A stretch of 38,095 nucleotides of DNA from Actinomycetes bacterium (GTDB lineage Bacteria > Actinomycetota > Acidimicrobiia > Acidimicrobiales > RAAP-2): the NCBI GenBank assembly GCA_021790675.1, contig JAJYGN010000077.1, forward strand, positions 1 through 38,095, written 5' to 3'. A program made the translations under genes and the position numbers. Below are positions 1 through 38,095 of this stretch, in pieces. A model generated the notes under the pieces. It did not search any database. It was not told the origin of the DNA and saw nothing but the letters and a program-made list of their open reading frames with translations. Positions within the stretch are counted from its first letter, which is position 1. Every line of letters starts with the position of its first letter.

Positions 1-143
1 CGCCCAGCGAGGGCGAGTGCGAAGGAGCTCGCACCAATCAGCAGCGCGGCACTCGCCAGAACCCGCCCACGGCGTGGCATCAACGCCCCGGCGAGGGCCC
101 CCGCACCGGTGCACGCGAGGAACGCGACGAAGAGGATCGTCAC
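1..143 (-). CDS. Membrane subunit of hydrogenase-4/complex-I-like operon, N-terminus (partial)
   Basis: Only the first 47 residues lie in the window; the gene runs off the left edge. It starts at GTG (143-141) and overlaps the stop of the preceding hydrogenase-type small subunit by 4 bases (GTGA), which implies translational coupling. The visible peptide is almost entirely hydrophobic: one membrane segment at about residues 3-20, a short basic loop (PRRGR), then a second segment. This fits the N-terminus of a proton-pumping HyfB/NuoL/MrpD-type antiporter subunit, the usual partner of such small subunits. The family call rests mainly on context. Any small hydrophobic Hyf/Mnh subunit would look alike over this length. 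Confidence 0.5.
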   Translation of the reverse strand, partial: MTILFVAFLACTGAGALAGALMPRRGRVLASAALLIGASSFALALAG

Positions 144-625
144 TGGCCGGTGAAGGTTCGTAGGACGTTTACAATTTCGCTCGGTCGAGGCGGGCAGCCC
201 GCGATGTGGGCGTCGACCGGGACAATGTCCTCCACTGAGCCGGCGACGCCGTAGGCGCCGCGGAACTCGCCGCAGTCGCGCGCGCAGTCGCCCAGGGAGA
301 TCACCAGGCGCGGCTCGGGCATCGCCGCCAGGGTCTTGAGGAGGGGCTCGCGCAGATTGTGGGTCACCGGACCGGTCACGATCAAGGCGTCGGCGTGGCG
401 GGGCGAGGCGACCAGTCGCACTCCGTACCGCTCGACGTCGTAGACCGGCGAGAAGGCCGAGGCGAGTTCGAGCTCGCAGCCGTTGCACGACCCGGCGTCG
501 ACGTGGCGAACCTGGAGGGACCCGCGCAGGGAAGGGGCGGATGCGGCTGCTTCACTGGGCCGCTCGAACGTTTCGGCGTCACGTGACCGTCGCCTGAGCG
601 CACCCACCGCAATCCGAAAGGTCAT
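140..625 (-). CDS. NuoB/HycG-like small subunit of a membrane-bound hydrogenase or related oxidoreductase
   Basis: This 161-residue protein belongs to the NADH-quinone oxidoreductase 20-kDa / group 4 [NiFe]-hydrogenase small-subunit family. The cluster ligands are visible: C47-N-G-C50-E-L-E, C114 in GDC, C118, and C144 in a GCPPRPSE motif. These match the [4Fe-4S] site that passes electrons to or from the catalytic large subunit. HycG, HyfI and EchC have the CxGCxxE spacing seen here, whereas true NuoB has adjacent cysteines at the first site, so a hydrogenase-type or hydrogenase-like complex is more likely than complex I. About 35 N-terminal residues precede the conserved core. It appears to be the first gene of a leftward operon, and the next gene overlaps it by 4 bases. 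The large subunit is not in the window, so hydrogenase activity itself cannot be confirmed. Confidence 0.82.
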   Translation of the reverse strand: MTFRIAVGALRRRSRDAETFERPSEAAASAPSLRGSLQVRHVDAGSCNGCELELASAFSPVYDVERYGVRLVASPRHADALIVTGPVTHNLREPLLKTLAAMPEPRLVISLGDCARDCGEFRGAYGVAGSVEDIVPVDAHIAGCPPRPSEIVNVLRTFTGQ

Positions 626-726
626 CGTGTCGTCCTCTGCGCAGGCGAGTACATCGTGTTCAGCCGTCGCGTCAGGGATGACTGTATCACCGCGACGTGC
701 GATTCCCTTAATGGGAAGCGGTTGGA
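626..726. other. Intergenic region, likely holding the promoter of the leftward oxidoreductase operon
   Basis: 101 bases separate the stop of the flavoreductase from the start of the small-subunit gene, both read leftward. A short inverted repeat, TTCCC then GGGAA with a five-base loop, lies near 702-716. It has no following T-run on either strand, so it is at best a weak terminator for the flavoreductase. I see no convincing -35/-10 pair. Confidence 0.3.
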
Positions 727-1500
727 TCAGTCGTCTGACTTGACGGGTTCGCCGTGGGCGGCGTTGGGCCGTCCGGCGCGCCAGAAGGACTTCGACGAGA
801 CGTCCGTTGACTCCAGCCCGCGGTCGGCGAGCGGGCGTAGGAGGGCGCGCATGACAGAGAACTCACCGAAGAGATAGGCGTGGCCGCGCCCCGGTGGCAG
901 GGTTAAGGCGGCGAGCCCACTGAGTAGTCCGGCGGGATCGTTCGGCGCGCGCTGCGCGCGGTCGACGAACACCCCGGTCACGCCGACGCCATCGGCGAGC
1001 TGCGTGGTGAGGGCGTCCTCGGAGTGGGAGATCTCGACGACGAAGAGGGCCTGCGAGGGAGCGTCGATCGATTCGGCCATGCGGTAGAAGGCCGCCAGGG
1101 AGCTCACGTCGCCCATGAAGAGATGCCAGTCGACATCCTCGGCGAGGAGGATCTTGCCCCGCGGTCCGATGACGTCCACCTGGTCACCGGGCGCGGCCGA
1201 CGCCGCCCAGTGAGAACCGTCGCCGTCGTGGCCGGTGGTGACCCACAACGTGAACTCGTCACGCTCTTCGTCGACGCTGCGCACGCTGTAGCGCCGGCGC
1301 ACCACGTGCTCGTCGCTCTCGCCGACCAGGATCATGGCGTCATTGCCGGGCTGTCCGGCGAGGGTTGGGGCGTTGCCCCGCAGGGTGACCGCGGTCAGTG
1401 AGGGCGACAGTGGCGAGGTCGTCACGACCTCGCAGACGGACGCGACCGCCCCCAGGCGCGCCGCGAGTTCGAGCGAGTGCACCAGGGGGGAACGGGTCAC
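727..1500 (-). CDS. Siderophore-interacting FAD-binding protein (ViuB/SIP-type ferric reductase)
   Basis: The 257-residue protein has the layout of the SIP family: an N-terminal FAD-binding beta-barrel with the flavin motif RRRYSVRS (about 68-75), a glycine-rich GPRGK turn near 112, and a C-terminal NAD(P)H-binding half beginning at MGDVSSLAAF (about 129). It ends with the family's SFWRAGRPNAAHGE signature (about 238-251), comparable to YWRxGRxxxxH in known members. These proteins reduce ferric siderophores in the cytosol with NAD(P)H so that iron is released. The start is GTG at 1500, facing away from ftsK, so the 58-base gap to ftsK must hold two divergent promoters. No siderophore transporter lies nearby. 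A function in releasing iron is inferred from the family alone. Confidence 0.88.
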   Translation of the reverse strand: MTRSPLVHSLELAARLGAVASVCEVVTTSPLSPSLTAVTLRGNAPTLAGQPGNDAMILVGESDEHVVRRRYSVRSVDEERDEFTLWVTTGHDGDGSHWAASAAPGDQVDVIGPRGKILLAEDVDWHLFMGDVSSLAAFYRMAESIDAPSQALFVVEISHSEDALTTQLADGVGVTGVFVDRAQRAPNDPAGLLSGLAALTLPPGRGHAYLFGEFSVMRALLRPLADRGLESTDVSSKSFWRAGRPNAAHGEPVKSDD

Positions 1501-1558
1501 CGCAGAAGCCTACCGAGTGGCGCGTTGAGCGCGAACTTCAAAAGTAAGTTGGAGGGTT

Positions 1559-3913
1559 GTGGCGAGTGGGCGACATCAGAAGAAGCCGGTGAGCCGGACG
1601 TCGAAGTCGACGAAGCCGGCTCCGGCCCCCTCGTTGTGGCGACGCCATGAACGTGACGTGTGGATCGTCCTGCTGATCGTTGTCGGCCTGTTCGTGGCCC
1701 TGTCCGAAGCCCACGCTCTCGGGCCGGTGGGGCGCGCGCTCTCGCGGGCACTCTCGTCGCTGCTCGGCGTGGGACGATTCGCCCTGCCGTTCGTCGTGGT
1801 GGGCATTGGCGTCGGTCTGGGCTGGGGGCGCATCGAGGTCGATCGACGACGGATCGCCTGGGGTCTGGCCCTCGGGCTCTTCGGGTTGTGCGGGATGGGA
1901 TACCTCGCGGGGGGACACCCGGGTCTGCACGCGAGCAGTGAACGCCTGGCACACGGCGGCGGCTGGATCGGGGCGATCATCGGGGGCGGCCTACTGCACG
2001 CGCTGGGCATCGGCGGCGCCCTGATCGTTCTCGTCGCGCTGCTGCTCGTGGCCACCATTGTCTTGACCGGGATCGGACTCAAGGCGCTCGTCGCCATGGG
2101 GGCCGCTCTCGCGCGGCTGCTGGGGCGAAAACTCTTCACTGCGTGGCGCGAGCGCTCGAGCGAGACCGAGACCCTCGGCGACGCCGAAGCGGACAACGCG
2201 CGACGTGCGAGTCGCAGGAAGTCCGTGGCCCCGGTTGAAGAGGCCGTCGAGACTCCGGCGGCTGACTTTGAGTTCCCCAGCAACGACGAGTACGTCGACG
2301 CCGACATAGATCCCTACGGCGACGACGGGGTGCACGTGCACGAGGACGTCGACGACGTCGCGCCACCGATCCGCCCGGCCGTTCACGCCGTTGCGGTGCC
2401 CAGCCACTGGGAGTTGCCACCGCTCGCATTACTCGCGACCTCGCGCGAGCAGCGCACCGACCCGCGCGTGCTCGACGAGGCCGGTGCCGAACTGGTCGAG
2501 GCCCTCGCTGCTCACGGCGTAGACACGACCCTGGTGGGCTACACCATGGGCCCGACGGTCACCCGCTTCGAGCTCGAACTCGGCCCGGGCGTGAAGGTGG
2601 CGCGCGTGACATCACTCAACCGTGACATCGCCTACGCCATGGCCACGCCCGACGTGCGCATCGTGGCACCAATCCCAGGGCGCAGCGCCATCGGTGTCGA
2701 AGTGCCGAACCGCCAGCGCACGCTGGTGGCGCTGGGCGACCTGCTCGCGACCGACGAGGCGCGCGCGGCCACACACCCCCTTGACGTGCCGGTGGGTCGC
2801 GACATCTCAGGCAAGGTCGAGATCGTCAACCTGGGCGAGATGCCCCACGTCTTGATCTCCGGAGCGACGGGCGCGGGCAAGAGCTCGTGCATCAATTCAC
2901 TGATCACCTCGCTGGTCATGCGAGCGACACCCGACCAGGTGCGCTTGATCCTCATCGACCCCAAACGTGTGGAGATGGGTCAGTACAACGACCTTCAGCA
3001 TCTGCTCGCGCCTGTCGTCGTTGACCCGAAGAAGGCCGCTGCGACGCTGAATTGGGCGGTCAAGGAGATGGAGCGGCGCTACGACATCCTCGCCGAGTGC
3101 GGTGCGCGCGACATCACGAGCTATCAGCAAATGCTCGCGCGCGGCGAGATCGAGCGGCCCGTGTCCTCGCACCAGATGGTCGCCGACGTGCTCGAGCGCA
3201 CCTCCGGGCTCGTGGATGAGGAGGACGAGGAGCAACCCGAGGTACTGCCCTACATCGTCATCGTCGTCGACGAGTTGAACGACCTGATGATGGTGGCCGC
3301 GCGCGACGTCGAAGAGTCTGTCGTGCGCATCGCACAGATGGCGCGTGCCGTGGGAATCCACCTGGTGCTCGCGACCCAGCGTCCGAGCGTGGACGTGATC
3401 ACCGGCGTCATCAAAGCCAACGTGCCCAGCCGGATGGCCTTCGCCGTGTCCTCTCTCGCCGACAGCCGCGTCATCCTCGATCAGGCGGGTGCCGAGCGAT
3501 TGATAGGCAAGGGCGACATGCTGCTCGTCACCGCGTCTTCGAGCGTCGCGCACCGCCTGCAGAGTCCGTGGGTCAGCGAAGAAGAGGTGCGCCGGGTCGT
3601 TGACTTCTGGCGCGCCCAGGGTGGCCGACGCGAGACGGTGGTCGCCCTCGACGAGCGTGCCGACAGCGGCGACGTTGGCCCCGGGGGCGGTGGCGATGAC
3701 GACGAGGTCCTGGCCAAGGCGCGCGAGCTCGTCTTGCGCTTTCAGTCGGGATCGACGTCGATGCTCCAGCGCAAGCTGCGCGTGGGATTCGCTCGGGCCG
3801 GTCGCCTGATGGACCAGCTCGAAGAGGAGGGCATCGTGGCCGCCGGTGAGGGGTCAAAGGCTCGCAAGGTCCTGAAGACCTACGAGGAGTACTTCCAAGA
3901 GCGTTCGGTCTAG
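1559..3913 (+). CDS. ftsK: DNA translocase FtsK/SpoIIIE
   Basis: 784 residues in the family order. A basic N-terminal tail is followed by four or so membrane segments (about 34-50, 73-90, 99-117, 136-172), an acidic linker (about 190-275), and the alpha-beta RecA-like motor. Walker A is GATGAGKSS (435-443) and Walker B is IVIVVDELNDL with D571-E572. A winged-helix gamma domain (about 715-780) reads polar sequences (KOPS/SRS). The protein is a hexameric pump at the division septum that clears chromosome ends and activates XerCD at dif. The length is normal for actinobacteria. The start is GTG at 1559; the only strong ribosome site, GGAGGG at 1551-1556, sits just 2 bases from it, but no better in-frame start exists. 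The carboxypeptidase gene follows 2 bases after the stop. Confidence 0.97.
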   Translation: MASGRHQKKPVSRTSKSTKPAPAPSLWRRHERDVWIVLLIVVGLFVALSEAHALGPVGRALSRALSSLLGVGRFALPFVVVGIGVGLGWGRIEVDRRRIAWGLALGLFGLCGMGYLAGGHPGLHASSERLAHGGGWIGAIIGGGLLHALGIGGALIVLVALLLVATIVLTGIGLKALVAMGAALARLLGRKLFTAWRERSSETETLGDAEADNARRASRRKSVAPVEEAVETPAADFEFPSNDEYVDADIDPYGDDGVHVHEDVDDVAPPIRPAVHAVAVPSHWELPPLALLATSREQRTDPRVLDEAGAELVEALAAHGVDTTLVGYTMGPTVTRFELELGPGVKVARVTSLNRDIAYAMATPDVRIVAPIPGRSAIGVEVPNRQRTLVALGDLLATDEARAATHPLDVPVGRDISGKVEIVNLGEMPHVLISGATGAGKSSCINSLITSLVMRATPDQVRLILIDPKRVEMGQYNDLQHLLAPVVVDPKKAAATLNWAVKEMERRYDILAECGARDITSYQQMLARGEIERPVSSHQMVADVLERTSGLVDEEDEEQPEVLPYIVIVVDELNDLMMVAARDVEESVVRIAQMARAVGIHLVLATQRPSVDVITGVIKANVPSRMAFAVSSLADSRVILDQAGAERLIGKGDMLLVTASSSVAHRLQSPWVSEEEVRRVVDFWRAQGGRRETVVALDERADSGDVGPGGGGDDDEVLAKARELVLRFQSGSTSMLQRKLRVGFARAGRLMDQLEEEGIVAAGEGSKARKVLKTYEEYFQERSV

Positions 3914-3915
3914 CA

Positions 3916-5133
3916 GTGCACCGCAGCAATCGTCACCCCCGGCGTCGTGGACTCTTCGCGCGCGGCGTCGCCATGGTCCTCGGAGTGGGTATCGCCGGGG
4001 GGATCATCGTGGCGATGCAGCTGCCGCTGCTCGGTGGCGTCGCAACGGCCTCGATCACTCTGCGCGACCTCGGCTCGAAGAGTGCGAGTGCGCCGCTCGC
4101 CTGGCCGAGCGAGGGTAGCGCCGCGCTCTACATCCCGTCGCTCGGTGTCACGCGCAGCGTGAGAAACGCCATCGTGCCAATCGCGAGCCTGACCAAGATG
4201 ATGACGGCCTACGTCGTGTTGCAGAAGCTTCCGCTCTCGATCGGAGAGACCGGTCCGTGCGTCACCGTGAGCGCGAACGACCTGGCGACCTACGAGTACA
4301 TGAAATCCACTGACCAGTCGAGTGTCCCGGTCGTCGTCGGCGAGACGCTCTGTGAGTCGACTCTGCTCAACGGGTTGCTCGTGCACTCGGCCGACAACTA
4401 CGCCGCCATGCTCGCCGACATGGTCGCGGGGGGCCAGGCGAGCTTCGTCACCCTGATGAACGAAACGGCCCACGTGCTCGGTCTGACCCAGACGTCTTAC
4501 GCCGACGCCTCGGGATACGACCCAGCGTCGGTCTCGAGCGCACTCGACCAGGCCCGACTCGCGAACCTGCTGATGGCCTCGCCTCTCGTGCGATCGATCG
4601 TGATCCAGCCGAGCGTCGAGTTGCCAGTGGGCGGCCTCGAGAACTCCTACACGCCCTACGTAGGGGTGGACAACGTGATCGGCGTGAAGTCGGGTCGCAC
4701 GAGCGAGGCGGGCGGGTGTGACGTGATGGCGATGACCTTCACCGAGGGCGCGACGACGGAGGTTCTCTACGCCGTGGTGCTCGGCCAACGCGGCGGCGAC
4801 CTCCTGGGACCGGCCGGCGACGCGGCGCTCGCCCTGGCTAGAAGCGCTCTCACCCACGTCCAGCATCTCTCGCTGCAACGCGGCGACGTGGTGGGCCGTA
4901 TCGGTTGGACGGGCTCTCGCACGCCGGTCGTCCTCGGTGGGTCGGCCACGTTGTGGTGGTGGGGCGACTCCTCGCGTGTGCCCGTGGCGGTCACGCTGAC
5001 CGGTGGCGTGAATCGAATTCGCGCTGGTGAGCGCGTCGGTTCAATCGAGGTGACCGGGCCCGTGCGCGCGACGCTGCCACTGCTGGCTCAACATTCGGTC
5101 GCACCGCTCACGTTGCTCCAACGCCTACGCTGA
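3916..5133 (+). CDS. D-alanyl-D-alanine carboxypeptidase-like protein (peptidase family S11)
   Basis: 405 residues. An N-terminal membrane anchor or signal segment (about 17-38) precedes a penicillin-binding transpeptidase fold. The catalytic SxxK is S91-L-T-K94 in the context ASLTKMMTAY. The second motif, usually SxN, reads S158-A-D160 followed by N. The third, usually KTG, reads K258-S-G260. About 100 C-terminal residues form a beta-rich PBP5-like tail. S11 enzymes sit on the outer face of the membrane and trim the terminal D-alanine of peptidoglycan stem peptides, limiting cross-linking. The serine and lysine nucleophile pair is present, so it is probably active, but the two altered motifs leave substrate and activity open. 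It begins with GTG 2 bases after ftsK and is probably co-transcribed with it. Confidence 0.87.
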   Translation: MHRSNRHPRRRGLFARGVAMVLGVGIAGGIIVAMQLPLLGGVATASITLRDLGSKSASAPLAWPSEGSAALYIPSLGVTRSVRNAIVPIASLTKMMTAYVVLQKLPLSIGETGPCVTVSANDLATYEYMKSTDQSSVPVVVGETLCESTLLNGLLVHSADNYAAMLADMVAGGQASFVTLMNETAHVLGLTQTSYADASGYDPASVSSALDQARLANLLMASPLVRSIVIQPSVELPVGGLENSYTPYVGVDNVIGVKSGRTSEAGGCDVMAMTFTEGATTEVLYAVVLGQRGGDLLGPAGDAALALARSALTHVQHLSLQRGDVVGRIGWTGSRTPVVLGGSATLWWWGDSSRVPVAVTLTGGVNRIRAGERVGSIEVTGPVRATLPLLAQHSVAPLTLLQRLR

Positions 5134-5137
5134 GTCA

Positions 5138-5983
5138 ATGCTCGCGCGTGTGCCCGCTTCGTCGGCCAACCTCGGGCCGGGCTTTGACACTCTGGCGGTG
5201 GCCCTAAACCTCTACGTGGACGTGAGTGTCGAGGCCGCCGACGACTTCTGCATCACCAGCGCCGGCGAGGGCGCGGGACTGTTCGACGACGAGGGCCATC
5301 TGGCGGCGGTGGTCGCTCGCGAGGTTCTGGGCCACTCGCGCGTCTCGATCCACGTCGAGTCGCAGATCCCCCTGTCGCGCGGACTGGGCTCCTCGGCGTC
5401 GCTGGCTCTCGCCGCGGCCGCGGCGGCCGGGGCCGCTGATCCGTTGGCGCTGGCCACGCGCGTAGACGGGCACGCCGAAAACGCTGCCGCCTCGCGCTAC
5501 GGGGGCCTGGTCGCTGCGGCGCTGCGCAACGGCGTACCCGTCGCGAGATCGCTGACGCTCGACAGCGCGTGGCGCTTCGTCGTCGTGATCCCGCAGGCGC
5601 AGTTGGCCACGAGTGACGCGCGCCGCGTGCTGCCACACGAAGTCCCCTTCGCCGACGCCGTGTTCAACCTGAACGCGATGGGACTGCTCATCGCCGGTCT
5701 CGCGGATCGCAACAACTTCGTGTCCGGCTCAATGGGCGACGCGTTGCACCAGCCCTACCGGATGGCGCTGCTGCCTTTCGCCGCCGGGGTGCTCGCAGCC
5801 CTGGTGGAGGCCGGAGCGAGCGGGGCCTGCTGGTCCGGGGCCGGCTCGACGATGCTGGGTCTCGTGGGCGTCGAGGAGGCCGAAGCCGTGGCCGCCGCCG
5901 CTCGCACGCATCTTTCGGACGAGGGCGTTGCGGGGACCGTGCGAGTCCTCGACGCCGATCGCACCGGCCTGGTCACGCGTTGA
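5138..5983 (+). CDS. thrB: Homoserine kinase
   Basis: 281 residues of the GHMP kinase superfamily. The N-terminal signature VPASSANLGPGFD (about 5-17) and the ATP-binding loop IPLSRGLGSSAS (GLGSSAS at 82-88) are both intact. A C-terminal glycine-rich GACWSGAGSTM motif (about 228-238) completes the fold. ThrB phosphorylates L-homoserine to O-phosphohomoserine, the substrate of threonine synthase, in the cytosol. ATG at 5138 lies 4 bases after the previous stop. No hom or thrC gene is nearby, which is unusual because actinobacteria often keep hom-thrC-thrB together. The next gene, a RhtA-like exporter, overlaps it by 4 bases, which suggests joint control of homoserine/threonine flux and export. 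Confidence 0.96.
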   Translation: MLARVPASSANLGPGFDTLAVALNLYVDVSVEAADDFCITSAGEGAGLFDDEGHLAAVVAREVLGHSRVSIHVESQIPLSRGLGSSASLALAAAAAAGAADPLALATRVDGHAENAAASRYGGLVAAALRNGVPVARSLTLDSAWRFVVVIPQAQLATSDARRVLPHEVPFADAVFNLNAMGLLIAGLADRNNFVSGSMGDALHQPYRMALLPFAAGVLAALVEAGASGACWSGAGSTMLGLVGVEEAEAVAAAARTHLSDEGVAGTVRVLDADRTGLVTR

Positions 5984-6855
5984 GGGCTCTGTCGCACACC
6001 CGTCGCCAGGCTCTAGCGGGCGGCGGCTTCATCATCGTCGGGGCGATCTTCATCCAGTGGTCGGTCGCGATTGTCTCGCCGGTCTTTCAGCTCGTCGGCG
6101 CCTCGGCGGCCAGTGCCTGGCGCTTCGACTTCGGCGCCCTGGTGCTGGTGGTGATCGCGCGCCCCAAGGTGCGGGCCTGGAACCGGCGCCAGTGGGGTGG
6201 AGTCGTGGTGCTCGGCGTCGCCACGGCCTTCATGAACCAATGCTTCTACCAGTCGATCGCACGCATCCCGCTGGGAACCGCGGTAGCGATCGAGTACCTC
6301 GGACCCTTCCTCGTCGCGGCGTTGGGCAAGCGGACGCCGCGCCACTTCGCCTTTCTCATCCTCGGCGCCGTAGGCGTCGTGTTCCTCACGCGTCCCGGGG
6401 GCGGGATCAACCTCGTCGGCATGCTCTTCGCCGGCGGGTCGGGCCTGGGCTGGGCCATCTACGCGCTGGCCTCGCACCGGGTGGGCGGGGCCACCAAGGG
6501 TTTCAGCGGCCTCGCGGTCGCCATGTCGATCTCGGGGTTGGTGACCCTGCCCTTCGCGATCGGCTCGGCGCCCGCTCTCTTTACCAGCGCGTCGTCGGTG
6601 GCACGCATCGCGACCACCGCGGTGATGGCGATCGTCGTGGGTTTTGGGGCCGAGATGCAGGCGCTGCGCCGGGTGAAGCCCTCGATCGTGAGCGTCCTGT
6701 TGGCGCTGGATCCCGCGGTGGCCTTCGCGGTGGGCTTCTTTCTCCTCGGTCAGCGCATCACCGTCTTTGACGCCGTGGGCCTGGTGTGCGTGGTGGCCGC
6801 GGGTCTTGGCGTGACGACCGACGTCGTCGAATCCGACGTGGGGCTCGCCCTCTAG
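5980..6855 (+). CDS. EamA-family transporter, RhtA-like amino-acid exporter
   Basis: 291 residues with about ten hydrophobic segments arranged as two EamA repeats (drug/metabolite transporter superfamily). The stretch SIARIPLGTAVAIEYLGPF (about 90-108) resembles the SIQTVPLGIAVALEFTGP region of E. coli RhtA, the threonine/homoserine exporter, and the second repeat ends with a typical DPAVAFAVGFFLLGQ segment. The start chosen is TTG at 5980, overlapping the thrB stop (TTGA). Coupling to thrB supports homoserine or threonine as substrate. That is an inference from context and similarity; related EamA proteins carry other amino acids and nucleosides. Confidence 0.8.
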   Translation: MRALSHTRRQALAGGGFIIVGAIFIQWSVAIVSPVFQLVGASAASAWRFDFGALVLVVIARPKVRAWNRRQWGGVVVLGVATAFMNQCFYQSIARIPLGTAVAIEYLGPFLVAALGKRTPRHFAFLILGAVGVVFLTRPGGGINLVGMLFAGGSGLGWAIYALASHRVGGATKGFSGLAVAMSISGLVTLPFAIGSAPALFTSASSVARIATTAVMAIVVGFGAEMQALRRVKPSIVSVLLALDPAVAFAVGFFLLGQRITVFDAVGLVCVVAAGLGVTTDVVESDVGLAL

Positions 6856-6885
6856 ACCCCACGCGCCCGCCGTTAGGCTGGTCGG

Positions 6886-8280
6886 GTGGCGAATCCGCGC
6901 ACCTTTTCGATCCGAACCTTCGGCTGCCAGATGAACGAGCACGACGCTGAGCGCCTGGCCGGCCTGCTGGTCGCTGACGGCCTGGTCGCCGCGCCCGAGG
7001 GGGCCGACGCCGACGTGGTGGTCTTTAACACGTGCACGATTCGCGAGAACGCGGACCTCAAGCTCTATAGCGCCCTCGGACACCTCAAGGCCGAAAAGTT
7101 GCGCCGCCCCGACATGCAGATCGCGGTCGGTGGCTGCATGGCCCAGAAGGATCGCGGACAGATCCTTGAGCGCGCGGCCTGGGTGGACGTGGTCTTTGGC
7201 ACCCACAATCTCGCCGAGGCGCCGGCGCTGCTGCGCCGGTCCCGGGTGGAGGGGCCGCTCGTTGACATCTGGGACGCGCCCGACCCCGAGGCCAGTCGCG
7301 ACATGGCGCCGGCGCTCTACGCGGTGCGCGACGTGGCCTGGTCGGCGTGGATGACGATTCAAACCGGATGCGATAACACCTGCGCGTATTGCATCGTGCC
7401 GGCGGTGCGCGGACGCGAGATCAGCCGGCCCCTCGAGGATCTGGTGGCCGAGGCGACGATGCTGGCCGCTCAGGGCGTCACCGAGATCACCGTGCTCGGC
7501 CAGAACGTCAACTCCTACGGACGCGACATCACCGGACGGCGCCCGCTGTTCGCCCAGCTGCTGCGCGAACTCGGCACCGTTGAGGGCGTCGAGCGGATCC
7601 GCTTCACGAGCCCGCACCCTAAGGACCTTCGCCCCGAGACGATCGAGGCGATGGCTGAGACGCCCGCGGTCTGTCCCCAGCTGCACCTGCCCATGCAGTC
7701 GGGCTCGAACCGGGTGCTCGCGGCGATGCGAAGGGGATATCGCATAGAGCGCTACCTCGAGCGATTGGCGGCCGCGCGCGCGACCGTGCCCGACCTCGCG
7801 GTGACGACGGACCTGATCGTGGGATTTCCCGGCGAGACCGACGCCGAGTTCGACGAAACCCTCGCGGCCGTGGCGGCGGCCGAGTTCGACTCGGCCTACA
7901 CCTTCATCTTCTCGCCGCGCGAGGGAACCCGCGCGGCCGAGATGAGCGCGGACTTCGTCGACGACGACGTGGTCAAAGAGCGCTTCGCCCGTCTCAAGGA
8001 CGTTCTGGACCGCTCCACCCTGCGCCGTCACGAGGCCCGCGTCGGGCGCCGGGAGGAAGTTCTCGTCGAAGGGCCGTCCAAGCGCAACCCGGCAATGCTT
8101 TCGGGCCGCACGCGCCAGGGCAAGCTGACCCACTTCGCACCAGGGGAGGTAGCGCCACGTCCCGGGTCCCTCGTCGAGGTCGACGTCACCTACGGGGCCC
8201 CGTACTACCTGCGCGGGGACCTGGTCTCGGTGTTACGCGCACCGCGACACCGCACTCGACTCGCCGTCGCCAGCGCGTGA
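6886..8280 (+). CDS. miaB: tRNA-2-methylthio-N6-dimethylallyladenosine synthase
   Basis: 464 residues with the three methylthiotransferase domains. The N-terminal UPF0004 domain binds the auxiliary [4Fe-4S] cluster through C14 (FGCQMNEHD), C50 (NTCTIREN) and C84 (GGCMAQKD). The radical-SAM core carries C162xxxC166xxC169 (TGCDNTCAYC). A C-terminal TRAM domain (about 385-450) binds tRNA. MiaB adds a methylthio group to i6A37 of tRNAs that read UNN codons, after MiaA has placed the isopentenyl group. GTG at 6886 follows a 30-base gap. miaA overlaps its stop by 4 bases, so the two successive enzymes of one tRNA modification are coupled. Confidence 0.97.
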   Translation: MANPRTFSIRTFGCQMNEHDAERLAGLLVADGLVAAPEGADADVVVFNTCTIRENADLKLYSALGHLKAEKLRRPDMQIAVGGCMAQKDRGQILERAAWVDVVFGTHNLAEAPALLRRSRVEGPLVDIWDAPDPEASRDMAPALYAVRDVAWSAWMTIQTGCDNTCAYCIVPAVRGREISRPLEDLVAEATMLAAQGVTEITVLGQNVNSYGRDITGRRPLFAQLLRELGTVEGVERIRFTSPHPKDLRPETIEAMAETPAVCPQLHLPMQSGSNRVLAAMRRGYRIERYLERLAAARATVPDLAVTTDLIVGFPGETDAEFDETLAAVAAAEFDSAYTFIFSPREGTRAAEMSADFVDDDVVKERFARLKDVLDRSTLRRHEARVGRREEVLVEGPSKRNPAMLSGRTRQGKLTHFAPGEVAPRPGSLVEVDVTYGAPYYLRGDLVSVLRAPRHRTRLAVASA

Positions 8281-9209
8281 ATCCCCCGGGCCCGGCCGTC
8301 GCCCTGATCGGACCGACGGCGACGGGCAAGTCGGCGTTGGCTCACGAGCTCGCCCGCAGCGTCGAGGGCGCGGAGGTCATCGTGCTCGACGCGATGACGG
8401 TCTATCGGGGGATGGACATCGCTACGGCAAAGCCCACCGCCGCCGAGCGGCGCGAGGTTAGCTATCACCTGCTCGACGTGATTGAGCCCTCCGAGGAGTT
8501 CGCGCTGGCGCCCTACCAGGCGGCTGCTCGCTCGGCCGCGGCCGAAATCTGGGGTCGCGGCGGCTCGGTGGTCTACGTCGGCGGCACCGGGCTCTACGGG
8601 CGAGCGGTGCTCGATGACTTCGAGATCCCCGGGCGCTTCCCCGAGATCGCCGCGGATCTCGAGGCGCGCGTGGCCGGCGAGCGCGACGCCCTTTACGCCC
8701 AACTGGTCGAGCTCGATCCGCTCGGAGCGAGCCGGATCGAGGCGAGCAACGATCGCCGCCTGGTGCGCGCCCTCGAGGTGACGCTGGGTTCGGGGCGCCC
8801 CTTCTCCTCCTTCGGGCCGGGACTCGACTCCTACGGCGAGGTGCGCGTCGCTCAGATCGGTCTCGTGGTCGCCCTCGAGGTCCTCGACGCGCGCATCGAG
8901 GCGAGGTTCCGCCGATTCCTCGACGAGGGCCTGGTGGACGAGGTGCGCGCACTCGCCGCAACCTCAATGAGCCGCACCGCGCGCCAGGCAGTGGGTTATC
9001 GCGAGCTGCTCGCCCACGTGGAAGACGGCGAGGACCTCGAGCGCTGCGTCGAGGCGGCGATCCATGCGACGCGGCGCCTCGCGCGGCGCCAGCTGCGCTG
9101 GTTTCGCCGCGACCCGCGCATCGAATGGTTCGAGGATCCTTCGGCGGCCCTCGCGCGCGCGACCCGGGTGCTGCGTGATGCGAAGCCATCTGGAAAACTG
9201 GGCCCGTGA
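8277..9209 (+). CDS. miaA: tRNA dimethylallyltransferase
   Basis: 310 residues. The P-loop GPTATGKS (about 12-19) is at the N-terminus. The next conserved block reads DAMTVYRGMDIATAKP (about 38-53), where most homologues have DS at the start (E. coli DSALIYKGMDIGTAKP), so a conserved serine is alanine here. GGTGLY follows near 102. The tRNA-binding end carries RQAVGYRELL and a TRRLARRQLRWFRRDPR stretch typical of the family. MiaA transfers the dimethylallyl group of DMAPP to A37 of tRNAs. The GTG start overlaps miaB (GTGA), and dapF overlaps its end the same way. The order miaA-dapF-hflX is the usual one in actinobacteria. Confidence 0.96.
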   Translation: MNPPGPAVALIGPTATGKSALAHELARSVEGAEVIVLDAMTVYRGMDIATAKPTAAERREVSYHLLDVIEPSEEFALAPYQAAARSAAAEIWGRGGSVVYVGGTGLYGRAVLDDFEIPGRFPEIAADLEARVAGERDALYAQLVELDPLGASRIEASNDRRLVRALEVTLGSGRPFSSFGPGLDSYGEVRVAQIGLVVALEVLDARIEARFRRFLDEGLVDEVRALAATSMSRTARQAVGYRELLAHVEDGEDLERCVEAAIHATRRLARRQLRWFRRDPRIEWFEDPSAALARATRVLRDAKPSGKLGP

Positions 9210-9967
9210 CGACGCGACACCTCCAGAAGTGGCACGGGGCCGGCAATGACTTCCTTGTCGACGTCGTCACGGCGGGCGCGAGCAACTGGACCGGTGAGCA
9301 GGCCGCCGCGCTGTGCGATCGGCACCTGGGCATCGGCGCCGACGGTCTGCTGGTGGCCGAGGTGGGTGACCACCTGGTCATGACCCTCTACAACGCCGAC
9401 GGATCCCTCGCCGAGATGTCGGGCAACGGCGTGCGCTGCCTGGTGGGGGCGGTAGTGCGCGCGCGCAACCTGGCCGGGGACCGTCTCGAGGTGTCAACGA
9501 GCGCCGGCATGCGCACGGTCACCTACCGACTCGACGGAGCTGAGGGCTGGGCCAGTGTGGCCATGGGTCGCGTGACCTTCGCCGAGGCCCTGGAGGGCAC
9601 CCTGGGCGTGGCCTACGTGGGAAACCCTCACGTCGTCGTGCGCGACCAGTCCGAGTGGAACGACACCTACCGCGAGCAGCTGGCGAGCCAGCTGAGCGAG
9701 AAGATCGGCGGCGCCAATGTCGAATTCGTGACCGTCGACGGCCTTAACCACGTCACGTTGCGCGTGATCGAACGCGGCGTAGGTTGGACGCTGGCCTGCG
9801 GGACCGGCTCGTGCGCGGTGGCAGCCATCCTCGCCTTGCGCGGCGAAGTCGCCAGTCCGGTCGTCGTGGCCAATCCCGGCGGTGATCTGACGGTCAGCCT
9901 GACGCGCGATGAGGCCACCCTCGCCGGCCCGATGCATTTCGTCGGCGACGTCGACTGGACGCCGTGA
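9206..9967 (+). CDS. dapF: Diaminopimelate epimerase
   Basis: 253 residues, slightly shorter than most DapF (about 275). The substrate motif GAGNDF (11-16) is present. The two catalytic cysteines are C78 in SGNGVRC and C198 in CGTGSCA. The enzyme is PLP-independent and interconverts LL- and meso-diaminopimelate, supplying meso-DAP for peptidoglycan and lysine. It overlaps both neighbours by 4 bases. Together with dapC, dapD and dapE 2-4 kb downstream, four of the succinylase-branch steps lie in one transcription unit. dapA and dapB are not in the window. Confidence 0.96.
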   Translation: MTTRHLQKWHGAGNDFLVDVVTAGASNWTGEQAAALCDRHLGIGADGLLVAEVGDHLVMTLYNADGSLAEMSGNGVRCLVGAVVRARNLAGDRLEVSTSAGMRTVTYRLDGAEGWASVAMGRVTFAEALEGTLGVAYVGNPHVVVRDQSEWNDTYREQLASQLSEKIGGANVEFVTVDGLNHVTLRVIERGVGWTLACGTGSCAVAAILALRGEVASPVVVANPGGDLTVSLTRDEATLAGPMHFVGDVDWTP

Positions 9968-11241
9968 CGTATATCCCTTCAACCCTGATTGAGCGGACCT
10001 TTCGCGAGAAGATCGTGCTCGTGGGCGTGGTTTTTCCGGGCACGACCCCCGACGCGCTCGAGCGCCAGCTCGACGAATTGGCCCTGCTCGTCGACACCGC
10101 GGGCGCCGACGTGGTCGCGCGCGTCGTCCAGCGCCGCGACGCGCCCGATCCGGCGACGTTCGTGGGCTCGGGCAAGGTCCAAGAGCTGCGCGAGATCTGT
10201 CTCGCGGTCGACGCGGACACCGTGGTCTTCGAGCACGCACTCTCGCCGGCCCAGCAGCGCAATCTGGAGAAGATCCTCGGGCGCACCGCGATCGATCGCA
10301 CCGCGGTGATCCTGGACATCTTCGCTCAGAACGCGCGCACTCCCGAGGGCAAGGCCCAGGTGGAGCTCGCTCTCCTCGAGTACCGCCTGCCGCGGCTGCG
10401 CCGCGCCGGGGGATCGCTCTCCCAGCAGGCCGGTGGCATCGGCACCCGCGGCCCCGGTGAGACCCAGCTCGAGGTGGACCGGCGCCGCCTGGTCCAGCGC
10501 ATACATCACATCCGCGCCGAGCTGCGCCAGATCGATCGCACGCGCGGTGTCCAGCGTCAGGGCCGAGCCCGGGGACGCCACCGCGAGGTCACTCTGGTGG
10601 GCTACACCAACTCGGGCAAGTCCTCGATGCTCAATGCCCTCACCGACGCGGGTGTGGTCGCCGAGGACCGTCTCTTCGCGACGTTGGATCCCCGCACCCG
10701 TCAACGCCAGCTGCCCGGGGGCGAGACGGTGCTGATCACCGACACCGTGGGCTTCATCTCGAATCTGCCCCACGAGCTGGTTCAGGCCTTCATGTCGACT
10801 CTCAAGTCCGTGCAGCTCGCCGATCTGCTGGTGCACGTGGTGGACGGCTCGAGCGACGAGGCCGAGCGCCAGATCGCGGCGGTGCGCGACGTGCTGAGTG
10901 AGATCGACGCCCGCGACGTGCCCGAGCTGCTCGTCTTTAACAAGGCCGACGTCGAGGGTTCGCGCTCGCGCGAGCTCAGCGCCCAACACCCGGGCAGCGC
11001 CTGGGTGTCGGCCCTCACGCACGAGAACCTCGACGCAGTGATCGGCGCGATCGGCGACGCCCTGCGCACCAACGACCGCATCGTGACTCTGCGAGTGCCG
11101 ATGGAGCGCGGCGACGTCGTGGCGGCCGCGCATCGCGAGGGCGAGGTGATCGAGACGACGGTGACCGAGGACGCGGTCGTCCTGCGCGTCCTGCTCGACG
11201 AGGTGGGGGCGGCCCGGTTCGCCGAGTGGCGCGAGCCGTGA
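9964..11241 (+). CDS. hflX: GTPase HflX
   Basis: 425 residues. An N-terminal HflX nucleotide-binding domain contains the glycine-rich segment GGSLSQQAGGIGTRGPGETQLE. A coiled region precedes the G domain: G1 GYTNSGKSS (213-221), G3 DTVGF, and G4 NKAD. HflX binds the ribosomal 50S subunit and splits stalled ribosomes under stress. The GTG start overlaps dapF by 4 bases, and the aminotransferase gene overlaps its end by 4 bases. It therefore sits inside a lysine-biosynthesis transcription unit, as in other actinobacteria where it follows dapF. Confidence 0.96.
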   Translation: MTYIPSTLIERTFREKIVLVGVVFPGTTPDALERQLDELALLVDTAGADVVARVVQRRDAPDPATFVGSGKVQELREICLAVDADTVVFEHALSPAQQRNLEKILGRTAIDRTAVILDIFAQNARTPEGKAQVELALLEYRLPRLRRAGGSLSQQAGGIGTRGPGETQLEVDRRRLVQRIHHIRAELRQIDRTRGVQRQGRARGRHREVTLVGYTNSGKSSMLNALTDAGVVAEDRLFATLDPRTRQRQLPGGETVLITDTVGFISNLPHELVQAFMSTLKSVQLADLLVHVVDGSSDEAERQIAAVRDVLSEIDARDVPELLVFNKADVEGSRSRELSAQHPGSAWVSALTHENLDAVIGAIGDALRTNDRIVTLRVPMERGDVVAAAHREGEVIETTVTEDAVVLRVLLDEVGAARFAEWREP

Positions 11242-12347
11242 GCTTCACGCCGCCGCCGTATCCCTACGAACGCCTCGACGGCGTGCGCGAGGTCGCGGCG
11301 TGCCACGAGGGCGGGGCGATCGACTGCTCGATCGGCACGCCGATCGATCCGCCGCCGGACTTCGTCATCGAGGAGCTGGCTCGCGCAGCCGGAGCCCGGG
11401 GCTATCCCACGTCGGCTGGCTCGTTGCCTCTGCGCGAGGCGGCCGCGGCGTGGCTGGGCCGTCGCTTTTCCGTGGCGGCCGACGCCGACCACGTGGCCGC
11501 CTGCGTGGGCACCAAGGAGTTCGTCGCCTCCCTGGCGCACTATCTCAAGCTGCGCGACGACACGCGTGACACGGTGCTCTACCCGGCGGTGAGCTATCCG
11601 ACCTACGCGATGGGTGCGACGCTCGCTGGGCTGCGTGCGGTGGCCGTGCCGGTGGCGGCCGGGCGACTAGATCTGGCCGCTATCGATCCGACCGACGCGC
11701 GGCGTGCGCTCGTGCTCTGGTCGAACTCGCCGTCCAATCCCACCGGCGGCCTCGACGACCTGGCCGCGGTGGCCGAATGGGGGCGCGAGAACGGCGTGCT
11801 CGTCGCGAGCGACGAGTGCTACAGCGACTTCACCTGGGCCGGACCCGCACGTAGCATCCTCGAGCACGGCGAGACCGGCGTGCTGGCGCTGCACTCGGTG
11901 TCTAAGCGGAGCAACCTGGCCGGACTGCGCGCCGGCTTCTACAGCGGGGACCGCGACGTGGTCTCCTACCTGCGTTCGGTGCGCCAGCACGCGGGCCTGA
12001 TGGTCGCCGGGCCGATCCAGGCGGCGGTGGCTCTGGCCTATGGCGACGACGAACACGTCGAGGTCCAACGGCGCCGCTACCACGCGCGACTCGCTGTGCT
12101 GTCCGCGGCCCTCGAGTCCGCCGGCGTCGAGGCGCCGATGCCCGATGGCGGCTTCTACCTGTGGTGCCGCGTTCCGGGACTCGACGGCTGGCAGCTCGCG
12201 GCACGCCTCGCCGAGGTGGCTGGACTCGTAGTCAGTCCCGGTGAGTTCTATGGCGACGGCGGCGACAATGTGCGCATCGCGGTCGTCCAGAGCGACGAGC
12301 GGCTCGAACTCGCCGCCTCGCGCCTGCGCGACGTCCCCCTACGATGA
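11238..12347 (+). CDS. dapC: Succinyldiaminopimelate transaminase (class I/II aminotransferase)
   Basis: A fold-type I PLP enzyme of 369 residues. K223 in SVSKRSNLAGLR is the Schiff-base lysine, SNPSNPTGG (about 160) is the substrate/PLP asparagine motif, and a terminal VRIAVV block holds the carboxylate-binding arginine. I chose GTG at 11238 rather than the in-frame GTG at 11226, because it gives the same 4-base GTGA overlap with hflX that the four preceding junctions show. The N-terminus FTPPPYPYERL is like that of actinobacterial DapC. Position directly before dapD and dapE supports conversion of N-succinyl-2-amino-6-ketopimelate to N-succinyl-LL-DAP. By sequence alone, another aminotransferase specificity is possible. 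Confidence 0.9.
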   Translation: MSFTPPPYPYERLDGVREVAACHEGGAIDCSIGTPIDPPPDFVIEELARAAGARGYPTSAGSLPLREAAAAWLGRRFSVAADADHVAACVGTKEFVASLAHYLKLRDDTRDTVLYPAVSYPTYAMGATLAGLRAVAVPVAAGRLDLAAIDPTDARRALVLWSNSPSNPTGGLDDLAAVAEWGRENGVLVASDECYSDFTWAGPARSILEHGETGVLALHSVSKRSNLAGLRAGFYSGDRDVVSYLRSVRQHAGLMVAGPIQAAVALAYGDDEHVEVQRRRYHARLAVLSAALESAGVEAPMPDGGFYLWCRVPGLDGWQLAARLAEVAGLVVSPGEFYGDGGDNVRIAVVQSDERLELAASRLRDVPLR

Positions 12348-12351
12348 GGTC

Positions 12352-13173
12352 ATGACGACACTCGAGACGCGCATCGAAAAGTGGTTTGGCCAGATCGATG
12401 AGATCTCACCAGCGAATGTCGAGGCGAGGCGCGACGTCGAGCTGGCCATCACCAAGCTCGACGACGGCCAGATCCGCGTGGCCGAGGTGATCGACGGCGA
12501 CGTCGTCGTCCACGAGTGGGTGCGCCAGGCGATCCTGCTGCTGTTTCGCGTGCGTGGCCTCGAGCGCAGCGAGGTCGGTCCCTTCGAATACCTGGACAAG
12601 CTCGATCTCAAGCACGACTACGAGCGTCGTGGGGTGCGCGTCGTTCCGGGGGCTTCGGCGCGGCGGGGCAGCTTTCTCAGCCGCGGAGTGATCCTGATGC
12701 CGAGTTACGTCAACATCGGCGCGTGGGTGGGGGAGAACTCGATGGTCGACACGTGGGCGACCGTGGGCAGTTGCGCTCAGATCGGCGCCAACGTGCACCT
12801 GGCGGGGGGTGTGGGCATCGGCGGGGTGCTCGAGCCCGCCAACGCGGTGCCGGTCGTGATCGAAGACGACGCCTTCATTGGAAGTCGCTGCATGGTGGTT
12901 GAAGGCGCGCGCGTCGGCCGCGGCGCGGTGCTCGGCGCGGGCACGATCCTGAATCCATCGATTCCGGTGATCGACGCCTCGACCGGTGAGGAGATCTCGC
13001 GCGGCTACGTGCCCGACTACAGCGTCGCCGTCTCGGCCAGCCGGCGACGCGAGTTCGCCGGCGGGGAGTTCTTCTTGCCCTGCGTCCTGGTCCTGCGCCG
13101 TCTGGCCGAAGGCGAGCGCCACGACAAGGTCGCCCTCAACAACCTCCTGCGCGAGCACGGCGTCGCCACGTGA
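12352..13173 (+). CDS. dapD: 2,3,4,5-tetrahydropyridine-2,6-dicarboxylate N-succinyltransferase, E. coli type
   Basis: 273 residues, almost the same length as E. coli DapD (274) and collinear with it. An N-terminal helical domain (ITPANxEARRDVE; VAEVIDG) is followed by a left-handed beta-helix of hexapeptide repeats with PSYVNIGA, VDTWATVGSCAQIG and VHLAGGVGIGGVLEP. It succinylates tetrahydrodipicolinate using succinyl-CoA. Most actinobacteria, including M. tuberculosis, have a longer, divergent DapD of about 317 residues, so this form is notable. ATG at 12352 is chosen over longer in-frame options because the family N-terminus begins there. It starts 4 bases after dapC, and dapE overlaps its stop by 4 bases. 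Confidence 0.96.
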   Translation: MTTLETRIEKWFGQIDEISPANVEARRDVELAITKLDDGQIRVAEVIDGDVVVHEWVRQAILLLFRVRGLERSEVGPFEYLDKLDLKHDYERRGVRVVPGASARRGSFLSRGVILMPSYVNIGAWVGENSMVDTWATVGSCAQIGANVHLAGGVGIGGVLEPANAVPVVIEDDAFIGSRCMVVEGARVGRGAVLGAGTILNPSIPVIDASTGEEISRGYVPDYSVAVSASRRREFAGGEFFLPCVLVLRRLAEGERHDKVALNNLLREHGVAT

Positions 13174-14219
13174 GTCGCCTCGACGACGCCCTGGCGCTGG
13201 TGCGGATCCCTTCTGAGAGCCGTCACGAGGCCGAACTCTCCGCGTACGTCGAGTCGCGACTGCGCGCGGGCGCGCACCTCGAGGTCGAGCGCGTGGGCGA
13301 CAACGTGATCGCGCGCACGAACGGCCTACACGCGACGCGCGTCCTCGTCGCGGGACACCTCGACACGGTGCCCGGCGACGCCGCGGCGGCGCGCCTCGAG
13401 GCAGAGCGGCTTCACGGGCTCGGCGCGGTCGACATGAAGGCGTCACTCGCCGTGATGCTCGAACTCGCGACGGATTCCACGTCGCGATCCGTTGAAGTGA
13501 CGTGGGTCTTCTACGCCCGCGAGGAGATCGCTCGCCGCGAGTCCGGACTGGTCGAGGTTGCCGAGTTGCGCCCCGACCTCCTGGTGGCCGACGTCGCGGT
13601 CCTCGGCGAGCCCACCGCCGGCGCGGTCGAAGCCGGTTGTCAGGGCAGCATGCGCGTCGCCGTGCGTCTGCGAGGTGGGCGCGCCCACACCGCCCGTCCC
13701 CATCAGGGCCGTAACGCCATCCACCGCCTCGCCGGCCTGCTCGAGCGGGTCGCGGGATATGAGCCGCGCGCGGTCGAGATCGACGGGGTGACCTACGTCG
13801 AGCAGCTCCAGGCGGTCTTCGTCGAGGGGGGTGTCGCAAGCAACGTCGTGCCCGACGCGGCAACGGTGATCCTGAACCATCGAGTTGCTCCCGACCGCGA
13901 CCGCGACGCGGCGTCGCACTGGCTTATGCGCTTCCTCGACGACGTGGTCGAGGACACCGACGAGATCGAGGTCCAGGACTGGGCGCCCCCAGCCGCGCCG
14001 TCGCTCGGTGACGCACGCTTGTCGCACCTCGTCGAGCTGACGGGACGGCCGGTGCGCGCGAAGGTCGGCTGGACGGACGTGGCGACCTTCAGCGAACGGG
14101 GGATACCGGCGACCAACTTCGGCGCCGGCGATCCGCTGCTCGCCCACACTTCCGACGAAGTTGTCAGCGCTGACGAACTCGATGAGTACGCGAGAGTCCT
14201 GGGGGAGTGGCTCCGCTAG
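13170..14219 (+). CDS. dapE: Succinyl-diaminopimelate desuccinylase (peptidase family M20)
   Basis: 349 residues. The metal-site motifs of M20A enzymes are present: GHLDTVP (about 69-75), GAVDMK (about 87-92), the catalytic glutamate pair in AREEIA (about 115), LGEPTAG (about 144) and a C-terminal histidine in LLAHTSDE (about 325). A dimerisation lid domain (about 160-270) separates the two halves of the catalytic domain. The enzyme hydrolyses N-succinyl-LL-DAP to LL-DAP, the substrate of DapF. GTG at 13170 overlaps dapD by 4 bases. Its stop overlaps the stop of convergent lexA by 3 bases, leaving no room for a dedicated terminator. Confidence 0.93.
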   Translation: MSRLDDALALVRIPSESRHEAELSAYVESRLRAGAHLEVERVGDNVIARTNGLHATRVLVAGHLDTVPGDAAAARLEAERLHGLGAVDMKASLAVMLELATDSTSRSVEVTWVFYAREEIARRESGLVEVAELRPDLLVADVAVLGEPTAGAVEAGCQGSMRVAVRLRGGRAHTARPHQGRNAIHRLAGLLERVAGYEPRAVEIDGVTYVEQLQAVFVEGGVASNVVPDAATVILNHRVAPDRDRDAASHWLMRFLDDVVEDTDEIEVQDWAPPAAPSLGDARLSHLVELTGRPVRAKVGWTDVATFSERGIPATNFGAGDPLLAHTSDEVVSADELDEYARVLGEWLR

Positions 14220-14839
14220 TAGCGGCGAAGCACAGAGATGACGCGTCCGTAGATGGTGACTTCGTCGGCGCTGAAGTCCATAGGTTCCAAGCGTGAATTC
14301 TCGGGCTTGAGGATCACCCGGGGACCCTGGGCGAAGAAGCGCTTCACTGTTGCCTCGTCGCCGGGTACCCCGGCCACGACGATCTCTCCCGTGGTGGCCG
14401 TGCTCTGGCGTTCCACGACGACGTAGTCCCCGGGAAGAATTCCGGCGTCGATCATCGAGTCGCCGCGCACCTGGAGGACGAAACTGTCGCCGCGGCCCGC
14501 GAAGAGTTCCGGCAGCGCAATGAGGTCACGGTCGGTCTCCTCGGCGAGGACGCCGGTGCCGGCCGCAACGTCACCGATGAGAGGTACCTGACGCACGTGC
14601 AGGTCGATCACCGGCGCCTCGTGCTCCAGGCGCACTGTGAGAGTGCGCGGCTGCTGAGGGTTCTTCTCGATGTAGCCCGCGTTCTTTAACACTTCGATGT
14701 GGTTGGCCACCGTGGCGGGAGAGCGAAGGCCGACGTGATCACCGATTTCGCGAATGGTCGGCGGGAAGTTGCGTTCGCGCTGGCAGGAAACGATGTACTC
14801 GAGGATCTGTCGGCGCATCGGGGTGAGGACTTCGGCCAT
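14216..14839 (-). CDS. lexA: SOS repressor LexA
   Basis: 207 residues. An N-terminal winged helix (about 1-65) has recognition-helix region LRSPATVANHIEVLKNAGYI. The S24 autoprotease domain has the self-cleavage site A93-G94 (VAAGTG), catalytic S128 (RGDSM) and K166 (TVKRF). RecA-stimulated cleavage after DNA damage lifts repression. The gene reads leftward from ATG at 14839 with a GGAG ribosome site. Its own promoter carries a perfect LexA operator, so it is autoregulated. The same operator sequence occurs twice ahead of the LysM gene at 24832, which defines at least part of its regulon. Confidence 0.98.
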   Translation of the reverse strand: MAEVLTPMRRQILEYIVSCQRERNFPPTIREIGDHVGLRSPATVANHIEVLKNAGYIEKNPQQPRTLTVRLEHEAPVIDLHVRQVPLIGDVAAGTGVLAEETDRDLIALPELFAGRGDSFVLQVRGDSMIDAGILPGDYVVVERQSTATTGEIVVAGVPGDEATVKRFFAQGPRVILKPENSRLEPMDFSADEVTIYGRVISVLRRY

Positions 14840-14848
14840 GGTTTTCTC

Positions 14849-14868
14849 CTACGAACAGTTGTTCGTAG
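14849..14868. promoter_or_regulatory. LexA operator (SOS box) of lexA
   Basis: A perfect inverted repeat with 9-base arms CTACGAACA and TGTTCGTAG around a GT spacer. Its core is CGAAC-N4-GTTCG, the Gram-positive/actinobacterial SOS box. It covers the expected transcription start and touches the -10 element of the lexA promoter, ending 9 bases upstream of the lexA start codon on the minus strand. Bound LexA would block its own transcription. Confidence 0.95.
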
Positions 14869-14895
14869 AGTAGTTCATCGCGAGGTCCGAATCAA
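14867..14895 (-). promoter_or_regulatory. lexA promoter
   Basis: Read on the minus strand, TTGATT (14895-14890) and TACTCT (14872-14867) are separated by exactly 17 bases, a good sigma-A type arrangement. The -10 element overlaps the edge of the SOS box by two bases. The implied leader before the lexA ATG is only about 20 bases. Confidence 0.7.
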
Positions 14896-15041
14896 ACATT
14901 CGTTCGCTCCGAATACCGCCCCAACGTCATCCACAATTCATGCGATTCAAGGCGCTATTGAATAATTTCTTTCCCGTCGCGACTGCTACTCTTTCGCGAT
15001 GGCCATGGTGGCCTAGTTTTCTCCGCGGCGGATTGCGTAGT

Positions 15042-15061
15042 CGTGTCACTGTGGTGACACG
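15042..15061. promoter_or_regulatory. Inverted repeat upstream of livK, possible operator
   Basis: Arms CGTGTCAC and GTGACACG are perfect reverse complements around TGTG. A third GTGAC half-site follows at about 15066-15070. The repeat lies about 50 bases before the livK start, where a regulator of the transporter operon could bind. It could also form a leader hairpin. I cannot assign a regulator. The rest of the 270-base lexA-livK gap shows the lexA promoter and no further clear signal. Confidence 0.45.
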
Positions 15062-15109
15062 GGGGGTGACCGTGGCGTGGGAGTGAGTTAAACAGTTGAG
15101 GAGGACGAA

Positions 15110-16288
15110 GTGAAGCTTCGTTTGAACAAGACGGTGGCCGCGGCTGCGTCGAGTGCTCTGCTGCTGATGGCGGTGCCGGCAATCGGCCTCGCGTCACAGT
15201 CGGGTGCGGCGGCGAAGCCCACGTATGTCATCGGTTATGAAGGTCCGCTCTCGGGTGGTAACCAGCAGCTCGGCCTGAACATGGTGTTCGCCGTCCAGTT
15301 GGCGATCAACCAGGCCAACGCATCGGGCAAGTTGCCCTTTAAGTTGAGGATCGCGACATACGACGACCAGGGTGACCCGACCATTTCGCCCACGCAGGCT
15401 CAGGCCGCCGTGGCGAACAAGAAGTTGGTCGCCATCGTCGGTCCTGCGTTCTCTGGAGCAACTGCAGCGGCCGAGCCCTACTACCACAAGGCCCACATCG
15501 CCACAGTGAGTCCGTCGGCTACTCGCGTGTCACTCGCGAGCAGCGGCTGGAACAACTTCTTCCGCGTTGTCGCGGACGACGGTGTCCAGGGTCCGGCTGA
15601 CGCCAACTACATCGTCAAGAAGAAGGGCATCAAGTCGGTCTATGTCGTTAATGACGGCACCGCCTACGGCGCCGGTCTCGCGAGCGCCTTCGCCACGACG
15701 GCGAGCGCTGACGGCGCGACGGTGACGCCGGCGACGGTTCCCGGCACTTCGCAGTGCCAGAACGGCACCGCCTCGGCGACCCAGTACACCGCAGCGGCGA
15801 CCCAGGTCGTGGCGAGCGGTGCGAAGGCCATGTTCTACGGTGGCTACTACTGCGACCTCGGCCTGTTCCTCGGCGCCCTGGCGTCGGCTGGCTACACGGG
15901 CACGGTGATGTCGGGTGACGGTTCGCTGTCGCCGGCTCTTATTCAGGGCACGACGCCGGCTTCGGCCGCCAATGGCGTGTTGCTGACCTGCGCCTGCGCG
16001 AGTTCGACCAACCCGAAGTTCAACAAGGCCTACCAGGGTCTGGCGCACTTCAGCGCGGCCAACGCGACCTACGCGCCCGAGTCCTACGACGCGACCAACG
16101 CGATCATCAACGCGATGAAGCACCTCAAGAAGATCACCCGTGCGGGTATCGTTGCCGAGCTGCACAAGCTCACCTTCAAGGGCATGACAAAGATTGTCAA
16201 GTTCCAGAAGGACGGCAACATTGCCGGTTCGGCAATCTTCGTGAACCAGGTCAAGAACGGCAAGATCGTTCAGCTGGGCCTCGAGTAA
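15110..16288 (+). CDS. livK: Branched-chain amino-acid ABC transporter, substrate-binding protein
   Basis: 392 residues. A signal peptide (basic start KLRLNK, hydrophobic core about 8-28) is followed by a type I periplasmic-binding-protein fold (Peripla_BP_6): YEGPLSGGNQQLGLN near the start, and IVGPAFSGATAAAEPYY and TVSPSATRVSL in the ligand-binding cleft region. No lipobox cysteine is evident, so the anchor to the cell surface is unclear. GTG at 15110 is preceded by a strong GAGGAGG site. It is the first gene of livKHMGF. The substrate is likely leucine/isoleucine/valine, but family members also bind amides, urea or aromatic acids, and the ligand cannot be read from sequence. A very stable hairpin follows the gene. 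Confidence 0.92.
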   Translation: MKLRLNKTVAAAASSALLLMAVPAIGLASQSGAAAKPTYVIGYEGPLSGGNQQLGLNMVFAVQLAINQANASGKLPFKLRIATYDDQGDPTISPTQAQAAVANKKLVAIVGPAFSGATAAAEPYYHKAHIATVSPSATRVSLASSGWNNFFRVVADDGVQGPADANYIVKKKGIKSVYVVNDGTAYGAGLASAFATTASADGATVTPATVPGTSQCQNGTASATQYTAAATQVVASGAKAMFYGGYYCDLGLFLGALASAGYTGTVMSGDGSLSPALIQGTTPASAANGVLLTCACASSTNPKFNKAYQGLAHFSAANATYAPESYDATNAIINAMKHLKKITRAGIVAELHKLTFKGMTKIVKFQKDGNIAGSAIFVNQVKNGKIVQLGLE

Positions 16289-16306
16289 GTACAAGTTACG
16301 CAATTC

Positions 16307-16342
16307 GTCGGATGCCGGGGGCTTTTGCCCCCGGCATCCGAC
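16307..16342 (+). other. Perfect 16-bp stem-loop between livK and livH
   Basis: The stem arms at 16307-16322 and 16327-16342 are fully complementary and GC-rich around a TTTT loop. No U-run follows, so a classical intrinsic terminator is incomplete. The expected role is differential expression inside the operon: partial termination, or protection of the livK mRNA 3' end, so that the binding protein is made in excess of the membrane and ATPase subunits. Confidence 0.85.
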
Positions 16343-16381
16343 TGTTGGTTACACTCGTTCCCGTCTAACAAAGGGGTTGCC

Positions 16382-17344
16382 TTGGGGGCATTCGGCCACT
16401 ACCTCGCGAGTCACTTCACGACGTTGCAGAAAGAGTTCTGGTACCTCCTCGTCGGAGGTGTCGCTAATGGATTCCTCTACGGCATGGTCGCGGTGGGCTA
16501 CACGTTGGTCTACGGCGTCCTGCGACTCATCAACTTCGCCCACTCTGAAATCTTCATGTCGGGCGGATTCGCGGGCTACTTCTTGATGAAGGCTCTCGTG
16601 GGCACGACCGTTCCCAGTGGACTGAGTTCCATCGGGCTCATCGGCCTCGGCATTGTGGCGGGTGGCCTGGTGGGCGCCCTGGTGGCGACGGCGCTCGAGA
16701 GGGTGGCCTATCGGCCGCTGCGCAAGCGAAATGCTCCCAAGCTCGCGTATCTCATCAGCGCCATCGGCGCCTCGTACTTTATGTTCAACCTCGCGGGCAA
16801 GGAGTTCGGCCGGTACTCAGTCTCGGTGCCTCAGCCCTACATCAATCACGCGGTCTTTCACGTCTTCGGCGCGCCGGTGCTGATGTACGACATCATCATC
16901 TTCGTCTCCGGCTTGATCATGCTTTTCGCCCTCGACCGCATCGTGGCGACGACCAAGCTCGGTCGTTCGGTCCGCGCTGTCGCTCAGGACGCAGAGACGG
17001 CGTCGCTGATGGGCGTGAACATCGACCGAACGATTGCTCTGACCTTCGTTATCGGCGGCGCCCTCGGCGGTGCAGCCGGCTTCCTATTCGGCCTGGGTAC
17101 GGGCGTCGTTTACACCATGGGCTTCACGCCCGCCCTGAAGGCATTCACCGCCGCCGTGCTCGGTGGCATTGGCAACCTGCGCGGCGCCATGATCGGCGGT
17201 CTTCTCCTCGGAATCGTTGAGAGCCTCTCGGTTGTCTTTGTCCAAGCTGCCTATATTGACGTGGTCGCCTTCGGCATCCTTGTCGCCGTGCTTCTCTTCC
17301 GCCCGACCGGGATCCTCGGAGAGCGCCTGGGGAGGGCCGCCTGA
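16382..17344 (+). CDS. livH: Branched-chain amino-acid ABC transporter permease LivH
   Basis: 320 residues and about eight to nine membrane segments of the BPD_transp_2 family. The N-terminal GVANGFLYGMVAVGYTLVYGVLRLINFAHSE region and the ATPase-coupling loop RSVRAVAQDAETASLMGVNID are characteristic. I set the start at TTG 16382 because AAGGGG (16371-16376) lies 5 bases upstream. The longer in-frame version would begin inside the intergenic hairpin. It forms the transmembrane channel with LivM, whose ATG overlaps its stop (TGATG). Confidence 0.93.
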   Translation: MGAFGHYLASHFTTLQKEFWYLLVGGVANGFLYGMVAVGYTLVYGVLRLINFAHSEIFMSGGFAGYFLMKALVGTTVPSGLSSIGLIGLGIVAGGLVGALVATALERVAYRPLRKRNAPKLAYLISAIGASYFMFNLAGKEFGRYSVSVPQPYINHAVFHVFGAPVLMYDIIIFVSGLIMLFALDRIVATTKLGRSVRAVAQDAETASLMGVNIDRTIALTFVIGGALGGAAGFLFGLGTGVVYTMGFTPALKAFTAAVLGGIGNLRGAMIGGLLLGIVESLSVVFVQAAYIDVVAFGILVAVLLFRPTGILGERLGRAA

Positions 17345-18687
17345 TGCGCGCCTTCCTTCGCCGACCTATCGTTCGACGCTTTTTTATGATCGGCGCCGCG
17401 ATGGCGGCGCTCGAAGTGATGACCGGCCCACCTGGTTCCACCGAGGCACCCACGGCGGGCTTTGCCGGATCGTTCACCCAGCCCTCACCATTCTTCGGGC
17501 TCTTTTCCACTGTCCGCTGGGTCGTTTTTCTCTTCCTGGCAGTGGTCATTTGGGCAATCGTTACGCTGTGGAGCATCCAGGGTGCCGCAATCAAGCGCTC
17601 CGTCACCACGGTTACGGCGGTGCCTCGCGCGGCCACCCAGCGTAAGAGCGTGCGTCGCGGACTCGGTGTCGTTTTGCTCATCGTGGCATTGATCCTGCCG
17701 CACGTGATTACTGATCCCTTCTGGCAGGCGGCCATGGTCGAACAGATTGCGGTCTACGTCCTGCTCGCGATGGGACTTAACGTTGTCGTGGGTTTCGCCG
17801 GATTGCTCGACCTCGGATTCGTCGCTTTCTACGCGATCGGTGCCTACACGACTGCCTGGGTTACGGGCGCGCTGCCAACACCTCCGCTTTTTGGTGTCGA
17901 CCTCAATCCCTTTTTCGCGATTCCTATCGCGATTGCCATCGCGATGCTCTCGGGGGTTCTTCTCGGAGCGCCAACACTGCGTCTACGTGGTGACTACTTG
18001 GCGATCGTGACGCTGGGCTTTGGTGAGATCATTACGATCTTCGCGAATAACCTCTACGGAATTACCGGCGGAAGTCAGGGCACCGGAGTGATTCCGCACC
18101 CGTCGATCGATCTGGGTCCCCTGCATTACGTCTGGGGACTCACTCCGGTGCCGTACTACTACCTCACGATCGTCTTTGTTGTCATCTTCCTGATCGCGTT
18201 CTCGCTCCTCGAGCACTCACGAGTAGGTCGAGCGTGGACGGCCATTCGCGAAGATGAGGTTGCGGCCGAGTCGGTGGGGATCAATCCTCTGAAGTACAAG
18301 GTCATGGCGTTCGCGATCGGCGCCTCCACGGCAGGCTTCGCGGGCGTGGTGACAGCGAGCCAGTCGAACAACATCTTCCCCTCGAGTTTTACCTTGTTCT
18401 TCTCGATCAACATCCTGGTGCTCGTCATTTTCGGAGGCATGGGCTCGATTGCCGGAGTGGTGCTGGGTGCCGTGCTGATTCAAACGGTGTCCATGTACCT
18501 GCTGCACTCGCCACCGGCCGGGTACCAGTCGGCCGACCTCTACATCTATCTGGGAGCGCTGCTCATCCTCATGATGATCTTTCGACCGGTGGGTGTCTTG
18601 CCCTCGCGTCGGCGCAAGCGTGAGATCGGTCTCGCCGAGTCAGGCGAGGGTCACATGGACGAAGTGCTAACCGGAGACACGCCATGA
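17344..18687 (+). CDS. livM: Branched-chain amino-acid ABC transporter permease LivM
   Basis: 447 residues. The C-terminal 330 residues match LivM permeases, with GLNVVVGFAGLLDLGFVAFYAIGAYTTA and the coupling loop RAWTAIREDEVAAESVGIN. The first ~105 residues are an extension with two hydrophobic segments (about 10-28 and 55-75) and a basic linker (about 85-107). Some actinobacterial LivM proteins have such an extension, and its role is unknown. ATG at 17344 overlaps livH by 1 base, and livG overlaps its end by 4 bases (ATGA). Confidence 0.93.
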   Translation: MRAFLRRPIVRRFFMIGAAMAALEVMTGPPGSTEAPTAGFAGSFTQPSPFFGLFSTVRWVVFLFLAVVIWAIVTLWSIQGAAIKRSVTTVTAVPRAATQRKSVRRGLGVVLLIVALILPHVITDPFWQAAMVEQIAVYVLLAMGLNVVVGFAGLLDLGFVAFYAIGAYTTAWVTGALPTPPLFGVDLNPFFAIPIAIAIAMLSGVLLGAPTLRLRGDYLAIVTLGFGEIITIFANNLYGITGGSQGTGVIPHPSIDLGPLHYVWGLTPVPYYYLTIVFVVIFLIAFSLLEHSRVGRAWTAIREDEVAAESVGINPLKYKVMAFAIGASTAGFAGVVTASQSNNIFPSSFTLFFSINILVLVIFGGMGSIAGVVLGAVLIQTVSMYLLHSPPAGYQSADLYIYLGALLILMMIFRPVGVLPSRRRKREIGLAESGEGHMDEVLTGDTP

Positions 18688-19484
18688 GCGAGAACATCTT
18701 CGAAGTACGCAACGTCACGCTTCGATTTGGTGGCGTGGTGTCACTCAACGACGTCAGCCTCGAGATGCGGCGCGGGGAGATCCTCGCGGTGATCGGACCT
18801 AACGGCGCGGGCAAGACGTCGCTGTTCAACTCACTGACCGGCGTCTACCAGCCCCAGGAGGGTTCGATTACCTTTACGGGCCGCGACGGTAAGGCGCTCT
18901 CGATCATCGGCCAGAAGGCGCACCGAGTCGCCAACGCGGGCGTGGCGCGAACGTTCCAGGCCTCGCGGATGTTTTCCGCGCTGACCGCGTTCGAGAACGT
19001 GAAGATCGGGGCTGAATCACATCGCGGCATCGGCGTGCTGGGCGCGATGGTGCGCGGTCCTCGCACCCGTCGCGGCGAAAAGGATTCCGACGCCCTCACG
19101 ATCGAGCTGCTCGACTTCGTGGGACTACGCGCCAAGGCCAACGTCATCTCGGCGTCGCTGTCCTATGGCGATCGCCGGCGCCTTGAGATCGCGCGCGGAC
19201 TGGCGACTAACCCCCAGGTTCTGTTGCTTGACGAGCCCGCGGCCGGCACCAACCCGGCGGAGAAGATTGAGCTGACTGAACTCATCCGCAAAGTCCGCGA
19301 CGTGCGCGGTGTGTCGATTCTCTTGATCGAGCACGACATGAAGCTGGTGATGGCCCTGGCCGAGCGGCTCTACGTCTTGAACTTCGGCAGTGTCATTGCC
19401 CAGGGCACACCCGACGAAATTCGCGCGAACGACGCGGTGATCGAGGCCTACCTCGGCTCCGCGGCCACGGCGGAGGAGAAGTGA
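18684..19484 (+). CDS. livG: Branched-chain amino-acid ABC transporter ATPase LivG
   Basis: 266 residues. Walker A is GPNGAGKTS (38-46). The ABC signature reads LSYGDRRR, the variant common in LivG. Walker B is VLLLDEPAAGTNP, and the H-loop histidine is in LIEHDM. The C-terminal tail, with VIAQGTPDEIRANDAVIEAYLG, is diagnostic for the LivG subfamily. It powers transport as a heterodimer with LivF. Overlap with livM and livF shows tight translational coupling. Confidence 0.95.
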   Translation: MSENIFEVRNVTLRFGGVVSLNDVSLEMRRGEILAVIGPNGAGKTSLFNSLTGVYQPQEGSITFTGRDGKALSIIGQKAHRVANAGVARTFQASRMFSALTAFENVKIGAESHRGIGVLGAMVRGPRTRRGEKDSDALTIELLDFVGLRAKANVISASLSYGDRRRLEIARGLATNPQVLLLDEPAAGTNPAEKIELTELIRKVRDVRGVSILLIEHDMKLVMALAERLYVLNFGSVIAQGTPDEIRANDAVIEAYLGSAATAEEK

Positions 19485-20188
19485 TGCTCAATGTATCCAA
19501 CGCCGTCGTGCGCTACGGTGCGATCACCGCGCTGCACGGTGTCAGTTTCAACGTCGAGGCCGGCGAGATCGTGACACTGCTTGGAGCGAACGGCGCGGGC
19601 AAGACGACGACATTGCGCATGCTCTCGGGTCTGCACGCCCCGTCCGAGGGATCGATCACTTTCGAGGGGCGTAACATCACCGCGACCAAGGCTCATCAGT
19701 TCACCTCGCTGGGTATCAGTCACGTGCCTGAGGGGCGGCGGATCTTCCCCCAGATGACGGTGGAGGAAAACCTCGAGATGGGTGCGTTCGGGCGACGTGG
19801 CTCATTCTCTGAGGACATGGAAAAGATGTATGCGACGTTCCCGATCTTGAAGGATCGCCGCAAGCAGATGGGCGGCAACCTCTCGGGCGGCGAGCAGCAG
19901 ATGCTCGCAATCGCCCGGGCCCTGATGGGCCAGCCCCGTCTTCTCCTGCTCGACGAGCCCTCGATGGGTCTGGCCCCCATGATCGTCGAGACGATCTTTC
20001 GCATCATCGGCGAGATTCGCGACTCGGGCACGACCGTCTTCCTGGTCGAGCAGAACGCCGCCCAGGCGCTGCGCCTGGCCGACCGGGGATACGTCATGGA
20101 GAATGGGCGCATCGTCTTTAGTGACAGTGCAGCGAAGCTGCTGACCGACGAGCGCGTGCGCGCGGTCTACCTCGGCGAGGCCGTCTAG
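19484..20188 (+). CDS. livF: Branched-chain amino-acid ABC transporter ATPase LivF
   Basis: 234 residues. Walker A is GANGAGKTT (about 35), the signature is LSGGEQQMLAIARAL (about 137), and Walker B is LLLLDEPSMGLAP. The Q-loop region contains HVPEGRRIFPQMTVEENLEMGAF, typical of LivF. Two adjacent starts are possible: GTG at 19481 (4-base overlap) or ATG at 19484 (1-base overlap with the livG stop). I use the ATG. It is the last transporter gene. A small cysteine-rich gene follows 8 bases later, probably in the same transcript. Confidence 0.95.
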   Translation: MLNVSNAVVRYGAITALHGVSFNVEAGEIVTLLGANGAGKTTTLRMLSGLHAPSEGSITFEGRNITATKAHQFTSLGISHVPEGRRIFPQMTVEENLEMGAFGRRGSFSEDMEKMYATFPILKDRRKQMGGNLSGGEQQMLAIARALMGQPRLLLLDEPSMGLAPMIVETIFRIIGEIRDSGTTVFLVEQNAAQALRLADRGYVMENGRIVFSDSAAKLLTDERVRAVYLGEAV

Positions 20189-20196
20189 GACTCGGC

Positions 20197-20376
20197 GTGG
20201 CTACGCTGACGTGTCCGCACTGCGCCACCACGCACGAGGCTGAGCCGCCGTCTGATGCGTGCCAGTGGGCCTACGTCTGTCCCGGATGCGGTGAGAGGAT
20301 CACGCCGCTCGCGGGGGACTGCTGCGTCTTCTGCTCGTACTCGGACGTGCGCTGTGCCTACTCACGTAAGTCATAG
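20197..20376 (+). CDS. Small GDCCVxC-domain cysteine-rich protein
   Basis: A 59-residue protein with nine cysteines. The first pair is C6-P-H-C9, then C22 in DACQW, C28-P-G-C31, and the block GDCCVFCSYSDVRC (C42, C43, C46, C53). The TLTCPHC...DACQW...CxGC...GDCCVFCSY order matches the family known as GDCCVxC-domain (seleno)proteins, small bacterial proteins of unknown function. All codons at these positions are cysteine here, with no in-frame UGA. The two CxxC pairs suggest zinc binding or thiol chemistry. GTG at 20197 has AGGA at 20187-20190. It lies 8 bases behind livF and ends about 20 bases before the MarR-type operator, so it is probably the last gene of the liv transcript. Confidence 0.88.
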   Translation: MATLTCPHCATTHEAEPPSDACQWAYVCPGCGERITPLAGDCCVFCSYSDVRCAYSRKS

Positions 20377-20395
20377 TCGGGACCGGTTGCCGTTA

Positions 20396-20419
20396 TAGTT
20401 GCTTGTACACAAGCAACTA
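20396..20419. promoter_or_regulatory. MarR-type operator upstream of the exporter gene
   Basis: A perfect inverted repeat: 11-base arms TAGTTGCTTGT (20396-20406) and ACAAGCAACTA (20409-20419) around AC. It overlaps a likely -10 hexamer TATAGT (20394-20399) and ends 13 bases before the exporter ATG. The length and symmetry fit a MarR dimer site, and a MarR gene lies at the end of this operon. Autoregulated repression of exporter plus regulator is the likely logic. No good -35 is visible. Confidence 0.85.
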
Positions 20420-20432
20420 ATTAGGAGACGAC

Positions 20433-22202
20433 ATGGCCCTGGGGTCTCTGCGTGAGTCGCACGCCGATCGCTACAAGTGGATCGCACTGACCAACACGAC
20501 GCTCGGCATCTTCATGGCGACCATCAACTCCTCGATCATCTTGATCTCGCTGCCGGCGATCTTCAAGGGCATCGGCATCAACCCGCTTTCGCCGGGCAAC
20601 GTGGGCTATTTGCTGTGGCTCTTGCAGGGCTACCTGCTGGTGACCGCGGTGCTGGTGATCAGCCTCGGACGCCTCGGCGACATCATGGGCCGGGTGCGCA
20701 TCTTCAACGTCGGATTCGCCGTGTTTTCGGTCGCCTCCATCGCACTGGCGCTCGATCCGTTCCGCGGCGGTGCGGGCGCTCTCTGGCTGGTGCTGATTCG
20801 CCTGGTCCAGGGCGTCGGCGGCGCGATGCTGTTCGCCAACTCGAGCGCGATTCTCGTTGACGCGTTCCCCCCGGAGCAGCGCGGCCTCGCAATGGGGATC
20901 AACCAGGTAGCGGCCATCGGCGGATCCTTCATCGGACTCATCCTCGGCGGCCTGCTCTCGATCGGTGACTGGCGCCTGGTGTTTTGGGTCTCGGTGCCTT
21001 TCGGACTGCTCGGCACCTTCTGGAGTTATCACAGCCTGCGCGACAACGGCGTTCGCGCCGCGGCGCGCATCGACTGGTGGGGCAACGCGACCTTCGCGGT
21101 CGGCCTCACTTCGCTCTTGGGTGCCATTGTCTACGGGATACAGCCCTACGGCACCTCGGCCATGGGCTGGGGATCGCCGCGGGTGCTGACCCTTTTCGCC
21201 GTTGGTGCGGTGCTGCTCATCACTTTCCTCGTCATCGAGACGCGCGTGGCGTCGCCGATGTTCAACCTGAATCTCTTTACCGTGCGGGCCTTCGCGACGG
21301 GGTCGATCGCGGGGCTACTCACGGCGATCGCCCGCGGTGGTCTGCAGTTCATGCTGATCATCTGGCTCCAGGGTCTCTGGCTGCCCCTGCACGGCTACGC
21401 CTACAGCGCGACCCCGTTGTGGGCCGGCATCTACCTGTTGCCCCTCACCCTGGGCTTCCTCGTCGCGGGCCCCGTCTCGGGGTACCTGTCGGACCGCCAC
21501 GGCGCGCGGATTCTCTCCACCCTCGGATTGGTGATCTTCGGCGCGTCCTTCGCCGGCCTGCTGCTGGTGCCGACGAACTTCTCCTACTGGGTGTTCGCCG
21601 TGCTGGTGGCGGCCAACGGCCTGGGCGGCGGCATGTTCTCGGCGCCCAATACCACCGCGATTATGAACGCCGTGCCCGCCGACCAGCGCGGCAGTGCGGC
21701 TGGCATCCAGGCCGCCTTCATGAACTCGGGCATGGTGCTCTCCATTGGAGTCTTCTTCTCGCTGATGATCGTGGGCCTCACCAGCACGCTGCCGGCCTCG
21801 ATGTACCGCGGACTCACGAGCCACGGGGTGGCGCCGGGTCTCGCCCACGCGATCGCCAACATGCCCGCCGTGGGCAGCCTCTTTTCCTCCTTCCTCGGCT
21901 TCAACCCGCTCGGTCAGCTACTCGGCAGCCAGTCGGCCGCGCACGTTACGGGCGCACAGTGGCACGTCCTGACCGGCAAGAGCTTCTTTCCGAGCCTGAT
22001 CGAGTCACCTTTCCACCACGGGCTGCTCATTGTCTTCGGCCTGGCGATCGCCATGTCGGTGATCGGGGCGATCTTCTCCGCGTTGCGCGGAAGCCGTTTC
22101 GTCTACTCCGAGCACGAGATTGCTGAGCGGCTTGATGAGATCAACCTGGGTGCTGGCGCGGTGCCCGGCGAGATCGCCATCGAGACCGACGTGGTGCGCT
22201 GA
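20433..22202 (+). CDS. MFS drug exporter, DHA2 (EmrB/QacA) family
   Basis: 589 residues with about 14 predicted membrane segments, as in DHA2 exporters. Motif A occurs as [16 protein letters not shown] (about 72-87). The segment [28 protein letters not shown] carries motif C-like glycine and alanine spacing. A second cytoplasmic loop has [13 protein letters not shown] non-membrane loop (about 475-510) lies before the last segment. These proteins use the proton gradient to expel lipophilic drugs or metabolites. ATG at 20433 has TAGGAG 6 bases upstream. It overlaps the MarR gene by 1 base, and both are probably controlled by the upstream operator. The substrate is unknown. Confidence 0.92.
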
Positions 22203-22639
22203 TGAGTGAGGAGTGGGAGGTTGCCCTGGCCACGCGGCTCCAGGTCGCGGTCTCGCGATTGATGCGCGCCATCCGCCAGCACGGCGCGGCCGGCCTGACG
22301 CCGTCGCAGATCTCGGCTCTGGCCTCGATCAAAGTCCACGGGCCGCTGCGCCTGAGCCAGCTTGCCACGCTCGAATCGGTCGGCGCGCCGGCGGCGACCC
22401 GAGTGGTCGCCTCGCTCGAGGACCTCGGCCTCGTCCAGCGCCACGACGACGTCGCGGACCGGCGGGCCAGTCTGGTCGGCCTCACCGCCCGGGGCCAGGA
22501 GACGCTCGTCGAGCTGCGCGTCGAGCGCACCGCGGGCCTCAGTGCCAAACTCGCCCAGCTGACGGCACGCGAGCGCACGTTGATCGAAGCGGCCCTGCCG
22601 GTCCTTGAGCGCCTGGCCCACGACGAGCCAGAGGAATAG
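22202..22639 (+). CDS. MarR-family transcriptional regulator
   Basis: 145 residues with the MarR winged-helix layout: LTPSQISALASIKVHGPLRLSQLATLESVGAPAATRVVASLEDLGLVQR forms the helix-turn-helix, followed by the wing HDDVADRRASLVGLTARGQE. The DRR motif and the C-terminal dimerisation helices (about 95-140) are typical. ATG at 22202 overlaps the exporter stop. It most likely represses the exporter operon by binding the palindrome at 20396-20419 and releases it on binding an exported compound. Confidence 0.93.
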   Translation: MSEEWEVALATRLQVAVSRLMRAIRQHGAAGLTPSQISALASIKVHGPLRLSQLATLESVGAPAATRVVASLEDLGLVQRHDDVADRRASLVGLTARGQETLVELRVERTAGLSAKLAQLTARERTLIEAALPVLERLAHDEPEE

Positions 22640-22694
22640 CTCTCTTCGTTCTCTCTTCGACGGCGACAGTTGTGGCGCCGTTCAAAGGAGAGAG

Positions 22695-23417
22695 ATGATG
22701 GACCAATTAGTCGACGAACTCGGTGCGTGCTGGCGCGATCTCGCGGACGTGTTCGCGGCGGGAATCGATCGCGTGCTGCTCTACGGACCCCCAGGCACCG
22801 GCAAGACGTACGCGGCGCTGCACGAGGGCGTCGTCGACGTCGCCGAGCGCCTCGTGTGCACCGAGGACCTGGCGAGTGGCGACGTTACCGGGACCTGGAT
22901 GCCCGCCGGTGCCAGCTGGCACTTCTACGAGGGACCGGCGATGCGCGCGTGGCGCGCCCGTGGCGGGCGCGGGGGACGGCTGGTCGTCGACGAGATCGAC
23001 CGGGCCTCGGGCGACGCACTCTCTACGCTGCTCGCGGTGACCGATTCGCCCGAGTCGGCGCGCTGGCGCCACCCCGAGACGGGGGAGTGGTGGCGGCCCG
23101 GGCCGGACTTTTCGGTCGTAATGACGACCAACGCCGAGGATCTCGATGAGTTGGCCCCGGCGTTGCGCGACCGGTTCGCGGTGGCCTTGCGCATCGACCG
23201 GCCCCATCCGGACGCGCTGGGGTCGCTCAGTGCGGACCTGCGCGGGCCGGCGCTCGCGGGGTCTCTCGCCGATTCCACGCGTCGGGTGTCGCTGCGCAGC
23301 TTCTACGCGTTCGACCAGCTGCGGCGTCACCACGGCGACCGACGCGCCGCCGACCTGGTCTTCGGCGACGCGCGCGCCGTCGGTATCCTCGACGCGCTGG
23401 CGGTGGGCGGTCTGTGA
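22695..23417 (+). CDS. MoxR-like AAA+ ATPase, partner of a VWA protein
   Basis: 240 residues, short for MoxR (usually 300-350). Walker A is GPPGTGKT (31-38), Walker B is LVVDEID (96-102), sensor 1 is the TTN of MTTNAED (144-146), and the arginine finger lies in LRDRF (157-161). Most of the lid domain is reduced to about 60 residues. Residues 60-90 (TGTWMPAGASWHFYEGPAMRA) resemble the MoxR/AAA_5 pore segment. Such ATPases act as chaperones that load or remodel VWA-domain targets. AAAGGAG precedes two in-frame ATGs (22695 and 22698); the second has better spacing. The VWA gene overlaps its stop by 4 bases, the expected MoxR-VWA pairing. Confidence 0.87.
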   Translation: MMDQLVDELGACWRDLADVFAAGIDRVLLYGPPGTGKTYAALHEGVVDVAERLVCTEDLASGDVTGTWMPAGASWHFYEGPAMRAWRARGGRGGRLVVDEIDRASGDALSTLLAVTDSPESARWRHPETGEWWRPGPDFSVVMTTNAEDLDELAPALRDRFAVALRIDRPHPDALGSLSADLRGPALAGSLADSTRRVSLRSFYAFDQLRRHHGDRRAADLVFGDARAVGILDALAVGGL

Positions 23418-24748
23418 GCATCTATCCCGAGTTGGTCACGGGCCGCGCCGACGTCGTCGACGTCGGCGCGTGGCGGGTGCGCGCGGGCACGACGCAGCGC
23501 GGCGGGGCGAGTTGCAACCTCGCCACGCGCGAGATTGAGGTGCCTCTCGAGGCGAGCGAGGTCGCGCGTGTCGTGCGCGCCCACGAACTGATGCACGCCC
23601 GGGTCTCGCCCTGTGTGCTCGATTGTGTCGGGCTGGGTGACGTCGACCCTCAGGCGCTCGAGTGCGCCGAGGAGTTCCGGGTGAATACTTTGGTCGGGCG
23701 GGTGGGATTCGACTTGGGTCTCCTGTGCGACGGCAGCGAGAAGTTCGGCGCGTCTCGACTCGCCACCGACGGCGACTGGCCGCAGGCGGTTTGCTTTCTT
23801 CTGGCGGTGCTCGGCACCGGGGGAGAGCGCGACTACCTCGCGGGGATCCGTCGAGTGCGTCCGGAATGGATGGCGGGACTGCGGGCAGTGAGAAAACGAG
23901 CCGTCGGTGTCGTGGCCGATCTCTCCAACGCGGCGCTCGGGGCTACCGCCCCCGAGGAGTCGGGTGCGCCGGCCGGCTATGCGCGCGTGACCGTGCCCCT
24001 CGCCCGAATGCTCAGCCAAGCGATGTCGGCGCGGCCGCCGGTGGGCGCTGAGGCCCTGCGCGCGTTTCGCCGATCGTTGGAGCCAGGTGGGCGGCGCGCG
24101 CCGACCGGGCGCTTCGCCGAGTTGGTGGTCGCTTCGAGCGACCTTGTCGTGGGCGCGCGTGCCGGCGGGCCGCGCGCGCGACGACTCGTGACCACCGGCA
24201 CGGTACTCGCGTGTCCGCAGCGACTGCTCACCGATTCGCATCGTCGGGCTTTCGTGCGCCGCGCGCGGCCTCTTGGCGGTGTGGTGGTCGTCGACCAGTC
24301 GGGCTCCATGGACATCGATCTGGACGCGCTGGCCACTCTGGTGCGACGCTCGCCGCGGTGTGTCGTGCTCGGCTACAGCCACCGTCCCGGGGACCTCGGG
24401 GCGACACCGAACGCGTGGATCCTCGCGACCGCCGGTGCGGTGGCGACGGAGGTCCCCGCGGGCAACGTGGGTAACGGTGTCGATGGCCCGGTGCTCGAGT
24501 GGGCTCTCTCATTCGCGCGCCGAAGTGAGCCGGTCGTCTGGGTGAGCGACGGGCAGGTCACCGACTCGCACGATCACCCCAGCGGTGATCTTGCGGCCGA
24601 CTGCGCCGAGCTGGTGGCCACGAGGGGGATCCGCCTGGTGCGCGACCTCGAGGACGCGCCGCGAGCCCTGGCGGCCACGCGGTGGCGCAACGACTATCCC
24701 CGTTTTGGCCGTGTCGGAAAGGCCCACCTGATCAGGACGGGAAAATAA
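23414..24748 (+). CDS. VWA-domain protein with an N-terminal HExxH metallopeptidase-like domain
   Basis: 444 residues. The N-terminal part contains H57-E58-L-M-H61, a zincin HExxH motif, with glutamates E86/E87 25 residues later that could be the third ligand. This resembles the putative metallopeptidase domain found in front of some VWA-like proteins (DUF2201 type). The C-terminal VWA domain has the metal-ion site D294-Q-S296-G-S298 and the later SDGQVTD (378-384) loop. There is no signal peptide or membrane segment, so it is cytosolic. GTG at 23414 overlaps the ATPase gene. The pair should form a MoxR-VWA complex, but the target, and whether the zinc site cuts peptides, are unknown. It ends 83 bases before the SOS-controlled LysM gene and does not share its promoter. 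Confidence 0.82.
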   Translation: MSIYPELVTGRADVVDVGAWRVRAGTTQRGGASCNLATREIEVPLEASEVARVVRAHELMHARVSPCVLDCVGLGDVDPQALECAEEFRVNTLVGRVGFDLGLLCDGSEKFGASRLATDGDWPQAVCFLLAVLGTGGERDYLAGIRRVRPEWMAGLRAVRKRAVGVVADLSNAALGATAPEESGAPAGYARVTVPLARMLSQAMSARPPVGAEALRAFRRSLEPGGRRAPTGRFAELVVASSDLVVGARAGGPRARRLVTTGTVLACPQRLLTDSHRRAFVRRARPLGGVVVVDQSGSMDIDLDALATLVRRSPRCVVLGYSHRPGDLGATPNAWILATAGAVATEVPAGNVGNGVDGPVLEWALSFARRSEPVVWVSDGQVTDSHDHPSGDLAADCAELVATRGIRLVRDLEDAPRALAATRWRNDYPRFGRVGKAHLIRTGK

Positions 24749-24773
24749 CCGACGTCACACCCGGGAATTACCC

Positions 24774-24802
24774 TTGCGACGAACAGGTGTTCGCCATAAG
24801 AT
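24774..24802 (+). promoter_or_regulatory. Promoter of the SOS cluster (LysM gene)
   Basis: TTGCGA (24774-24779) and TAAGAT (24797-24802) are separated by exactly 17 bases. LexA box 1 fills the spacer and box 2 covers the expected start site near 24808-24810. The ribosome site AAAGGAG (24821-24827) and ATG (24832) follow directly. Repressor at either box would block polymerase. Confidence 0.75.
24780..24793. promoter_or_regulatory. LexA operator 1 of the SOS cluster
   Basis: CGAAC, AGGT, GTTCG: a full-match CGAAC-N4-GTTCG SOS box within the promoter spacer. It differs from the lexA box only in the third base of the four-base centre. Confidence 0.93.
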
Positions 24803-24805
24803 AGG

Positions 24806-24819
24806 CGAACAGACGTTCG
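24806..24819. promoter_or_regulatory. LexA operator 2 of the SOS cluster
   Basis: CGAAC, AGAC, GTTCG: a second full-match box, centred 26 bases downstream of box 1 (about 2.5 helical turns) and over the transcription start. Two intact boxes predict tight repression and strong induction. Confidence 0.93.
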
Positions 24820-24831
24820 TAAAGGAGTTCC

Positions 24832-25263
24832 ATGTCGGCCCTAGAAGAGTCCTACGTCGAAGAGATCTACCACCCGTCCGCTCCTCACCTGCACGCCCTC
24901 GAGAGCGCGGCCGGTCCCACATGGATGACCGGTCCGAGCCTCGCGCTGCGCCGTGAGCGGCGCACGCGGCGTCTCGCGCGGCGGCGTCGCTCCCTCGCCG
25001 GACTTGTGCTGGTGCTCGCGACGATCGTTCTCGCCTGGCCGGGACACGCTTTTGGGGGAACGACGCAGAGCGGCCTGTCGACCGATCTGGCCACGAGCGC
25101 GGTGCTCGCACCAGGGATGGTCTACGTCGTCCAGCCAGGCGACAGCGTGAGCTCGATCGCCGCTCTTGTCAATCCGTCGGACCCGGCGGCGGCGCGCGTG
25201 CTCTTGATTCGCGAGCTGCGCAGCGACGTCGTGGTGGTGGGCGAGCACGTCCTAATCCCTTAA
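24832..25263 (+). CDS. SOS-induced membrane-anchored LysM protein, ChiZ/DivS-like division inhibitor candidate
   Basis: 143 residues. A cytosolic N-terminal tail (about 1-52) ends in a very basic stretch, followed by one membrane helix (about 53-73), a short linker and a C-terminal LysM domain (about 97-142; VYVVQPGDSVSSIAALVN). LysM binds the glycan of peptidoglycan, and the layout puts it outside the membrane. Layout, SOS control and position next to nrdR match M. tuberculosis Rv2719c (ChiZ) and are reminiscent of Bacillus YneA and Corynebacterium DivS, SOS proteins that halt division. No separate hydrolase domain is visible, so inhibition by binding or by protein contact is more likely than wall cutting. 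ATG has AAAGGAG 4 bases upstream. Confidence 0.85.
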   Translation: MSALEESYVEEIYHPSAPHLHALESAAGPTWMTGPSLALRRERRTRRLARRRRSLAGLVLVLATIVLAWPGHAFGGTTQSGLSTDLATSAVLAPGMVYVVQPGDSVSSIAALVNPSDPAAARVLLIRELRSDVVVVGEHVLIP

Positions 25264-25268
25264 ATTTC

Positions 25269-25289
25269 AAGGATTTCGGGTGTATCCTT
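25269..25289 (+). promoter_or_regulatory. Small hairpin sequestering the nrdR ribosome site
   Basis: AAGGAT (25269-25274) can pair with ATCCTT (25284-25289) across a 9-base loop. The first arm holds the only Shine-Dalgarno-like sequence of nrdR and the loop includes the GTG start. It may tune nrdR translation. The six-pair stem is weak and could be chance. Confidence 0.35.
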
Positions 25290-25765
25290 CCTACATGCGA
25301 TGTCCTTACTGTGCGGCTGATGATGACCGCGTGGTGGACTCGCGTCTGGCTGAAGACGGTGGTGCGATCCGGCGTCGTCGCGAGTGTGCGTCGTGTAACC
25401 AGCGCTTCACGACTTTCGAGCGAGTCGAGGAAGTGGGTCTCGTCGTCGTGAAGCGCTCCGGGGACCGCGAGCCTTTCGAGCGCGCCAAGATCCTCTCGGG
25501 GGTGCGTGCGGCGTGCAAGAACCGCCCGGTCGACGACGCCGCGATGGCGGCGATCGCCCTCTCGGTCGAGGAGTCGATGCGCCTGCTGGGTCGCGACGTG
25601 ACGAGTGAAGAGGTCGGCGTGGCGACCCTTGACGCGCTGCGTGGTGTTGACGAGGTCGCCTATGTGCGCTTCGCTTCGGTCTACAAGGGATTCGAGGACA
25701 CCGACGACTTCGCGCGCGAGATCGGCATGCTGGTCAAGTCCACGGCCCCCAAACTTCGCGGCTGA
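25280..25765 (+). CDS. nrdR: Transcriptional repressor NrdR
   Basis: 161 residues from GTG 25280, or 156 from ATG 25295. A zinc ribbon (CPYC ... CASC) is joined by RRRREC and FTTFE to an ATP-cone domain (about 50-140) that senses ATP/dATP. NrdR represses ribonucleotide reductase genes when dATP is high. The family's proteins begin M-x-CP-x-C, which favours 25295. However, AAGGA at 25269-25273 is ideally spaced (6 bases) for the GTG, and no ribosome site precedes the ATG, so the longer form is given. It lies 16 bases behind the SOS-controlled LysM gene, so damage would raise NrdR with it. Its stop overlaps the next start by 1 base. Confidence 0.96.
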   Translation: MYPSYMRCPYCAADDDRVVDSRLAEDGGAIRRRRECASCNQRFTTFERVEEVGLVVVKRSGDREPFERAKILSGVRAACKNRPVDDAAMAAIALSVEESMRLLGRDVTSEEVGVATLDALRGVDEVAYVRFASVYKGFEDTDDFAREIGMLVKSTAPKLRG

Positions 25766-26469
25766 TGCGCGAGCTGCGACTGGCGCCGACGTGCGTACTC
25801 GCCGTCTACGCGCACCCCGACGACGCGGACGTGGCGGCCGGCGGCCTGCTCGCCCGACTCGCGGCCGAGGGCGCCGCGGTGCACCTCGTGGTGGTCTGTG
25901 ACGGGTCCAAGGGCTCGCACGGCTCAAGCGACCCGTCGAGTCTGCGCGCGGCGCGCCAGGGCGAGTTGCAGCTGGCGGCCGACCTGCTCGGGGCGACCTC
26001 GGCGCTCTGCCTCGGCCAGCCCGACGGTGAAGCGGTCAACGACGCCGCTCTGCGCGAGATGCTGGTCGGACACGTGCGACGCCTGCGACCCGAGGTCGTG
26101 GTCGGGCCTGACCCCACGGCGACCTTCTTCGACGGGGTTTACGTGAACCACCGTGACCACCGCGAGACCGGCTGGGCGATGGTGGACGCCGTCGCGCCCG
26201 CCGCGGCGATGCCGCTCTACTTTCCCGACGCTGGACCCGCGCACGGAGTTACGCACCTTCTCCTGTCGGGCACCCTCGAGGCTGACGTGGTTTATGACGT
26301 CACTACGAGCATCGACACCAAGGCGAAGGCGGTCCTCGCGCACGTCTCTCAGCTCGGTGGGGACCACGAGGGCGTGCGCGGGGTCGTCTACGCGCGCGCC
26401 GAGCGGGCCGGGCGCGAGATCGGGGTGGCCTTCGGTGAAGCCTTCCGACACCTGGAACTCGGCCTCTGA
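25765..26469 (+). CDS. PIG-L family deacetylase (LmbE-like)
   Basis: 234 residues. The zinc site is readable: AHPDD (16-20, with H17 and D20 as ligand and base candidates) and H129-R-D-H132 in VNHRDHRETG. VVVCDGSKGSHGS follows the first motif, as in MshB/Mca and BshB enzymes. The family removes acetyl groups from N-acetylglucosamine-type substrates, in mycothiol synthesis, mycothiol-conjugate breakdown or antibiotic assembly. Which applies is not visible, and no other thiol-pathway gene is in the window. ATG at 25765 overlaps the nrdR stop (TGATG). The pol IV gene begins inside its last codons, so it probably belongs to the SOS transcript. Confidence 0.87.
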   Translation: MRELRLAPTCVLAVYAHPDDADVAAGGLLARLAAEGAAVHLVVVCDGSKGSHGSSDPSSLRAARQGELQLAADLLGATSALCLGQPDGEAVNDAALREMLVGHVRRLRPEVVVGPDPTATFFDGVYVNHRDHRETGWAMVDAVAPAAAMPLYFPDAGPAHGVTHLLLSGTLEADVVYDVTTSIDTKAKAVLAHVSQLGGDHEGVRGVVYARAERAGREIGVAFGEAFRHLELGL

Positions 26470-27799
26470 GGGGCCCTCGCTCGCCGAGGCGCCAATCCTG
26501 CACGTGGACCTTGACGCGTTCTTCGCGAGCGTCGAAGTCTTAGATGACCCCAGCCTGCGGGGACGTCCGGTCGCGGTCGGCGGCGCCGGGGCGCGCGGCG
26601 TGATTGCGAGCGCGAGCTACGAGGCCCGCCGCTACGGGGTCACGAGCGGCATGCCCTCGGTTACCGCCCTGCGTCGCTGCTCGGGACTCGTGATCCGCCC
26701 GGGGCGCTTTGATCGTTATGAGGAGCTTTCGCGCCAGTTCCGCGGCATCGTCGAGGACCTGACGCACCGCTACGAGGCGATCGGCCTCGACGAGGTCTTC
26801 TGCGACCTGAGCGGTCTGGTGCGCCTCGGCGTGCGCCCGGTGCCGGCGGCGCGGGCATTGCGCGCGCGCGTGATCGAAGAGATGCACCTCGACTGTGGGA
26901 TCGGCGTCGCGCGCAACAAGCTCTTCGCGAAGCTCGCCTCGCGCGAGGCGAAGTCGCGCGTGGTCGCCGGTGAATTGGTCGCCGGACCCGGGGTCTTTTA
27001 CGTCGACCACGAGACCGAGGCGCGTTGGCTCGCCGAGTTGCCGGTGCGCGCCCTCTGGGGCGTGGGTCCGGCGACGGCGGCCAAGCTTGGCCAGCTGGGA
27101 CTTACCCACGTGCGCGACCTCGCGCGGGTATCGCACGCCGATCTCACCGCCCACCTTGGCCCGGCGCTCGCCTCGACGCTGTCATCCTTCGCACGAGGCG
27201 AGGACCCCCGCGAGGTCGTTGCGGATCGCCGCGCCAAGTCACTGGGCCACGAACAGACCTTCGCGCGCTCCCTGGTCGGCGACGAGGTGATCGCCGCCGC
27301 ACGCGTGCACGCGGGCGTCGTCTCACGCGCGCTGCGCGAGCGCCACCAGCTCGCGCGCACCATCAGCGTGGTCGTGCGCTTTGACGACCGCGAGTCGCTG
27401 AGCCGCAGCCAGAGCCTGGCCTTTGGCGTCGACGATGACGAGGCGATCTTTCGCATCGCCGAGGCGCTGCTCGCCGGGGTGGACACGTCGCGCGCGGTTC
27501 GCTTGCTCGGCGTGCACGCCTCGGGGTTCCTCGCGCGCGGCGAGAGCGAGGTGCAGCTCAGCTTCGCGGTGGCGGCGGCCGACGAGACGCGCCAGCGAGC
27601 ACTCGACGAGTCGCGCGCGCGCCAGGTCGCCCACGCGGCGTTGCGAGACGCCGTGGACGAGGTGCGACGGCGCTACGGCAACGAGGCGGTCTCGCGCGCG
27701 AGTGAGCTGGGCGAGCTGGCGACTCAACGGGGGAGGTCGGCCTTCGGGCCAGGCCTCGACGCGCTATCTGACGGTGACGAGGGTCCCGATCGGCGTTGA
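26435..27799 (+). CDS. dinB: DNA polymerase IV (Y-family translesion polymerase)
   Basis: 454 residues. Catalytic carboxylates are D25 in HVDLDAFFASVE and D119-E120 in GLDEVFCDLSG. The helix-hairpin-helix region LWGVGPATAAKLGQLGL (about 205-221), the little-finger domain (about 250-365) and a C-terminal extension of about 80 residues (to DEGPDRR) follow. The only plausible start upstream of the first motif is GTG 26435, giving a 35-base overlap with the PIG-L gene in another frame; later candidates would cut into the first strand. Pol IV copies damaged templates at the cost of errors. It probably depends on the SOS promoter at 24774. Its last 36 bases overlap the convergent transpeptidase gene. 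Confidence 0.93.
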   Translation: MKPSDTWNSASEGPSLAEAPILHVDLDAFFASVEVLDDPSLRGRPVAVGGAGARGVIASASYEARRYGVTSGMPSVTALRRCSGLVIRPGRFDRYEELSRQFRGIVEDLTHRYEAIGLDEVFCDLSGLVRLGVRPVPAARALRARVIEEMHLDCGIGVARNKLFAKLASREAKSRVVAGELVAGPGVFYVDHETEARWLAELPVRALWGVGPATAAKLGQLGLTHVRDLARVSHADLTAHLGPALASTLSSFARGEDPREVVADRRAKSLGHEQTFARSLVGDEVIAAARVHAGVVSRALRERHQLARTISVVVRFDDRESLSRSQSLAFGVDDDEAIFRIAEALLAGVDTSRAVRLLGVHASGFLARGESEVQLSFAVAAADETRQRALDESRARQVAHAALRDAVDEVRRRYGNEAVSRASELGELATQRGRSAFGPGLDALSDGDEGPDRR

Positions 27800-28795
27800 A
27801 GGCCAGATGGTTTTGGCCGCGGCGAAGGGCATCTCGACGCATCCCAGGCTCTGGGGCCAGCCGTAGGTGGCGCGGATGAAGCCGTGCAGGGCGTCGCCGC
27901 CGTTGAAGTACGAGACCCAGGGAATCCCTGGATCCGAGTAGTGCGTCCCGTCGGGGTTGGTGCCCGACATCGTCTGGCTGGTGTAGCGCAGGTAGACCGG
28001 ATAGGTGCCCGTCGCGGTGGGCGAGACCGAAATGCCGGTGTTGACCAGGGTGTGAAAGCGTGCCTGGCCCGCGACGTAGAGGGTGAGCTGCTCGGGCGAG
28101 GCCATCGAGACCAGGACGTAGTTGTAGGGGTGGGCGGACACGTCGTGGGCGCGCACCGCGGACAGCAGCGCGTTCCAGGTCGTCGCGTCGGCGACCCCTG
28201 TGGTGGCCAGGTGATGGTCGTTCTGAAAGCTCATCAGCGCGCCCGTGAGAATCACGTTGGCGCCGCCTACGCGCCACTGGTTGGCGAGGCCGGCCGGAAG
28301 ATTCGGGTACGCCCAGGTGTAGGTGCCGGGAACCATCTGGACGGGATCGCTCGCGGTGGTGAGCGGCGTGAAGGTAACGGGCAGATAACCCAGCGTTGCG
28401 AGCAGCTGGTCCTCCCAGGTGACGTCGACGCCGGCGCTGGCGTCATGGGAGGCCACGGCGAGGACGCGACAGCGCGTGGTGCACGACAGGGTGGTCGGCA
28501 CGTCGATCACGTAGCGCACCGGGGCGATCATGCCCGAGGCGACGGCCTGGACCTCGCGCGGGCCGATCTGCTGCCATGACGTGGCGAGCGCCGGGTGCAC
28601 GACAAGGGGCGGCAGCTGTGAGGCGGCGACGGGCGTCGACAGGGCCAGTCGGACCAGGGGCATTGACGCCGACATGGCTCCGGTGACCGAGGCGCGGGCG
28701 GCCACTCTGGTGGCGACGCCGGCCCCGGCGCTGGTGCCGGCGAGGCCGACCAGGGCCGTCGCGAGGGCCATCGCACTGACGAGGTGGCGCTTCAT
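27764..28795 (-). CDS. L,D-transpeptidase-like YkuD-domain protein
   Basis: 343 residues. A signal peptide (about 1-26) is followed by a beta-rich Ig-like region (about 60-150), a peptidoglycan-binding-like segment (about 185-215; DHHLATTGVADATTWNALL) and a C-terminal YkuD domain (about 236-343). The catalytic histidine HG is at 304-305 and the nucleophile at C319, but the usual SHGC reads SLGC (316-319). L,D-transpeptidases make 3-3 cross-links in peptidoglycan outside the membrane. Loss of that histidine is uncommon, so activity is likely but not certain. The start could be ATG 28795 or GTG 28816; GGAGG sits 1 base from the ATG, too close for normal use. The signal peptide fits either. Confidence 0.85.
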   Translation of the reverse strand: MKRHLVSAMALATALVGLAGTSAGAGVATRVAARASVTGAMSASMPLVRLALSTPVAASQLPPLVVHPALATSWQQIGPREVQAVASGMIAPVRYVIDVPTTLSCTTRCRVLAVASHDASAGVDVTWEDQLLATLGYLPVTFTPLTTASDPVQMVPGTYTWAYPNLPAGLANQWRVGGANVILTGALMSFQNDHHLATTGVADATTWNALLSAVRAHDVSAHPYNYVLVSMASPEQLTLYVAGQARFHTLVNTGISVSPTATGTYPVYLRYTSQTMSGTNPDGTHYSDPGIPWVSYFNGGDALHGFIRATYGWPQSLGCVEMPFAAAKTIWPSTPIGTLVTVR

Positions 28796-28903
28796 ACCTC
28801 CACGATAACGGGGCACTTTGCGAGTGTTCTGTGAGGGCCCGGATTGTCACGAGTCCGTTACCGGGGAATCGCCTCGTCGGCGCCCGGTAGGATGGACGTT
28901 TCT

Positions 28904-28977
28904 GGCGGCGTGGCCGAGTGGTTAGGCAGGGGCCTGCAAAGCCCCGTACTCCGGTTCGAATCCGGACGCCGCCTCCA
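28904..28977 (+). tRNA. tRNA-Cys (anticodon GCA)
   Basis: A full cloverleaf: acceptor stem GGCGGCG with CGCCGCC, D arm with GAGTGGTTAGGC, anticodon stem GGGGC/GCCCC around the loop CTGCAAA (anticodon GCA at 28936-28938), and T arm TCCGG-TTCGAAT-CCGGA. The discriminator base is T, the main identity base of cysteine tRNA. CCA is encoded at 28975-28977. A -10-like TAGGAT lies at 28888-28893. Confidence 0.97.
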
Positions 28978-28990
28978 GATACCTTGTGGC

Positions 28991-29011
28991 GACACCCGTT
29001 GTGCTGGTGTC
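28991..29011 (+). terminator. Weak hairpin after tRNA-Cys, possible terminator
   Basis: GACACC (28991-28996) and GGTGTC (29006-29011) can form a six-pair stem with a nine-base loop, 14 bases after the tRNA. No T-run follows. The rest of the gap to 29185 shows no gene. Confidence 0.3.
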
Positions 29012-29185
29012 ACGGCTTGTTGGCCCGCTTCGGCGTCGCGATCTCTCAGCGGGATTTCGGTCCGGGCAAACCTTGCGTAAGAGAAGCCTTCAGGAATTCT
29101 TACGGGGCGATTAGCGCTTCCACAGGGCCGATCCAAACGCGTCGCGGATGCTGGTGAGACCACAGACCCGACCCGAGGAGGGCCC

Positions 29186-29659
29186 ATGTACCGTTCCACC
29201 GCCACGAAGGTGAAGCGCGCCAGTGTCTGGAGCGCCGCCGCCGCCCTCTCCATCGCTGGTGCGGTGGCCGCCGCACACCTCGCCTCGACTCCGCACCCGG
29301 CGGCCGCCCGCGCCACGAGCGTCACTCCGGCCCCATCCGTCGCGACGTCGACCGCTTCGACGAGCGCCCCGGCACGGCCGGTGTCACTGTCGACGCCGAG
29401 CGCGCCGACGCCGCGCGTCGTGCTCGCAGTCAGTACCCACTCGATCAGTGTCCGCGGCGTCAACGGGGTGGTGACCTACTCGCTCACGCCCTCGACGGCC
29501 ATTGTGAGCGGCACGAGTCACGTCACGGTGTCGAGCATCCACGCGGGAATGCGCGTGATCGTGGTGGCGTCTCCGACGGTCCCGAGTCAGGCCGCGACCA
29601 TTGGAGTCCTACCCGTGAGCGGCGGAGAGGGCGAGGGCGCGCAGGGCTTCGACCAGTAG
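29186..29659 (+). CDS. Small secreted or membrane-anchored protein with a DUF5666-like beta domain
   Basis: 157 residues. A basic start and hydrophobic stretch (about 13-32) make a signal peptide or anchor. A linker rich in Ala, Ser, Thr and Pro (about 33-75) follows. The C-terminal domain (about 76-145) has the pattern of small OB-like repeats: VVLAVSTHSISVRGVNGVVTYSL, then VTVSSIHAGMRVIVVASP and AATIGVLPV. This resembles DUF5666 domains, whose function is unknown. ATG has a strong AGGAGGG site 4 bases upstream. It stands alone before the diguanylate cyclase gene. I do not recognise a specific function. Confidence 0.7.
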   Translation: MYRSTATKVKRASVWSAAAALSIAGAVAAAHLASTPHPAAARATSVTPAPSVATSTASTSAPARPVSLSTPSAPTPRVVLAVSTHSISVRGVNGVVTYSLTPSTAIVSGTSHVTVSSIHAGMRVIVVASPTVPSQAATIGVLPVSGGEGEGAQGFDQ

Positions 29660-29813
29660 TCGTTGGCGACGAGCGCTCGACAACAAATCGCGAATGTCGC
29701 TACCTCGACCATCTCTCACGAATGTCGCAACCCGCGCGCCCGCTGGTGACGCGGGGCTAATCTCAACCCAAGCGACCGACCGGACACGGGCGTGTCCTCG
29801 GGCCGTTGCGGGA

Positions 29814-32522
29814 ATGGGGGATCTTACGACGTCGAACGATCCGAACCGCGAGTCCGTAAGCGGCGTGCTGTCACGACTGGGTGGCTTCGACTACCTGATC
29901 GGTCACTCCTCCTTCGGCGTCTTGGTGCGCGACCGCAATGGCGTCGTGACCGACTGCAACGACGCAGTTCTGCGGATCCTGGGTCGATCCCGCGACGAGC
30001 TCGTGGGCACCGAGTCGGGTTCGCGGGGCTGGGATACGGTGCACGAGGACGGCACGAGCTTCACCGTCGACGAGCTCCCGTCGACGCGCGCCGTGGCGAC
30101 CGGTGAGCCGGTACTGCGTGAGCTGATGGGAATGGAGAACGGTGCGCTGGGGCGCCGCTGGGTCATCGGCGACTCGTTCCCCCTCTTTGACGGTGGCGAG
30201 GTCGACGGTTCAGTGACCTTCATGGTGGACGCGACGGGTGCGGTCAACGCCCGTCGACAACTGGCTCTTACGTCGGCGATCACCCACGTCGTCCTGGCCG
30301 GCCACGACGAGGCGACGAGTCTGCATCGGCTCTGTGAGGTGTTGGTCGATGTGGGAGGTCTGGCGCTCGCCTGGATTGGCGAGAAGTCCACCGAGGACGG
30401 TGCGGTCCAAGTCATGCACGCGGCGGGCGAGACCGACTACCTCTACGAGGGCATGGTCTCGTGGTGGGGGACGACGGCGAGTGGTCGCGGGCCGACCGGC
30501 ACGGCCCTGCGAACGGGCATTACGCAGGTCTTCAATGACTTGGCCACCCAGTCCGACTTCGCGGTGTGGCGCGAGCGCGCCGCACAGTTCCGTCTGGGCT
30601 CTTCGCTGGCGTTGCCAATGCACCTGGTCGGGCGAACGGCCGTCTTGACGATCTATGACCGCGCGCGCTTCGCCTTCGACGAGGGGGCGGTCGAGCGCTT
30701 CGAGGACGTGGTGCGCGAGATCGAGTTCGGGCTCGAGCACGTGAACGCGGTGGCCACGACCCACGTCGCCCTCGCCGAGACCATGGCGGCGATGGAGGCC
30801 CTCACCGAGGCCCAGGGTGCGCTGAGCGACTCGGAGAGACGCTTTCGCATTGCCTTCGAGGGCAACATGGCGCCCATGCTCTTCACCGGCCTCAACGATG
30901 AGGTCATCGCAGTGAACGACGCTTTCTGCCGCCTCATCGGGCGCAGCCGCGAGGAGATTCTCGGCGAGCACTTCCCGCCCTACACCCACCCCGAGGACCT
31001 CGAGATCACCGCCGAAGCCCACCGGCGTCTCTTTGAGGGTGAGACCGACCAGATCCAGTACATCAAGCGCTACATACACAGCGACGGTCACACGATCGTG
31101 GTCCAGGTCTCTAAGCACGCGGCGCGCGACGACCGGGGTCAGCTCCTCTACTCCGTCCTCTCGGCGCGCGACATCACCGAAGAGCGCGCCCTGACCGAGA
31201 TGCTCTCGCACCAGGCGCTCCACGATCCACTCACGGGACTTGCGAACCGCGCGCTCTTCGATGACCGTCTCGCCCAGGCGGTGGCACGCAGCGAACGCTC
31301 CGGCACGATGGGTGCGGTCCTACTGCTCGACCTCGATGACTTCAAGGGGGTCAACGACACCCACGGGCACCTGGTTGGTGACGAGGTGCTGCGCGGCGTC
31401 GCGCGGCGCCTCGAGATGGTCACGCGCTCGAGCGACTCACTCTCGCGCTTTGGTGGCGACGAGTTCTTCTATCTCGCTGAGGGCCTGTCCTCGTCGAACG
31501 AGGCTGAGGAGATCGCGGCGCGCCTGATCTCGGTGCTGGGCGAGACCTTCGACTTCGACGGCCTGCACTTTCGACAGATGGCCAGCATCGGAATCGCCCT
31601 GTTCTCGGATGACGACGTCTCCGCCAGTGACATCGTCCAGCGCGCCGACCTCGCTCTCTACGAGGCGAAGAGTCGCGGCAAGGGGCGCTACGCGCTTTTT
31701 ACGCCCGACATGCACCAGGTCGCCGCGAGTCGCTTCGCCCTCACCCAGGAGCTGCACAAGGCGCGAGCCAACGGCGAGCTCGCCATGCACTATCAGCCCA
31801 TCATCGCTCTCGCAAACCACGAGGTCGTCGGGTTCGAGTCGCTGATGCGCTGGCACCACCCCGTGCGCGGCGAGATCTCGCCGGGAGTGTTCATCCCCCT
31901 GGCCGAGCGCGGCGAACTGATCTACGAACTGGGCGAGTTCGCTCTCACACAGGCCACCCGCGCCGCCGCGAACTGGCCCGCGTCACCCGGAGGCGGACGG
32001 CCCTATGTCACGGTGAACCTCTCGGCCCAAGAGTTCGCCGGTGGCGATCTCGTGACCACGGTCAGCCGGGCGCTGGTCGCCAGCGGCCTCGACCCCGGCC
32101 GGTTGGTCGTAGAGATCACCGAGAGCGCGATGATCAACGACGCCCACGACGCGCTGCGCGTGCTCGAGGGGCTCTCCGCGCTTGGCGTTGGTGTGGCGCT
32201 CGACGACTTCGGTACCGGCTACTCCTCGCTGTCGTATCTGGTGCGCCTGAGCCCCTCGATCATCAAGATCGACCGGTACTTCGTCAACCCCTCCTTTGAG
32301 AGCGTTCACAACGAGACGCTGCTCGAGACGGTGATCTCTCTTGGCGAGCGTCTCGGAATCGCGATGGTGGCCGAAGGGGTGGAGACGGTCGCCCAGCTCG
32401 ATCAGTTGCGGACCTTGGGCTGTGACGCGGCTCAGGGATTCCTCTTCTCGCCGGCAGTGCGTGGCGAAGCGGTCGCGGCGCTGATCCAACGAGGACCCTG
32501 GCCCGATCCGCGCCTCGCCTAG
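29814..32522 (+). CDS. PAS-GAF-PAS-GGDEF-EAL cyclic-di-GMP signalling protein
   Basis: 902 residues from ATG 29814; an upstream in-frame ATG at 29694 would add 40 low-complexity residues and is less likely. The order is PAS (about 25-140), GAF (about 155-320), PAS (about 345-460), GGDEF (about 470-640) and EAL (about 650-900). The cyclase site is intact: RFGGDEF with GGDEF at 547-551. The phosphodiesterase site keeps its key residues: E675 in FESLMRW (ESL in place of EAL), NLSAQEF, EITES, DDFGTGYSSL, IKIDRYF, AEGVET and AAQGFLFSP. Both activities could therefore work, with the sensory domains choosing between them. No transmembrane segment is seen, so the signal is cytosolic. No c-di-GMP target lies nearby. 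Confidence 0.93.
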   Translation: MGDLTTSNDPNRESVSGVLSRLGGFDYLIGHSSFGVLVRDRNGVVTDCNDAVLRILGRSRDELVGTESGSRGWDTVHEDGTSFTVDELPSTRAVATGEPVLRELMGMENGALGRRWVIGDSFPLFDGGEVDGSVTFMVDATGAVNARRQLALTSAITHVVLAGHDEATSLHRLCEVLVDVGGLALAWIGEKSTEDGAVQVMHAAGETDYLYEGMVSWWGTTASGRGPTGTALRTGITQVFNDLATQSDFAVWRERAAQFRLGSSLALPMHLVGRTAVLTIYDRARFAFDEGAVERFEDVVREIEFGLEHVNAVATTHVALAETMAAMEALTEAQGALSDSERRFRIAFEGNMAPMLFTGLNDEVIAVNDAFCRLIGRSREEILGEHFPPYTHPEDLEITAEAHRRLFEGETDQIQYIKRYIHSDGHTIVVQVSKHAARDDRGQLLYSVLSARDITEERALTEMLSHQALHDPLTGLANRALFDDRLAQAVARSERSGTMGAVLLLDLDDFKGVNDTHGHLVGDEVLRGVARRLEMVTRSSDSLSRFGGDEFFYLAEGLSSSNEAEEIAARLISVLGETFDFDGLHFRQMASIGIALFSDDDVSASDIVQRADLALYEAKSRGKGRYALFTPDMHQVAASRFALTQELHKARANGELAMHYQPIIALANHEVVGFESLMRWHHPVRGEISPGVFIPLAERGELIYELGEFALTQATRAAANWPASPGGGRPYVTVNLSAQEFAGGDLVTTVSRALVASGLDPGRLVVEITESAMINDAHDALRVLEGLSALGVGVALDDFGTGYSSLSYLVRLSPSIIKIDRYFVNPSFESVHNETLLETVISLGERLGIAMVAEGVETVAQLDQLRTLGCDAAQGFLFSPAVRGEAVAALIQRGPWPDPRLA

Positions 32523-32559
32523 TAGTCGTTGGCTACCATGGCGCGACGAAGGGAGTCGC

Positions 32560-33345
32560 GTGTCGCCAGTTGCAGAAGGTTCCTCTGGGCGCGTCGCTTT
32601 GGTTACCGGCGCGGGTGCCGCTGAGGGAATTGGCTTTGCCAGCGCTCGCGCCCTCGCCGCGTCGGGCGCTCACCTCGTTCTCACCTCGACGACCCCGCGG
32701 ATCTTCGATCGTGTTGACGAACTGCGCGCGCAGGGTGTTGACGCGCGCGGCCTGGTCGGTGATCTCACCGACCCCGCGACGTCCACGTCGCTCGTCGAAC
32801 TCGCCCTCGAGTTCTGGGGGCGACTCGACGTCGTCGTGCACAACGCGGGCATGACCTCTCTGAGTGATCCCTCGTTTTCGACCGGGGCACTCGAGGAGAT
32901 CGACACGGCCCACTGGCGCGCGGGCATCGCGCGCAACCTCGACACCGCCTTCTACGTGGCCAAGGCGTGCCTGCCCTCTCTGTGCGACAGCGACGCGGGC
33001 CGGCTGGTCGTTGTGGCCAGCGTGACGGGCCCGGTTATGGCGATGCGCCACGAGCCGGTCTACGCCGCGGCCAAGGCCGGTCTGGTTGGCCTGGCGCGTG
33101 GCCTCGCCCTCGACTACGCAGATCGCGCTGTCACGGTAAACGCGGTTGCGCCAGGCTGGATCGCCACCGGCTCTCAGACCGAACACGAGGCGCGCCAGGG
33201 TGTGGCGAGCCCGATGGGTCGCAGCGGTACGCCAGAGGAGATCGCGGCGGTGATCGACTTTCTCGCCTCGCCACGCGCGTCGTATCTGACAGGTCAGTGC
33301 ATCGTGGTTGACGGTGCTAACTCCATTGCCGAAGAGCGCCGATAG
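32560..33345 (+). CDS. Short-chain dehydrogenase/reductase (FabG-like)
   Basis: 261 residues of a classical SDR. The cofactor loop is TGAGAAEGIG (16-25), NAGM follows near 96, the catalytic pair is Y168 and K172 in YAAAK, and the serine lies in VVASVTG about 13 residues before. The C-terminus, with DFLASPRASYLTGQCIVVDGA, is typical of 3-oxoacyl-ACP reductase-like enzymes. It reduces or oxidises a hydroxy/keto group with NAD(P)(H); the substrate cannot be told. GTG at 32560 has GGGAG 4 bases upstream. It is 37 bases behind the GGDEF gene and may be co-transcribed by proximity only. Confidence 0.9.
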   Translation: MSPVAEGSSGRVALVTGAGAAEGIGFASARALAASGAHLVLTSTTPRIFDRVDELRAQGVDARGLVGDLTDPATSTSLVELALEFWGRLDVVVHNAGMTSLSDPSFSTGALEEIDTAHWRAGIARNLDTAFYVAKACLPSLCDSDAGRLVVVASVTGPVMAMRHEPVYAAAKAGLVGLARGLALDYADRAVTVNAVAPGWIATGSQTEHEARQGVASPMGRSGTPEEIAAVIDFLASPRASYLTGQCIVVDGANSIAEERR

Positions 33346-33403
33346 CTTGCTGCAAAACCACCTCGGTAGACTGGTTCTTTAGAGCGAGCCCGGGGGACGT
33401 CGC

Positions 33404-34348
33404 GTGCGAGAGACTACGGTACGGCGCGAGCGCAGCCCCCGTGGTCGTCACGCTGTTCATAGGCCTCGCCGGGTCGTCCGCGCTCTCCTCGCGCTGGCGG
33501 TCGTCGCAATCGTGGGGGTTGTCGGCTTGCAGCGTTTCATCGGTGGGGCGTCAACGTCACCCACGTCGGGCTTCTACCTGGTGGTGGGCGCGTCGGCGTC
33601 ACTTGGCTTTCAGCCCACCGGCATCGTGCATCACAACGGGGCGCGCACCGATCGCGGCTACGCCGACGACGTCGTGGCGATGGAGCAGAAGAGGGGCGTG
33701 GATCTGACCATGCGACAGATTGGATGTCCTGGTGAGACGACGTATTCGATGCTGCATACGGGGGATCACTGCTACGTGGGTTCAGGTAGCCAGCGCAACG
33801 CCGCACGCATCTATCTTGGTCAGCACCACGACCAAGCCGGTCTGATCACGATTGACCTGGGCTTTAACGACGTGCGCCCGTGCCTGTGGAAATGGGTGCC
33901 TGACTCCGCGTGCGTCGCGAAGGGCCTCGCCCAGATTCGTGCGAATCTCCCAGGGGACATCAAGCTACTTCAGACCTACGCCGGTGCCCACGTGCACTTC
34001 GTCGGGCTCCTCTACGCTGATCCGTTCCTGTCGGACTACGTCAACCCGCACTCGGGCGCGGCCTCGGCAGAACAGACGCGCGTACTCGTGACCGACCTCG
34101 ACAACGAGTTGACCTCGATCTATCGCGCCGCGAATATCCCCATCGCGAACGTGCCCGGCGCGTTCCACATGGATAATGTCAGCGCGACGAAGTGGGACCA
34201 GCGACCTGTGCCCACGAACGTCCTCTACGCCTGCTCGTGGACCTGGATGTGCACGCCGCCGCCGTGGGGGCCCGACGATCACCCCAACGACGCGGGCTAT
34301 CGCGCCATTGCGAACGCCATCGAGGTGGCCGTACCGACAACCTGGTGA
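33404..34348 (+). CDS. SGNH/GDSL hydrolase-type exported protein
   Basis: 314 residues. A basic N-terminus and one membrane segment (about 24-43) place the rest outside the cell. SGNH blocks are present: block I GASASLG (serine S64), block II glycine in IGCPGET, block III GFND (153-156), and block V with D-D-H293 in DDHPNDAGY. The GDS core reads GAS. Several cysteines in the outer domain could form disulfides. Such enzymes remove or transfer acyl groups on lipids or glycans. The start is GTG 33404, with GGGGGA about 8 bases upstream. The acyltransferase-3 gene at 37261 could be a functional partner, but four genes lie between them. Confidence 0.87.
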   Translation: MRETTVRRERSPRGRHAVHRPRRVVRALLALAVVAIVGVVGLQRFIGGASTSPTSGFYLVVGASASLGFQPTGIVHHNGARTDRGYADDVVAMEQKRGVDLTMRQIGCPGETTYSMLHTGDHCYVGSGSQRNAARIYLGQHHDQAGLITIDLGFNDVRPCLWKWVPDSACVAKGLAQIRANLPGDIKLLQTYAGAHVHFVGLLYADPFLSDYVNPHSGAASAEQTRVLVTDLDNELTSIYRAANIPIANVPGAFHMDNVSATKWDQRPVPTNVLYACSWTWMCTPPPWGPDDHPNDAGYRAIANAIEVAVPTTW

Positions 34349-34373
34349 GCCGTCATGCCGACAACCTGATGAG
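34334..34373 (+). repeat. Short tandem duplication at the 3' end of the SGNH gene
   Basis: The 16-base segment at 34334-34349, which contains the last codons and stop, is repeated at 34358-34373 with one mismatch. The second copy is non-coding. It looks like a local duplication by slippage. Confidence 0.7.
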
Positions 34374-34395
34374 TTGAAGCTAGGCGCATATGAGA

Positions 34396-34446
34396 GGTGA
34401 ATCACGGAAGAATAAATTTATGTTCTCCGTGGGACCACGGTGAATC
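34396..34446. promoter_or_regulatory. Repeat-containing control region upstream of comA
   Basis: GGTGAATC occurs twice, at 34396-34403 and 34439-34446, 43 bases apart (about four helical turns). Between and overlapping them is an inverted repeat at 34427-34440 with arms CCGTGG and CCACGG around GA; pairing resumes outside a mismatch to 34423-34444. An AT-rich patch (34410-34424) adjoins it. This suggests operator sites for an unidentified regulator of the sulfonate cluster. Nothing else is seen in the 234-base gap except the duplication at its left end. Confidence 0.45.
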
Positions 34447-34582
34447 TACGTAGTTGAGTTCCGCACTTTGGCTTTGTCATGAGTTCGTCACACGATCCGT
34501 CTGGAGGGGCAATTCGTCACCGGTAGCGTTTAAGCGCCGACACACAGCGACGAGGGGCGTCGAACGAAGACGGAGAGAGCTG

Positions 34583-35377
34583 ATGAGCACGTACCTTGAG
34601 TTGCCGCCGCGCACGTACAAGCCTCGCACTGAGGGCTTGACGATCGCCATCGACAAGGGGTTGCCGACGCGCTACTTCATTGACCTCGTTGAGAGCACGG
34701 GCGAGCATCTCGACTTTGTGAAGTTCGGTTGGGGCACCGCGCTGGTCTCTCGCGAACTCAAGGTGAAGATCGACGCGCTCACGCGCGAACAGATCGGTTT
34801 CTACTTTGGCGGAACTCTCTTTGAGAAGTTCGTGCTCCAGGATCGTCTCGACGACTTTCGCCGTCTCTGCGAGGAGTTCGGCGCCACACATGTCGAGGTG
34901 TCCAACGGAACAATCGCGCTCTCGGACGATCGCAAGGCCGAGTACGTCGCCGAATTGTCGCGCGACTTTCACGTGGTGTCCGAAGTCGGGTCAAAGGACC
35001 AGGTCAAGAGCGAGACGATGTCGCCGGCCAAGTGGATCGCGGCGATTCGCTCAGACCTGTCGGCTGGGGCGACACTCGTGACGCTCGAGACGCGCGAGAG
35101 CGGACAAGGCGGCATCTGCCGGCCCAACGGTGAGCTGCGCTTCGGATTGATCGAGGAGATCCTCGAAAGCGACGTCGACACGGCGCACCTCTTGTTTGAG
35201 GCGCCAACTCTGGAGTTGCAGGCGTACTTCGTACGCCGTGTCGGTCCGGATGCAAATCTTGGCAACATCGCGCCGTCGGATCTCATTAGCCTGGAGACGA
35301 TTCGCCTCGGGCTGCGCAGTGACACGCTGTTCGCGTTCGAGCCCGAGGACGTGCAGCGGCACCACGGTGCGCTGTGA
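34583..35377 (+). CDS. comA: Phosphosulfolactate synthase (ComA family)
   Basis: 264 residues, the usual ComA length. Conserved blocks run in order: FVKFGWGTA (46-53), FGGTLFE (76-82), HVEVSNGTI (103-111), SEVGSKD (133-139), ETRESGQGGI (169-178), LLFEAPTLELQ (203-213) and ANLGNIAPSDLISLETIRLGLRSDT (224-248). ComA adds sulfite to phosphoenolpyruvate to give (R)-phosphosulfolactate, the first step of coenzyme M synthesis in archaea and of sulfolactate synthesis in some bacteria. ATG at 34583 has GGAGAGAG about 5 bases upstream; a longer in-frame start at 34454 lies in a region unlike the family. The VOC gene overlaps its stop by 4 bases. The later Com enzymes (ComB, ComC) are not in the window, so the end product is open. 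Confidence 0.92.
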   Translation: MSTYLELPPRTYKPRTEGLTIAIDKGLPTRYFIDLVESTGEHLDFVKFGWGTALVSRELKVKIDALTREQIGFYFGGTLFEKFVLQDRLDDFRRLCEEFGATHVEVSNGTIALSDDRKAEYVAELSRDFHVVSEVGSKDQVKSETMSPAKWIAAIRSDLSAGATLVTLETRESGQGGICRPNGELRFGLIEEILESDVDTAHLLFEAPTLELQAYFVRRVGPDANLGNIAPSDLISLETIRLGLRSDTLFAFEPEDVQRHHGAL

Positions 35378-35784
35378 GAGACAGCGGTGATGTCTTCCAC
35401 TTGGCCGTACCGGCTTACGACCTCGACGCGACGGTGGACTTCTACGTGTTCACCTTGGGGTGCAAGCTGGCGCGGCGATACGACGACCGAGTGACATTCG
35501 ACTTCTTCGGTGATCAGCTGGTCTGTCACCTCTCGCCACGACCCGAACGCCTGTCGATCGAAGATGTCACGATGTACCCACGCCACTTCGGCGTCACCTT
35601 TCGTGAGCGCCGCGACTTTGACGCGCTCTACTCGCTCTGTCGTCAGCGTGACGTGCCGTTCTTCGCCGACGTGAGTGAACGTTTTGTTGGCCTCGTCGAA
35701 GTACATTCGACATTCGTGGTATACGACCCGGCCCTTAACCTGCTTGAATTCAAGCACTACACCGATCCGCGGATGATGTATTGA
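35374..35784 (+). CDS. VOC-superfamily protein (glyoxalase/dioxygenase fold)
   Basis: 136 residues, one VOC unit of paired beta-alpha-beta-beta-beta modules. It starts with FHLAVPAYDLDATVDFYVFTLG, whose H9 is a likely metal ligand. TFDFFGDQLVCHL follows near 48-60, HFGV near 70, and the final ligand glutamate lies in NLLEFKHY. VOC proteins use a metal to isomerise, cleave or oxidise small molecules. The FDFFGxQLVxH variant occurs in uncharacterised members. GTG at 35374 overlaps comA (GTGA), so its substrate is probably a metabolite of the same pathway. The reaction is unknown. Confidence 0.85.
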   Translation: MRDSGDVFHLAVPAYDLDATVDFYVFTLGCKLARRYDDRVTFDFFGDQLVCHLSPRPERLSIEDVTMYPRHFGVTFRERRDFDALYSLCRQRDVPFFADVSERFVGLVEVHSTFVVYDPALNLLEFKHYTDPRMMY

Positions 35785-35788
35785 ATTC

Positions 35789-37264
35789 ATGTCCTCAACT
35801 TCGCCGGCCACGCCGGACACACTGCGAGCGCTGCTAGCGGCACGGGCCGAGCGATCGGGCGATGCGACGTACCTGTTGGCGGCGCGAACTAGTCGAAGTC
35901 TCACCTACCTGCGCCTCGCCGAGGCGGCCGAGCACTGGCAACGGGTCGTGGCACCCTGGGGGCGCTCGGTGCGCGTGGGACTGCTCGTCAGCGATCCCCT
36001 TGACTTCGCCGAGGCCTTTCTTGGCCTGATCAGCGCGGGTGTGTGGGTCGCACCACTCGATCCAACTGCGAACCCCCTGAATCCAGATACCGTGAGGCGC
36101 TGGACGTCGACTCTTGGCCTGTCGCACGTGATCGCCGATCGTCACGGGCCGAGCCCCCTGGACGTTTCTTGGCACCATGTCGATGACGACACCTCGGTGA
36201 ATGACATCGCGCCAGCCGCGAGCGGGGGAGTGCTGCTCGCTTCCTCGGGCACCACCGGGGCACCGAAGGTGATGGCCTTGTCCGAAGCCCAGCTCCTCGT
36301 GGCGGCGGGACTCATTGCACGGCACAATCGCCTAGATGAGCATGAACGTGGATTCAATCCGCTGCCCCTGTGGCATATCAACGCCGAGGTCGTGGGCCTG
36401 TTGGCGACGCTAGTGGCCGGGGCATCCCTCGTCCTAGATGAGCGCTTCCATCGCACACGCTTTTGGGACGTGATCCGCGAGCACCACGTGACCTGGATCA
36501 ACGCGGTGCCCGCGATCATCGCGCGCCTCGCTGACGTGGGCGAGGACGAGCGCGTTCCCTCCGGCGTGCGTTTCATCCGCTCGGCGTCCGCGCCCCTCTC
36601 GGCTGCGCTGCTGACGCGCTTTGAGACCGCCACTGGCATTCGCGTCGTTGAGTCCTACGGCATGACCGAGGCGGCGAGCCAGATCTGCGTCAATCCGCTC
36701 TCAGGTGGCCGTCGACCCGGATCGGTGGGCCGTGGTGTAGGCGTCGAGGTGCGCGTGGTCGACGGCGAGGTGGTGGCACCCGGGACGGTGGGTCAGGTCG
36801 AGATCCGCGGTCCGTCGGTGATCGACCACTACGAGTCGCCCGCCTACGCCGAGCGATTCTCCGAAGGGGGCTGGCTGGCCACGGGCGACCTGGGGTACTT
36901 GGACACCGACGGCTTCTTGTATCTGGTGGGACGCACCGACGACGTTATTAACCGCGGTGGCGAGAAGATTTTTCCGCGCGAAATCGAAGAGGTGGCCCTC
37001 GAGGTGCCCGGTGTAGCGGGCGCCGCCGTGGTGGGCGTGAGCGATGAAGTCTTTGGCGAGCTACCGGTCCTCTTCGTCGAGATCGACGACGATGTGCACG
37101 GGACGATCGCACACCTGCACGAGGTCCTCGTCGAAGGACTGACCCGCGTGCGTCGTCCGGTGGAGATCAGGGTCGTGGAGGCGCTGCCGCGCCACGCCAC
37201 GGGCAAGATCCAAAAGCGGGGATTGCGCGGCGCCATCGTGACTCACGTTGAGGCGCTGCAGTGA
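35789..37264 (+). CDS. AMP-forming acyl-CoA synthetase (oxalyl-CoA/fatty-acyl ligase-like)
   Basis: 491 residues of the ANL superfamily. The phosphate loop is SSGTTGAPK (152-160) and YGMTE (290-294) precedes the AMP site. ATGDLGYLDTDGFLYLVGRTDDVINRGGEKIFP forms the hinge and mobile domain. The catalytic lysine is K473 in HATGKIQK. The segment LPLWHINAEVVGLLATLVAGASLVLDERF resembles oxalyl-CoA synthetases (Pcs60/AAE3), so a small or dicarboxylic acid is possible. These enzymes activate a carboxylic acid as acyl-AMP and then acyl-CoA. ATG lies 4 bases after the VOC gene, and the acyltransferase overlaps its stop by 4 bases. The context suggests it activates an acid made by the ComA/VOC steps or the acyl group to be transferred. 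Confidence 0.88.
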   Translation: MSSTSPATPDTLRALLAARAERSGDATYLLAARTSRSLTYLRLAEAAEHWQRVVAPWGRSVRVGLLVSDPLDFAEAFLGLISAGVWVAPLDPTANPLNPDTVRRWTSTLGLSHVIADRHGPSPLDVSWHHVDDDTSVNDIAPAASGGVLLASSGTTGAPKVMALSEAQLLVAAGLIARHNRLDEHERGFNPLPLWHINAEVVGLLATLVAGASLVLDERFHRTRFWDVIREHHVTWINAVPAIIARLADVGEDERVPSGVRFIRSASAPLSAALLTRFETATGIRVVESYGMTEAASQICVNPLSGGRRPGSVGRGVGVEVRVVDGEVVAPGTVGQVEIRGPSVIDHYESPAYAERFSEGGWLATGDLGYLDTDGFLYLVGRTDDVINRGGEKIFPREIEEVALEVPGVAGAAVVGVSDEVFGELPVLFVEIDDDVHGTIAHLHEVLVEGLTRVRRPVEIRVVEALPRHATGKIQKRGLRGAIVTHVEALQ

Positions 37265-38095
37265 GCGATGTGACGCCCGCGCCGGGCACGCGAAAGCGCC
37301 TCGAGCACATCGACGCGATGCGCCCGATCAAGCAGGCCGCCGTTATTTCGACCCACGCGCTGATCTTCTTCGCGCCGATCGGCGCGAACGTGGTGGCGAC
37401 GGGTGTGATCATGCTGACGCGCTTCTCACGCGACGCATTCCTCTTCGTCTCGGCCTGCATGCTCGCCTATAGCTATCGCGACGCCGCGCGCATCAAGCTG
37501 GCGACGTATTCGAAGAAGCGTTTGATCGCGGTGGGCCTGCCCTACGTGACCTGGACGGTGATTTACTTCGTCTATACCCGGCTGAGCACGCAAACGGGCT
37601 TTCCCTACTACACGTTGCACGTCGGTCGAGTTCTGTCCGCGTCGGGCCTGCACTACTTCTGGCACCTCTTCGCGACGGGCTACTACCACCTGTACTACCT
37701 GCTCGTGATCCTCGAGTTCTACGCGGTCTTTCCCTGGCTATTGCGCGCCCTGAAACGCGTTCCGCGCTGGCACGTGGCCATCATGATCGCCTCAGTTGCC
37801 TGGCAGCTCTTCTATGGTGCGCTGGTCGGAGCGCACCTCTTCGGCGTCGTCATCCCGGGCACGATCCAGACGCGGTTGCTGATTTCGTATCCCATCTACC
37901 TCGTGGGAGGAGTCATCGTCGCGCTGCACCTCGATGACGTACACGACTGGATTGTCTCGCACGCCCTTGTCATCGTCGCGGGCACCCTGGGAGGAGTGGC
38001 CCTCGCCGAGGCGATCTTGGTGATGAGTCGTCACGTGGCGATGCCGGCGTACCTGTTGACCGGGACGGAAGTCTTCTCGCCGGCGATCGTGCCCT
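37261..38095 (+). CDS. Acyltransferase-3 family membrane protein (partial, cut by right edge)
   Basis: 278 residues are visible and the frame stays open to the window end. The order is that of AT3 integral-membrane acyltransferases: an N-terminal HIDAMRPIKQAAVISTHALIFF, then a FLFVSACMLAYSYR segment, a basic loop with YSKKRLIAVGLPYVTW, an aromatic-rich HYFWHLFATGYYHLYYLLVILEFYAVFP stretch, and further helices. About seven membrane segments are present. AT3 proteins move acyl groups onto glycans, lipids or antibiotics at the membrane. GTG at 37261 overlaps the ligase gene (GTGA), so it is in the same transcript as comA. The acceptor is unknown. Confidence 0.88.
   Translation, partial: MSDVTPAPGTRKRLEHIDAMRPIKQAAVISTHALIFFAPIGANVVATGVIMLTRFSRDAFLFVSACMLAYSYRDAARIKLATYSKKRLIAVGLPYVTWTVIYFVYTRLSTQTGFPYYTLHVGRVLSASGLHYFWHLFATGYYHLYYLLVILEFYAVFPWLLRALKRVPRWHVAIMIASVAWQLFYGALVGAHLFGVVIPGTIQTRLLISYPIYLVGGVIVALHLDDVHDWIVSHALVIVAGTLGGVALAEAILVMSRHVAMPAYLLTGTEVFSPAIVP

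Follow-up and report, generated by a model that had tools for sequence, protein, structure and literature searches.

A conserved comA-VOC-ligase-AT3 gene cassette of uncultured actinobacteria that may make and conjugate sulfolactate

The window, i.e. the whole stretch of DNA that was analysed (38,095 nucleotides), ends in four genes encoding a phosphosulfolactate synthase-like protein (ComA), a VOC-superfamily protein, an acyl-CoA ligase and an AT3 membrane acyltransferase (Table 1). On the reading that we tentatively favour, this cassette makes 3-sulfolactate and conjugates it via an ester at the membrane. The gene set is conserved in relatives, which excludes a chance arrangement. It is apparently an undescribed cassette of uncultured actinobacteria; no description of such a cassette was found in the open-access literature searched, and the term 'sulfolactyl' was absent from the subset of papers checked for it.

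Table 1. Cassette genes and a neighbouring gene in the window.
Feature	Position	Strand	Evidence or remark
comA, phosphosulfolactate synthase-like	34583..35377	+	PF02679 E 1.6e-77; 1u83 E 4.8e-78
VOC-superfamily protein, probably metalloenzyme	35374..35784	+	PF00903; PDB 3rri E 4.9e-55
AMP-forming acyl-CoA ligase (ANL superfamily)	35789..37264	+	PF00501 + PF13193
AT3 membrane acyltransferase, 5' part	37261..38095	+	PF01757; remainder on contig C91
SGNH/GDSL-type hydrolase or transferase, possible partner	33404..34348	+	start codon unsure; Lipase_GDSL_2 below cut-off

As judged by the ORF positions, comA and the VOC gene overlap by 4 bases, a 4-base gap separates the VOC gene from the ligase gene, and the ligase and AT3 genes again overlap by 4 bases; the layout given in the sequence-only reading is thus exact to the base. 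The AT3 frame is still open at the end of the window, where contig C23 (38095 bases) stops before any stop codon is reached. Another contig of this genome, C91, opens with the last 171 residues of AT3 (C91:2-514), and bases 4-128 of C91 are identical to the last 125 bases of the window. In the window's genome (G000), the rest of AT3 on C91 is followed by a histidine phosphatase gene and then by a second SGNH-like gene. A phosphatase therefore does lie to the right of the contig, where the earlier reading had proposed to look for one.

The genomes compared are drafts and mostly belong to one genus, so the number of independent events is small. Neighbouring genes were called with a home-made codon-score caller, which missed the VOC gene in L026, the phosphatase in L042 and L166, and AT3 in L165, all recovered by tblastn or genome search. 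All four genes are present, at least partly, on one contig in 22 of the 25 cassette loci, in the order comA-VOC-LIG-AT3 in 19 and LIG-AT3-comA-VOC in three, the latter all outside the genus. Among 61 relatives, AT3 occurs in 19 of the 20 genomes with comA versus one of the 41 others (a fragment in G027 being scored as absent). The VOC gene is found in 18 of these 61 genomes, adjoining comA in every one (Fisher 1.4e-13, kinship not corrected for), and in six of 396 genomes sampled from the phylum, adjoining comA in 6/6; G000 and G013 are counted in both samples. Within the genus, the comA-VOC-ligase-AT3 neighbourhood proposed earlier is conserved in the majority of comA genomes, with different surroundings in G002, in G026 and at second comA copies. 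Beyond the genus it recurs in the three rearranged four-gene loci, but 32 of the 38 comA genomes of the phylum sample have no such VOC. Chloride channel-like, GNAT-like, DUF3048-like and agmatinase-like genes, named from reading the sequences and not from a family scan, lie downstream in one subgroup; they were treated as conserved synteny and excluded from the cassette.

Parts of the cassette also occur separately. G002 has comA and the phosphatase without VOC or AT3, and in G026 the halves lie at two loci, one with comA and the phosphatase and the other arranged as SGNH-ALDH-ligase-AT3-SGNH. G035 (86% complete) contains SGNH-ligase-AT3 with no comA, VOC or cassette-type phosphatase, which suggests that ligase-AT3 could perhaps function on its own. 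The cassette could combine two neighbouring functions: comA and the phosphatase would yield free sulfolactate, serving as a solute or to store sulfur much as in Bacillus spores, ligase-AT3-SGNH would attach some unrelated acyl group to the surface, and the linkage would reflect shared regulation or history. G002 and G035, each with one part alone, fit this explanation, as does a report of sulfolactate as one of the major constituents of B. subtilis spores (PMC517825). It is nevertheless unlikely, given the distribution of AT3 among genomes with and without comA and the finding that the four genes are rearranged yet together in the three loci outside the genus.

From its family, ComA would very probably add sulfite to phosphoenolpyruvate (PEP), giving 2-phospho-3-sulfolactate; family membership thus supports the C3-sulfonate step proposed earlier. 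The protein matches PF02679 with 260.6 bits (cut-off 25.2) over domain positions 2-243 of 243, and its closest PDB relative is 1u83, 'Phosphosulfolactate synthase', which we take to be a B. subtilis protein. It aligns nearly end to end with 1u83 and with the archaeal 1qwg, conserved motifs being retained, and 60 residues are invariant in the 29 sequences used of the clade's 31. These include K138, aligned with K137 of the M. jannaschii enzyme, presumably the catalytic residue. In a comA tree of 42 loci and 4 plasmid rows, a subset of all comA matches, the cassette clade stands on a long stem, and ComA scores below the NCBIfam archaeal ComA equivalog TIGR03849 (221.6 vs cut-off 280). Both features would suit a clade with a changed substrate, in which another nucleophile is added to PEP and no sulfonate is formed, as would G071, a distant comA row in the sample that is clearly diverged. 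The near full-length alignments, the retained motifs and the invariant residues argue against such a change, which we consider improbable.

ComA is also the first enzyme of both the archaeal and the bacterial types of coenzyme M biosynthesis, but assignment of the cassette to either type is scarcely credible and was rejected. ComB (PF04029) had no match in G000, which is 86.6% complete, and was found in 8 of the 61 genomes, including 2 of the 20 with comA. Sulfopyruvate decarboxylase alpha (TIGR03845, ComD) likewise had no match in G000 and exceeded the cut-off in 0/61 genomes; sub-cut-off matches in 30 of the 61 were weak in all but two (best E 3e-5 or worse). The coenzyme M clusters of Xanthobacter Py2 and Nocardioides JS614 have a ComA homologue in common with the cassette but differ in what comes after comA, namely genes of the lyase family and for PLP enzymes. 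No lyase-superfamily or PLP-enzyme gene lies beside the window's comA; both are present in L159 and L160. Moreover, the cassette ComAs are separated from the ComAs of coenzyme M clusters with 100/100 support, the 'CoM type' labels being assigned from neighbours and based on one neighbour cluster common to G605a and G620. These results support the earlier statement that the genes following comA do not belong to coenzyme M synthesis.

The next step, release of sulfolactate, would be performed by a dedicated histidine phosphatase in place of ComB, as suggested by genomic linkage. The C91 phosphatase matches PF00300 with 157.2 bits (cut-off 21.7), and R10 H11 G12, R61, E85 and H152 (RHG...H core) are invariant in 20 sequences. 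Its relatives adjoin 19 of the 25 cassettes, and adjoin comA in two genomes without a full cassette. With a threshold of E 1.6e-36 or better (next best match 2.2e-25), the cassette-type phosphatase is present in 17 of the 19 comA genomes of the genus versus one of the 18 without comA (Fisher 1.8e-7). This one exception, G027, carries an AT3 fragment beside the phosphatase and is read as having a decayed cassette. Although their genes precede comA in some loci and follow comA or AT3 in others, the linked phosphatases cluster together in the phosphatase tree (92/88). Of the 19 cassettes having such a gene, 18 carry it on the opposite strand, so it does not belong to the cassette operon. Six cassettes (G013, G020, G057, G151, G248 and G605) have no linked phosphatase in the available DNA; the contigs of G013 and G020 end there and neither genome has a cassette-type phosphatase, and G605 has a different histidine phosphatase instead. 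In sulfolactate synthesis by yitCD of Bacillus subtilis, inferred to be of the ComA/ComB type, a ComA homologue is similarly expected to lead to sulfolactate, but the cassette differs in its linked histidine phosphatase in place of ComB and in the addition of ligase, AT3 and VOC.

The ligase has both domains of the ANL superfamily, AMP-binding (PF00501, 157 bits, cut-off 29.9) and C-terminal (PF13193, 52.5 bits, cut-off 24.5), and the residues of its SGTTG, YGMTEAA and TGK catalytic motifs are conserved in 24 sequences. Its closest PDB chains are oxalate-CoA ligases, followed by o-succinylbenzoate-CoA ligases. Among the best 25 of 108 NCBIfam matches, it is under the cut-off of known equivalogs (malonate, o-succinylbenzoate, fatty acid and others), the top score being that of a long-chain-fatty-acid ligase model (265 vs cut-off 476 bits). 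No published pocket residues usable for its specificity were found in the literature search. The substrate would be an acid, most likely sulfolactate itself, which the ligase may, with less assurance than for the preceding steps, convert to sulfolactyl-CoA. An aldehyde dehydrogenase-like gene ahead of comA or the ligase gene in four loci (G020, G034, G553 and G026; the G553 copy alone was family-scanned) hints at a different acid.

That gene could provide the acid if sulfolactate were instead the acceptor, as suggested in the sequence-only reading. The ligase would then make an acyl-CoA, from a fatty acid or some other acid, for AT3 to acylate the sulfolactate hydroxyl, giving an acyl-sulfolactate sulfonolipid or surfactant. 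A dedicated ligase adjoining AT3, the separability of ligase-AT3 from comA in G026 and G035, and the top-scoring, yet sub-cut-off, long-chain model are in keeping with this. Capnine-type sulfonolipids are made from cysteate via a PLP-dependent acyltransferase; a sulfonated, acylated product is imaginable for the cassette too, but the four genes include no cysteate-fatty-acyl transferase. Sulfolactate would, however, arise in the cytosol, and no exporter gene linked across loci was noticed among the cassette neighbours. In addition, a review of AT3 proteins (PMC9558356) names short acyl-CoAs as donors and chiefly extracytoplasmic sugars as acceptors, a polyketide being one exception. Given donors of this kind, a surface ester in which sulfolactate supplies the acyl group is likelier than a fatty-acyl sulfonolipid, and sulfolactate as acceptor seems rather unlikely.

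With sulfolactate as the acyl group, AT3 would move it through the membrane onto an acceptor that is either exported or part of the envelope. The 5' part in the window and the full-length relative in L025 match PF01757 with 67.5 and 84.1 bits, respectively (cut-off 31). R21 and H32 are invariant in a 23-sequence alignment and form an R-X10-H motif, R/K-X10-H being an AT3 feature (PMC9558356). The family and motif are shared with the AT3 and AT3-SGNH envelope acylation systems OafA/OafB, OatA, ExoH and OpgC, but the cassette AT3, unlike these, has its own acid synthesis (comA) and activation (ligase); the main text of the AT3 review contains no word beginning 'sulf' (PMC9558356). As in AT3-SGNH systems, SGNH-like genes lie beside AT3 in the window's subgroup, but as separate genes, and the full-length L025 AT3 has no fused SGNH domain. 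By analogy, one of the flanking SGNH proteins may take part in the transfer in this subgroup. The SGNH-like gene of the window and the second one score 28.5 and 26.3 bits with Lipase_GDSL_2, under the cut-off of 32.9. The sequence of the former product was read as having SGNH-like residues and, at its N-terminus, a hydrophobic stretch; this protein is probably exported. SGNH homologues occur in 8 of the 25 cassette loci, some of which are on short contigs, and flank ligase-AT3 on both sides in two comA-less loci, L164 and L165.

A fuller version of the favoured reading, in which sulfolactyl-CoA is a new acyl donor for sulfolactyl esters on an envelope glycan, lipid or secreted product, the phosphosulfolactate phosphatase is unrelated to ComB, and VOC acts on sulfolactate or its CoA ester, is doubtful. 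If true, it would give C3 sulfonates a biosynthetic use beyond coenzyme M and Bacillus spores, point to a phosphosulfolactate phosphatase candidate with no relationship to ComB, and reveal a sulfonated surface modification, a permanently charged mark, in uncultured Actinomycetota. Sulfolactate is already ranked among the important compounds in sulfur cycling (PMC10599462).

The VOC protein would probably be a metal-dependent helper after sulfolactate formation, and an epimerase or isomerase role is a guess. It matches PF00903 with 38.4 bits (cut-off 20.6), and H9, Q48, H52, H71 and E125 are invariant in 24/24 sequences, as would suit a metalloenzyme. VOC is absent from genome G026 and the G553 locus, both of which retain comA, ligase and AT3. 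A structure prediction from three sequences (mean pLDDT 36.5) was discarded. Relatives of VOC were also found in 4 plasmid records with 35-38% identity; the one whose surroundings were inspected has no annotated comA within 4 kb.

The ORFs of comA, VOC, the ligase and AT3 lie at the positions given by the sequence-only reading, with the 4-base overlaps and gap described there, and Pfam places all four in the families it named. The source genome is a 2.04 Mb draft (117 contigs, 86.6% complete), and the window is the entire contig C23. Using the full-length AT3 of L025, the locus of the Acidimicrobiaceae MAG 'clean6', as query, the C-terminal 171 residues of AT3 were located at the start of a second contig, C91, which repeats the window's end (Table). 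The same reading had proposed looking right of the contig end for a phosphatase, and a histidine phosphatase gene follows AT3 on C91. L025 has the matching order: AT3, histidine phosphatase, SGNH-like gene. Its comA is 83% identical to that of the window, and that of L026 ('palsa_662', also an Acidimicrobiaceae MAG) 61%.

Coordinates of features in the window, on contig C91 and in fetched loci (L numbers)
Feature	Location	Remark
SDR gene	window 32560-33345	just upstream of SGNH gene; present in nearest relative L025; in most of the other loci it does not adjoin comA
Overlap of contigs	C91:4-128	identical to last 125 bases of window
Histidine phosphatase	C91:523-1080	convergent with AT3, directly after it; 81% identical to L025 phosphatase
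Second SGNH-like gene	C91, after histidine phosphatase	26.3 bits, under Pfam cut-off
comA of palsa_662	L026:4050-4798	in-frame stop or frame break; decay or assembly error
AT3 of genome G015	L028:10891-12016	in-frame stop or frame break; decay or assembly error
Esterase-like gene (PHB depolymerase relative)	L103:11058-11876; L112:2054-2995; L065	families f67 and f129; after VOC
PLP decarboxylase-like gene	L042:11470-12735; L039:5809-6999; L101:15184-16440; L032:3807-4931	near comA or phosphatase; L042 copy 214.6 bits against MfnA TIGR03812, below cut-off of 299.4

Searching with the L025 phosphatase gave two clearly separated sets of matches: in 18 genomes the E value was 1.6e-36 or lower, and the next was 2.2e-25. 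Apart from G027, all 18 are comA carriers of the genus, 17 of its 19. Across all samples, a phosphatase of this type adjoins the cassette in 19/25 loci (one gene away in G553), either upstream of comA or after AT3, and on the opposite strand except in G584. In a tree that also took in 15 other homologues from searches with the phosphatase, the linked phosphatases and the copies of G002, G026 and G027 formed one group (92/88 support, 90% of bootstrap trees), outside which fell the histidine phosphatase of the G605 locus. The closest of 37 solved matches were 1ebb, named only 'phosphatase', and glucosyl-3-phosphoglycerate phosphatase, with phosphoserine phosphatase further down. A search for ComB in the window's genome, 86.6% complete, gave no match. 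We infer that the linked enzyme is a putative phosphosulfolactate phosphatase.

Genomes in which comA was found number 20/61 among the relatives, 38/396 in the phylum-wide sample and 19/296 in the class; these samples overlap. Forty larger stretches were fetched and compared by tblastn and clustering; in the 25-locus cassette set, L025 represents G029 and L026 represents G014. The four genes lie, at least in part, on a single contig in 22/25 loci, 19 of which have the window's order, including G584 from a different family. The remaining three read LIG-AT3-comA-VOC: G057, which belongs to a different family within the order, and G151 and G248, which fall outside the class. The cassette of G034 is divided between two contigs. 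VOC is missing from the G553 locus, and the G605 contig (C815) ends before the ligase and AT3 could appear. The AT3 acceptor may differ by lineage, since AT3 of the rearranged loci is just 27-31% identical to that of L025. Such a VOC was absent from 32 of the 38 comA genomes of the phylum sample, and no cassette genes surround comA in the examined stretches from five other families (G191, G071, G156, G226, G101). Second comA copies with no VOC, ligase or AT3 within the stretch seen occur in L032, L045, L102 and L104 (genomes G012, G015, G248, G151).

VOC was found in 18/61 relatives and 6/396 phylum genomes, in each of them next to comA. AT3 is present in 20/61 relatives, plus one fragment, and in 19 of the 20 comA genomes. 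The Fisher values (1.4e-13 for VOC, 1.3e-13 for AT3) ignore kinship, most genomes being of one genus with few independent events, and say only that the link is not chance. Four genomes are exceptions: G002 has comA and phosphatase without VOC or AT3; G026, without VOC, has comA and phosphatase at one locus and SGNH-ALDH-ligase-AT3-SGNH at a second; G035 has SGNH-ligase-AT3 without comA; and in G027, without comA or VOC, the phosphatase adjoins the AT3 fragment.

The best solved match of ComA is 1u83 (265 bits), the archaeal enzyme following at 148 bits. A 46-row tree placed the 25 ComAs of the cassettes in a single group (100/100) with six lone ComAs, four of which come from genomes that also have the cassette. 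Nocardioides and Xanthobacter fell outside this group, as did loci with CoM-like neighbours. Several of the outside rows had long branches, and the Xanthobacter row lay among f120/f33 rows and not with other CoM-type rows. Unlike in the cassette, lyase and PLP-enzyme genes accompany comA in the Nocardioides and Xanthobacter coenzyme M clusters, in agreement with an excerpt of PMC11507031, and in Legionella lytica comA is followed by an annotated 2-phosphosulfolactate phosphatase. No description of the cassette was found in the open-access literature searched, which is the basis of the novelty claim.

Eight f120 genomes of the class sample carry comA. In L110 and L111 (f120), the gene directly before it is oxidoreductase-like, and SDRs and two CoA-transferase-like genes lie close by, as named from their sequences; the surroundings resemble the Nocardioides JS614 cluster; by analogy, these loci perhaps reflect epoxide/CoM metabolism in the class. 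Genomes of f45, including G071 (L114), have highly diverged ComA homologues (25-27% identity) missing part of the conserved motifs; that of G071, on a branch of 5.1, precedes a gene read as PrpD-like.

The ligase's nearest solved chains are oxalate- and o-succinylbenzoate-CoA ligases, and no substrate was assigned because it fell under the cut-off for all of the best 25 of 108 NCBIfam models. AT3 has the R-X10-H motif. Excerpts of PMC9558356 give acyl-CoA as the AT3 donor and succinyl as an anionic group transferred, and say that a soluble SGNH protein can act jointly with an AT3-only protein. Sulfolactyl is favoured as the acyl group mainly because the presence of a dedicated ligase points to an unusual acid, and such an acid would be a product of the cassette; against it stand an ALDH-like gene in four loci and the comA-free SGNH-ligase-AT3 locus of G035. 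The esterase-like gene of the f67 and f129 loci perhaps stands in for the SGNH proteins. A PLP decarboxylase-like gene was seen in four loci (Table).

VOC enzymes have metal ligands, and by analogy some of the VOC residues H9, Q48, H52, H71 and E125, kept in 24/24 sequences, would be such ligands. Its best solved match, 3rri, carries the superfamily name only and is presumably from Alicyclobacillus. An excerpt of PMC10562698 reports comA in Alicyclobacillus genomes.
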